From Telopea speciosissima (taxonomy: Eukaryota > Streptophyta > Magnoliopsida > Proteales > Proteaceae), in assembly GCF_018873765.1 (NCBI RefSeq), contig NC_057926.1, positions 51,265,043 through 51,329,042 of the forward strand: a DNA stretch of 64,000 bases, read 5' to 3'. Below, piece after piece: positions 1 through 64,000 of this stretch; position 1 is the first letter of the stretch, and every line of letters begins with the position of its first letter. The translations under genes were made by a program, and so were the position numbers. The notes below the pieces were generated by a model. It was not told the DNA's origin. It saw only the letters and a program-made list of their open reading frames with translations, and did not search any database.

Positions 1-240
1 TTTTTTTAATTAGGGAGTAGTAATGGTTCTTCCAATTCTTGATACACAAGCCTATCCATGCCCCTTTTTTTTTTTTTTTTTTTTTTTTGGTAACTTTCAA
101 ATCTAGTGACCTATTTATTCAGATGGCTGGTACCACTCACTATGTGAGCTTTCACCTATGGGTTTTTTTTTTTTTTTATGGTAAAGCACGTATGGGTCTA
201 AGTAGATATGAAAGTTAAACTTTGGATTTTTCTTTTTGGG

Positions 241-598
241 TCATTCTATGCCTAGTGTAGTATAATGCTTCATTATTTGCCACATGGAAGTATATGGGTT
301 AGTCCATGTGAGAGATGACCAGACATGCATCTCTTTGGTACGAATTCAGCTAAAAATGTGTAGAGGAAGTAGATAAATTACAAAAGATGTCCTTTGTATT
401 TTATATTCATGTCCACTTGATGACATTTTGATAATTTTACTAAAACTTGGATACAGAGTTTGAACAACTCTCCTTACTTTGGACTAAAATTTGGCCCTTG
501 ATATGTATGTGGGATCCTCTATCACATGGACTAACTCATTCATTTCAAAGTGGCAAATAATGAAGCGTGATATACTTCACTAGGCATTGTAAATACGA
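241..598. mobile_element. MITE-like element with about 85-bp terminal inverted repeats
   Basis: The segment around 243-325 is repeated in inverted orientation around 505-597. Both arms share a run including cttcattatttgccac and gttagtccatgtga. The centre has no coding potential. Long inverted arms around about 180 bp of AT-rich DNA are typical of a non-autonomous DNA transposon. I could not define a clean target-site duplication, so the superfamily is open. The first 240 bases hold only poly-T tracts and no gene. Confidence 0.6.
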
Positions 599-639
599 AA
601 TCTAGGATCAGGCCAAGGATCCTACATGTCAGAACTAGG

Positions 640-1420
640 CTCATATTCTATGCAATTCTACTGCTTAAAGAACATGGCACAAGGAAGTAGCTCAATTGGC
701 AAGGACCACACCTCACAATGAAGAGGTCATAAGTTCAACTCTCCTTGGTCTACCCATAAAAAAACACATGGCATAAGTCCCATTATACACTTTAGATAAA
801 CTTAGGTCTAATAATAATAATAATAATAAAGGTTCTCTAAACTATCGCACGTGAAATGACTTTTCTTCCCTCCTACATATGATACTATTTTATCGTGCCT
901 CACTGGTGTGCTCCCCCATGTCGCTTGCTCAGTGAGCCACCCAATCTAGAGCGGAAGAGTCATTACATTGCCTAGGATTCTATCCTCAGACTATAGGAGG
1001 AGGGAGGCTTAGGAGTGAAGTGTACAAAAGACATTAAGACATGAACATGGTAGGTATTTTAAAGCAAATCCGATGGATTGCCTCTCACAAGGAGTCCCTT
1101 TTGGTGACATGGGTTAACCTCAAGTACTTGAAGGGTTTGGAAGAATACCCTAGAGCTCTGTGATTAGGCTCGCCTTTTTATCCAGAATCACATTGGAGAT
1201 GGATGCTCTACCAAGCTGTGGTTGGACTTAGACAGCATCCTTTTTCTTTGTATGGTGATAGAATCTGTTATGACGTGGGATCGGATTAGGTTCTCCCTAG
1301 TTCAATTGATCCACAGAGATGGTTCTTAGGCTCCTGGATCTTTCTATTAAGTTGATTTTTTCACTTGTGGGGCCAGTTAGATAGTATTTGTAAGCATAAG
1401 ACAATTTCGCATCCTCGAAT
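640..1420 (+). mobile_element. L1-type LINE remnant, upstream copy
   Basis: Two stretches (about 640-790 and 1000-1420) match 8395-8570 and 8580-8960 along their length, including the shared run actgcttaaagaacatgg. The second copy continues into sequence that translates as the C-terminal end of a plant L1 reverse transcriptase, so this copy is inferred to be the same LINE cut short near 1420, just before PLAC8 copy 1. The frame is broken. Its presence upstream of both copies 1 and 3 marks a segmental duplication. Confidence 0.55.
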
Positions 1421-1650
1421 GATAAAAACAATTATTTTATCATCCCATAATGTGACCTAGAATGTATTCCAAAAATGAATAACAAACACAGCCATTTATG
1501 TGCCGTGTAAAACCAGATGAACGACTTAGAACTGACCCAGAAATCCAGAGTATAACATAATCAGTCAAGTCAATGAATAGAAAAGTATAGCCCAACCAAC
1601 ATGGCAAGGTCTTCAACCAAACACATTGTGACACGATAGCCACCTAGCAT

Positions 1651-1763
1651 GACTCTCTCTCTCTCTCTCTCTCCTTCTTATACAGGTCACAACCCAAAAC
1701 CCAAGTTCCCACCCCAACTGACCATCTCTCTAGCTCTCACTCTCTCTCTCTCTCTCTCTCTTA
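1651..1763 (+). repeat. CT microsatellites in the leader of PLAC8 copy 1
   Basis: Two (CT)n runs, about 1651-1672 and 1738-1762, lie just upstream of the ATG at 1789. Equivalent tracts precede copies 2 (5495-5537) and 3 (about 10772-10796), so the tract belongs to the ancestral leader. CT-rich leaders are common in plant genes; any regulatory effect here is inference. Confidence 0.7.
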
Positions 1764-1788
1764 TCAATTTGAAAAGTCAGACTCAAAC

Positions 1789-2551
1789 ATGTATTCTTCT
1801 GAAAGTGTTCACCAGAAATTCACCCCAGCACCACCTCCTCCACTAGTGAGTGCAGTGCCGGCCACCGGTATTCCTGTGAATTCAACCAGCAACCAGACAT
1901 ACATTTTGAGTGGTACTCCCACCACACCTACCCTTCCACCTCCCCCTCAAGTTCCAGTTCCTTGGTCTACTGGCCTCTGTGGTTGCTTTTCTGATGTTAA
2001 GAACTGTAAGTTCCATTGAATCTAATTTTCCCAATTCTGTACCAAATCTTTCAGAATCTTATATAAAAATTTATGATTCCATTCCACAGATTGCATAACA
2101 TTTTGGTGTCCATGTATTACCTTCGGCCAAATCTCTGAAATCATCGATAAAGGATCCAGTTCTTGTGGAACAAATTGATCACTCTATGCATTGCTCTTGT
2201 TTTTGACTGGTTGTCAATGCTGCTACTCATGTTTCTATCGCTCCAAGATGAGAAAACAATATAATCTTCAAACGGATCCATGTTGGGATTGCCTTGTCCA
2301 TTGTTGCTGTGAGCAATGTGCTCTCTGCCAAGAGTACAGAGAACTTGAAAACCGCGGATTCGACATGAATTTAGGTTTGTTTCTCTGATAATCTCTATTG
2401 GGTATTCATCTGATTTGAAGGAATTAATGGTTAATAATAATATATATCTTGGCGTGATCGAATTTAATTTGCAGGATGGTATGGTAATATGGAAAAGCAG
2501 AACCGTGGGATAGCAATGGCTCCAATTGTGGAAGAAGGCATGAGCCGATAG
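1789..2551 (+). pseudogene. PLAC8-domain (plant cadmium resistance/FW2.2-like) gene, copy 1, inactivated
   Basis: Three exons by comparison with copy 2: 1789-2005, 2090-2374 and 2475-2551, with GT-AG introns. The N-terminus is proline-rich (MYSSESVHQKFTPAP), followed by [11 protein letters not shown] and the PLAC8 core. Two lesions stand out. The exon 1/exon 2 junction codon reads TAT (Tyr) where copy 2 has TGT, so the core pair Cys-Cys becomes Tyr-Cys. Codon 2176-2178 is TGA, where copy 2 has GGA, and truncates the protein before the hydrophobic Cys-rich segment. Family proteins are small membrane proteins tied to heavy-metal resistance or organ-size control. The remaining exons and splice sites are well preserved, so inactivation looks recent. 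A transcript could still be made, but a full protein could not. Confidence 0.85.
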
Positions 2552-3049
2552 ACTTATTAAGGAAGAACATCTGGTTATGGAAGTTTTTGGATCTGAAATT
2601 CTGAATTGAAAGATGAATCTGTTACATAAGAAAATATTTTACTTAATTATGCACTATGTATATATAGAGGGGTAGGGAGGGGGTAAGGTACCAGCCAGGA
2701 GATTCAAACTCGAGACCTCCTGATGAGCATGGGCATGAAGCGCACCACGGCTCACCTACTGCACAAGAAGCTGTTGGTGACTTTATAGATTTTATTGTTG
2801 ATGATGGTAGTTAATTCCTATTTCCTTTCACATAAAGTATGAGATAAACTTGATTTTAATTTTGATTTTAATGCTACTCCCTTGTTTGCCCGGGAATATA
2901 GGCAGGTAGATTACAGAGCCGATTCCACCCATTCTGTTTCGCTTCTGGCCGATACTGATCCGGCATTGACCGATTCGATCATTACACGTTTTGAAACCTT
3001 GCTAATGCCTGCCTACCGTGGCTGCTTTATTACAAAAAGAAAGACGTAC

Positions 3050-3188
3050 CGAATGAACAAAACTCCTACCACTGGGGATCTGGGGAGGGTCATAATCCAT
3101 GCAATCTTACCCCTGCTTCACAAAGTGGTTGTTTTCCGATTCGAAGCTACGAACAATAGTTCACAATGGAGCAACCTTACACTTGACC
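3050..3188 (-). mobile_element. Au-type SINE remnant
   Basis: On the minus strand this matches the Au SINE pattern seen best at 38162-38328: a tRNA-like head (gcaaggttgctccattgtg type), then gtaaggctgc-type and gaccctcccc-type segments. On the + strand the diagnostic run is ggggagggtcataatcc followed by ttacccctgcttcac. It is diverged and lacks a clear target-site duplication. Confidence 0.7.
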
Positions 3189-3283
3189 TGCATTATAACA
3201 GTTTTTTGTGATAGGAAACAGTATCGAGAATGGGAATGGTGGAGAACGACCTCCACCATTTCTTTCCGTTTAGTTAGAAATAA

Positions 3284-3662
3284 CTTGAACTCAGAGAAAA
3301 ACAAATTGAATCGGACGAATTGGCCGGAATCAGGATCAAGTCTCAATTGATTTGACTGATCCGATTCTGATCCCTTGAGTGGTGGTTCCAGCCAAATGCT
3401 TCTTTTCCACTTGAACTCAGAGAAAAACAAATCGAATCGGACGAATTGGCCGGAATCAGGATCAAGTCTCAATCGATTCGACTGATCCGATTCTGATACC
3501 TTGAATGGTGGTTCAAGCCAAATGCCTCTTTTCCACTTGAACTCAGAAAAAAACAAATCGAATCCGACGAATTGGCCGGAATCAGGATCAAGTCTCAATC
3601 GATTCGACTGATCCGATTCTGATCCCTTGAATGGTGGTTCAAGCCAAATGCTTCTTTTCCAC
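3284..3662. repeat. Three tandem copies of a 126-bp unit
   Basis: Units begin at 3284, 3410 and 3536 with cttgaactcag and run through gaattggccggaatcagg and gatccgattctgat to cttttccac. The period is exactly 126 bp and the copies differ at few positions. The duplicated block downstream of PLAC8 copy 3 has a single related unit (about 11990-12110), so the triplication happened after or apart from the block duplication. Because 126 is divisible by three, a minus-strand frame stays open through the array; I do not regard it as a gene. Confidence 0.9.
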
Positions 3663-4840
3663 TAAACTTCGCTTTCTGTGCATCATTTTGTAAGTATGGA
3701 TTTCAAGTCTTAATGACTAACAATTGAGCCTTGGAGTTAATTTGGCTAACCTAAGCCGAGCAGAGCCTAAACCTGTGAAAGGGACGCAAGAACTTTATCA
3801 AACAAGAAATCGATTAAGTAAAATCTTCTATTTTATGATCTCGCATAAAAGACCTGTGGGCATAAAAATAATTATTGCTATCACCCTGATCAATCGGAAT
3901 ATTATATAAAAAGAATGAAAATCATATTGGATGTAAAATAATGAGCAAGAGATCTCTATTTGGTCACATGGTCTCTACACAAGTGTCTGGGCCAATGGGA
4001 GAGCATGCTTGGGTATCTAATTAGAGGCAAAGGCGTCATTTCATGGTACCCTGTGAGAGGGCATAGAAAACACCACCAAGTATAGATCTTTTTCCCATAA
4101 AATAATTTACAAAACCTATAAACATAATTATAAATAATAAAATTTTAAATTTTTTTGTAAATATATATACAAAGCATGCCACTAAGTTTCGAATCTCTGT
4201 CCAACCATGGTAGGGAATTTTGTTCCAATGACTTCGAGTCTTTGATTCAGGTTTCAGGAATACTTCATTGCCAAAACTTATAATTAATCAAGCTTGGCCA
4301 TATTACTAGACTTTCACCCATTAGAAGCTGCCCAGAGTACACTGAGAAAATTCATTTTGTATTCTTTAATTTTGTCCATCAATGAAATTTCTCATTAGTA
4401 GGGCATGCAAAACATTATGTACCGTGTAAAACAAGATGGAAAATCCCAGGCAGTCAAGGCGTCTTGACTTGTGTGTCTAGGCATGGGAGTCACGCATGTG
4501 GTACGACCAGACAGCATTCTTTCTCCTAGAAAATTAGAGTACGTATAACATAGTCAATCAAGTCATGGATTAAAATCCTCTCCAATTCAACCCAAAATAA
4601 AAAATAAAAAAAATTCCTTTCCAATTCCCCTATCATGCAGTGCGGTGCAGTTCAGGGTGGAGAGGTCGAACTTGGGAGGCGCAACATGCAATGGTCCAAA
4701 CTCCGAACTGCATTGCCCCAGTTTTATTTTGTTTCTCCTCGACCTCAACACCATTGGATGTCATGTCTACCAAGTGTCAACAGTTCCACCTCAAAGTACG
4801 TAGAATGCACTTTTAGAGAATGGAAGAGGATTTTTTTTTA

Positions 4841-5269
4841 GGAAAATTACATGATTAGCTACGTTTGGGTTTTCATTTACAAAACTATCTACCCTATGTT
4901 TGAATAACAAAAATACACAAAAATAAGTGTAGTTTTATAGAATTAGACAAAACAGTGACTCTCCTTCCTTCCTCAATAGTTTCTCTCTGAAAAAATCTCT
5001 TTTTTTTTCCTCTGTTACTTGGGGTAGCAGAGAATGGCGGTGGCTGAGACAAGGGTAGGGTTGCAAAGAATGGAAGATGCCTGGGCGAGAAGGCAATAAC
5101 AGGGGTAAAAATGTCTAAAAAAATAAATGTGGGATAGTGGGAGGGAGAGACACTATTTTGTCTAGTTTTGCAAACCTTAACTTATTTTTGTGTATTTTTG
5201 TTAACTCAAACATAAGATGGACAGTTTTATAAATGAGAACCCAAAAATAGCTAATCATGTAATTTTACC
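4841..5269. mobile_element. MITE with about 100-bp terminal inverted repeats
   Basis: The left end (aaaattacatgattagct) is found inverted at the right end (5249-5267). The two arms stay similar for about 100 bp, including aacaaaaatacacaaaaata. The roughly 430-bp element has a variable core with no open frame. Long AT-rich inverted repeats suggest a Mutator-like non-autonomous element, but no clean 9-bp duplication is visible because the left flank is poly-T. It lies less than 300 bp before the intact PLAC8 copy. Confidence 0.75.
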
Positions 5270-5494
5270 TCTTTTGTTTCTAACAAGTCATTTACCAAAA
5301 AAAAATAGTCAATCAAGTCAATGAATAACAAGTACCAACGCGGAAAATGCCTTCCAAGGGACACGGTGAGCCGCCTAGCTTGACTCTCTCTCCTTGCTTC
5401 TTCCTTCCTTCCTTCCTCCCTTCCTCCTTCTCTCTGTCTCTCTTTCTCTCCTTCTTATACCGGTCACAGCCCAAATCCCAAGTTCCCACCCCAA

Positions 5495-5537
<43 letters not shown>
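5495..5537 (+). repeat. (TC)n microsatellite in the leader of PLAC8 copy 2
   Basis: An uninterrupted TC/CT run of about 42 bp ends about 27 bp before the ATG at 5564. The same tract, shorter, sits in the leader of copies 1 and 3. It lies in the presumed 5' leader and could vary in length between individuals. Confidence 0.85.
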
Positions 5538-5540
<3 letters not shown>

Positions 5541-5563
5541 CAATTGGAAAGTCGGCATCAAAC

Positions 5564-6323
5564 ATGTATTCATCTGAAAGTGTTTACCAGAAGTTCACCC
5601 CAGCACCACCTCCTCCACTAGTGAGTGCAGTGCCGGCCACCGGAATTCCGGCGAGTTCAACCAACCAGACATACAGTTGGAGTGGTACTCACACCACACC
5701 TACCCTTCCACCTCGCCCTCAAGCTCCAGTTCCTTGGTCTACTGGCCTCTGTGGCTGCTGTTCTGATGTTAAGAACTGTAAGTTCAATTAATCTAATCTT
5801 GCCAATTATTTCCAAATCTTTCAGAATCTTATATAAAAATTTCTGATTCCATTCCACAGGTTGCATAACATGCTGGTGTCCATGTATTACCTTCGGCCAA
5901 ATCTCTGAAATCATCGATAAAGGATCCAGTTCTTGTGGAGCAAATGGAGCACTCTATGCATTGATCTTGTGTTTGACTGGTTGTCAGTGCTGCTACTCTT
6001 GTTTCTATCGCTCTAAGATGAGACAACAATATAATCTTCAAAAGGATCCTTGTGGGGATTGCCTAGTTCATTGTTGTTGTGAGCTATGTGCTCTGTGCCA
6101 AGAATACAGAGAACTTGAAAATCACGGATACGACATGAAATTAGGTTTGTTTTTCTGATAATCTCTATTGGGTATTCATCTGATTTGAATTTTGAAGGTG
6201 TTAAATGGTTAATAATTATATATCTTGGTGTGATTTTAATTTGCAGGATGGCATGGTAATGTGGAAAAGCAGAACCGTGGGATAGCAATGGCTCCGATTG
6301 TGGAAGAGGGCATGACCCGATAG
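5564..6323 (+). CDS. PLAC8-domain protein (plant cadmium resistance/FW2.2-like), intact copy 2
   Basis: Exons 5564-5777, 5860-6144 and 6247-6323, all GT-AG, give 576 nt and a 191-aa protein. Residues 1-60 are proline-rich. [12 protein letters not shown] leads into the conserved core CCITCWCPC (residues 72-80) that defines the PLAC8/PCR family. Then come [10 protein letters not shown], a hydrophobic Cys-rich stretch (about 101-121), and a second Cys cluster [13 protein letters not shown] (about 139-151) before QEYREL. The tail ends GMTR, as in Arabidopsis PCR proteins. Family members are small plasma-membrane proteins affecting Cd/Zn tolerance or cell number; which role applies here is unknown. 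It is the only copy of three with an undamaged frame. The start is the ATG after the CT leader; splice phases 1 and 1 close exactly. Confidence 0.93.
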
Positions 6324-6840
6324 ACTGATTTAAGGAAGAATATCTGGTTCTGGAGGCGTCTAGTTCTTAATTGAAAGATGAATCTGTTACATATATATAT
6401 ATATGGATATAAATGAGAGAATATCAAAGGCCAAGTACTTGCCGGCCGCAATCTTTGGACGGCTAGCAACGGCCTTATCGTTGGTGATGAAACACTCCTT
6501 AGCCAACTTCCAGTTGCTAATGACTAGTGTTCGATGGATTGCCGAAACGAACAGTAGGTAGGGCAGTCATTGCACCCCTTGCCGTGTGAGGAAACACACA
6601 GGCAGGACGGGCAGGCGGCAGTAGAGGATCTAAATTGTCCTTGTAGTTTGTGTTTTGACCTATTAGGTTGCGTGAGTTGCTATGTTGTTATGTGTGAGAA
6701 GTGATTGTCGACAAAAAATTTTGGGTAGAGCTAAGATGTTACATACGAGAAGAGACCGTCCACACAAAAAAATTTGTGGAGTGACCTATGAGATTTTGTG
6801 TTTGTTATTTATTTCTTTTTATCTTTACTAATTTACTTAT

Positions 6841-6998
6841 GGGAAAAGTTTTCATACATGGTGGTGTAAATCGTATATGTGAGAGGGTGAGAGTTTCAAA
6901 GCATTAATTAATGGGTGGGGATTTATGACTTTTTCAACTCTTTGTGAGAGACACTCTCACATACACGGTTTACACAACCGTTTGTGAAAACTTTCCCC
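6841..6998. mobile_element. Short MITE with terminal inverted repeats
   Basis: It begins gggaaaagttttcata and ends gtgaaaactttcccc. The arms pair for about 55 bp, including gtatatgtgagag against ctctcacatacac. The length is about 158 bp and there is no coding capacity. No convincing target duplication was found. The 6324-6840 interval holds only the 3' flank of copy 2 and unassigned sequence. Confidence 0.7.
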
Positions 6999-7227
6999 TT
7001 TAAAAAATATTCAAGAGCTAGCTGATTTTTAAGAAAAAAAATCCATATAAGAATTTGAGCACAAGCTAAATTTCCACATGGCATCAACCTAGGGCCCCGC
7101 TGTTTTTTAGGATTCTTTACCTTTTTTCCCTTCTTGGTATTAGTTAACCATCCCCTTCCCCCCTCCCCTACCCCACTCCTCAAAAGAAAACGAATACTTT
7201 TAACTATGTTTTATATATATATAGAAC

Positions 7228-7290
7228 ATGAGTGTAGACCTCGGCGCAATGGTAAGGTTTCTCAATTGTGACTTAGTAGCCACGGATTTA
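7228..7290 (+). mobile_element. Au-type SINE, head fragment
   Basis: The stretch tagacctcggcgcaatggta and the following ttctcaattgtgac match the tRNA-like head of the Au SINE at 38162. The rest of the SINE is missing, so this is a short truncated copy. Confidence 0.6.
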
Positions 7291-7359
7291 GCTTATCTAG
7301 ATTAGAAGGGGTTAAGAATAAAACTTGATTTTTAATATAATTAAGTATTGATCTTTTCA

Positions 7360-8344
7360 TGGAACAAAAACTCGATCGAAACTTGTTGAAACCATTGAGT
7401 TAACTCGGTTTTTCAGGTTTTCGAGACAAGTTGAAGGGGGATTTTATAAAATCCTTGGATTCGATCGGGTTTCGATGGTTTCGACACATATGCCCATCGA
7501 AACTCGGGAAAACTTGACTCGAAACTTGGACAGATAAGTATTTATGCTAGAAACTGTCAGAAATCAGGATAGACACTTAGTTATGTCTAATATCATTTAA
7601 GTAAATGTTTTATTTACTTAAGATATTATTCATAAATAAGCAAATACCTCATATTTGAATCCAATAAAAATAGTTAAAAACTCAAATTCCGAAAAGAAAA
7701 AAAGTCAACCCCCCAGTTCAAGAACAAAGATTGGATTTTCGATGGTAAGTGCAATTTTTAACTTTCTAATGCAGGGGTTTTTCTCAAATCTAAAAATTCT
7801 ATAAATATCATTATGGCAAAACATTGCTAAAAACCAAAAGTGCGGTAAAATCATTTGTTTTGATGTCCAAAAAAATATTTTCATTTAGAGTGATTTTGAC
7901 AGCATTCGCGCACACCAAATTAAGTTTGACTGGTTCATAACTCCTTCAATATAAATCGGACTTAAACAATCTTGGACTTATTGGAAAGCTATCAAAACAA
8001 AGCTTTCTAACAAATCCAAGATTGCTTAAGTCTCATTTATATTGAAGGAGTTATGTTCCGGTCAAACCTTATTTGATACCATGTCCAAAACAATATACAG
8101 TATCAAACTTGGATCAAAACCACAAGTAATATTTTTAGTGTTCTCTATGTGAAACTAATGCATGGATTGAGTTTAAAATGTCAAAAATAGGCAGCACAAC
8201 AAGAATCAGGGCAAAAAACCAACTTCTGGGCCTCAAAACCAAGGTTCAAGTTAGCTTGGAGAAAGTCCCAAGTTTCGACCGAGATATGGTCGAAACCGAG
8301 ATGAACTCATTTTCTGGCTGGTCGAAACCCGAGTTTTAGAACCT
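7360..8344. mobile_element. Non-autonomous foldback/MULE-like element with central palindrome
   Basis: The 12-bp direct repeat ttgatcttttca flanks the element at 7348-7359 and 8345-8356, consistent with a target-site duplication. The ends are imperfect inverted repeats (left ggaacaaaaactcgatcg, right read inward ggttctaaaactcgggtt). The interior contains a near-perfect palindrome (7918-8074): arms of about 58 bp around a loop that is itself partly palindromic (gaaagct ... agctttc). No transposase is present. The family is unassigned; a duplication longer than 9 bp is slightly unusual for MULEs. Confidence 0.6.
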
Positions 8345-8394
8345 TTGATCTTTTCAAAATTATCTCTGATCAGGTGGATTTCCCAATGTCGGAA

Positions 8395-9610
8395 CTAGGC
8401 TCCTATGCTATGCAGGTCTACTGCTTAAAGAACATGGCACAAGAAAGTAGCTCAATTGGCAAGGACCGCACCTCAAATAAAGAGGTCATAAGTTCAACTC
8501 TCCTTGGGGCCTACCCATAAAAAAAAACACATGGCACAAGTCCCATTATACGCTTCAGATAAACTACAGGCAAGGTACAGAGTGAAGTGCATAAAAGACA
8601 TGAACATGACAGATATTTTAAAGCAAATCCAATGGATTGCTTCGCATAACAAGTCCCTTTGAGTGAGATGTGTTAACCTCATGTATTTGAAGGGTTTCGA
8701 AGAATACCTTAAAGCTCAATGATCGTGTTTGCCCTTTTATGCAGCATCGCATTGGACATGGGAGTTCTACTAAGTTGTGGTTGGACCCTTTTATGGTGAT
8801 GGAATCCGTTATGACGCGAAATCGGATAGGTTCTCCGTGCTTCAATTGATCCACTGAGATGGTTCTTGGGATCCTTGACCTTTCTTCTTTATGATCTTAT
8901 TCACTTGTTGGGCCAGTTGGATAGTATGTGTAAGCTTAGAGACACAGAGCTAGATTCTATTCGGCGGATTGCTAACCCTTCTAGTCTTTTCTCTTCCAAA
9001 TCAGCTTGGGATATATTAAAGAGGCCGCACCCTAAGGTGGGGTGAGCAGGCTCCATGCATTCGATTTTCTTCTTGCTTTCTTCGTCAGTCTATCACAATG
9101 TGGAGGGTCTCTCCACTAAGGATCAGCTTAGTAAGAGAGACATCTAGGTTTCCTCTTTTGTTGCTTTTGTTGGACAAGGATGAAAAGCACAGACCATATC
9201 TTCTTTGAGTGCCTCTTTACCTCTCATGTGTGGGGGGAGACATCCTCAGATGGTGCACTCCCTCTAGGAACCCTTCAGGGAGTGTTGTGATGAACGTTCA
9301 ATGGGTGACAAAGAAGTTCAAAGGTGAATCCATTGGTAACATAGCTAAGCTTGCATTTTGTAGCGCCATAACCCACATTTGGATGGAAAGGAATTTCAAG
9401 ATCTTTAGAAAAAGAAAACCCCCACAACAGACCTCGGAACCTCAATTCCATAAGTAGGGATGTGGAGGATAGATGTTGTGGCACTTCTCCTTAGGGTCCT
9501 AATTAAATCCCCTAAGAACTTATTCCTAGTGGATAATTGGGATGTCCACCCCACTTGGACCTCTAGTCTTGGGGGTCCTTCCTTCTGTTGAGTTGTTAGC
9601 ATGGTACCTA
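8395..9610 (+). mobile_element. L1-type LINE 3' remnant with zf-RVT-like region
   Basis: From about 8930 the + strand translates, with frame breaks, to pieces such as IRRIANPSSLFSSKSAWDIL and DHIFFECLFTSHVWG. These match the C-terminal end of plant L1 reverse transcriptases: the region before zf-RVT, then its Cys/His zinc-binding pattern. Upstream sequence (8395-8930) repeats 640-1420. Several stops and frame shifts show it is old. It supplies no intact product. Confidence 0.7.
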
Positions 9611-9689
9611 GTGCATGTGAGTCCTCCCCCCCCCCCCCCACCCCTCCCCCTTTTGGTCCTCGGATCTTAGGGGCTGATTTTTTTTTTTT

Positions 9690-9915
9690 GGAGACAGGAG
9701 GGGTATCCGACTTTAGGCCGACTAAATCCCCCCCTGGGCTCGTACATGATCCCCGCACCACGCACGAACCGGGAGCTTCTGGGCCCTAGTGAGCCTCAGG
9801 CGGGTGGCCCCAATAAATTATGCAACGGCGAAGGTTTGATCACGAGACCTCGCTTCCTGAGGTGGAGTCTCATGTCCCCTCCAAGCCAACTACGCTAACC
9901 CCTTGGGGTTAGGGG
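9690..9915. repeat. GC-rich dispersed-repeat-like segment
   Basis: A GC-rich block unlike its AT-rich surroundings contains gtttgatcacgagacctc, reminiscent of a tRNA-derived B box read on the other strand. It may be a SINE or LTR fragment. A poly-C/poly-T run precedes it (about 9628-9690). I see no gene and assign no family. Confidence 0.3.
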
Positions 9916-10017
9916 CTGATTTTCCTTTTTGCTTGAGTCTCTTGTAGTGTGTGTTGGGTCCCGCTTGGGCCTGTCCTTGTGAGGCTGATAGGGTCCCTTT
10001 GCCTTGTATATATGTTC

Positions 10018-10315
10018 CTAGAAATCACAAGATAAATCTTAATCCAAATTGTATTCTCCCGATAAGAGTTGGAACAATACACAATATTGTTTGGAAGTGC
10101 TGGTACATATGCATTACATGAAATGCATGTCAATATAATGGGTGTATTTGATTGAATTAGATTCTAAATTTTGATAAAAGGGTAATCTTGACCACGCCCT
10201 CTCTATCTAACAGCCGGAATGGATACGTCATTTATCCACATGGCAAAATACATGCCTTGTGACACTTGAAAAAAATAACAGACCCTTATTACAATAATGA
10301 TTCGCCTTAATAAAT
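10018..10315. repeat. Dispersed repeat, copy A
   Basis: This block resembles 21938-22230 in order and sequence, sharing aaatcacaaga, atgcatgtcaata, tttgattgaattagatt and cttgtga stretches. Both copies are AT-rich and non-coding. The family is unknown; it could be the end of a larger transposon. Confidence 0.5.
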
Positions 10316-10918
10316 ATATTTTTTTATAAAAGAGATTTTCTCAAATAATAGTAAAATAATCTTGTTTTCTTTTTCTTTTCTTCCTTTTTTTTTTTTTTTT
10401 TGGTTCTCATTCTTCAACAAATCTGAGAACCGTTTGATAATTTTATCCATCAATGAAATTTCTCATTAGTAGGACCATGCAAAACATTATGTACCGTGTA
10501 AAACAAAGAGGCCGGCTTAGGTTCACTACGAGAATGTACGTGAACGTCTGCAAACCATCTAGATGGAATATCTAGATGGCTTACAGGCGTTAAAAAATGT
10601 TCTCATACGTGAACCTGAGCCGAGTCAATATAACAAGATACATGACTTACAATTTGACCCAGAAATCAAAATCCAGAGTATAGCCCAACCAACGCGGCAA
10701 TGCCTTCCACGAAACACACAGTGACACGGTGAGCCGTCTAGCTTGACTCTCTCCTTGCTTCATTCCATGCCTCTCTCTCTCTCTCTCTCTCTCTCCTTCT
10801 TATGAAGGCCACAGTCCAAATCCCAAGTTCCCACCCCAACAGACCATCTCTATCTGGTATCCCCAAAAACAAGTCCTAGAGAACCCCACTTGTATCGATT
10901 GAAAGATCAGAATTAAAC

Positions 10919-11664
10919 ATGTATTCAATTGAAAATGTTCACCAGAAGTTCACCCCAGTAGCACCACCTCCTCCACTAGTGAGTGAAATGCCGGTCACCG
11001 GAATTCCGGCGAGTTCAACCAACCAGACATACAGTTGGAGTGTTACTCCCACCACACCTACCCTTCCACCTCGCCCCCAAGCTCCAGTTCCTTGGTCTAC
11101 AGGCCTCTGTGGCGGCTGTTCTGATGCTAAGATCTGTAAGTTCAACTAATCTAATCTTGCCAATTCTGTCCAAATATTTCAGAATCTTATATAAATATCT
11201 GATTCCACAGGTTGCGTGTCCATGTATTACCTTCGGCCGAATCTCTGAAATCATCGATAAAGGATCCAGTTCTTGTGGAGCAAATGGAGCACTCTATGCA
11301 TTGATCATGTGTTTGACTGGTTGTCAGTGCTGCTACTCATGTTTCTATCGTTCCAAAATGAAACAACAATATAATCTTCAAAAGGATCCCTGTGGGGATT
11401 GCCTAGTCCATTGTTGCTGTGAGCAATGTGCTCTGTGCCAAGAGTACAAAGAGCTTGAAAACCTCGGATTCGACATGAAAATAGGTTTGTTTCTCTGATA
11501 ATCTCTATTGGGTATTGACGTAATTTGAATTTTGAAGGTGTTAATGGTTAATAATTATATATATCTTGGTGTGATTTTAATTTGCAGGATGGCATGGTAA
11601 TGTGGAAAAGCAGAACCGTGGGGTAGCAATGGCTCCCATTGTCCAAGAAGGCATGAACCGATAG
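10919..11664 (+). pseudogene. PLAC8-domain gene, copy 3, frameshifted
   Basis: Exons by homology are 10919-11135, 11211-11484 and 11588-11664. Exon 2 is 274 bp instead of 285. Eleven bases are missing right after gttgc at its start, removing the middle of the CCxxxxCPC core and shifting the frame, so the normal splice gives a stop within a few codons. The remainder is very close to copy 2 ([33 protein letters not shown]). I looked for an upstream acceptor that restores frame (the AG near 11182) and it does not. Unless an unusual splice is used, the copy is dead. The leader has lost the long CT tract next to the ATG. Another possibility is that only the proline-rich N-terminus is translated. 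Confidence 0.8.
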
Positions 11665-11789
11665 ACTGATTAATGAAGAATATCTGGTTATGGAAGCGTT
11701 TGGCTCTGATTTGAAAGATGAATCTGTTGTTACATATATACATATATGGAGATGAATGAGAAAATACTTAAGTGACCTTAGATTTTGAT

Positions 11790-12490
11790 TTTGAGTACTT
11801 TTTGATTGATGATTGTATTTAATTCTTATATCCTTTCACATAAAGTATGAGATAAAATTGATTTTAATTTTGACTTTAATTCTATTCCCTCGCCCATTCT
11901 GTTCTGTTTCTGGCCGATTTCGGTCTGATACTGACCGATTCAATCCCTGATTCCACTTTTCTATTTCCATTCAATCAGAATCAGATTTAACTCTAAAAGA
12001 AAACAATTCGAATCGGTCAAATTGGCTAGAATCAGGATCGAGTCTTGGCTGATTCAACTGACCGGATACCCATCCCTTGAATGGTGATTCAAGTCAAATG
12101 CTTCTTTTCCTCCGAAGTAGGGATTTCAAGTCTCAACGACTAACAGCTTGAGTTTTGGTGTTAGTTTGGCTCACCTGAATTCCAACATAACCCGTGAAAG
12201 GTACTAAGGACTAAGGAAGGCAAGAACTTAGAAGCAAATCCTTCCATTTTATAATATCGCAAAACGGATCTATAGACATGAAAATAATTATTTTATATAG
12301 ATTAGACATAAAAAAAGTTTACAAAACCTTTGAAATAATTATAAATAAATAAAATTTTAAGTCTTTTTGTAAACTATATACAAAGCATGCCGCTTTGAAA
12401 TTTCTGTCCGATCATGATAGGTAATCTTGTTCCAATGACTTAAGAGTCTTTGATTCAGGTTTCAGGAATACTTCATTGACTTCTTTTTAA
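11790..12490. repeat. Downstream flank duplicated with PLAC8 copy 1
   Basis: It is collinear with 2780-4270: the gttctgtttctggccgat-type block, one 126-bp-type unit (about 11990-12110) and a closing stretch with gtctttgattcaggtttcag. It is shorter than its partner because it lacks the SINE and the two extra tandem units. There is no coding potential. Confidence 0.7.
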
Positions 12491-12699
12491 ATAAAAAATG
12501 GAAAAGAAAAGATAAAATAGAATAAATTAAAATTTCTGTTTAAATAAATGGACCCTAGCATGGATTTTGAATTCAAGAGGGTCTAATAAACCCTTGGAAT
12601 TGAGAATCCATGGAACAACAAACAAATCCCTAAGACTGGAATTTCAGTTTGGGATAAATTCACTAAATCCAGGGAATTGTTGGAGTTATCTGTTTGGAT

Positions 12700-13175
12700 T
12701 CAACATATAATGCTTATCCAACCTTGATTCCTCAACCTAAGAGTATCCAACTTACTGGGTCCTTTATTATTCTTCAACAAGGGAAACAGAAACAATACTG
12801 AGATTACCATTGCAGTTCCAGTAACAAGAAAGACAGGATTCGTTGGATGGGACAAAGGCTCATGCAGCTTTTCGGATGCCAAGAGTATTATAACCCAGTC
12901 TCCAAATGTAGTTCACACGGACATGGGCAAAGATTTCCTTCGAGAGGTTAATGGCAGTAATCATATCCTCCAGTTGTTCTTCATGAGGACAATGCCTCCT
13001 GCCTCATTGCAAGTGTCTGTGCAAGTGAAGCTGTTGCATCTCCAACCATTGTTTCCATTAGTCTCATGGCCAGTAATTGAGACAAAATTATATGCTTCCA
13101 GTCGTACATGGTTCTCTTCATCTTCTCTGAATTTCCTGTCATGCTCACCAATAGCTTTGGTTAGTGGACATTAAT
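12700..13175 (-). pseudogene. Unrecognised decayed host-gene fragment
   Basis: On the minus strand, 13150-12900 reads as protein-like sequence in pieces: MYDWKHIILSQLLAMRLMET, then, in another frame, EEQLEDMITAINLSKEIFAH and VNYIWRLGYNTLGIRKAA. A final stretch at 12880-12700 reads ASEKLHEPLSHPTNPVF and then a hydrophobic segment. The pieces look like exons of a real gene (low stop density, a helical pattern, a possible C-terminal membrane segment), but the reading frame shifts between them. I do not recognise the family and suggest no function. Confidence 0.35.
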
Positions 13176-13959
13176 ACAGACCTGGTAATATTTTACAGAA
13201 TGCCAATATAATCAAAATACCTCTGCTTCCTTAGCTTTAAAAAATATATACGGATTTGAAAATGACATAAAAAGCTATGATTGAAGGAAACAAAAACCCA
13301 AGGACAGAGTATGAAGTTTAGCACTCAACATGATTTTCATTTTCAGGAGAGGAGACAGTTGAGTGCTTCTGACACAAGTTTTATTAGTAAGATAACACCT
13401 ATCTCGGTTGCAGCAATTGATCACAGAGAACATGAAGGACCATGTTTTTTAAAAGCCTTGTGCTTACAAACAATGACTTTGTTTATGGTGACTGGCTTCT
13501 ATTTTCTCAAGGACGATACAATTCACCTATAAAGATAGCTTTAGCTTCTCAAATTGTGTTATTAATTCGTTCAATTAGACCAGAATGAGGGAGAGGGTAA
13601 GAGGAGGAAGAAGAAACTGAAAAAATCTGAGAACATGGAGAAAGACTGGAGTGGTTCAGTCATGCCCATCAAGCACCTTATAGAGATCAGCATGGCATAC
13701 TACCATGAACTTTAGAGAACCGAAAGTAATAACAATGAACAAAACGGTTCTTAGCACAAATTACATGGCATGCTATTCATAGTAAGCCATCAAGAAAAAC
13801 AGAAATGTTTTCATATGAATGCTCAGCATTGAGAAATTACACAACCCATTATGTGGACTGCATTCCATTCAGCTAATTTCTATGCTGGCTGAAGGATGAG
13901 ATGCACATGGATGGAGAAGTGACCAAATCTATTCAATGTAAAAAAACATTAGGAGCAGC

Positions 13960-14330
13960 CAATTTGTAAGATGAGGATGTGATAGATGGATGAACTTAAA
14001 CAAGAATCCTACAGAACAGCTATAATACCAGCAATGTTGTATGGAACTGAATGTTGGGAAACAAATAAACAAAGTGCAGCTGAAATGAGGATGTAGAGTA
14101 AAAAAACTACAAAAGACAAAACAATAGATGAAAGAATTCGAGAGGATCTAGAAATGGCTTCGGTAAAAGGAAAGTTGAAAGAAAGATGTCTGATGTGGCA
14201 TGGGCATTTGCAACAAATTCCTTTGAGTGCACCAATAAGGAGATGAGATATGATGCATTATAGAGTTTAAAAACCAAGAGGTAGACTGAAAATTACTTGA
14301 AAAGAACAAGTGATGAAATTATGAGATATG
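13960..14330 (+). mobile_element. RTE-type LINE fragment
   Basis: The + strand translates to pieces like IPAMLYGTECWETNKQSAAE and DERIREDLEMASVKGKLKER. They are closely parallel to the better preserved copy at 57118-57900 (RPAMIYGAECWIVKKSNIDK). This is the C-terminal tail of plant RTE-clade LINE proteins. It has in-frame stops and both ends are missing. Confidence 0.65.
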
Positions 14331-14379
14331 ATGCATTATAGAGTTCAATCAGCAACAATGGACAATAACACTAGAGGGA

Positions 14380-14535
14380 GGTTTTCATGCACGGCCATAT
14401 AAGGAGGGGAGGGTTACAATGTGTCAAATGGGGTGGGTGGGGGGGGTTGGTCATTTTGACCCCCTCTTCTTGTCCAATGGCAAAGGTCTGTGCTTGACCG
14501 TGCATGGTGCACAGCCGTGCACAAAACCTTTGGCC
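14380..14535. mobile_element. Short MITE
   Basis: The left end (gaggttttcatgcacggcc) pairs with the right end (gccgtgcacaaaacctttgg) in inverted orientation. A G-rich and a C-rich patch lie in between. About 155 bp, non-coding. Confidence 0.55.
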
Positions 14536-15199
14536 ATAACATTATTAAGAATTGAAGGTTGTCTGAGAGAATACTAACGAAGCTGATTGGTTTGATCCAG
14601 TTTCAGCCAACCAAGTGAAGGAGATGATGATCATCAGTATATTCATGACCTGCATGAGGAAGCTGATGGACTACTGTTACAAGCAGCAACCAGCAAGTAC
14701 TAAAAACTTTGGGTCTGACCTCAATCAATATTTTCTTAATTTTACAGAATTGGGCAACGTAATGGTCTTCTGGAAAGAGCATATCAAAAGATCTCCCAAA
14801 ATGAACGACTACTCATGGTGGTCAAGAAAATAGTTAAAAAGCTTTTTACTTGAGAATACCATCCAATAAAGAGGTCAAAGGCAAAGGAACAAATAACAGA
14901 AGTCACAAAGATAAATAATTTCATCATCAAATGAGCTTTAATGGTTGTAGCAAAGAGTATGTGAACAACCAAATCTAACATACATTCAACATGTAACAGA
15001 AACCCCACAACCTATCACCAAAATGCTACAGCTTAATAACAGTAGCAAGGAAGAAAGGGAGAAAAGGAAAGTTAAATACACACTGAGATGATCTTATGTT
15101 CCACATGATTGACCGAATTAAAAAACAAATCATAAACAGTTTGACTGAGAACAGAAATGTTTAAAAGACAGTAAAGAGAAGAAAAATATTAATAGAGAG

Positions 15200-15315
15200 A
15201 GAGATACCCACGCTGCCAGTGTGGGGAGGAATCTGCACACCACACCAATGGGTGTCCTGAAAAAGGTATCATCTATATGGGGCCACATTTTCAAAACAGG
15301 TGAGAGAAAATAATT
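15200..15315 (-). other. Exon-like unrecognised minus-strand stretch
   Basis: The minus strand encodes MWPHIDDTFFRTPIGVVCRF followed by LPTLAAW, which looks like a conserved protein core rather than random sequence. It is bounded by a pyrimidine-rich tract upstream. It could be an exon of the same decayed gene as 12700-13175. The family is unknown. The intervening 13280-15130 shows only LINE, MITE and unassigned AT-rich DNA. Confidence 0.25.
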
Positions 15316-15504
15316 AAAAAAAAAATCTTGTGAGAGGGAAACTGCAAACTGGCAGCATGACAATCTTTTTCCCATATTAATAAGACACTCCCCTTCCTAT
15401 TTTGTTTATATGATATATTACATGGCTGTTCTTGCTTCCTTGTTCATTATACTCTCTAGTCTTGTGAATGCTTCAAGTCAAGGTAGCTTGGATGTAAGAC
15501 AAAG

Positions 15505-15671
15505 AAAAAGGGCGTACCCAATGTACGAAGTTCCTGCTACTGCAGGCTCTGGGAGGGGCATACATATGCAGCCTTACCCCCACTTTTTGTGAAGAGGCCG
15601 TTTCCTTGTTCTAACCTGCGACCACCAGGTTGCAATAGAGCAACCTTACCGTTGCTTCGAGACCCGCCGTC
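15505..15671 (-). mobile_element. Au-type SINE
   Basis: Reverse-complement Au SINE: gggcgtaccc at the tail side, then ggggcatacatatgcagcc and a tRNA-like head ending ggttgcaatagagc. Related 17-bp sequences flank it (ttggatgtaagacaaag at 15488, ttgggtgtaggacatag at 15672; 14 of 17 match), a weathered target-site duplication that implies an old insertion. Confidence 0.8.
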
Positions 15672-16075
15672 TTGGGTGTAGGACATAGTTTATTTAAAAT
15701 ATATACATTTTGTTGAAATGTATTAGATGGCTGTAAATCACAATCATAGAGGTAAGGGGAACCACTGGCTATTTCAAACTAATAATCTCCGTGAACAAAG
15801 GGAAAAAAAAGAACAAACACTGTTGGAAAATACAAGGAGATATATTTTTGATAGTGTGTAAAACAAACCCAAAATTGCAGGTAAATATAAGAAACTAGTG
15901 GTTTCTTGAGTAAAAATTACCTCAAGAATCAAAGCTGTATAAAACCAAACACAAGCACTGCAACTCCAACAAACCCAATGGATTCACCATCTAATAAAGG
16001 GAGAGAAAGAGAGAAGGGGGTTAGGGGGGAGACTCGTCGCTGCCAATGACCATGTGTAGAGACTTCGGTGGGGGT

Positions 16076-16346
16076 GCAACTTGGTCTCTTGACACCTATC
16101 GTGATGAAGCTTGGCTGAGATGGAAGGTAAACCACAGGAGGTGTCGAGTCTATCGACAAAGCAGGGGCCCGAGGACCTCAACAAGCTTAAGGCATGTATT
16201 GAGTCGGGTTTTGGATTCGATTCTCTAGATCTAGATCAAAAGCTTTCCAATACTTCACCAACTTTGGGTCTATAGCATGCCATTAACAAGCAATACAGCG
16301 ATAGCATTTCCAAGTCATCGTCATCGTCTTCGGCTATGCCCTTATA
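16076..16346 (+). pseudogene. DUF1685-like gene fragment, left arm copy
   Basis: The + strand reads EDLNKLKACIESGFGFDS, then LDLDQKLSNTSPTLGL and, after a stop, HAINKQYSDSISKSSSSSS. In DUF1685 plant proteins the pattern is (D/E)DLDELKGCIELGFGF, then LPAL and YAVNKQY. The order and spacing agree. Upstream codons read TYRDEAWLRWKVNHRR, similar to the basic stretch before that motif in the family. Stops show that it is not functional. The identification rests on remembered motifs. Confidence 0.55.
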
Positions 16347-16632
16347 GTGCAATGCGTTGTCTCCCACTGAAAACCCCCCCACACCATTTTCAGCATTAAT
16401 AATCAATCTGTCAGTCTCAACCCCTCCCTTCAGATATGATCTACGTGTTTGTCCACACCCAGATGATCAAAGATTCTAATTCGCATGAACCTTTTGTCAA
16501 TTTTTCACTAGTAGTCAATGATGTTGGGTTGGTAACTTTGTTCTTTTTCTCCACCCCACCCCTCTTTCTCTCTCCCTCTCTCCCTCTCCCCCCCCCCCCC
16601 CCCCCCACCCCACACAAAAAAACAAAAAAAAT

Positions 16633-16991
16633 GGGTCTAACCGTCCACGGATTCTTTTTCTCTAATGGAAAGAGGGGGGCTGCTGTTCGGGAGGGATGGG
16701 GATGTGCTGGGTAGGCGGGGAGTGTGGGAGAGAAGTATGAAGAGAGTGGAGAGAGAAGCGGATAGAGGAAGTTGGAGAGAAAGTCGCAGGTGTCTTAGCC
16801 TCTTAAGAAGGAGTGATTATGAATAGTTAAATTGGAAGGTTTGCTTCAGTGTGTGATAGTGTATGGTGTATGTATTACATACTTCATTTAACTGGCAAAT
16901 CTCCACCTATCTAGAACAGCAACCACCCCCCCCCCCTTTTCCAATAAATGGAAAGAGGTTAGAGAAAAATAATCCATGCAAGGTTGGACCC
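16633..16991. mobile_element. MITE inside the foldback element
   Basis: It starts gggtctaaccgtccacgg and ends, inverted, with ccatgcaaggttggaccc. The shared inner part is attctttttctcta against tagagaaaaataat. About 360 bp, GA-rich core, no coding capacity. Confidence 0.55.
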
Positions 16992-17039
16992 GGTTTTTGT
17001 TTTAGAGGGGAGAAAGAAGATGGTAGGGATAGAAAAGAA

Positions 17040-18136
17040 GAAGAACCAACCCAACATCATAGATTACAACAACAGCTCAGCCTTATCCTAACTAAATGGG
17101 GTTTAACTACACGGATTCTTATAAGGATAAAAAAAAAATGATTAATAATAAGAATAAAGGACAAGGAACACAACAATCACAACTATAAATCAGTCTAAAA
17201 CAAACTAACTGGGATCAACTACACGGATCATTGCCCTCCAATCAGTTCTATTCGACGTCATTCTAGAAACAAGACCTAAACTATGCATGTGTTTCCTCTC
17301 CACTTCTCATCTCCGTTACACTTAGCTTATCCATATGACATTTTTTAACTACCCAACACTCTGCATCATACATCATAGCCGATCTTATGACTCTCCTGTA
17401 ACATTTTCCTTTAAGCTTTAAAAGAATCCGTCGATCACATAACACTCCGGATGCACCTCTCTACTTTTACCATCTTACTTTAATCCTCTATGAGACACCA
17501 TCTTCTATATCACCTTCCTTTACTGATGATTGATCCTAGATACCTAGAAAGTCCACTTTGCGAAATCTCCATTTTATCAACTTTCACCCCCTCATTATCC
17601 ATCCCGGAGTTGCTAGAATTACATACCAAAAACTCCGTCTTCGTTCTACTTATCTAAAATCTTTTTATTCCAAGGTTAATCTCTATAATTCCAGTTTTGC
17701 ATTGATTCCGATTTTTGTCTTATCCACCAAAACAATGTCATTAGCAAAAAACATGCACCAAAGAACCTCATCTTGGATGTCTCTGGTTAATTCATCCATG
17801 ATAAGCGCAAATAGATAAGGGCTTAATGCTAATCCTCTATGTAGCCCAACTGTAATTGGGAATTCACTACCTTGAGCCCTCATGGTTCTTACACTAGTCA
17901 CCACACCATCAATAATTTCTTTAATTATGTCCATATATTTAATCGAAACATGACAAATTAAATCTTTTAAGAATTCTGTCATAAGCTTTTTCTAGGTCAA
18001 TAAAGACCAAATGGAGATCTTTCTTGCTCTCTCTAAATCTTTCCAAGAGTCTCCTACGTAGGTAGATAGCTTTAGTTTTGGATATCCCTAGCATAAAACC
18101 AAATTGATTCTCTAAAATAGTGGTCTCTTTTCTCAA
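17040..18136 (-). mobile_element. RTE-type LINE 3' remnant
   Basis: The minus strand reads, in pieces, GFMLGISKTKAIYLRRRLLE, DLHLVFIDLEKAYDRI, LHRGLALSPYLFALIMDELT and MFFANDIVLVDKT. These are reverse transcriptase blocks ending in a degenerate form of the (Y/F)ADD catalytic box (FAND). The 3' end (+ strand about 17045-17110) has the ttaggataaggctgagctgttgttg-type tail of plant RTE LINEs. It is 5'-truncated and has frame breaks. Confidence 0.75.
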
Positions 18137-18315
18137 GTGTGTTACAATAACCCAGCATCATAAATTACTAGTGAAAATTTGACAAAAGGTTCATGTGAAT
18201 CAAAAGCTTTGATCATCTATTTGTGGACAAACACGTAAATCATATTTGAAGGAAGGGTAGAGACTAGACACACTGCTTACTGCAGCTGAAGATGGTGTAA
18301 GGGCTTCCAAAGGAG

Positions 18316-18590
18316 ACGATGACTTGGAAATGCTATTGTTGTATTGCTTGTTGACGGCATACTATAAACCCAAATCTGGCGAAGTATCGGAAAGCTTGCA
18401 ATCAAGATCTAGAGAATCGAATCTGAAACACAACTCGATACATGCCTTAAGCTTGTCGAGGTCGTCGTTAACGACACTCCTGCTTCGTGGACAGACTCGA
18501 CACCTCCTATGGTTTCCTTCTGCCTTAGCCAAGCCTCATCACGATAAGTGTCAGGAGACTAAGTTGCACCCACCGAAGTCTCAATACATG
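18316..18590 (-). pseudogene. DUF1685-like gene fragment, right arm copy
   Basis: On the minus strand the fragment reads DLDKLKACIELCFRFDSLDL, KLSDTSPDLGL, a stop, then YAVNKQYNNSISKSSS. It is the inverted partner of 16076-16346 and slightly closer to the family motif in places (YAVNKQY). Either both arms were made by inverted duplication of one captured fragment, or they are the terminal repeats of one element. No full gene is present in the window. Confidence 0.55.
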
Positions 18591-19513
18591 GTCATCGACA
18601 ACGACGGGTCTCTCCCCCAACCCCCCCCCCCCTCCCCTTCTCTCTCCAAAATTTTTCTCGTTGATGCATCATTTTTTCTCACCCTTTAGACGAGATTTTT
18701 TTTTTGGCTGCGCAAGAAGAAAAAAAACTCATTCCCGATGCTATTTTAAATTCAAACATGGGAATCTTCTTTCCAGGGGAATATAATCCAAGTACGAGGA
18801 AAAATGAGAGGTAAGAAAGTTGTACAGATTTGTATGGCTTTCTTTTCTTTTCTTTTCTTTTTCATTCATGGAAAACAAACATAGTCTTAGGTTTTACAAT
18901 GTCAAATTTTCAACCACACAGTGTTCCTATTAAGTTATTAACCAACTGAAGAAGCTGACTTGGCCATCTGTTACTTTCCACCTTTTTCAAGCTCTGTTCT
19001 ATCAAAACAAACACCTCCATATATGGTCATCTTCCAAATCCAACATATCTATGCCTTTCCAACACCTGTCTGGTGTAGGTGCAGCTTCCCTTCTTCATCT
19101 CCTTTCTAGAAATGCATAGATTAGTTCAGCATTCTGCAGCAATCGCCAAGACAGTACACATGATTGAACTTTTATTGCCTCATTTGTCATAACCAGATAG
19201 AAGTGAAATCAGGAACCATCTACACAGATAAGCCACTTCAACAACATCTATTTGTAACCTTGTGTTTCCGAATGCTGTTCAATCTCATTGGCAGTTAGAC
19301 TATGGGGCCTGTCAATGTCTTCCTTCTGAATCATTCTATTCAGAAGCGGCCATTAGTTCTTGAAATTCAGATACTTTTCCTCGATCCCAGAAGTTTGAAT
19401 TGGTTCTCTCTTCTTCATTGATTGTCTCCACACAGCAGTAGCAATAGGTTTTGAACAACCAACAGACTAAAAAGAAAAAGAGAAAGAGATGGAGCATACA
19501 GGTCAAACCAGAA

Positions 19514-21505
19514 TCACCAAAAGTCTCCACATGAACAAAACCCATCCTTGAAATGGTGGAAATAATTGGGATCCTTCAAAAGGATCTCTCGCCCAACAAT
19601 CTTTGAGATGAACTTAGCAAAATTGTGGCTGTTACGGCATACCCGGAGGTTCTTGGTAACACGAATGGTTGCCCTTCCCTGCATACTGATCAGGCCAAAA
19701 GAGATGGCCAACATTTCACTATGCCCAATTGGAATGCACTCTCTCTCTTCATCCACATCATGGAGGCTGAAATCTGCATCAGGCACATAACCTTCTTGCT
19801 CTTCCATTTTCTTCATTAAGCCCTGTAATTCCTCATATATCCTCACTGATCTTGGGTGGGAGACATCCCCCACCCCAAACACATGAAACTTGTTCTGGAC
19901 CTCAATCCAGCTATAAGCTTTCCTTGGCTTCAAACCCATATCTCGAATAACTTCTTTCAATCTGATGAGCATATCCATTTTCGTGCTAGCAGCATAAAAG
20001 TTAGACAGTACAACATAATTCTCAGCATTTAGAGGTTCCAACTCAATCAGCTGATCAATGACTCGTTTAGCTATGTTCATGTTTCGGTGGAGCCTGCACC
20101 CATTAAGCAGTGCTCTTTGAACCTCTGCATGCCGTTCAATCTGGTACTCCTTAATAAAGGCCCTAGCTTCATCGAAGTGCCCTGCTTGAGCCAATAGAGC
20201 AACCATTAAAGCGTAGTGGTCAACCTTGGGCGCCGTGATGTGATTGAAGTAAGATCTTCCCTCCTCAACCATCCGCGCGGTGCAACAAGCATGCAGGAGT
20301 GCAACATACATGATCTGATCTGGTTCTATTCCTCCATGTTTTTCCACTTCCCGGAACAATTCAACTGCCAGCTCCCCTTGTCCATGTAAGCTATAACCCA
20401 AAATCATTACAGTCCAAGAGATAGCATCTTTCTCCCCCATTCTTGCGAAAACCTCTGAAGCATATTCCAGGAATCCTGATTTTGCATACATGTCCATCAT
20501 TGCATTTTGGACTGTTACATTTAAGTTGATATTGTTTCTTATTACATATGCATGAATCTCTTTCCCATGTTTACTTGCGGATATTCTTGCACAAGCAGGA
20601 AGAACACTAGAGACCGTCAATGAATCTGGTTTTATCCCTTCAAAATTCATTGATCGGAACAGTTTAAGGCCTTCATTGAATCCCCCATTCTTCACATAAC
20701 CACGAACAATAGCTGTCCATGAAATGGCATCTTTGGAGCGCATTCGATCAAAAACTAAACGAGCATCTCTAATGCTGTTACAATCAAGGTACATTTTCAA
20801 GAGTGAATTGCTCACTAAAACATTGGATTCTAATCCTAGCCTCCTCGCAATCTCATGTACCTTTCTTCCTTCCTGTAGTGATTTTAGACGCCCACAGGCT
20901 CCGCTAACAGTTACCAATGCAACATCATCAACCTCAAAGCCCAGACTCACCATTTGGAGAAAGGTATCAATGGCCGACTTGGGTTTATCTTCCTTGATGT
21001 ATAACCCAACCAGCAAAGTCCAAGAGACCTTGTTCCTCCGAGAGGATTGGCTAAACAAGTATTGTGCGGTATCAGCACTGTCAAGATGCCCATACATTGA
21101 CATTAAAGCTGACAACACATACTCATCGGGACCAAACCCAAGCTTCAGAGCTTGCCCATGAATCTGTTTTCCATAAAACAAGCTGCCCGAAAGACGAGAA
21201 GCAGTTAAAATGCGAGGGAGAGTATGTTTATCGGGACGGACTCCTCGCAGAAGCATGTGATGATAGATCAACATAGCCCGTTCGGGATCTCCATCGCTGA
21301 GATGGCTTTGTACAAGGGTGTTCCAAGCAAAGGTATCTGACAGAGGAATTTCGTCGAACGCTTGATGGGTGGTGGATAAGACTCCAAGTTTAGAAGACCA
21401 AACACGAAAGGGTTGACCATTATGGAGTTGCCTATGAGGAGTTCGGTCCGGTGGTTTTTGAAATGGGAAGAAACACTGAATCTGTAAACATTCACGGAGA
21501 GCCAT
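19514..21505 (-). CDS. DYW-class pentatricopeptide repeat (PLS-type PPR) protein
   Basis: Single exon, 663 aa, as is usual for the family. The N-terminus (MALRECLQIQCFFPFQ...) is basic and poor in acidic residues, compatible with an organellar targeting peptide; which organelle is not clear. Repeated PLS units follow, with typical signatures such as DTFAWNTLVQSHLSDG, DAISWTAIVRGYVKNGG, DAISWTVMILGYSLHGQGE and ACxRLxSLQEGRKVH. An E/E+ region (LLNGCRLHRNMNIAK, IELEPLNAENYVVLSNFYAA) leads to a DYW domain ending CSCGDFW. Such proteins bind organellar RNA and act in C-to-U editing. The HxE motif is present (HSE, 595-597), but the following CxxC reads CRNS (623-626), so one zinc ligand is Ser (codon 19628-19630). 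The terminal triplet is DFW instead of DYW. The start is the first in-frame ATG. Confidence 0.95.
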   Translation of the reverse strand: MALRECLQIQCFFPFQKPPDRTPHRQLHNGQPFRVWSSKLGVLSTTHQAFDEIPLSDTFAWNTLVQSHLSDGDPERAMLIYHHMLLRGVRPDKHTLPRILTASRLSGSLFYGKQIHGQALKLGFGPDEYVLSALMSMYGHLDSADTAQYLFSQSSRRNKVSWTLLVGLYIKEDKPKSAIDTFLQMVSLGFEVDDVALVTVSGACGRLKSLQEGRKVHEIARRLGLESNVLVSNSLLKMYLDCNSIRDARLVFDRMRSKDAISWTAIVRGYVKNGGFNEGLKLFRSMNFEGIKPDSLTVSSVLPACARISASKHGKEIHAYVIRNNINLNVTVQNAMMDMYAKSGFLEYASEVFARMGEKDAISWTVMILGYSLHGQGELAVELFREVEKHGGIEPDQIMYVALLHACCTARMVEEGRSYFNHITAPKVDHYALMVALLAQAGHFDEARAFIKEYQIERHAEVQRALLNGCRLHRNMNIAKRVIDQLIELEPLNAENYVVLSNFYAASTKMDMLIRLKEVIRDMGLKPRKAYSWIEVQNKFHVFGVGDVSHPRSVRIYEELQGLMKKMEEQEGYVPDADFSLHDVDEERECIPIGHSEMLAISFGLISMQGRATIRVTKNLRVCRNSHNFAKFISKIVGREILLKDPNYFHHFKDGFCSCGDFW

Positions 21506-21937
21506 TTACACGCTCCAGCCTCCAGGTTCTTCCAGTTCTTGATTTCATGTATCGGAGAAAGTTGTGTGTATAGGGAGATACGAAACACAAGGGTCAAAAG
21601 GGTGAGAATTGCAAAGAAGAGAGGATCGGATGTGAGAAACCCATCGCAAGGATTAACGATCCGTGAAGGGAGCATACCAACCCCATGGCTACATCTTCTA
21701 ATCTTCATCCCTATCTTTGCCATCGTAGCAACTAGCAACGTTAACGGCCATTTTGGGAAACAGAGTAGTACTTTTTGGTAATTCCAACTGGAAAAGTATA
21801 AATGTCTCTGTAAACTCGTGACTTTGTACTTAATGGTAAATTCTCTTTTTCACTGTAAAATGGTTGGATAGAATCCTAAATACACCGTATAGTTATTTAT
21901 GTAACAATGGAATGTATTTTTTCGAAAAATCACAAGA

Positions 21938-22230
21938 CAAATGTAAGCCATCCATATTTACTTTTCCTTTAATCTAAATTGCAAGTTCTTGCTCAAAGTT
22001 GGGAGAGTAGACAGTAATGTCTCGTACACATGAATGGATATACATGGGATGCATGTCAATACAAGGAAGGTTATTTGATTGAATTAGATTATGAGATGTT
22101 GACGTGTGATTGATCTAAACCATATCTTCTTTGTCTAAATGTCTTAATGGACGCATCATTTGTCAATGTAGCAAAAAGAAATGTCTTGTGATGTTTCGAA
22201 AAATAACAAACTATTGTGATAATAATAACT
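21938..22230. repeat. Dispersed repeat, copy B
   Basis: Partner of 10018-10315 in the same orientation; the copies share gcatgtcaata, tttgattgaattagat and cttgtgatgtttcgaaaaataacaa-type sequence with considerable divergence. Non-coding. Confidence 0.5.
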
Positions 22231-22539
22231 TACAAAATAGGAATTTGATTACAAAGTAAACTAAAATTTTATGATCAAATTTGAAATGTTATGGACTTAG
22301 TAACATCATGATGTGAGGAACTGATTGCAATAGTTTCGATTTTAATATAGTTTGATTTTTGATAGTTTTAAATAAAATATTAAAACAAAAGGAAGATTCG
22401 AAAACAACTTTTGTGACTCGTTGGATCATGTGGCTTTTCGTGTGCCATCCTATTGTATTCATACATATCTCTTCGTGTGCTTTCTTTTGATATTCACACA
22501 TGTGTGTTGTGTTTGGATTTTTCATCCTCTCAAGTGTAG

Positions 22540-22875
22540 TGCACTGTCGAGTGCACCACACTTAAGAATCCAACAGTAAAAACATGGGTAGTAGTGTTGG
22601 TGCACTAGGCAGTGCATTGCACTTGAGAGGATAAATTTTCATTCTCTCTTCATCTTCTCTCCTTCTTTATCTTTCCATTTTCAACAGTCAAGTCCATAAT
22701 TATTGAGGGAGCCAATGGATTGTTTTATCTTAGAGGTCAATACCCAAGATTCTCAATTGTACCATATGGTGCATCTATGGTCTTAAGGAGAATGTATGTT
22801 GGCAAGACAGCCTATCAAAATCATTTGAAGGCTTTACCCAGTGCACCACATTTAAGAATCCAATCGTAAAAACAT
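22540..22875. mobile_element. MITE copy 1 with a preceding end fragment
   Basis: The interior (gagaggataaattttcatt ... attattgagggag ... tctcaattgtaccata) repeats in 22912-23203. The right end is gtgcaccacatttaagaatc (about 22841). A further right-end fragment (gtgcaccacacttaagaatc) sits at about 22551-22570, directly before this copy. The left terminus is degraded. Confidence 0.6.
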
Positions 22876-22911
22876 GGGTAGTGGCATCTTTTTATCTTTT
22901 CAAGTGTTGAG

Positions 22912-23203
22912 TGGATAGTTGGATTCTTAAGTGTGGTGCACTGGCCAGTACACCACACTTAATTGAGAGGATAAATTTCCGTTGTCTCGTCATCTTCTCT
23001 CCTCCTTTATCTCTTCATTTTAAGCAATCAAGTGCACAATTATTGAGGGAGTCAGTGGGTTGTTTTATCTTAGAGATCGATAAACAAGATTCTCAATTGT
23101 ACCATAGGGTGCATCTATGGTGAGTGTATGCTAGCAAGATAGCCTATCAAAATCGTTTGAAGGCTTTGCCCAGTGCACCACACTTAAGAATTCAATCGTC
23201 TAA
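22912..23203. mobile_element. MITE copy 2 with intact inverted ends
   Basis: The left terminus ttggattcttaagtgtggtg (22919) is the inverse of the right terminus caccacacttaagaattcaa (ending 23195). The interior, about 230 bp, matches copy 1. No open frame. The tandem arrangement with copy 1 and an extra end fragment suggests repeated insertion into the same sequence or local duplication. Confidence 0.7.
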
Positions 23204-23517
23204 AGTTAGAATTCAGAGGCTCTATAATTGCCTATGCTCATTTATGCGTAAGTGTATGTGGGTCTCAATGAGGTAGCTATGTTGTGTTTTCAAACATCAT
23301 TTCAAATTCATCAAAATTTTAAGGTATATAAAAAAAACCTCAGTATGATTTATTAGAATTGAAATTTTATGCATTGGGATAAGCTGTCAATCTCAAAATT
23401 TTAGAGTATATTTTTTTTAAGGGAGAGGGTTCCCTACACTGCCTGAGTGCAATTTCAAGCCAATAAGAGAACTCTTTTTGGAATCTGACAAATTGTGGAG
23501 GGGCATTTATGACATAT

Positions 23518-23553
23518 CACCCCCTCACATGAACAATGATATGTGAGGGGGTG
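23518..23553. other. Perfect 13-bp hairpin
   Basis: Arms caccccctcacat (23518-23530) and atgtgagggggtg (23541-23553) pair perfectly around a 10-base loop. It lies inside a block (about 23418-23595) beginning gggagagggttccctacac that looks like the end of a MITE-type repeat. There is no adjacent gene to suggest a terminator or microRNA role. Confidence 0.6.
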
Positions 23554-24323
23554 GGCAATTCACTTTTGAGCTGGTGTTTTACCAAAATTTTTCCACTTTT
23601 TTAAAATAAATTATTAAGAAAGAGCCTTTAATAAAATGGTTTGGATTACAAATTTTAAAAATTTTACATTGATTTTACATCAATTTTACAGCCAACCTTA
23701 CAACATAGGAAAATTAATTTCCCTTCACTTCATTTGCAACTAAACAGACTTAAAAGGAAAAAAAAGTTCCCCTCACTTCTCTTCCCTTTTCCATTCCTCT
23801 TGCAACCAAATGGAGCCTTTATTCCTATGATGGTGTTTATTTCCTACATTATTTGACATTTATTCCATAGAGAAAAGAGACAAAAAATTGATTACGTCCT
23901 CGACGAATGTCATCATAGAAACTTCTTCCACCATTTTTAATTTATTTTTTTGCTTTTCAAACATAGCCTTATTAGAGAGTTTTTTTTCCTTTTGGCTGCC
24001 ACCTTATAATTTTTTTCTCTTTGGTAACACACCTTCTAAATTCATAGAGGTCTTGTCTCTCTTATCTGTATTCACACATGTACGGTTAACCATTCACATT
24101 ATGGAGAAATCAAATTGTCAAGTTTTTGAATTTTAAGATATGATTTCTATTTTAATTTTGGATTGATTTCATAAAATAATCAATAAATAGATTTTTGATC
24201 AAGAAATGGAAATTGAAATTGAAATTGAAATTGATTTAATTGTATCAATATGAAATAGTTCAAGAATAAAAAAAATCCATTTGATAGTTCAATTTATGAG
24301 AATATATTCCATATATTTCTTTG

Positions 24324-24430
24324 GGAAGGGTGGTGGTGGCGGGGCGGGGTTGGGAAGGTGGTGGTGGATGGTGTTGGCAATGGGGTGGCGGTGGCGGTGA
24401 TGGGTAGTGGTGTCGGGGTGGTGGTGGTGA
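24324..24430 (+). repeat. GGT/GGC-rich low-complexity tract
   Basis: Dense G runs (gggaagggtggtggtggcgg and more) spread over about 100 bp form a potential G-quadruplex on the + strand. A block of (gaaatt)n repeats lies just upstream (about 24205-24235). The rest of 23600-25290 is AT-rich, with no gene seen. Confidence 0.6.
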
Positions 24431-25295
24431 CCATAAGGAGTGTGATGTGTTTTTTTAAACATGAAGTTACGATTTTGCCCAACAAATTAACCATGTGCTC
24501 ATTAAAGATCAAGAGTGACATCAATGAAATAGAAATTCTAAAATAGATGGAGCTATTTCAGAATTTATATTTCATAGAAATAAGGTGCACAAACCAAATC
24601 AAACAATTTTCAATATTAAAAATCATCCCATGAAATTGAAATTGAAATCATACCAAATCATGACTAAGTTTTTTTTTTAAAATAAGACTTCCTCCGTATT
24701 TATAAACAGTTGCTGCTTTAGCACGTGTCATGTGCTGGTCAATTAAACAAAGCGTATATATTGCACAATTAACGCATAAGTCGTTCTTAAGCCTTAATAA
24801 ACGGACGAAAACGAAACGTGTGCAACTTAATTACATCAATCTGATGTAGGATGAGATCAAAGCTTCGCGCGTTTAATCAGAGTTCACAATAAGACCGTGG
24901 GGCCCACTATTCAAATCTTCAAGCTTTAAAACAAAATCATAGGTTTCATTCTCTATTTGGAAATTAGATTCGACTCGTCCCGAGTCTCTCGACCGAGTCT
25001 TATGGGTTCTTCCACAAACTGACAAAAGAGTCTGTGATAATATAGGCCAAGGTCTACGACAAAAACTGTAGAACCTGATCCAAAAGTGCTATTCTGAAAT
25101 CTTTGATACATCTACGTCAAAGATTATATATCTCTAACCAACACCGTCAGATCAGTATCTTTTAATCTCATGCTACTGATTTCGAAGGTAGAGATAAGGA
25201 CGCATGGCAATATATCAGGAGAATTAACTTTTTCATCGAAAGCTTACGACAACACACGTCAGACATCAGTATCGTCTTGAGCTCTACAAGTCTGC

Positions 25296-25301
25296 CACGT
25301 G
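25296..25301. promoter_or_regulatory. G-box core in the LRR gene upstream region
   Basis: The palindrome CACGTG within gccacgtggaaa lies about 600 bp before the LRR gene start codon. G-boxes bind bZIP and bHLH factors. A second ACGTG-type site (gcacgtgtcatg) is near 24721. Activity is inference from motif and position only. Confidence 0.35.
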
Positions 25302-25509
25302 GAAAACATAATTATTCCTCCACCACATCATGATCTTCTTTTCATTCAAAATAATTCTAAGAAAGGAAACGCGTAAAGGTTAAACCAATGATTAGAGAAC
25401 CGATTCATTGATTAACTCGCGCTTCTTATCGACGATCCTCTCTCCTCTCTCCTCTCTCCTCTCTCTTCGGTTCTCTCATCTGTGATTCTGTATTGGGTTT
25501 CGGACTGCA

Positions 25510-25865
25510 ATGGAGGTGTCTTCGTCTTCTACCTCATTAATTCCTCCAAAACCTCCGTTCCCACTAAGAGGGAAGTTTCTCTAACCGTCTTTCCGAATTG
25601 TATTCTCCTATTTCTATCCATTTTGCTACGCAGATAACCCTAATTTAGAAGCCTCAGACCTCTTTCTCTCTCTCTCACCGCATGTTCTATTAGAAATCCT
25701 AATTTCTCATTTGCGGATCTCCAGTGAAGCGCCGTTCTCTGTGAATTTGTAGTTAGTTTCGTCTCCAAGTTGTTTCTGAACTTTATTCTCGATTCTGCTC
25801 TGTTTTGGAGCATCAGATTTCTCGAGTCCTTTGTTGTCGCAGTTATGGATGTTCCTTTAATTTGA
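25510..25865 (+). promoter_or_regulatory. Two upstream ORFs in the LRR gene leader
   Basis: uORF1 (25510-25584) encodes 24 residues, MEVSSSSTSLIPPKPPF and more, and follows a TC-rich stretch (about 25437-25470) typical of plant transcript starts. uORF2 (25845-25865) encodes MDVPLI and ends 27 bases before the main ATG. If the transcript starts near the TC tract, both precede the main start and could lower its translation. Confidence 0.45.
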
Positions 25866-25892
25866 ATTTGAACCTTGTAAGGTTCGCCAGAA

Positions 25893-27316
25893 ATGGCTAT
25901 TGTGACAGGAGATCGATACCTGGAGTACCTGGTGAAGTTTGTGGAGAAACAAGCTGGTCCGTTACTTGAAGGAACCTTAGTTTTGAAGCTAAATCCAGTT
26001 GGACTTCACTATGTTCAATCGAGGCTTGAAGCATTAGAAGAGCTTGAAGGTCTTCTGGTTGGTGCTCCTGTGGATTACCTCCGTGCTTACATTTCTGATC
26101 TCGGGGATCACCGGGCGCTTGAGCAACTGAGGAGAATTCTACGGCTTCTGACGTCTCTGAAGGTTGTGTCGGTACTCCCGCCACCTACTAGAGATCCGAC
26201 ACCGCTTTCGCTGTTGCCGTTCGGACGGCTTAAGGTTTTGGAGCTCCGCGGATGTGATCTTTCGACTTCGGCTGCAAGGGGACTTCTGGAATTGAGACAT
26301 ACTTTGGAGAAGATCATCTGTCACAATTCTACTGTAGGTTTTTCGTTTTCTCAATCTCTCTCTCTCTCTCTCTCTTTCACTCTTTCTTCTGTTGGGAATT
26401 TGTTATTTATTTTAGTTCTTATTTTTCTTGGTGAGAGTCTTATTATGGTAACGGAAACTTCTCTTATTGAGATGTTTTTATATATGCTTCACAAATTTTT
26501 CCCGTTTGCATTACATGTGGATACTCTCTGCAATTTCTGACAATATGTGTTCTCTTATGTGAATAATTCAGGATGCTCTTCGGCATGTATTTGCCAGTAG
26601 AATTGCGGATATAAAAGAGTCCCCAGTATGGAATCGGCTAACATTCGTTTCATGTGCTTGCAACGACTTACTTCTCATGGACGAGTCTCTGCAGCTGCTC
26701 CCTGTGGTTGAAACTCTTGATCTAAGTCGAAATAGATTTGCAAAAGTTGATAATCTACGGAAGTGTTCCAAATTGAGATACCTGGATCTTGGTTTCAATC
26801 AACTTCGGACAATTGCATCATTTGCTGAGGTAGGATTGATTATTGGTACTTCCCTTTGTTGGCCGTGGTTTCATTACTCTAGTTTTCAGACAATGCATAA
26901 CTTTCCTCTCTCTACTTTTTTTTTTTTCTTAAAATAAATTCTGTTGTTTAAGTCTGCAGTTTCAGAGGGTGGTCAATAATAAATTTATTGCGTGACTGGA
27001 AGATTGACATTTTGCCATCTTGTCTTGTCCGCGGATTGTGGACAATATGAACTAGTGTGTAGGATTAGCTTGAATTGTACATCATTATAGACTTTATCTC
27101 AGAATGTTGACAAGTATTCAACGAAAAATGGCTGCCTTATCCTTGAAAGTACACGTAATTTATACAGACCAGCACCTTCATTGTTTAAAGTGGTCATTTT
27201 TCATCTTCTTCTAGTCGTGTTGCTCTTCACTGATAACCCAACTGAATTGAACCTTCTCAAAATTGTTTGTGGTTTACCTTTCCATTTTCTCCTCTCAAAA
27301 CTTCCCCATGTCCACT

Positions 27317-27366
<50 letters not shown>

Positions 27367-30300
27367 GACCTTGTAGAAAATCATTTCCCAGTCCTTCAAA
27401 CAAAATAAGCAATCCTCACCAGTAGGATGTCTCGGGACACCTATCAATTATCTGCACAAGTGAAAGAAAAATTAAATCTATTTATAAGAAAGACTTAGAA
27501 CGGTTATCCTTTGCAGTTTTCTTGTTGTAGCTTACCTTTTAAGATGCGACAGGATTATTAGGATTTGTATGATAAAATAAGCTACGGGCTCAGGGCATAG
27601 CGCAAAAATGCATACAAAGATCCCTTTAAGGTTAGCTTGTGCGCTGGAGCAGCCCATTTGTATCTTTCTTTTGATGTCAAAATCCCATTACACATAATAA
27701 AGATTGAATCAACATCCTCTTCATTAAGAGTCACTGTGTACCATCTAAATTGACTTATACAAGAACTTCAAAGTTAACTTTTTTGTACATTCTTAACTGA
27801 GTTTCATTTATTTAACCAAGTCATGGGTCTAGGGAGCTAATTTTATATTGTACCACCAGCTGGAAAAATGCAAACTGGTAGCTGTTAAGGATTGTGCACC
27901 CAACTTTTTCCTTTTGTATGCTTTTAATTTCTGAGTTATGGTTTGGCTTGGAATTCCTCACACAAAATTGTTGAATTGTGCAGATTTCATGTTCAATTGT
28001 TAAACTTGTTTTAAGGAACAATGCTCTGACCACATTGCGTGGGATTGAGAATTTGAAATCCATTGAAGGGCTTGATCTCTCGTACAATATTATTTCCAAT
28101 TTTTCAGAGATAGAGATCCTAGCAAGTCTTCCATCTCTTCAAAATCTATGGTTGGAGGGAAATCCGATATGCTGTGCCACATGGTATCGACCACAGGTTT
28201 TCAGCTTTGTTCCTCATCCAGAGAAAGTAAGTGTTAGTTTTTCTCTCTTTGTAAGTTTTGCATCACAAATCACACATTTTCCTTTAGCACATCTCTTAAG
28301 CGTTCTGTGTTGGTTATTAGCGTCCGTTTTTTATGAAGTTCTCAATTCATCCTTTTTTGGTCATGCAAAAGTACTTTAATATGCTCAGGTTAGGTTGCTT
28401 AGTTGCATCTTTGTTTTAAAGGCTCTGCTGAAATAACATTTCCTCCGTTTCTGGTGAATGCTTGATTTAGTTGAAATTAGATGACAAGGAAATCACAACA
28501 AAAGAATTCTGGAAGAGGCAAATTGTTATTGCAAGCAGACAGACACGACCTCCTGCTTTTGGTTTTTATTCTCCAGCAAAATATGATGCTAATGAGGAAG
28601 GGAGTTTCAACATGAAAAAGGTAGGTGACTTTTGATGCTAACTTAAAGATTCTTGAGAAAAAAACTAAATGGAACATTTTATTGTTCTTCTTTCATTTTC
28701 ACATTTACATTACACATTAATCTGTGATTCTAAAATAATTTACCTTTTTTATGGCAGAAAAAGCTGTCTCGTCTTGCTTGTATTGAGGATGAGGGACAGG
28801 GGAGACATGTTTCTCTGGAATCTACAGACCAAGAGTCAATCTCATGTGACAGTGAGATCCGAAGCAGAGAAGAGAATGCCATGTCTGACACTGAAACTGA
28901 AATAGTTGGTTTAATAAATAGGATTGAATTCATGAAGAAAGAAAATTCTTCTCTTTGGCTACAAGAGTTTAAGCAGTGGATGGATCATAGCACCGAAAAT
29001 ATGGTGGACAGCAGCAAATTTACAGGGGAGATCTCAAGTATTGATAAAGAAAATTATATGAAAAACAAGAAAAGCCACAAGAATCTTGGCTGTGTCTCAA
29101 ACTCAGTACAGGTATCAGCAGTGGATCATACCACAAACATGTTGGAATCTGACAACTCGTTCACTGATACTTCTATTGATTTAAATAGCTATCAATATTT
29201 TGATTCAGTTGGTGAAGTAGCTTCAGAGTCCTCTGAGGATTTTTACCACAAAGAAGGTCAGCATGTCTTAAGAACTGGGAGAATGGATTCAAAACAGGGT
29301 CAGCTGAGGGGTTATAATCATCAAGAGGTGAATTCCCTGCCTGTGAAGGAAAAGGATCCCCTTCTTCCTGACAGATTAATCATCCAGGGAGGTAGCATGG
29401 ATAGGAAGGTTGACTGTACTCCATTGACAGCCATTGGTGAGATTATTGAGTCCTATTCTTCATCTGGTTGCCCCAGTTCACCTCCACATTATCAAGAAGA
29501 TATCCTGCAACGCAGGCACACCTTAGTGGAAGAACTTATGCAGCTATCTGCTGATTCCTATTCTGTGGCATCATCAGATAGTGATACCAGCTGTAGTGGA
29601 GATAATATTTGTGATGATGATCAGATATTGAATGAAGATTCCTTGAATAGGAGTATGGAAGACCACCTGCATGTACATTCCCCCAACAACAATTATTATG
29701 ACAGAAGAAATGAAAATCTACACATCAAACAAAATGGCAGATATTCGTTGGGATGTCATGCTGATCAAGCTTCTACCATTGGGAAACTTCTAAAACAAGA
29801 CTGCTCCAACAATGCTTTGGCAGATGCAGATTGTGATGAGACTGATCATGTCATGGAACAAGAGGAAGACTGTTTGGAGAAGAGAAAATTTAAACGGAAG
29901 CCAAAAAGGAGAATCGTGCCGTTATTGGAAGAGAATTATACAGTGGGAAACTCAGACATACGATATCAGAAGTTAAATGGTACTCCAGAAGTAGGTAAAA
30001 TTGGCATGGAGAATGGACCAAGGATACAAACTTTTGGTAGGAGTGACTTCCAAAAGGCCCATGAAGACAAGGACAGGACATTGATAAATTCCGTAGAAAT
30101 CTCACTGGTTGATGGTTCTGGTAAATCAATTTCCTGGATGGAATGCTCTTCTCATCTTTCTCAGAGTGACGAAACCATAAAGAGCTATTTCCATTTGAAT
30201 GTTGCTGATTCAAGAGCTTCTGAGATCTGTTTGCAATGTATGCGTTGTGACAGTATACTTGCACTGGAATCAGGGTACCAGGAGAGGTAAACTTTCATCC

Positions 30301-33300
30301 TTCTCTGGTTGTTTGGGGAGGACATAGGATGCACTTTCTGCAGTATGACTTGATGTGATTTAATGCCGATTTTTGATGACTTGATGTGGCTTAATGTTGA
30401 TTTTTGGTATACCTTGTACCATACTAAATAATCTTAGAAAAGAGGGGGAATAAAAAATAACACTTGGGTGCCTTGGTCGCCTAAGCGCTTAGGCACCCCT
30501 CTACTGCCTTGGGTCACCTTGCCGCCTTGACAACTATGGTTGTGATATGACTTGAACAAAGTGTTCCTGAAATAGAATGTCGGCAAAGATGTTATATTTG
30601 TGAAATGGAGGCTCAATCCAAAAACTGCGTATTATGTGTACTAGAATAGTTGATCTTGAGTTCCATTGGGAGGAATCTGAAGGTATTGCTTGGCCCTTTT
30701 AGGAGAGAAGAATCATTATGGTAAAGCCCTGATGCTTGATGGTACTTAGTTTATCTGGTAAATCTAATTATCATTTTGTAGGAAGAAAGCTTATTTACCG
30801 TTTCAGTCTGGTTCAAATCCCAATTAGGAGTATGCGAATCCTAACCGCAGGACAGGTCCAGGATATAGGTGTGATGGATATGCAAAGGCTTAACATAATT
30901 TTGAAGTTCAGATCTAAACCCAGCAACTCAGAATAGTACCTATGAAGCTTTCTAATGGATATGCCAGATCTGAACTACTGGTTTATAACAGAACACAGAA
31001 GTAACTCAGAACTAACAAAAATCAGATCTGAAGCTAATCTGATACTAGAATGCATATGCAGATCTGCAACAGAGTGGTTCGAGTGGAGTAACTACTATGA
31101 TGTAGATCAGATCTGTTTCAGCACTGCAGCAGCCACATATTGGGAGAATAACCTTGCGACAGGATGAAGGAAGAAATAGAGTAAGAAATCTGCTAGTCAC
31201 AGCCCCAGGTGGAGAAATAGAGATGAAAGATGGGGGATCACAGGGGAAGAAGAAAAGAGAGCAATCCAGAACTGTGAGGAGGGACGAAGAGGAGAGAGAA
31301 GAGAGAGCCAAGGACCCCTATGATAATATCATCGAAATGCATAAGGGAAAATTTCTTCCTTCTCCTTTGTACTTTACCCCAATTACAACTTCCTCCTCTC
31401 TATTTCCAATTATTACACCGGGACCCCCCTGGCTGACTGTGTTAGTCTGGTGTTGGTTATAGTTTGGAAAAACATCATAAATAGAATTACAATGCTACCC
31501 TTTTCTTCATTTTCAACTTAAAACACCCAAAATCGTTTGTTGGGAGGGGACACTGTGCAAAACCAGCAAGCTCCAAGGTATCTTGTTACATCCGTGCCGA
31601 AAACTAGGGTTAATTTGAATTTTATAATAGGTACTGCTTCGGCAACTGTCGACACAGGTGACATGTGTGCTGTAATGGTCAAGAAATTGGGTGAATATGT
31701 TGTCAGTCCTCCATGTGCTTGCTCATGGTGTAAAGGGAGCAGACAGAGATTTTCGAATGAACTCCCAGATAATTGGTAGTAAGTATTTGAATCTTGGTTA
31801 CTTGGTTAATGGATGCATGGTAGAAGTGGTGTCTTGTTACTGTGTACAGACCCCTTCAATAATGATAGGAGAACTGGAGAAAAACCAGTCAAAGACAGCA
31901 GATTTGGGCATGTCTGGATGACCACCATCATCTAGACACTATCCGGGACCCAAAAAGGGGAAATTTTAGTCTGTGGGGCCCGTGCCTAGGATTCGATCTT
32001 CCTTCGTATGTCCCACCATCTTGTGATATTCACCAACACCTGCATGCCTAATATAAGGTTAAGCTGGTGGGCCCACATGGTCTAACAGAGGAGTTAATGG
32101 GTTTTAGTCAAACCCAATGGCCAGGCAAACTGACCCTAGTTGTTTTTGCCTATATATAGAACTAGAAGTTGGAGCTTGAAAGCTCACAACTCACAAACCA
32201 TGGACTGGAAAAAGGAGAGGAAAGAAGGAAAGAAGGAAAGAAAGGAGGAGGAGGAGGAGGAAAGGACGAGGAGCTTGGACCTGCAAAGGCTTGCTTTCCA
32301 AGCTCAGCCCTAGGTAGGCTGCTGTCCTCTATCCCCTTTTCTTTCTTTCATTGGGTTCCTTGACCTAGGTCATGGCTGGACTCCTGTTGAATTCCAGTTT
32401 TGATCCGTACAAAGGTTGTAAAATGAGTCTCTATAATTGTACCCATTGGTACTCATTCTTGCTGTTTTAGGTCAGTCCAGACTGATGCTATGATGGAATA
32501 ACTTCTAAACATAGGTTTTTGGGTTTCGGCCGTAGAATTGGCCGTATCTCCGAAACCAACCGATAGAAATTAGGTTTGTTTGGCTCAATAGAGAGGTGTT
32601 ACAATCCTCTTGAATCCCAACGGGGCCGAATTGGCCTTGGTTGAATACTGGTTAGAACCGAACTAAAATTCAGTTTCCTATGACATGACCAGATGATCAT
32701 GTTCGGATAATTACCATCATCTGGAAGTCATCATCCGATGACTATCGGCTGAGACAATAGCTCTCTGTAGACATGGTCGAATGATCATGTCTGGATGATC
32801 ACAATCATCTGGAAGTCATCATCTGATGATCAGTGACTGAGAGAATAGCTCTCTGGAGGTGTGTCCTGATGGTAATGTCCGGATGCTCATCATCGTCCGA
32901 TGACCTTACTGTACAATTCCCAAGTCTGTTTAGGGAATCTTTGGGGGATTCTTCAACAATGTTTTAACACCATGTTACACCTTATTATAGGTCAGAGATA
33001 ATCACTCTGGAGAGGCCTATCAGGGTATTATTGGGATTGTACAATTTGAGTTGAAATCACCAAGTCTATTGACAAGGTGAGTGGGATGGTCTGAATTCTT
33101 TTGTGAGTGTTTTTTATCATATCAACTATTGTATGAAGCATACATAACATGTTTACTTATGCCTCTTGAATTGTTTATAACTATGTATGCTTCAAAACTA
33201 TTTGATATGAAATGTGAAGTGGATGTGTAGAAATGAGATACGGTGTGGCCGATGGTGGATTCCAGTATCGTTACTGCCATACTATGTTTATTGCTGCATT

Positions 33301-36300
33301 GCAGTACTACATTATAGATCAGCTTGGAAATGGGTTGCGGTGTGGCCAATGGCTTTCTGGTACTGTATTCGCCATACTAGCTGTATTTGAATTCCCTAAC
33401 TGTTGTAATAGAGATATTTGTTGCATTAGGGTTGGAAATGGGTTACGGTGTTGTTGATGATGGACTCCAGTACCGTATTCGCCATACTTTATTGTATGTG
33501 TATGTGTATGTTTGAGGAAACAGGAGGATGGTGTGGCCGATGGTTTTGCGGTACTGTGATCGTCGACCTCAAATATACGGTATGATGTGATTATTGCCGG
33601 AGGCGGACCGAGTCGGGTGACCGATGGGAATTCTGGGACAAGCGGGTTATCAGGGTTTGCTGGGAAACTCATGGCGCATTCAAGGACCGGCAAGATTCCT
33701 TACGCAACTAGGGCATGTATTGTTGGGTGACTGATGGCACATTTTGGGACCAGGGATACATTCTATTGTGTTGTTGTAGCACTGTTAACCTGAGACTTAG
33801 TTTTGCTGTCTAGGTTAATTAATAAATGGATTCATGCACCGCATCATAGACTATTTGTGTTTGTTTGCATATTTCCCTCCTCTCATTGAGTTTAGTGAAG
33901 CTCACACCACGTGCGCGCCTTTTTTAGATGTTGATGTAGATACTGTCGAGTCCGTGAGTGCAGATGCCTTTCCTGCCATGATCGAGTACAGTGGCGTCTA
34001 GTGGACTCAAGAGTCCGAGGAGCATGATACTGGTTGTGGTTGCGACATTTGTGCTTATGGAGCTGTCTGATTGAGGGCGTTATGCCATCAGTTCTTATTT
34101 TGTTATTTTAACACTTTTGATGTAATATTTACACTTTTGGGTTATAGTATGTAAATATGTTGTGTTGAATAACATATGAGAATAAACTTGTTTATATATA
34201 AAGTATCACCAGACTTCCGTTGCTCAGATTTTATTATGGATTGATTGTGGGGTGTATAGTTAAGGTACTACATCTGAGATCCTAGCAGGCTAAGTAGGAT
34301 GATGGTAGGCATCCTAGTCACATTCCCCGGGTTTTAAGGAGCGGGGTAGGACATATCTCCTGCGAACTCCGGCGGAAACAAAGAAATGCTGCAACTCTAA
34401 ATTTCATCTATAGCCTTCGAGATCTCTCCCCCAAAGTAAAATGATGATCCTCCACCAAATCTTCCTTCTTTTCTTTGCCTTTCTCTTGATTTCTCCAATG
34501 GAAAAAGAAGAATACTGTCGGAGTTGCGGCAGCCATCGTTGGTGAGGGAGTGGAACTATAAACACTGATGAGAAAGGGGGTAGGCAAATGGTGAGTTTGT
34601 AACTGAACAAACGAAGAAGAACTTCTAGGCATTGAGATGCCGGTCCAAGCATTGATCGAATCTATATCCGAAATCTCTCATCTCCTCAAGAATCAAACGA
34701 CAAAACTTCAAAATCTTATCCATGCATAGAGACGATGGGGACAAATGGAGAAGGCAAGACTTACATTGAAGCTTCAACTCGATTAATTGCCTCAGAGACG
34801 ACAACCGAACCCAGGAGAGATATAAAGATTGCTTCGGCTTTCATCAGAGTCTCGTTACACCCATGGTTTCAAACAAGAGGAAGAAGACGAGGTATGAGGT
34901 TAGGATTTTTGAAAATAAAAGAGGAATTGAACGGGGCAGGGGATCTGATAGTGTGAGACAGAGTCGAGGTCTTACCTCGTGGTACTCTAGGCCATGAATT
35001 ACAGAGCTGAGAGGACGACGGAGGAGAGCCTCGCTCGTCCGATCATTGTGCTGATCACTGGTTCAAATCACTAGTTTGCGAGAGATGTACTCCAACATAG
35101 GCTCGGGTATGGCAAAAATAGCTTCTTCAGGGAGGGCGATTAAGAAACCCTCGAAGACTCATACTGCTTCAGTGAGACAAGGGTAGCTGAAAGAAGCCCC
35201 TTGATGGACCTAAAACAGGGGCTGATAATGGACTGATGGATCATAGCAATGATTCCGAAAAAAAGAGAACTTCGCAATGGGTTCAGGTATCACTGTTGCC
35301 ACAACACGGAGGAGAGGGTAAGAGAGGTTCCCGGAGAAAGAGAAAAGGGCCTATCGAAGGTGAGGCTTGGCATCTCAAAGTTGATGGCCGAATCTTTGCT
35401 TTATGCTCCAGCCATTAAATTTAGGGATCAAATCTTTGGGTAATCCATTTTTTAAAGGACTGTAAACTTGAGGAAGAAGATTCCAAATTCACAGTTGGTT
35501 ATTAAATGAAGGGTTTCTGAACATCAGTAGAAGCACCCCAACCAACAATTTATTTTTCAACGACTATGGTAAGTAGATGTCATGGAATGAGCAGGGAAAT
35601 CTTTACGCTCATGGCGGTGCTGCTAACAGGTAGACGATGGCGCTCTGACGTCAGCAAGGGCGATACTAGTGGTGAGGGCAGCAATGTTTGATCACTCAGA
35701 GGTGCTGGTAACAGGTAGGCGATGGCGCTCTGACATCAACAAGGGCGATACCGATGGTGAGGGCGGCAATGTTTGGTCACTTAGAGGTGTAGAGGGGTAG
35801 GGGTGGGGTTGCAGGAGGAAGAATAAGAAGAGAGAAGGGTATTTTGGGGGATTAAGGGAGTTACTCCTTACTCCTTACTTCATGACGTAACAGATGGAAA
35901 CTAACCGCCTGGGTCTTTTTGTTATAGATTTCCATCAAAGGGGGAGGGGTGTAATAATTGAAAATAGAGGGGAGGAAGTTGTAATTGGGGCAAAAAACAG
36001 CGGAGGGGGATGAAATTTTCCCAAGACATAACCAATACAATCACTCAAGAATTCCGGCGACGAACAAACACAAAATGATCATAATTAAAAATAAAAAATA
36101 GAAAAAACTCCACCAAGTAATAATCAAACTGAACTTAGTAAACCAGGCTCTAGGTGACTGTTTGAGGCCATAAATTGCCTTGTGTTATTTACAAACTCTA
36201 TGAGCATTCCCCTCCTGAGCAACATACCCTGGATGTTGCTCCATATACACCTCCTCGTGTAGATCATCATATAAGAAAGCATTTTTGATATCCAACTGCT

Positions 36301-39300
36301 TTAGGGGCCAATCCAAATTCACAGTTAGGGAAATGAACACAACCCGAATTAAGCCGAGCAATAGAAGAGAAGGTCTCGAAGTAATCCACACTGTAGGTCT
36401 GAGTATAACCCTTTGCAATCAAATGGGCTCTGAGCTGTTCAACAAAGCCATCCGGATTGTATTTAATAGTGTACACCCAACGAAACTTCACAATATCTTT
36501 TTTTTTTGGGGGTGAATTAGCAATATATTTAACTGCACAATATCTTTACCTGGAGGTAAATCCACAACAGTCCATCTCTGTTGAGAAATCAAGGCATCCA
36601 TTTCCGCTTCTATAGCCTCTTTCCAGGATGAGACAAAGCCTCATGATGCGTTTTAGGAATAGAATGCGTAGTTAATGATAGGGCAAAGCTAATTTTCTGC
36701 TCGAAAGGACCAACTTCCTCAGTAAGATTAGTAGAAAGAACAAGTTTTTCATCTTGTTTGACCTCTTTCAACTGCTTTTATGGTTGCACTGTTGATGTTG
36801 CTTCGATTGGCTTTAAAGAGCTATAATGTTGCAGCCTTTCAACACAATAGTTTGTTGTAGATGAGAGGGCTTTAATGCACATAAATTTGCTTTAGTGTCG
36901 AGAATACCTTGTTGTGCTTCAATCCACGACTAATCCACTTCAATGGCATGTTTAGAAGAAGGAAACACGTGACATTGTGCCCCATAGAAATAAGAGTAAA
37001 TAGATGACTCAAGAAGAATGTCATAATCAGATTAATGATGATTTCACTAGTTTTAGATAACATATCTACCACCGATTGAGAAAGTAGACTTTCACTAAGC
37101 CCGTTAACTCTGAATAGAGAAAAAGTATTTTCATTGGGCAAACGAACTCTAGTTTGGAAAACATAGATATCCATGGCCAGGTAGGATAGGCTCTGATACC
37201 AAATTGATGCAGTCTCATTCCACAAACCCCAATTAGGAGTGTGTAAATCCCAACTGCAAGACAGGTACAGGATATAGGTGTGATGGCTTTGTAAAGGCTT
37301 AGCAGAGTTCTGAAGTTTAGATCTAAACCCAGCAATTCAGAATAAGAGGTATGAAGCTTTCTAATGGAGAAGTCTGATCTGTACTACTGTTTATAACAGA
37401 ACACAGAAATAAATGAGAAACTAACAAAAATCAGATTTGAAGCTAACCTGATAATAGAATGCATATGCAGATCACAATAGAGTGGAGTAACTATTGTGAT
37501 GTAGATCAGATCTGTTTCAGCACTGCAACAGCCACAGATTGGGAGAAATAACATTGCAACAGGAGGATGAGAGAAAATAGAGTAAGCAATTTGCTAGCCA
37601 CAATGAGTCCCAGGTGGAGAAACAGAGATGGAAGATGGGGGATCACAAGAAAGGAAGAAAAGAGAGCAATCCAAAACTGGGGGGGGGGCAATTGGGGGGA
37701 GGGCGACATTACATCTCTTTAAATAAAAATAAGGAAAGGAAATAGACTTAGAAATAATAAAAGACTTCTAAACTGATCCTGCGACTAGGATGGACATCAC
37801 AAGACAGCTACTATTATAAATAGAATAACTTCCTGACTAATAGCTACTGGGTCGTACTACTAATCTAACTTTAAACACTAAATTCGTTTATCTAAAATTT
37901 GGGCTTTAATAATTGAGCTCTTTACAATTGAAAACACTTAAAACAAAAGCCCATAACTAAGTAATATAAATAGGCCCTTATGTTGCACTGTAACTGCATT
38001 ACCCATGTCCAGCATATAGTTTTTAGTTGATTAGTTGGGCCTCTTTTTTGGTTATGCCAAATGCCTACCTCTTTGTTTTTGTTGTTTATACATGATTCTT
38101 TTTTTTTCATTCATCCTGTAATTCTCTTGATTAAGTTGATTACTTTGTAATTCTGCATTTAGAGGGTGGACCTTGGTGCAACGGTAAGGTTGCTCCATTG
38201 TGACCTAGTGGTCACGGGTTCGAGTCTCTGGAAACAGCCTCTCCGCAAAGCGGGGGTAAGGCTGCGTACATTATGACCTTCCCTAGACCCCGCAGTGGCG
38301 GGAGCCTCATGCACTCGGTACGCCCTTTTACTTTGTACTTCTGCATTTATGCCATACTCCATGGGGTTTATTTATGAAATTTAAGAGTTGAGTAGAGATT
38401 TGGGCTGTTTGCTTTGCCAAGGCACCACAGTAAGTTCTCGTCGAATAGTTCCTTCTACCCTCACTTCTATTTGTAGTGTCTACTAAAATGGTCATGTAAG
38501 GATGAAGTCCAATGAGAAAGGAAGCGGAGTGATCAATAATATTTACAAAATGAGGACAGGGATTTGCATCCATGCCTGATTTTTACCTGGTGGAGGTGTC
38601 TACACGGCAACCCTATAAGCACAACATGTGGAGAGGTCCTCTTTTGTATGTAATTAATATGTTCTTTCTGCAGGCAATCACCCAAGTGAAACTAAAGTTT
38701 TGTTACCTTTTCATTTCACTTGCTGTTAGCTCTCTCTCCTCTCCTGCACACATTTTTTTCTTATTTAAGAAATAAAATACATGAAATTCCTGGCATTGTT
38801 CTGAAACTTGGTTCACCAATCCATTGTTGAGGTTGGTGGCAGGCAACGGATTAACCCTTGGGTCAAGGCTGGTTCAGATGGTCCTAAGCTTAAATAGATG
38901 TGCTTATTATTTGATATATATACTAAACAAATTGGCAATTTATTACAAGATTACCTGTGGCACAATGAAAAGACATGGTTAGATAAAATTATTTCAAGTT
39001 ATAACAGAAGACATGTTAGTGTTTTTTTCTTTTTCAATTGATGTAAAAATATACATATTAATATAAGAATGATGAAGTGGTTGGTTGGTGATAGTTTAAC
39101 TGTGGGTTAAAACAAAATTTGACTTATTAACAGGTTTGAAACAAGATTAGGTTTATAGGTGGATCCACTTGTTGTAGGGGTGGGTGGTGAGTGAGTCCAT
39201 CAGTTCAACATGCCAGTTATGGAGTATTTGGTTATGGTTGTGTGAAAATTCGGTTCAGGGCCTAACAAGTGCCGAGTGCAGACATTCCCTGCTCAATGCT

Positions 39301-42300
39301 AAATAGGTGTTTTCTTGTTACAGAGGTCTTTACTGAACCAATATCAACTTCTTCATCACATTACCCCAAACTTCCAAGCTTTTTTATTAGTCAATTAACG
39401 TGAGCCTTATTTTTAGCCCTACAAATAAGTATAGATTGTTCAATTTATTCAATGGGAGTTAATATCTTGCATTTTCACTGATCTAGACAAAAAAATCTTA
39501 TTTAGTGTTCTCGTGTTGATTTCTGTTTGACTGCCTAAGACAAAGGTGTTCCTGACATCAGTTACCAAAAAAGGATTGTGCGTCTTGCCATAGTCAATTA
39601 AAAACTGCCAAGTGTTCTACTGAATTTCTCTCATTGTTTTGTGTTCTGTTGTTCATGCAGAGAGCTTGTTTTATTACTGAGCAGTGAAAACAAGTTATAT
39701 GTGCTACTTATGGACTTCACATCTAATGGGTCAGGTTAGTTGTGTTTTGTATAAGCTCCTCATGGGAGGCATACTTTAATTACTTGGTAGTTACTGCCCA
39801 GTTAGAGACTACCTTCCATAGATTGATTGGCTAAATGACTATTATAGTATAATTTGATTTTAATTTCACAGAAACTGTCTCAAAAGTTGTGGGGTGTCAT
39901 AGGCTTGAAGATGTTAAAGAAGTTGAGGTCGGTATTGGGCTACATGTTTTGAGGTTAGTATGTAGGTTATCTTTTCTAAAAGTCATTAAATTGTTTAATT
40001 CTCGTGTATTCATCTCTCTCTCTCTCTCTCTCTCAGTGTGCATTTTGAGATGGATTTACCATACATATTCATAACAAGGAGCATTGATAAATCAAGAGAA
40101 TTGTTATGTCTCTTGCAAGTTTGTGATATGTCTGCAACAAGTAATAAATGTTTACTAAAGAGGTAACTTCTCCTATACTATTTCAGCTTCAAACCTTTGG
40201 TATTCAAAGCAAAATGATTACTGATTCTAGCTATATTTAAAACTAAAATGAAGACAAACACATTTATTTGTGATACTGATTTGTTTGTTGGGACTGGACT
40301 GGGACCTTGAATTGAAATAACAGTCTGGAGCAGATTCAAGTCGAATTGTTTGAGAAACATGTCTGTACTGGTCAAACGATGAGCATGTTCTTGTACTCAA
40401 TGTTGCTTTTTTGGCACAGCAATAGTAAAGGTACATTTGGTTCACATTGTTCATTTTTACTCCATTTTATCATGGGGTAGTGAATTACTTTTATATATAA
40501 GCTTCTTGATGCATTCCAAGTGATCAAAATTGAGTCTCACTGCCGAACTTTGACAACCATCTTTCAACTTTCCTGGTATTATGATTGTTTTTATACACTT
40601 TAGCCTTGTGTTAGCCCAGAAATGTTTATGGCGGATTCTAATTAACATACAATGCTGGAATGGCTATCATAGTTGTTACTGAACTTATCTTGACATGTTA
40701 CATTGGTACTTGAGATGGTTGCTTCTTTTGCTTCAACTGACTATATTATAAGTTTTCATTTAGATGAGGATACATTAGAATAGAGAGAATGTAGTAATCA
40801 AGGAGAGAGAATTAAGAAAAAGCAGCATTGTATAGCAATAACAGTGTCAACAGCCAAAAAAGCAATAATGAAGTTAATTATTGACCTAACTGTGGCCCAG
40901 CTACCCCATAAGTTCAAACCAACTGTGTCTTCAATTCCAAATATCTAAAATAGTCACCACTAGTTTCAATTTCCAGGCCTCTACTTATACAATGTTTCAA
41001 AGTCTTTATTTAATTCATTATACTAAGACTCCTGATGTAACCCTGGGTTCTGAAACCCTTAAAGTTGGATTGCTGTGGGTCCACAAGCATGGTAAATAAC
41101 TCAAATCAAGGACAAAGCGGAAGTTCGGTAATTAACTTGAAACTCAGACCGAATAAGTGAAGATTGTAACAATGTTAAAGCATTAACAACCAGCAACAAT
41201 GGAGAATAGCAAAAGAAAGAGGAAGAGAAGTCGAGAGAGAGAAGGAAGTAATAGAACTCTGCCCACGGTTGAGTTGTGAACAAATTACTCAAACCATGGG
41301 CTAAATCATGTATTTATATTAACTAAAAGACTTAACAACCGAGACTTAAATTAACTGAGTCATCTAGTACTCAAATACCCCTCACTAACTACTTACTAAC
41401 TAAGACTAGTAACAATTACTGCCCCAAAAAAAAAAAAAAACTAAGACTAACAATAGAGCAATAGAACACATTGACCCATAGATCCAAGACTACACTTAAC
41501 ACTTCCCCTCAAGTTGGAGCATAGACATCACCCATGCCCAGCTTGGAACACCTTTGTAGAAATACGTTCCAAAACAAGGCTTTAGTAAACAAATTCGTAA
41601 GCTGACTATGAGAGTTGACAAACGGAGTGGAGATCAACTTCTTCATCACTGTGTTCTGAACAAAATGACAATCTACTTCAATATGCTTCCTCCTCTCATG
41701 AAAAATTAGATTATTAGCAATGTAAATGGCCACTTGGTTATCGCAAAACATCGCCATCGGCTTGTTGGTTGAATAACCAAGCTCTTGAGGACCTGAACAA
41801 AGGACCGAAGCCGCATCAACTCAGTGGCAGTGTCAGCCATAGCTCGATACTCCGCTTCAGTACTCGAACAAGTCACAGTAGTTTGTTTCTTACTCCTCCT
41901 TGTAACCAGATATCCGCCAAAGAAGGTACAATATAGCCTGTAGTAGATCATTGATCATCAACCCAGCCCAATCAGCATTAGGATAACCAACAGTACTAGT
42001 GTGACCATGACGACGATAAATAAGGCCTTTCCCTAGATCTATCTTAATATACGACAGATTGCCTCCCAATGAACTTGCATAAGGTGTTTTCATGAACTGA
42101 TTAATCACACCAACAACAAAGGAGATATCAGGCCGGGTAACGGTAAGATATATAAGCTTATTGACTAGTCTCCTATATTGATGTTTATCTTCAAACTCCT
42201 TGTCATCAGAAGTTCCAAATGTGATATGAGGGTCCATAGGGGTATGTATAGACTTACAACCTAACATCCTTATCTCACTCGGGAGATCAAGAACATACTT

Positions 42301-45300
42301 CCGTTGAGACAAACTGAGTCCTTTCTTACCATGAATGACTTCAATTCCAAGAAAGTAGCGGAGAGCGCCCAAGTCTTTCATTTGAAAATGCTGCTGTAAG
42401 TAAGTCTTAACTTGTGCAATTCCAGATATGTCATTACTAGAAACAATGATGTTAGCAACATAAATGACCAGTACAATAACTTTAGAGTCCTAACGTCGAA
42501 TAAAAACTGAGTGATCTGAGTAACACTGAGAAAACCACATGCAGCAACAACGTTGCTAAATTTATCAAACCACACTCTTGGGGACTATTTCAGCCCTAAA
42601 TGGCTTTGTGCACCCTACAAACTTTCTTTATTTCTTCCACCTGAGCAACATACCCAGGAAGTTACTCCATGAGTATTCCTACATCCTACCCATAATTTAG
42701 GCTCTCATTAAAGTGGCCTATTACAAAGAAAACCCATTGGACCAAAGGCCCAACAGATATATTACCCAACACAGAGCTTATTTCTAATAAAATAAGCCCA
42801 TTTGTGTGATTTATCTGCATCACCCCATATCCACACGCCCTTGCCACAAAGAAACAGCCATGACCACTGGGAAAAAAGCCTCAGGAAACAAGTCCAGAAT
42901 CCATGCAGATCTTCACCCACATAATCCCCCTCTGGATGGTTACCTACACACTTATATATGGACATCAATTTTTGGGAAGCTTTTTCTTGGACATGGTTGT
43001 TTGTTTAAGGCATTTTTTATTTCCCGGTTATTGATTAACACTAAGTGATGTTGCTTTTGACTCTTCTATAATGGTATACTTTGGTTTCTTTCAGAAAATG
43101 TTAGTTTTTATGCATGGTTGTTGATAGTTAAGTCACAATTGGACAGAGGAATCGTGGCTTTCAAGATCCCTGTTTATAGTTGAAGGCTATGTGCTTGTGT
43201 GCATTGAAGACCTTATGCAGTTCAGCTCTCTTTCCATGGATGATGTGTCATGCTCCTCATATCTAACGCTTGATTTGTGCTGCTCCATCGGTGACATATC
43301 TGAGATGGTAATCCTGGGTTACTTTTGCTTTTTAAAAAGATTCTTTGTCTACATGTGGAATCTATAATAATTTTGGATGATTTTGTCCTATTTACCGGAA
43401 GCACACAAACAGATTGTATCGGATATCATTTTAGTACCTGTCTGCTTCTTGTGCAATCATGCTGCCTTCTAGCATAACAGCTGCATGAATAATTGGAACA
43501 AGTTTGATTAAGATTACTCATGTTGCTGTCATCTTTTGGCTTTGCTATACCAATTTATTCCTGTTTTTCAAGAGTGGTTATTTCATGCTCTGAATAAAAT
43601 TTTAAGTTGGTTTCTTATTTATTTATTTATATATTCAGTTTCATCTAATGAGATTATATAGAATGTAATAGCTTGTATTTGTACCACTATATTGTAAATT
43701 TTTTAGTCACCATAATTCTGCCTTCTAGCAAAACAGGAATCTTATTTACTTTTAGTCACCATAATGCTCTGAATAAAATTTTTAGTCAGCATATACCTGT
43801 CTGCTTCTTGTGCAATCGTGCTGCTTTCTAGCATAACAGCTGCATGAAGAATTGGAACAAGTTTGATTGAGATTCCCTCATGTTGCTGTCATCTTTTGGC
43901 TTTGCTATACCAATCTATTCCTGTTTTTCAAGAGTGGTTATTTCATGCTCTGAATAAAATTTTAAGCTGGTTTCTTATTTATTTATTTACATATTCAGTT
44001 TCATCTAATGAGATTATATAAAATGTAATAGCTTGTATTTGTATCACTAGATTATATTGTAAATTTTTTAGTCTGTCACCATGGCAGTAAAACTGAGGAA
44101 TGGAATTACACAGAGCGCAATTACTTAATGCTGATGAACAAGAGAATCCCAAGCAGTTTATTTTTCTAAGAAAAAGGTTCTCTGAGCCACTGGGGTAGAG
44201 TACACTAGCATCTCTGTCTATCTCTCTTCTCCTCACATGAAATGACCTTGTTTCCCTTCAATGTAGGTTACCATTTTGCCGCCCTTCATTGGTTCACTCC
44301 GCTGTACTGCTTGTTTAGGGAACCCTCTCCCATTTTTTTTTTCTCTTATTTCAGCTTTCTGTTCTCCTAGGGTGGGGAACTTGTGGATTATCTCCATATA
44401 ATTAAATTTCAGTTGCTTGAGTGTGTGAAAAGAGTGGTGCTTACTGGTTGTATATGGTGAAAAAAAAATTTAATATGACATAAATCCAGCAATAGTTTAG
44501 GGCAGAATGGTGGAGAGTCAAGCCATCAAGAAACAGTTAAGTTAATTAATGACTATTCTTTTTATTTCAGTAGGTATATGAAGGCAAAAGTAAACAAAAT
44601 TGGGACTAACATTCCCAGGAAAAAAAAGGGTGTACCCAGGGCACGAGGCTCCCGCCACTGCCGGGTCTGGGGAGGGTCATAATGTATGCATCCTTAAAAC
44701 TGCTTTTGCAGGGAGGCTGTTTTCAGACTATGGGATGTAAATAATTCCTGCAATATATTCATACACAAAAAGGTCATCATCTATGAAATAATCAATTATC
44801 CTGAAGGATTGAGCTTCAATCAGTTGTGGTTGTGAGAGCTTTCAGTATCCAGAGTCTTACTAATGATGAACAGTAAGTACAGCCCATCTCATTACCCAAA
44901 AAAGAAAGGGACAGCCTTCTTTGTGAATATTCAGATTCTAAAATGATAAGCATATGTGTTCAGAATAAGTCAAAAGGAAGTATCCTCCATATAGTCTGTC
45001 CCTCCTTGAAACTACAGGCATGGTTCTGAGTGATTAAAAGGTTGGTTGAAATGTGTTTGGTGACTGTTCATGAAATGTATAATGGTTGTGTGGAAAGAGT
45101 AGGAAAGACAATAAAGATCAGGTGTGGATTACCATGGTGCAGCTATAGAGGTTCTGGTCCACGTCAATAGGTAGGAATTTCCATCGATTATGACAAAAGA
45201 ACATCTGGATGATGGTTTAATATTTTCGAGTTTCAAACAAAAAAATAAAGTCACCTTTAGATTTGAGATGGCCCCCATTAATGTTTCTCTGTATGATGGA

Positions 45301-46108
45301 ACTATAGAGAAAAGTTCCGTGGAACCAATTCAGGTTGCATTGCTTCTTGTACATCTTGGTTGATTCAATAATCTGATTGACCTAGGGGGTTGGCAGCTAG
45401 ATGGACTCTCGTAATATGCTTCTGTCTCTTTATTTATAAGGGAGCAGACATCAGGCTGCCTCTCTTATCTACAACATGGCACTATGTGGTGCTCCAAACT
45501 TGTTGTCCTTGTCATTTTGTAGTCGTGAGTTAATTTTCGGTTCTATCTGACATTTTCACATGTTGGAATGCCTTTAAAATTGAAAAAAGTCTATTCTTTT
45601 CAAGTACATGACCAAATTTGACACGTAGCCTGTCCAGATGATTCCTCATCAGCCCAATAGTCGGAGTCCATGTGGAAGAATGGTCAAGAGAGCCAGAAAG
45701 GCTTCAGGCTGTACCTCAACCAATGACCTTTTTCACATCAATAATTGTATCTTCTATTGCTCACTTTTATGGCTTGTGGCACTTGAACTAGTCATGAGAA
45801 TCCATCTGATGCTCGAATTTTCCTTGTATCTCATCTATCCTAAACTTCTTTTTCAGGTCATTGAACCCCGGGAAAGTCGGTGCATCACATTAACTCTTGA
45901 TTCTGTTTCACCCGGAAGTTCCTGTTCGGCTGATCTTGATAAGGAAAAGCAGTCTGCCATTATTAAGAGGGATAAGATGGCGATAGGTTCATTCACCTGG
46001 AAACTCAAATGGTTCTCTGAAGAGACCCTTCTCAAATTTGTCGCATTGCTGAAGGCCATGCATGCAGCAACAACCTTGTCTCCTTTCCCTGTAAGATATG
46101 CATCTTGA
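25893..46108 (+). CDS. Leucine-rich repeat protein, STK11-interacting-protein type, 11 exons
   Basis: Exons: 25893-26333, 26572-26829, 27984-28226, 28471-28620, 28758-30286, 39661-39734, 39872-39953, 40037-40162, 40324-40430, 43147-43307 and 45857-46108. The 3423 nt close in frame to give 1140 aa; all junctions are GT-AG and phases agree. Residues 1-147 are a conserved helical N-terminus. About 165-305 holds LRRs (VETLDLSRNRFAKV, LRYLDLGFNQLRTI, IEGLDLSYNIISNF, LQNLWLEGNPICC). About 365-870 is acidic and Ser-rich with a basic cluster (KRKFKRKPKRR, near 738) and a CLQCMRC motif near 854. The C-terminal 270 residues form a conserved region resembling the PH-like part of human STK11IP. Plant members are often labelled outer arm dynein light chain 1 from the LRRs alone; no function is established. 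Introns 5 and 9 carry old retroelements. Confidence 0.9.
27319..27363 (+). repeat. (CT)n microsatellite in intron 2 of the LRR gene
   Basis: About 44 bp of uninterrupted CT lies in the middle of the 1.15-kb intron 2 (26830-27983), far from both splice sites. The rest of this intron is AT-rich with no other feature seen. Confidence 0.85.
30440..30545. repeat. Dispersed GC-rich repeat fragment with palindrome
   Basis: The segment contains the palindrome gcctaagcgcttaggc and the text ccttgccgccttgacaacta, a motif style common to dispersed plant repeats. It lies at the start of intron 5. No boundaries or family could be set. Confidence 0.35.
31584..34353. mobile_element. Solo LTR, Ty3/Gypsy-like, inside the MULE-like element
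   Basis: It begins TGTTACATCC and ends GGGGTAGGACA, with a perfect 5-bp target duplication TATCT on both sides (31579-31583 and 34354-34358). It is about 2.77 kb, in the range of large plant chromovirus-type LTRs. A TATA-like cctatatataga (about 32150) and a downstream start-like region fit LTR promoter architecture. Diverged internal repeats (about 33230-33570, each with gtgtggccgatgg- and ctgtattcgccata-type text) lie in its middle. No internal coding domain or second LTR is present, so it is a solo LTR fossil. The perfect duplication suggests it is the youngest layer here. Confidence 0.75.
35616..35786. repeat. Two tandem copies of an 85-bp unit
   Basis: Units start at 35616 and 35701 with ggtgctg and share aacaggtag, cgatggcgctctgac, aagggcgata and gtgagggc. 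They lie within the MULE-like element, close to its right end. No coding meaning is apparent. Confidence 0.8.
38162..38328 (+). mobile_element. Au-type SINE, well preserved
   Basis: The tRNA-like head ggaccttggtgcaacggtaa with box B gggttcgagtc is followed by gcaaagcgggggtaaggctg and agtggcgggagcctc, ending near tacgcccttt. It is flanked by 21-bp duplications (38141-38161 and 38329-38349) that differ at one position, so the insertion is fairly young. It lies in intron 5 of the LRR gene, sense to it. Confidence 0.9.
40013..40036 (+). repeat. (TC)n tract acting as polypyrimidine tract of intron 7
   Basis: An unbroken TC microsatellite runs directly into the acceptor cag at 40034-40036 of an 83-bp intron (39954-40036). 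The simple repeat thus doubles as the splicing polypyrimidine tract. Confidence 0.8.
41033..42680 (-). mobile_element. 5'-truncated Copia element in intron 9
   Basis: The minus strand carries Copia reverse transcriptase and RNase H text (MKDLGALRYFLGIEV, GYPNADWAG, SSTEAEYRAM). This is followed by a polypurine tract (cttgaggggaag, complement of 41502-41513) and one LTR, about 41033-41501, starting TG and ending CA on either strand. A TATA-like motif lies within the LTR. The upstream half and the other LTR are absent. It is a fossil with several breaks, antisense to the LRR gene and unrelated in LTR sequence to the one in intron 5. 42680-43140 is unassigned. Confidence 0.75.
43436..44085. repeat. 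Direct duplication, period 359 bp, in intron 10
   Basis: Sequence from acctgtctgcttcttgtgca at 43436 recurs at 43795 and is nearly identical for about 285 bp, through agagtggttatttcatgctc and taatgagattatata. The copies differ at only a few positions, so the duplication is recent. No gene content. Confidence 0.9.
44625..44730 (-). mobile_element. Au-type SINE, 3' part
   Basis: Reverse-complement Au tail: gggtgtacccagggcacgag, ctcccgccactg and ggggagggtcataatgtatg, then ctgcttttgcagggaggctg. The tRNA-like head is missing. In intron 10 of the LRR gene. Confidence 0.75.
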
Positions 46109-48780
46109 GGTTCTTCTGTTTTTATTTTCCTTTTAGGTTTACATTCATTTCATTCATTTCCTCTGGGTTTTTTTTTGTAATGAGTCAGGTATCCCACACG
46201 CACCTCCCCCCACCCCCCCACCCCTTCTGCTTCCTTTCAATATTCTTTTATTTGTGTTCTTTAAGCAGTCATCGTGCCAAGTAACAATTGTACAGTTTAG
46301 AACAGAAAGAAAAAAAAATTCTAGTGAATGAAAAGTTTGCCTTTTGCCTTTCCTCCACTTGCAAGTGTGACCACACCTTGATTTATCAAGGGTTTGGACT
46401 TTGGATAATGGTTCTTGCTTCAAATGTTTCCGTAAAGCGCAGCAAAAACTGTTTATATTAGCGAAGGAGAAAAAGATTTTTGTTGAGTGTTAACTCTCAG
46501 TACTTAGCTTATTGTAGTTTTGTGCGGCAAAAACTATTCTACAGGAAAGTGAAATTTGGGGAATTGACTGGCACTACATGGCATATGAAGGTGGAACTTG
46601 TGGTGAGTCTGGTGACACCTTAGCTGCTATTTTCTTCTTCAAATTTGATGTGAGATTCATATCTTGGTTTATCAGAACTAGAGAGTATTTGTATACAGTG
46701 CTAAAAAACTGAATATGAAGGTGACCAATGAAATTATATAAATTTCGAGTTATCAAAAGAACATATGAGAATGGAAAAAGATCCATGTATAAATTCCGAA
46801 TTTCCAAACTACTAAGTAATTATATCTTTAGATGTAAATTTTATTTTATAAGTGATTTGATTGGAAAATAAAATTTATCAATTATATTTGAAATATTTTG
46901 AATTTAATTATATAATCATGCAAGATAATGATTTATAAAAATTTTACTTCAGAAAACTGTATTTCTTTCAGCTATTGAAATTCCAAATACAAGTAATCTA
47001 AATCTCCTGAAAGTAAAGTTATGTTTGATATTCACTCTTAAAATGTATTACGGATCTAATATGCATTCTGCAGCGATAAAATGTTGTTTGTTATACGTTC
47101 TCATTCTGAATTCCTAGAATGGGATAAGAGTGAACCTCAAATTAGGGTAGGGTGGGGGGGGAGAAGAGGAAATGAAAAACACAGATTTCAATCTTAGCTG
47201 TAGAAGGATCATTATCTACTCCACTTCTCGGGCAGGTTTGTTTCCCCAAGTTCCTCAAATGAGGGGAAATGACCATTTTACCCTTATTTGACCACACTGT
47301 CCAGGTGGGTTCACCCCCCGCCCCCTTTATTAGAAGCACTTGGGGAAATTTTTTTTTTTTTTATGTAAAGGAAGCACTTTGAGAAATGGAGCGGGCAAAA
47401 AATGGACCAAATAATTTTCCGCTGTAGAACCTCCTCACATTCCTCATATTGTACAATCAAATCAGTTCCTTTTGCATTGTAGCTAGGTAGACTAGAAGCC
47501 AGGTAAGTTTCTTGTTTATCCTAAAAAATAAACGGGAGCATATGAGGACCATAGGTTGCGCCCAAACACATGGGGCGGGATGGAGTGATCATTTGGAAGA
47601 TGATGGATGAGATCGTGGAGGAGTAAGAAAAGAGCCAAAGACACATGACGGAGTTTCAAGGTCAGTGATTGGGTCAATGGATCCCCGGCAACCCTACCCT
47701 TTCTGCCGCAAATGTCGTTTGGTTCTCTAGCTCTCAAGCGTAAATTGCTCCAGGTAAACCGCTATCAATCAACTACTACGAATTATGAGAAATTGACAAT
47801 GGCATTCATGACTCATGAGTTATTGAGCTGATCAGCAGATGGGTAATGACTTTTCTCTTGCTCATACTCCTTCGATTGTTTTGATTTTTTTTTTTATCTC
47901 AGTTTTTTCTCTAAGTTACACCCTTACCCCCTCTTAGACTGTTTAAAAAAAAAATGGAATACCCTTCCCTTTAAACTCCCATATTGTACATAGGATAAAT
48001 GGGTAAAGAGGGTAAAACTATAATATATCTTGATTTATCTAAAATTTTAATCGGAAAAGGGTTTGTTGTCAAGCTACGTGGCCTTTGCATCAACGCGGGG
48101 TCAATGAGGAGGTGCACAGGGGCATCCAACAAAAAGGGTGGAGCGATCATTTAGTCCTTTGCGTTTGAAGTGTGAACGTAGGAGAACGTTGTCGGGCATC
48201 ATCTTTTTTTGTCCTTTTTAAATATTTATGGCTTTTTATAGTTATTCCATTCTATAAAACTATTATTCGTTTTGTTTTCATTTACTAAGTTGTACAAAAC
48301 GTTTTTACATCTCTCCTTAATCTCCTAATCATTGTTTACCAAAAATAAAAAAACTCTTCATCATTTATTAATACATTGCATTTTTTTTTGGGTAGAAATT
48401 AATACATTAAATTTGATATAATTGAATTTGTACCTTTTATTTTCCTCATTTTAGCTAGTTTATGGATATTTGTTGCCCGGGCCTTTGTGCCTAATTTGTT
48501 ATAGGAGTCCTTTTATTTTTTAGTCATTGTTTTTCATACTACATTCTTTGTTCCATTTCTGGCAATCTATATTTTAAATCCTCATCATCCTTAGTTCTTT
48601 ACCAAAAATTTAGAGCTATAATTTTTAGTCATAGTGGCTAATCGAACTTATCTTCCTACCACTAAGTTTCCCTAAATGAATGTTGCTTTCCATTAGGTTT
48701 GCCTAGAACCTTTTTTACTATATTTTTTATATAATTAATGATCTTGTTCAACATTATATTAATTTTTTTTTATCTAAGTC
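46109..48780. other. Intergenic, no gene recognised
   Basis: This interval follows the LRR gene stop. It is AT-rich with homopolymer runs (C-rich near 46207, G-rich near 47150, T-rich near 47350) and short frames that lack protein-like composition. A GC-richer patch at about 47540-47740 did not match any family I know. Confidence 0.4.
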
Positions 48781-48789
48781 CCCTTCTAC

Positions 48790-49680
48790 TAATTTATAAA
48801 TAAAAGTCTTCAGAATTTTCTCTTTTTTAGTCCCACCATCTTATCCTAGGGCAAGTAATATTATATATGATTATTAATCTATGTTACGTAATTAAGATCT
48901 TCTCTGATATATAACCATACATTCTTATATGTTAACCTATCAACACTTCTACTTTGAAAGAAGTCTATTCAGGCACAATTATGCTCACTTTTCAAAGTTA
49001 CTAAATCTTCTTGTCTCTGTTTAAAGTATGTATTTATTGTTGATAAATGGCAAGTCACAACAAAATCTAAAACTGAAATCTCTTTCATATTCCTCTATCT
49101 ACAATTATATCCACCATTAATTCTTTCAAATCATCTATCATTTCTTCCAATATGTCTATTTACATCTCCTCCTATAATAGTCTTTTCTGTCTAATTAATT
49201 TCTTGAATTTATCTATTCATGTGTTCTCAAATGATTTCTTAGTATTTTCATCTAATCCTATATGGGGTGCATAAGTATTATTTAAGGTGAATACCTATTT
49301 TTCTAGCATAAGTTTGATGGATATTATCATATCACTAATTCTTTTAACATTTACAACACATTTTTTTAAAATATTTACTTACTACTATTTCCATATCATT
49401 TCTATTATTTTTACCCCTAGTATATTAAAGTAGTCATTTAATTCCTTATATTTTTACCTTTGTACGTAGTTTTTTACTCTCTCAAGTAGTTATTTGTATA
49501 CAAGTTATTTTAATTCTTCTTCTTTATCTAATTATATCTATCAGTTCTAAATTATTTCCCGTTAAGGTTCATATGTTTCAAGATAGTAACCTAATCCTAT
49601 GCTTTTAGATTAGTGTCTTTACCCACACTCTTCCATGATACGAGAGCCTTTTACTCGCTTCTCACTTAAATTGTGCATCT
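48790..49680 (-). mobile_element. Very old RTE-type LINE endonuclease fragment
   Basis: Read on the minus strand, pieces such as AYAPHIGLDENTKKSFENT and, further on, IHTLNRDKKI followed by a TLKS-like stretch resemble the AP endonuclease of plant RTE LINEs (usual pattern AYAPQVGLDE ... TYFRKREEHLVTFKSG). Stops are dense. Only the order of motifs supports the call. Confidence 0.45.
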
Positions 49681-49824
49681 TTTATAAAGCTGTCCTAGCT
49701 AACTTCATACTCACTATCTACTATAATCGGAACATAGACAACAGGTCTCTTTCAAGAAACACATTAGTATAAGTTCATAACATAAAATTCTAAATTAAGG
49801 TTTTATTAAAATATGGAAAAAGGA

Positions 49825-49993
49825 ACACCACCACCCTGTTGCATAGCATGATGTGTACCTGTGTCAAGACATAGTCATGTGGAAAATGACCAACACACCC
49901 TTGATCCTTTCCACTTGAAAGTGATGCACCATTTATTTCACGCTCGATTGTGTTTGGACACAGGTACACACTGCATTGCACGACCAGGTGGCA
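49825..49993. mobile_element. Short MITE near the LC8 gene
   Basis: The ends pair in inverted orientation over about 40 bp: ccctgttgcatagcatgatg and tgtacctgtgtc on the left, gacacaggtaca and cactgcattgcacgaccagg on the right. About 170 bp, non-coding, roughly 340 bp upstream of the LC8 start. Confidence 0.6.
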
Positions 49994-50276
49994 TTGTTTC
50001 GTCCTTTAAACTTTTACCAGGCTCGTCAACTATCCTTCTCTTGACTCAAAATGGTATTTGGCTGGCACACCGACTCTTTGTTTGTTGTGATTTTTCTATA
50101 AATAAAAAAAATCAGATCACAAAAAAATCCCTTTAGTCCAACTCCCAACGGCCCTCATTCGCACGCAAACATACGAAAAAGAAGGAACATAAAGAAGGGA
50201 ATTTTGCCTGCCCAGTTGGGTCCTCTCTCTCTTGCTTCCTCCTTTTCTGGGTTTTCTGGGTTCTTCCTACAAACAA

Positions 50277-50332
50277 ATGGAAGGCAAATAGATGGGGGAG
50301 AAGAGAAACTTGAGATTGAAATGAGAGACTGA
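50277..50332 (+). promoter_or_regulatory. Three consecutive tiny uORFs before the LC8 start
   Basis: ATG-initiated frames at 50277-50291 (MEGK), 50292-50324 (MGEKRNLRLK) and 50321-50332 (MRD) lie head to tail and end one base before the main ATG at 50334. If the transcript begins upstream of 50277, ribosomes meet three starts before the real one, which would favour leaky scanning or reinitiation. Confidence 0.45.
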
Positions 50333-50333
50333 A

Positions 50334-53300
50334 ATGGAGGGAGCAGAGGAAGAGTTGGAGAGAAGAAGCAGATTCTTGAGTAGTCTCATACAGAAGAAGA
50401 AAACGATCGAACAGCAAGAACAGCATGAGCAACTCAACGTTCGAGTCAGGGCCGCTGACATGCCCGTCGCCTTACAACACCGTGCGTTCCGATGTGCCAG
50501 AGACTCCCTCGACTCCATGCCCAAAAAACTCGACAGTAAACGCCTAGCACTTGCTCTTAAGAAGGTGATATAAAGGATTTAAACTCTCTAATTCTCTATA
50601 CTCTTCATCTTCCCTATGTTGTTTGTGTTCTGTGAGTGTTGGAGAGTGGTTTTTTACTTCTTAGTATAAGTCTCAACACTTTAGGTTTCAAATGGGTTTC
50701 TCTATTCATTACTGTTTTTGTCATATAAGTCTCAACACTTTAGGTTTCAAATGGGTTTTTCTATTCATTACTGTTTTTGTCATTTGATGGGTATCATGAA
50801 TGAATTAGAGTCATCAAACATATGGAAGTAAACTTAATCAAGGGACTATTGTTACTCTGTAGAATGTTCAGTAAAAAATGCAACTTGATTATGAGGTTGT
50901 AAATGAATCCAAACAACGAGAACAAACAAATTTTTCCATTGTTTCGAAATCTTTTGGTGCAGGGTTCCTGGTCATGCAGTATTAAAGTTTGAGATTCAGT
51001 TTGGGCGGCATTGAATGTTATTCTAACCAACGTTTTTTGCTAGTAATGTGCTAATGCTTCACTAGTATAACCCCTGAATATACATTGCTTGGCATTAGAT
51101 TGTGTTGATTATGGTTTAAGTGATAATAGTCTTCGCTAGAAAAGCTGAGATGGGCCAAACTCATGAAATCCATTTGGATCTAATATGCAATGGAAATCCC
51201 ATGTGATTTTTGGGATTTGAAAATAACATGCATTTGTACATAGTGGTTCTCATGGACCTGTAAAGGGGTGTTTCTGAGGTTCAGGAACTATTTATAAAGC
51301 TTGTGTTCCTTACATGTGTCCCTTTTGCATAAGCACCAACATCTGTTTGTTTTTTTTTTTGGATCCTTATTTTATCATTCTCCTGTGTGACTCATTTATT
51401 AACTGTAATTATAATTGATGTATTACTGTTGCAATCGAGGCCATTCACTTGCCTACTTGTCAATCTTCATTTTTTTGGTTGGAGTGACTTCAGTAATTTT
51501 AATTGAATCTCACACTCAAGCCTATGTTCCAGTATTTTTTAAGACTCTTCCATCAAGCTTTGTTCCTTTATTAGCATTCTTTTTTCTATCTTGATTTAGC
51601 TGATCCAATCATCAAAATCAATAAAAAGGCATTGGGGACCAAGATCCAAATGGATCAATCTTGTTGGGAGGTACTGCCCAAGGAAATGAAAAGGTTACTT
51701 TCGGATCACAGATAATAAATAAACTAGAAACCAAATAAAATCGTATATTGAAACGGCTTCTGGCATCATCGCGGAGATTACGATGAACTTTGATGAATAA
51801 AACAAGAATTGGTAGAAATTCTATTAGGTGAAGCAAGTCAAACCTATTTTCATACTAAATGTTTAGTCCAATCATAAACAGTCGTCGTGTATTTTCAGTA
51901 TTATCAAGTCTTGCCCCTTTGATGAAATACTTAAGAATCATGCTACGATAAAAATTTTGCTTAAAGTGCCGAATCTCTTTTCCACATGTGAATATAAAGG
52001 AGCAGGAGATTCATGAGGAAACTGTTTTCACCTCTTTGATCACACATCAGAGGTATGGGCTCCCACCTTACAACTAATGGGTATGTCAAAGAGGTAAATC
52101 TATTGCTGCCTGGTTAGCATACTGACACTTTTGTAGCTATTTAGGGCCTTATCACGGTGGCTGTTTTATGGTATCTTAATGGTGAGTAAACTGTCCATCA
52201 CCTCTTCATTCATTGTGATCATGCATGCATCACAGCTATGGGTTGCCACTTCATAATTAACGGGTTGTGTCTTGAGTTATGCCGAAGGAGGTAAACTCTT
52301 GCTGGCTGGTTGTCAAACTGAGGCTTTTAGAGCTATGGGTAGGATCTAGAATGATTTCAAGCCTCAACCTGGTGCCTGTTCCATTGTCTATTTGATGGGG
52401 GGAGAAACCACAGATATTTTAAGTGTTTTAACAAGATATCATATAAATAGGAAACTGGATTAAAAACTTAAAATTTTTGGGCTGCTAATTTTATAGAGTT
52501 TATAGATAAAGAAATAGCTGATAGGATTGGCAATAATTTTTGGTTGTGGCTTCTCGCATTGATCTTGTATGGCTTGCAGCTTGTATGGTACGGTACAGCA
52601 AGCTTCTTATTATTTTTTGCTATTCTTAAATAAAATTTACTATCAAAAAATGAAAGAAAAGGTACAATTTTGCTGGATTCACCTTTAAAGTTAAAGATGG
52701 AAGCTGTTTTTATAGCTGGTGATAGGTTCATAGACTCATGTGGGGGGAGAAACAAGTATTTTCGTTGCCATGGGAGGACTAAAATCTTTAATTTCTCTTC
52801 ATAACCAAGTAAAAGTTTTTCAATTCTTTCACGATCTGCATACTGAAATTTCCAAAACTTCATAAATCTGGAAAAATTTTCCATTCAAATCTGAAATTTC
52901 ATTTAGATACTCTATAACTTCCTAATCTGTTTCAGAAATTTGTCAAATTTGAGTTTCTTTTCAAGTACTTCAACCCTAATAAACACGACATCTGGTGCTC
53001 CCTGCTTATGAAAATTCCAGAGATCTCCTGTATTCCATCGCTGGAAATATTTTGTCTCTAAGTAGTTTACTGTAACACATGTGGGTCATGATCCACTAGT
53101 TTTGTCTTACACTCTCTGCTTTACACATTTGGTTGGCTTTTGCTAATTGAGAGGATTCATGCAGCGATGTGTCTTTGGTCGTCAAAGGAACTCTGTAGTG
53201 GATTCAAAGTAGTTAATTTATATGGAATGCTAACAACTAGACTGTGAAAGTAGCTTTTGATTGACATAGGATTGGTGTAAATGGTTACTAAAAAGTTCAT

Positions 53301-54802
53301 TTGTCCCTTGTAATATTGATGAGGTTGCAAAACAATAGTTGTACCATTTATATTAGAAGCTATCATTAGATAACAATAGCACTGCGTTTCTTGTTGTTCA
53401 TAAAATAAAGACTACTATTACAATTGTTTCTCTGAGGATGGCTATTATGAGCACCAAACAGGGGATGATAAGAAATAGATTTTCCTAACCAAATACAAAG
53501 ATCGGGCTTGTCTAAGTAACTTGTATATTACTTCTGGAACATCTTCGCATCCAGATTGCAGGTTACTTTTAATAGGTCTTTGTGCATTGAAGAATACTCC
53601 TTTGCCAAATTTCCTAACAATGGTTTAGGGTGTGGTATGTTCACACAGGTTGCTGCCTAGCTATGGTATATGATGCAGTCTTATGAAGAGGCAAGAATAC
53701 CTCTAAATTTGTCTTTTAGTTTGATAACAATATTGTGAAGTTTCTCCTCTGTACCATCCAACTGAGATTATTTCAAGACCATGCATCTTTAAGTAATTCT
53801 ATTTTGGCAAGCAATCCACGAACAAGATTTAAGTAGCCTTTATTCTTAATCTTCATATGTAAGTTGAGTTTGAAATGGAAATGATGAGCTCTTAAAAGAG
53901 TTTCCCTTTCTATATATGCATGTGTCCTTGTTTTGATCTCCAAAAGACTATGGTTGATGAATTCTTCCAGATCTCTTGCAGAGTTCAGCACACAGATTTT
54001 CTTTTAACTTTGACTGAAATGTTCTCTTTATTAGGAATATCTGTTGGAATTATTCTTTGTACTTTGCATATGTCCTTTTTAATCATCAGAATTATTCTTT
54101 AATTTTATTTAATATCATCAAGGAAGAGGTACTTGCAAAATGAATGCATTTGCTTAGGCTTGTCGGTTGCTCCTGAATGAAGTCATTTCATTTTTAATTT
54201 TCTCAGCATTTTTGCTCATAGGATGTTGGTTTGAGATGGAGTCTTGTGGAGTCACTCTGGTTATGGATAAACAGAGAAATAATAACAAATTAGGTTTTCC
54301 GGGAAATGAAACCATTTCTAATTGTTTTTTCATATTTGGGAGATGAATGGAGATGAAACCTTATCCAGTGAACACCACATGAATTCCAAATGAAATGATT
54401 TCATTCAGGAGGCAACCAAGCTTACCCTTATGAAGGTTTCCTCTCCTTTTATATAGAGGATATTATTAGATTAGCTTACATACTTGAGGTAGATAACAAT
54501 AGAAGAACGAAAAATGGCATTTGTTTGGTCGCAAGCCAAGTATATTTGCACCACCATCTCCTAGACCTGTAGGCACTCTGTTCATCTGTTATCATCTTAG
54601 CACTTGTGTACAAACAGTTTTAATTGATTTTCTTTTGGTTTTTTAGGAATTTGACACATCATATGGTCCAGCCTGGCACTGCATTGTCGGAACAAGTTTT
54701 GGCTCATATGTTACCCATTCCCAAGGAGGTTTCTTGTACTTCAACATTGACAAAGTTTACATCCTACTATTCAAGACTGCTGTTGAGCCCCTGGGTCATT
54801 GA
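50334..54802 (+). CDS. Dynein light chain, LC8-type
   Basis: Two exons, 50334-50564 and 54647-54802, joined in phase 0, encode 128 aa. The first 35 residues are a charged extension ([20 protein letters not shown]). The LC8 fold follows: [20 protein letters not shown], then LALALKK joined to [20 protein letters not shown], then YVTH and [19 protein letters not shown]. The EFDxxYxPxWHCIVGxxFGSYVTH block is the family hallmark. LC8 is a dimeric hub protein that binds short linear motifs. Land plants keep it although flowering plants lack dynein motors, so the role here is probably not motor-related. The donor gtgata is weak, but the frame join and homology are decisive. The 4.1-kb intron holds only AT-rich sequence and two small duplications. 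Confidence 0.92.
50666..50783. repeat. Two tandem copies of a 59-bp unit in the LC8 intron
   Basis: ataagtctcaacactttagg recurs at 50666 and 50725, with the following caaatgggttt and ctattcattactg also repeated. Near identity implies a recent slip or duplication. Confidence 0.9.
52020..52335. repeat. Diverged duplication of about 180 bp in the LC8 intron
   Basis: 52020-52160 and 52196-52335 share an ordered series of motifs (cacctcttt, atcacacatcagaggtatgg versus gcatcacagctatgggttg, gaggtaaa-ctcttgctg, ggttgtcaaactgaggctttt). Much older than the 59-bp duplication. Non-coding. Confidence 0.5.
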
Positions 54803-57110
54803 CAATGATCATGATTTGAGTTTTACAAGCATTTGTGTCAGTTCCATGGTATTCAGGAAATATAAATTTACAAATTTTATTTGTAATGTAAATTTATAAA
54901 GACCATGTATCATTCCTTTCATATGTTTTACTCTCTCTGGTTATGTCTAGAATGAAGACTCTGGGACATGCAAATACAAGGAACCCATTTTGTGCTTTCT
55001 ACTACCTGTATTGAACAGGCCTTTTCCTAATGGCCTATTGTTGTTTACATTGTCTCCATTCCTATTTTAGACCATTGGTGACTGAGACTATATGCTTCAA
55101 AATCTGAAGTTTATACTGCATCTATCCATAGCTTACTATACTACTGTCCGGAAACCTTCCCTTCTCTGTGACACATTCATGAGTATCCATTAGATACTAG
55201 TAGACATGTTCGTTGGTTTGTGAATATATGCATATTTGATTACTACATTAGTAAGTTTTGTGTTAGTTACACAATTATTGTTAGTAATGATTAGAAATGT
55301 TCTGATTTTATTTTAAACATTTTCATTGATTTTTTGTTTTCTGTTTTTGTTCCATTGCCCTTACCTATACTTCCATTCAGAAGGAGCCTCAGCAGTCCAA
55401 AGATAGAGGATTCAATCTTCTAGATCAATATGTTGGGCTGGAAAGCTTATTTTAGCCAATCCTTGTTTGCACTTTGCACTGATTTTACTTTATATGGATT
55501 GGGAAAGTTGAATCACATATAATTTGTAGGCAAACTTACACCTGAAAGTCAAGGTTTACCCTTTTATCTAGGTGGTAGTCTGCTGAGGGTAGACTATTAG
55601 CTGCAGGTAAACACCTTAGAATCATCACAATAGAGAATCCTCTATATTTGTCACTGGTCAAATTTTTTTTTTCTTAGGTACTTTCAGGTTCTTTTTCAAA
55701 TGTGATCCTCGTGATGTATTTGATTGTTTCCTTTGTTTTTCAACAATTCAACTGTTGACTTTTACAAATTGGGTCAAATTTGAAAAGGAAATATAGGAAA
55801 GAAGAGAGAAAAAAAGAGTACCTCCGCAACGCGAAAAAGTTCCTCTACTGTAATGTTTGGATTAGGGGATGGTTACTGCCTAATGACCTGTATGTTTAAT
55901 GTCACAGATATGATTCTGTCTTACTAATCTTTTTCCTTGATCTATTACAATTAGGTTGTGACATGCCTTATAACTTTGGATCCAAATGAATTCCAATCAT
56001 AGAGAAGATCTGAGTTTGGTTGGATGAATCTATCTCCTGCCTGATAAAAGTTTTTTTGATACTTAAATTTTTTGGACAATTTCCTGACAGAATTTGCCAT
56101 ACAGGAAAATATATTTCAAAAATGGTTGAAAAATCAATATTCCAAAAGGATTTAATACAAAGGGTATGCATGGTTAAAGGTATCGGTACCGGTGGCCATA
56201 TCAATCATCGCCGATACTGTTACCAATAAGATATATCAAGCCATATTGGCCTGTATTGTGTATAAACTAAAATATAAAGTATTTTTTTATCAAAACTCCC
56301 AACTCGTACCGGTTTATGTATCGGTGATACCAATACATATATGAAATCGATATGATACCAATAACTTGATCCATGAGGTAGGAAATGAAAGTACAATTAT
56401 TGAGCTAGACATGAAATTCACAAATGGAGAATTCTAAAAATTCATATAACTAGCAAATGTATGTGGTTGGATTCCTTCTCAGTTCTTTAAAGCTTTGTCT
56501 ATGTTGCAACAAAAAGGTAAAACAAAAGTAAAATAGAGATTTTTTTTCCAACTACCAACCAAACTAGAAGATTGTAAGCATATAGGAGATATAGGAATAG
56601 GAACATGAAGTGTGTGAAGGTGTAGACCAACGAGGTAGGTAGCTAGATAGGGGTCCATGCGTAGGTTTAAGGTTAAACAAAAGCAAAATAGAAAAATTTT
56701 TATTACCCAAAAATAATTGTGTGGTTCACTCAACAACTTATTGAATATGGGTAACCCACTCCCCCACTCCAACACCCCACTTCCCTAAAAAAATACCGAA
56801 TATAATAACTAAAGTTTTTATAACTTGTCGACTTATATGTTAGTAGAAGAGTATGACAATGTAGAAATCCTCAACCATCATCTAAAATATAGTTATTTTC
56901 TCTTATGCTATTATGCTATATGTCTTTTCCTCAAATCTTTCTATAGTTGATATTTTTTTTCATCATTTCATCCAACCAAAGGGAATCTAAAGGTTCTTTT
57001 TGTTAGAAAGTGAAACAAGTGGACTAACAAAAAATAAAGAAAAATCAATAAAGTTTCCATTCTACTTCTCACTTAATAGTGGTGAAACTCGAGGAGTGCG
57101 AGCTATCACA
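54803..57110. other. Intergenic, no gene recognised
   Basis: AT-rich DNA following the LC8 gene. Around 56165-56360 is a block with ggtatcggtaccggtggcc and repeated ggtgatacc- and gatatgatacc-type words, resembling a dispersed plant repeat of unknown family. Nothing else was identified. Confidence 0.4.
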
Positions 57111-57117
57111 TAGTGAA

Positions 57118-57900
57118 TGTTTTAGGTACTTGGGGTAAACTATTAACAAAGAGGTGATATAGAGGATGATATTTCCCACAGAATTAAAGTAAGATGGATG
57201 AAATGGAGAGGTGGTTCAGGAGTTTTATATGACAAATGCTTGCCTATTAAGCTTAAGGGAAAATTCTACAGGATAGTAATAAGACCAGCGATGATTTATG
57301 GGGCGGAATGTTGGATTGTTAAGAAGAGTAATATTGATAAGATGAGCGTAGTGGAAATGAGGATGTTAAAGAGGATGTGCGATAAGATCATGAGAGATAG
57401 AGTAAGCAATGGTTGTATTAGAACTGAATTGGGAGTTGCACCAATTCAGGACAAGCTCCATGAGAGCTGCTTGAGGTGGAATAATCATGTTCAACAAAGA
57501 CCCATGGATGCACCAGTAAGGAAGAGCGACCAAATTCAATTTGAAGGAGCTAAAAGAGGTAGAGGCAGGCCTAAAATGACTATTGGAGAAATGATAAGAA
57601 AGGATATGCATGTGGTAGAGCTCGATTCTAGTATGACTATGGATAGAGTTATTTGGAGCATAAGGACCCATGTCGCCGACCCCTTGTAGGGGGATGTTCC
57701 TGGGATGCTGCTTTGACTATTGTTTAGACTTTTTCCTTTAGTAATTTTATTTTATCTTTTTACTTATTTTTACTCATTTTCTACTTTTTAATTCTAACTC
57801 CCTTCTACTTCTCTTTTTCTATTACTGTCATGACCTCTTTAGATCCATGTAGCCAACCCCATTAAGTTGGGATAAAGTTATGGTTGTTGTTGTTGTTTAC
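57118..57900 (+). mobile_element. RTE-type LINE 3' end
   Basis: A 163-codon frame (57198-57689) carries the RTE C-terminus: FYRIVIRPAMIYGAECWIVK, VVEMRMLKRMCDKIMRDRVS, ELGVAPIQDKLHESCLRWNN and KRGRGRPKMTIGEMIRKDM. The 3' UTR ends gccaaccccattaagttggg and then a (GTT)n tail near 57884-57897, the classic RTE terminus. Upstream text reads NKE-DIEDDIS but is interrupted. The copy is 5'-truncated and carries no catalytic domain. It is the best preserved LINE copy here. Confidence 0.85.
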
Positions 57901-58289
57901 TTTTCACTTAATCCCTATTGAAAGGTTCATCATCACATCGATGGATTATAGATCGAACATTAATTTTAAGCAATATTAATACTTAGTGGGAAGGAGATCA
58001 GAAAGATATCATGTCCGATTATGAATTGATTAGATAGTTTCTACATAGTAAAGTATCTATCACAAATGACAAGGGCTATAGCTCGGTTAGGTAAGGTAGT
58101 AGAGCACCTAGTTTACACGCACACCAATGTTTTCAAGGGGATCCATTATACAATCAACAAAAACTGATTTTATTGAGAAATAGAATCAATTAGAACTAGT
58201 ATGATACTCGTTAAAAAATTGGTTAGTCTTGGCATTCTATACACGTTCTCTAGTATTTTGTCATGAATTTGCATCATATAAATAAGTTT

Positions 58290-58441
58290 TAGGCGAAAGT
58301 TGGGCACGCCACTAGCTTTTCTGGAGCTAGCAGCTCAACCAATGGGGCGTTAGGATGAGAGGGATAGGGGGACTTTTCCAAGGGAGGAGAGACACAGACA
58401 TAGTGCTAGGCACAACGTTAGCATACCTAACTTTTACCCCT
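58290..58441. mobile_element. Short MITE-like element
   Basis: The left end aggcgaaagttgggcacgcc and the right end atacctaacttttacccc are imperfect inverted repeats around a 110-bp core containing an internal aatggggcgtta- and tgctaggcac-type palindrome. Non-coding. Confidence 0.45.
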
Positions 58442-59270
58442 CAATGTCGTGGTTCAAGTCCAACAACAATATATTTGTTTCCAATTTGACTTATAATTGT
58501 TAACTTAGATTGACATAACCGCAACTAAAACCGATAAAAACTATATAACTAATTGATGGGCTGTTGGTCTAATCACTTCATATTTTATTTGAATACACAA
58601 GCACCAGGTTGTCATGGCCAATACTTCGCCTAATCCGAAGATGATTACGGACAACATTAATCGATGGATTACTGATATGCGAATTATCTTCATGTTTCAA
58701 TAATGATCATTTTTTTTTTACTAAACCAATGTGTTACTTATGATTGCAATTTGCTAAAATGTTATTGTTCTCATCTAACTTATCCTATTCTAATTTCTAC
58801 AAGACATACCAACAAATCATTAACTACATCAGGACGAGGCGTTGATCTTTTTTTTTGTTTTTTTATAGAATTGGCTAACAATTTGTCAAACAATTTTTTT
58901 GAGGCCGAAGCCAGAGGCTTTCTAAAAGGGATAACAACAATATCTAATTTACGATGAATTAACCTTCATATTTAGAATGTCTCACAGGAATTACAGGATA
59001 TGTTACCAGAGCATATCGACCATCAATGTCCTTGAACATCTTTTTATGTCTTATCTTACTTTCATGCTCATTTTTCATCTGAAATTCTTTGCAATGATGC
59101 AAGCAACAATATTTGTTGCATTTTTCCAAAAATTATCCCTCTAAACCTTGGGGGATTAGCACGATATAGTAAATATTTTATCCTAATGTATTTTTTTTTT
59201 AGTCAAAAAAAAAAACTGTTTAACTAGAACTATTAAAAAGTAGTCTAATCGAAACTATTTATTAATTGAT

Positions 59271-59415
59271 GGGAGAAAGAACGCTACATGGGTGCATGCA
59301 TGTGGTGTGCTGCACCTACACCAGACACAGAGGCATGCGAACATGCATTTCACATGCCCCTGTGTCTGGGTGCAGAGCAATGCACCGCACACGCCCATAT
59401 AGCATTCTCTTTCCC
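59271..59415. mobile_element. 145-bp foldback MITE with perfect 10-bp target duplication
   Basis: The ends gggagaaagaacgctacatg and atagcattctctttccc pair in inverted orientation, and the pairing extends about 65 bp inward (ccagacacagaggcatg against catgcccctgtgtctgg). The 10-mer attaattgat flanks it exactly at 59261-59270 and 59416-59425. It is nearly one long hairpin. Probably Mutator-like. It lies about 560 bp before the F-box gene. Confidence 0.85.
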
Positions 59416-59973
59416 ATTAATTGATTTTAATTTGAAATATTAGAACAGCTTATAATAAACAATTTCATTTTAATTTCTGCTTTTCATCCCTTGAACCGAA
59501 TCAAAACCAAACCAATTAAGACCTTTACTGGTGACTTGTGACCTCATCTTCTGAGGACATCCAGCATTCCAGCATAGCAAACTCTGCGTGCTTATCCAAA
59601 AAATGATAATAATTCCAATTCCAAATTATTAGGATAAGGGTTAGCTAGTAAGGACCTTATATTCAGAAGGACTTCAAGGTTACCAAACTGCGTATCCAAC
59701 ACCATTTAGTAAGACCTGTGTATCTCTCTAACCCAATTTGTGTTTAGACCCAACGCCCAGTTCTTGTACTCCTCTCTGTGAGCTTTGGTATCTCTCTGAC
59801 CTGCTTTCTTATCCTTTGTGGGTTCCCCTTTTAATCTTCTCAATAACCATTAACTAATCTTCTCCGCAAAATATTCTTCAAATTGAAGCCTTTTAACGTC
59901 AATATCATTCCAAATCTCTTCAGGAAGAAAAATCAAAATCATATCTTTTTATAAAGTGTTGATTCCATTGATC

Positions 59974-60463
59974 ATGGAGAGCCCTCAATTTGATGAAAAG
60001 GAAAATCATGAATTTGGGTCTCTTTATGATTCTCAGTCAGAAGATGGTAGAGATTCTAAGTTTCTTGTTGTTGCTTACTCTTTGATTTATAGGGTTATTT
60101 CCCCAGCTCAATGACTGATTGAATCTTTCTCTTTGCTTAGTTCCAGCTCATACAGAAGAAGTTGTAGAACCAGGTGAACCCCACGAAGCTTTGTTCTTTG
60201 TCCTCGCTTACCAACAGCTACGTGAACGCCTTTTAATGAGGGCGGCGTGTAGATCACTCAGAGACGCTGTTGACAACGATGTGTTACTGTGGCTGGATAT
60301 CTTTGTCGAACCCCCTTTGAGTTGCCGTCTTCTCAATGATTCCCTGTTGAAGATTACGTCTAAGGCGCATGGCAGGTTGAGAACTTTGTCTCTGAAGAGT
60401 TGTGCCAAGATTACAGATGATGGGCTGCAGAGGGTTATAGAGAACAACCCTCATATCAACAAG
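59974..60463 (+). CDS. F-box/LRR protein, first two exons (gene incomplete)
   Basis: Exon 1 59974-60046 and exon 2 60141-60463 join in phase 1 and give 132 codons with no stop; the next donor is gtatgg at 60464. The sequence starts MESPQFDEKENHEFG. An F-box follows at about residues 38-85 (EALFFVLAYQQLRERLLMRA, CRSLRDAVDNDVLLWLDIFV), then LRR-like text (RLRTLSLKSCAKITDDGLQR, VIENNPHINK). It resembles plant SKIP-type F-box proteins such as SKIP28, which are thought to act as substrate receptors of SCF ubiquitin ligases; the subfamily name is tentative. The following intron is occupied by an LTR element to the window end, so the remaining exons lie beyond 64000 or are lost. Confidence 0.8.
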
Positions 60464-60734
60464 GTATGGACTTGTACTTTTTATTGTGGTTGGATTTACT
60501 TTGACATGTCTTTTATTTTGCGAATCAGTTACCCTGGTGGAGATTCATAATATGTGATTGATCACTTCCTATGAGATTTCTGTTTATGGTCTCCTCATGT
60601 AGTTAAGGTCAAGCTCGATTCTGAAAGTGTTCAGCTAGCTTGTATACATAACTTTAAGGAAGGGTGCATTGAAGGGTTCCTTCTCCTTGGCTAGTCCAAA
60701 GAAACACCTTCAATCATCCAAAAGTGGAAGATAA

Positions 60735-63700
60735 TGGATTCAAACTAGCATCTTAGCAGGTTCGGAATCCCACTTGATAGGCAGAACCGCAGGAGCTCAA
60801 ACCAGTAGTAGGAGATCGATCAAAAACTTCCAAAATAGATCTCAGAACATTCCCAAACCACTATCAAAACTAGGTCTCCCCTAGTATTCCAAACCCTCAA
60901 AGTTAAATTCCAATCCAATGGTTGGACATACAGATATGAATAGGGGAATCAAATTAGAAACAAGATTCACAACCACACAACAGAACAGCATAGGCACTAG
61001 ATTCACATTCACAACCACTCATCATATAGAACACGATATATGAGAACCAGCTTAATCCGATGACCAGATTCTACAGTTCATTAACTCAACAGAATAGTCA
61101 CTAAACAGAAGAATTTAGTAACCACCAGTAGTTCCCTATCCACAGGGCTGATCAAGCCCCAACTTGGGTTAAAGGCAAGGTGTGAATACCCTACCAGTTA
61201 GAAACCCGAAATATCTTAGAGTTCTAAGGGCTAGAGGTTGAGATAACAGTTTTCTAATGTTGCAGTCAAATGACAACAGAAACAGGGAACCACAGGTATG
61301 GTTTGAAGGCAGTAAACCAGCAGTAACTTCAGATCAGTTAAGCCTCACTTAATGCCAATGAAGGACCTTTAATAACCACAGAATAGACCAATATAACGGA
61401 AATGGAGATCTATACTAACTTAATATTGTAGGATAAAGTGAAGGAGGAAGATAAGTGGGTGAGCCTTGGTGCAACAGTTTAGTTGTGCTATTGCAACCTG
61501 TTGATTGTGAGCTCAAAACTTAGAAACAGCCTCTCCTGCAAAGCAGGGGGTAAGGCTGTGTACATTTTCCCCTCCCAGACCCTATGGTAGTGGGAGCCTT
61601 GTGCACTGGGATGCTCTAAAGTGAAGGAGGAAGATAGAAGGGAAAGGATATGGTTTGAACTTCTCATTCAATCCTGGATCAGCATCTCACCGACCTTGCA
61701 AAACTTCATCTCACTGCCATGGGAATCTGAATCTCATAGATGTAGCAGACCAAAGCCAAGATTATTAGCTTCCTCAAATCGTGGGGTAGTTCTCCCCCTT
61801 CCTTCTTATTTATAGCTTTAGGAAAATAACAGTGTAGAACCTTCTCTGTGTGGCCTAGAAAATCCCTTACACCCTTGGACTTTCAGGAAATAGAAACTCT
61901 TCCAAAATAGAAACTAACTTAGCAACTTAAAATAAGAAGTAATTTAATAACAAAATAGAAACCAACTACTACTAATAACCTCCCCAATGCAAGGACTAAT
62001 GGAATGACTACGTAATACTCAAACCTGGTCCAATACTAAAACCAATACTTGGACCATAAAACAGAAACCGCAAGGCCCAACTAGGCTTCCATTGTGGGCT
62101 AAACTTGATGGCCTTGTTGCTGAAGTCCTCCTTCTCTTCCTTGGTGATGAGATCTGCATCAGCTTTCACCGTCTTGAAAAAACTCGACATCAAGTTTTAG
62201 AAAGTTAAGGGTTCAGCTATGTGGTGAATGCCTTGTTTCAGTCCATAGCAGAACTCTGGTAGCTCTCGGAAGTTGGGAATGTGGTCCTCAAAGCGAGGAG
62301 CCCTTGAGTGGAATGGCGAACTCTCTATGCTCAGCCTCTAGGTCAGATGTATATTTTAAAATTTTGTCCATAGAGTTTCCTCGAATTGTGTTTTCGATTT
62401 CAAACTTCACTGTAGTGCCGAGCTCCTTGAGTTCTTCATCATTTTCATTCCCAATAATCTTAGTTGTTGGGACCAATGAGTTTCCTCACCATCATCAGTA
62501 TCCAGTTGCTCTTCAACCTTCTCCTCAAGAGGGAGTCCATCATAAAACTCAGCCTTTGGGTAGGCTTCAACGGCAACCATAATAGCATTCTTTAGGCGTT
62601 GAGGGAAAAACTTGGTGAAGTGACCATAGTTGTTGCAGTGATAACACTGTACGTCACCTCCGCTACTCGTGAGATTTTCCTTTATCTATGGTTGTGGGTG
62701 TAGATCGTCCTAGTAGCTGGAATGCTTCTTTGGTCCTCTCCAGATTGTGAATTGACTCGTCCAACTGGAGTCCTTAAGAGATTTTCCTCTTGAAGTGCCT
62801 TTTTGAAACAGTCTTGTGTGCTTGTAATTCCAATTTTATCACATCTCAGGTTTCAACCCTAACATGAATCCGTGAGACAAGCTGGTCATCCTCCTTATCA
62901 TGCTTGTACGAGCAACAAGAGCATCAAACCGATCCACATATTTTTCCACTGAGAGTGAACCTTTTTGAAGAGTATACAACTTGTCATGCAGGCGCCATTA
63001 GAAAGTCTGAGGGACATACTTCTCTTTTAGTTCTTCACGCATCTCCTCCCATGTGGTAGGTGTTGTACCACATCGTTCCAACTTCCTCTTATTATTCTGC
63101 CACCACTCTCGTGCAGGTCTGATAAGCTTAGACCAAACTAACTTCAATTTCCTGGCTTCAGGTAAATTAAACCAGTCAATAATTATCCAAGCAACACAGC
63201 GAGTCATAGAATACCTGAGGATCGTGCCTGCCATTATATTCTTTTAACTCCATCTTCACCTTGTGAGTATCGCCAAAGCGTCTCTAAGGTGTGCCGTTAT
63301 CAAAGTAGGATCTCTGTTCGTCGAAAGTAGTTTGTGGTGGAGCGTTTCTAAATGCTGAACGATTCATCATCCATGTGTTATTGGCCATTGAATGGACTGG
63401 TTGTCCTTTTAAAGATGGTGTAGAATCAAATCAATCAATGAAATGTTCTACCATAGTAAACAGTCTAAGATTTGTTTCATCATATCGGGCAACTGTGTAT
63501 GAGGGTCCGGTGTTTAATGTGGAACATTGGAGCCACTTTTAGCCGTGGTTCTGATACCTAAAATAATGGATTCAAAGTAGCATCTTAGCAGGTTCAGAAT
63601 CCCACCCAATAGGCAGAATCTTAGGTGCTCGAACCAGTAGTAGGAGATCTATCAAAAACTTCCAAAATAGATCTCAGAACAGTCCCACACCACTATTGAA

Positions 63701-64000
63701 ACTAGGTCTCCCCTAGTACTCCAAACCCTCAAAAGTTGGATTCCAATCCAATGGTTGGATATAAAGATATGAACAGAAGAATCAAATTAAAAACTAGATT
63801 CCAGAATTAAAAACGAAGCTATAACTTCACAACCACACTACAGAACAGCTCAACAGAATAGACACTAAATAGAAGAATTTAGTAAGTAGTAACCACCATG
63901 AGTTCCCTATCCACAGGCCTTGATCAAGCCCCAACTTGGGTCAAAGGCAGGGTGAATACCATACCAGTTAGAACCCCAAAAATACCTGAGTTCCAAGGGC
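60735..64000 (-). mobile_element. Short LTR retroelement with gag-like region only, in the F-box intron
   Basis: Direct repeats starting tggattcaaa lie at 60735 and 63567, the second running off the window; they are the LTRs, and the low-coordinate one appears to end near 61990. Between the second LTR and the interior, the minus strand has aggtatcagaacc, a tRNA-Met-type primer site. The interior is only about 1.5 kb. Its minus strand encodes a Retrotrans_gag-like stretch (LVWSKLIRPAREWWQNNKRK, then TWEEMREELKEKYVPQ at about 63000-63230) and, further on, a zinc-knuckle-like CYHCNNYGH. I see no protease, reverse transcriptase or integrase. It resembles non-autonomous gag-bearing Gypsy derivatives (TR-GAG type). 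A fossil with several breaks. Confidence 0.7.
61454..61616 (+). mobile_element. Au-type SINE inserted in the LTR
   Basis: The head gagccttggtgcaacagttt, then gcaaagcagggggtaaggct and agtgggagccttgtgcactg match the Au SINE. The exact 20-bp duplication taaagtgaaggaggaagata flanks it at 61434-61453 and 61617-61636. It therefore inserted after the LTR element. The box B region is worn (ttgtgagctcaaaac), yet the duplication is perfect. Confidence 0.92.

Follow-up and report, generated by a model that had tools for sequence, protein, structure and literature searches.

What is the origin of the inverted pair of DUF1685 gene fragments in the genome of Telopea speciosissima, and could RNA read from it act on the gene family from which it came? 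We addressed these questions within a stretch of 64,000 nucleotides (hereafter the window) and by searches of the whole genome. Our answer, to which we assign a probability of about 80%, is that the locus is a DUF1685 pseudogene standing in mirror image, which was duplicated in inverted orientation, decayed, and was later hit by a LINE. In a literature search on DUF1685 function, the word occurred in 8 papers, but in the title or abstract of none of them.

Layout of the palindrome

The original prediction described arms of about 550 bp in opposite orientation. The orientation was confirmed: when positions 15901-17000 were compared with the reverse complement of 17901-18800, BLASTN returned a single alignment of 523 columns (E = 6e-113), of which 399, or 76% when gaps are included, are identical. 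The outer arms contain five ungapped inverted blocks of 153, 109, 59, 57 and 37 nt, which are 85-89% complementary. The block of 153 nt is the longest ungapped inverted pair listed in the window, for arms at most 6 kb apart and a minimum length of 50 nt. After removal of the LINE, the mirror symmetry extended inward to about 16728/16886, and the arms proved longer than predicted, at about 660-730 nt each, the right one being interrupted by the LINE. The predicted limits of 15975 to 18690 place the start about 25 nt too early and the end about 45 nt too late. The features are given in Table 1.

Table 1. Features of the palindromic locus, in window positions; arm ends and loop limits are approximate.
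Feature	Position	Strand	Remarks
Left arm	16000..16728	+	5' stretch common to right arm only (16000-16082); exon 1 pseudogene of DUF1685 (from 16083, ending around 16397); part derived from the intron (around 16397-16728)
DUF1685 (PF07939) match, left arm	16171-16332	+	69.2 bits, cut-off 21; one TAG inside
Inter-arm loop	16729..16885	.	About 160 nt
Right arm, inner piece	16886..17067	-	Intron-derived; includes the LINE target-site duplication copy 17048-17067
LINE fragment	17068..18148	-	Reverse transcriptase pieces in two frames: RVT_1 29.7 bits (cut-off 29.6) and 24.3 bits (below cut-off)
LINE target-site duplication, second copy	18149..18168	.	18/20 identical to 17048-17067
Right arm, outer piece	18169..18645	-	Beginning of the intron; exon 1 pseudogene of DUF1685; 5' stretch common to left arm only
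DUF1685 (PF07939) match, right arm	18314-18475	-	61.9 bits, cut-off 21; TAG at the same codon as in the left arm

Over their full length, the arms share 626 aligned positions, of which 136 differ (95 transitions and 41 transversions), and gaps occupy another 136 columns. Because 136 of the 626 aligned positions differ, an assembly artefact is unlikely. A MITE nested in the centre, for which the inner inverted repeat at 16621-16665/16959-17003 was considered, is not favoured, since the symmetry there is continuous with that of the arms and intron-like sequence is present.

A decayed DUF1685 gene fragment in each arm

The presence of a DUF1685 fragment in each arm, also predicted, was borne out by the profile search, in which both arms scored above the gathering threshold of PF07939. 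An in-frame TAG disrupts both frames, and the pieces that precede the stop still match the profile by themselves, with 43.4 bits in the left arm and 36.7 bits in the right arm. Between the arms, the differences by codon position were 12/76, 9/77 and 13/77, an even spread as far as these small raw counts show. In the two comparisons of the arms with C4a, an intron-bearing relative described below, they were 14/76, 10/78, 23/77 and 12/79, 9/79, 18/79, with differences commoner at the third position (small raw counts again). These sequence comparisons suggest that the arms decayed with no sign of coding constraint. Decay driven by methylation was also considered and left no clear signature: differences of the C-to-T type were about equally frequent at CG (13/71) and elsewhere (82/506).

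Relatives in the genome and probable origin from unspliced DNA

Searches of the 823-Mb genome with the arm DNA found, besides both arms, 7 places for the left arm and 8 for the right arm, all of them DUF1685-related. The palindrome thus does match a gene family of its own host, as the original prediction had supposed. The parental gene that was to be sought is represented by relatives only: no near-identical parent was found in the genome, and the 7 compared members lie at K2P distances of 0.19-0.27 from the arms. These 7 members, common to both arm searches, were aligned together with the arms. The place at C3:68304621, found by the right arm only (75% over 132 nt), was compared but kept outside the alignment and the tree, as were four further PF07939 places (C8:61849737, C6:44975767, C8:60550042 and C6:22991687). 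The left arm region also matched the C8 member over 32 nt of low-complexity sequence, a match that was disregarded.

Matches to the left arm start at or after 16082 and all stop by the end of exon 1, except that of C4a (C4:18906713-18907058), which extends into the intron. An intron interrupts both C4a (290 nt) and C5 (C5:58426064-58426293; 90 nt), and their joined exons encode open proteins. In C9, C10, C3, C8 and C4b, that is 5 of the 7 aligned members, exon 1 is fused directly to exon 2; being intronless, these members look like retrocopies. Members C9, C3 and C4b are also disrupted by in-frame stops or a frameshift. One small DUF1685 gene, with an intron-bearing relative on C4, seems likely to have been retroposed repeatedly.

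The arms themselves appear to have another origin. In local alignments with the 290-bp intron of C4a, the left arm scored 34 and the right arm 38, each above all 300 dinucleotide shuffles (maximum 32), the best alignment of the left arm being an A-rich stretch. For the intron of C5, none of 300 shuffles reached the score of the right arm and 7 of 300 reached that of the left arm. Since both arms hold intron sequence, they most likely derive from unspliced DNA, i.e., from a duplicated, unprocessed pseudogene. A processed retrocopy was rejected as their source because of this retained intron, though 5 of the 7 aligned members are intronless. The A-rich match and the C5 result of the left arm count against our preferred reading, as does the 5' stretch, which has no donor source in the plant's own genome. 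An 81-nt query from the left arm (16032-16112) found the arms and nothing else at E up to 1.

Kinship of the arms and proposed order of events

When the 7 family members and the 2 arms were placed in one tree (9 rows), the arms paired with moderate support (83/85); 1 of the 6 inner branches was firmly supported and 3 of the 6 were open. Against the arms as sisters, the distance between them (K2P 0.174) is only slightly smaller than those of the right arm to C4a (0.191) and C8 (0.192), which are nearly as close. The arms have in common a TAG in the same codon and a segment of 9 bp, both absent from the 7 other aligned members. Both features would predate the duplication or have spread by gene conversion, which could be an alternative source of what the arms have in common.

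Another way to obtain such a pair would be two separate insertions of one pseudogene in opposite orientation, and the arms could in principle have come independently from a donor that was later lost. We consider this very unlikely, as it must account for the stop codon, the 9-bp segment and the 5' stretch common to both arms, and for a mirror symmetry that begins at the 5' ends, continues across the intron and nearly reaches the loop. Under the preferred reading, i.e., one inverted duplication, the history would begin with a copy of a DUF1685 gene that was under constraint, the copy being unspliced and genomic and comprising the 5' part, exon 1 and part of the intron. This copy would have gained a stop codon and become a pseudogene. 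A tail-to-tail duplication of the pseudogene would have followed and produced a palindrome with the arm lengths given above and a loop of some 160 nt. The two arms would have drifted apart with no trace of constraint on coding before a LINE fragment landed in the right one. RNA reading through the locus could then fold into a long imperfect hairpin, according to computed folding only, and dicing of this hairpin and silencing of DUF1685 relatives would be possible further steps.

The LINE in the right arm

By its sequence, the segment at 17068-18148 is best taken as a LINE insertion, of a clade that is presumably RTE-like. It is flanked by a target-site duplication of 20 bp with 2 mismatches, and none of 500 random pairs of 35-base stretches was as good, the best having 4. 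Of 6410 candidate relatives in the genome, the 40 that were scored showed 78-85% identity over long matches; most of these matches end near 18151-18153, and many have a separate piece starting near 17064. From its length and its partial reverse transcriptase, we infer that the copy is 5'-truncated. The coordinates of the relatives also suggest that some 215 bp near 17300, present in those relatives, are missing from this copy.

A transposon reading

Pack-MULEs and foldback transposons have long inverted repeats that carry host gene sequence. The Telopea locus resembles this anatomy, its long inverted arms having host gene content, and the original prediction called it a foldback element. A foldback or Mutator-like transposon whose terminal inverted repeats had taken up a DUF1685 fragment is nevertheless highly improbable. 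Between the outer flanks, exact direct repeats reach 6 bp at most, a length equalled or exceeded in 371 of 495 random pairs; the left copy of this repeat lies some 30 nt beyond the arm. Thus, no outer target-site duplication was found, in a search for exact repeats only, by which an old, mutated one could be missed. No extra copies with common ends were found in the 823-Mb genome: the arm DNA found only the arms and the DUF1685-related places mentioned above, the 5' query found the arms alone, and the inner part gave 3 weak partial matches besides itself. This DNA search passes over simple repeats and very common words, by which the G-rich outermost 30 nt are less well tested. Also, the inner arms show similarity to an intron. 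A foldback or Pack-MULE element is therefore not favoured, because neither an outer target-site duplication nor further copies were found, and the name given to the locus is not supported in the sense of a transposon.

Predicted hairpin and the question of silencing

The expectation that a transcript would fold into a long hairpin was upheld, as a computed result. The LINE-free RNA of 1545 nt reached -841 kcal/mol on the plus strand and -903 kcal/mol on the minus strand, with 414 and 469 arm-arm pairs, respectively. Ten shuffles, which cover the LINE-free plus strand only, ranged from -445 to -476 kcal/mol with 0-141 arm-arm pairs. With the LINE kept in, 410 and 445 outer arm-arm pairs persisted. 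Given this strong computed folding, RNA transcribed through the locus could adopt a long, imperfect hairpin structure.

Silencing of DUF1685 genes by such a hairpin is possible, and the locus could be read as a natural hairpin-RNA or young MIRNA-type locus that arose by inverted duplication (the Allen model) and whose small RNAs would silence DUF1685 genes. Besides the strong computed hairpin, many 21-nt windows of the arms match relatives at 0-2 mismatches, and between the right arm and C4a there are 4 exact and 26 one-mismatch windows. The longest perfect run of the stem measures 22 bp (16301-16322) and exceeds 987 of 1000 column shuffles, the other 13 reaching it. This run may point to a small-RNA segment that has been kept, though the arms diverge unevenly along their length and the 16301-16322 segment is similar in coding relatives too. 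Support also comes from rice, where two inverted pseudogene pairs, with 83 and 96 in the identity column, gave small RNAs, with predicted hairpins as their source (Guo et al., 2009; PMC2708354). The case with identity 83 has a loop of 1,283 nt and a transcript predicted as a hairpin with a duplex of 185 nt. In the case illustrated in the same paper, however, no parent-derived small RNAs were detected, which speaks against silencing at the Telopea locus.

Other results give silencing no clear support. In a plus-strand transcript, the 95 transitions between the arms would give 39 G-U pairs and 56 A-C mismatches (p = 0.10); in a minus-strand transcript these are reversed (G-U 56/95). Neither strand is distinguishable from even, so selection for pairing leaves no clear mark in the substitutions. 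A search of Rfam over 14000-21600 found no match to a known RNA family up to E = 1. On balance, we judge a hairpin-RNA or MIRNA-type locus unlikely. Its active form, in which small RNAs, for example from 16184-16216 or 16301-16322, would dampen the DUF1685 family and the LINE would be a mere bulge, is decidedly unlikely. In our view the locus is more likely inert, or the source of only locally acting 24-nt siRNAs.

Surroundings of the locus

Next to the palindrome, at 19514-21505 on the minus strand, lies a long open PPR gene with E, E+ and DYW deaminase domains. Two similar proline-rich frames were observed on the plus strand at 1648-2019 and 5384-5791, the frame at 1648 being without a Pfam match, and a PLAC8 domain at 10983-11498 (plus strand); together they hint at a tandem PLAC8 cluster. 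Shorter inverted repeats at 261-572, 4843-5266, 6831-7008 and 7916-8075, with arms of 58-75 nt and 79-85% identity, are perhaps MITE-like, as a guess. A reverse transcriptase fragment of the RVT_2 family, which we take to be Copia-type, lies at 41890-42489 on the minus strand.

Relation to known systems and significance

The rice pairs (PMC2708354) and the Telopea locus are alike in having adjacent pseudogene copies on opposite strands and a predicted hairpin transcript. They differ in that small RNAs were mapped in rice; also, the Telopea stem is longer (about 500 nt in its outer and about 180 nt in its inner part) and has a LINE inside. The inverted-duplication model of MIRNA origin (Allen et al.) is described and updated in another paper (PMC3237417). 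The model shares with our locus adjacent, convergent segments of a protein-coding gene that are able to fold back. Unlike a MIRNA of this model, the Telopea locus is without an Rfam match. Since inverted pseudogene pairs have been published for rice, this kind of locus is already known, and the Telopea locus is a further candidate.

If it is transcribed, the locus would offer one more natural case in which to test whether and how an inverted pseudogene turns into a regulator of its own gene family. At present it appears to be a clear fossil of the first step, in which the order of events can be read from the sequence.
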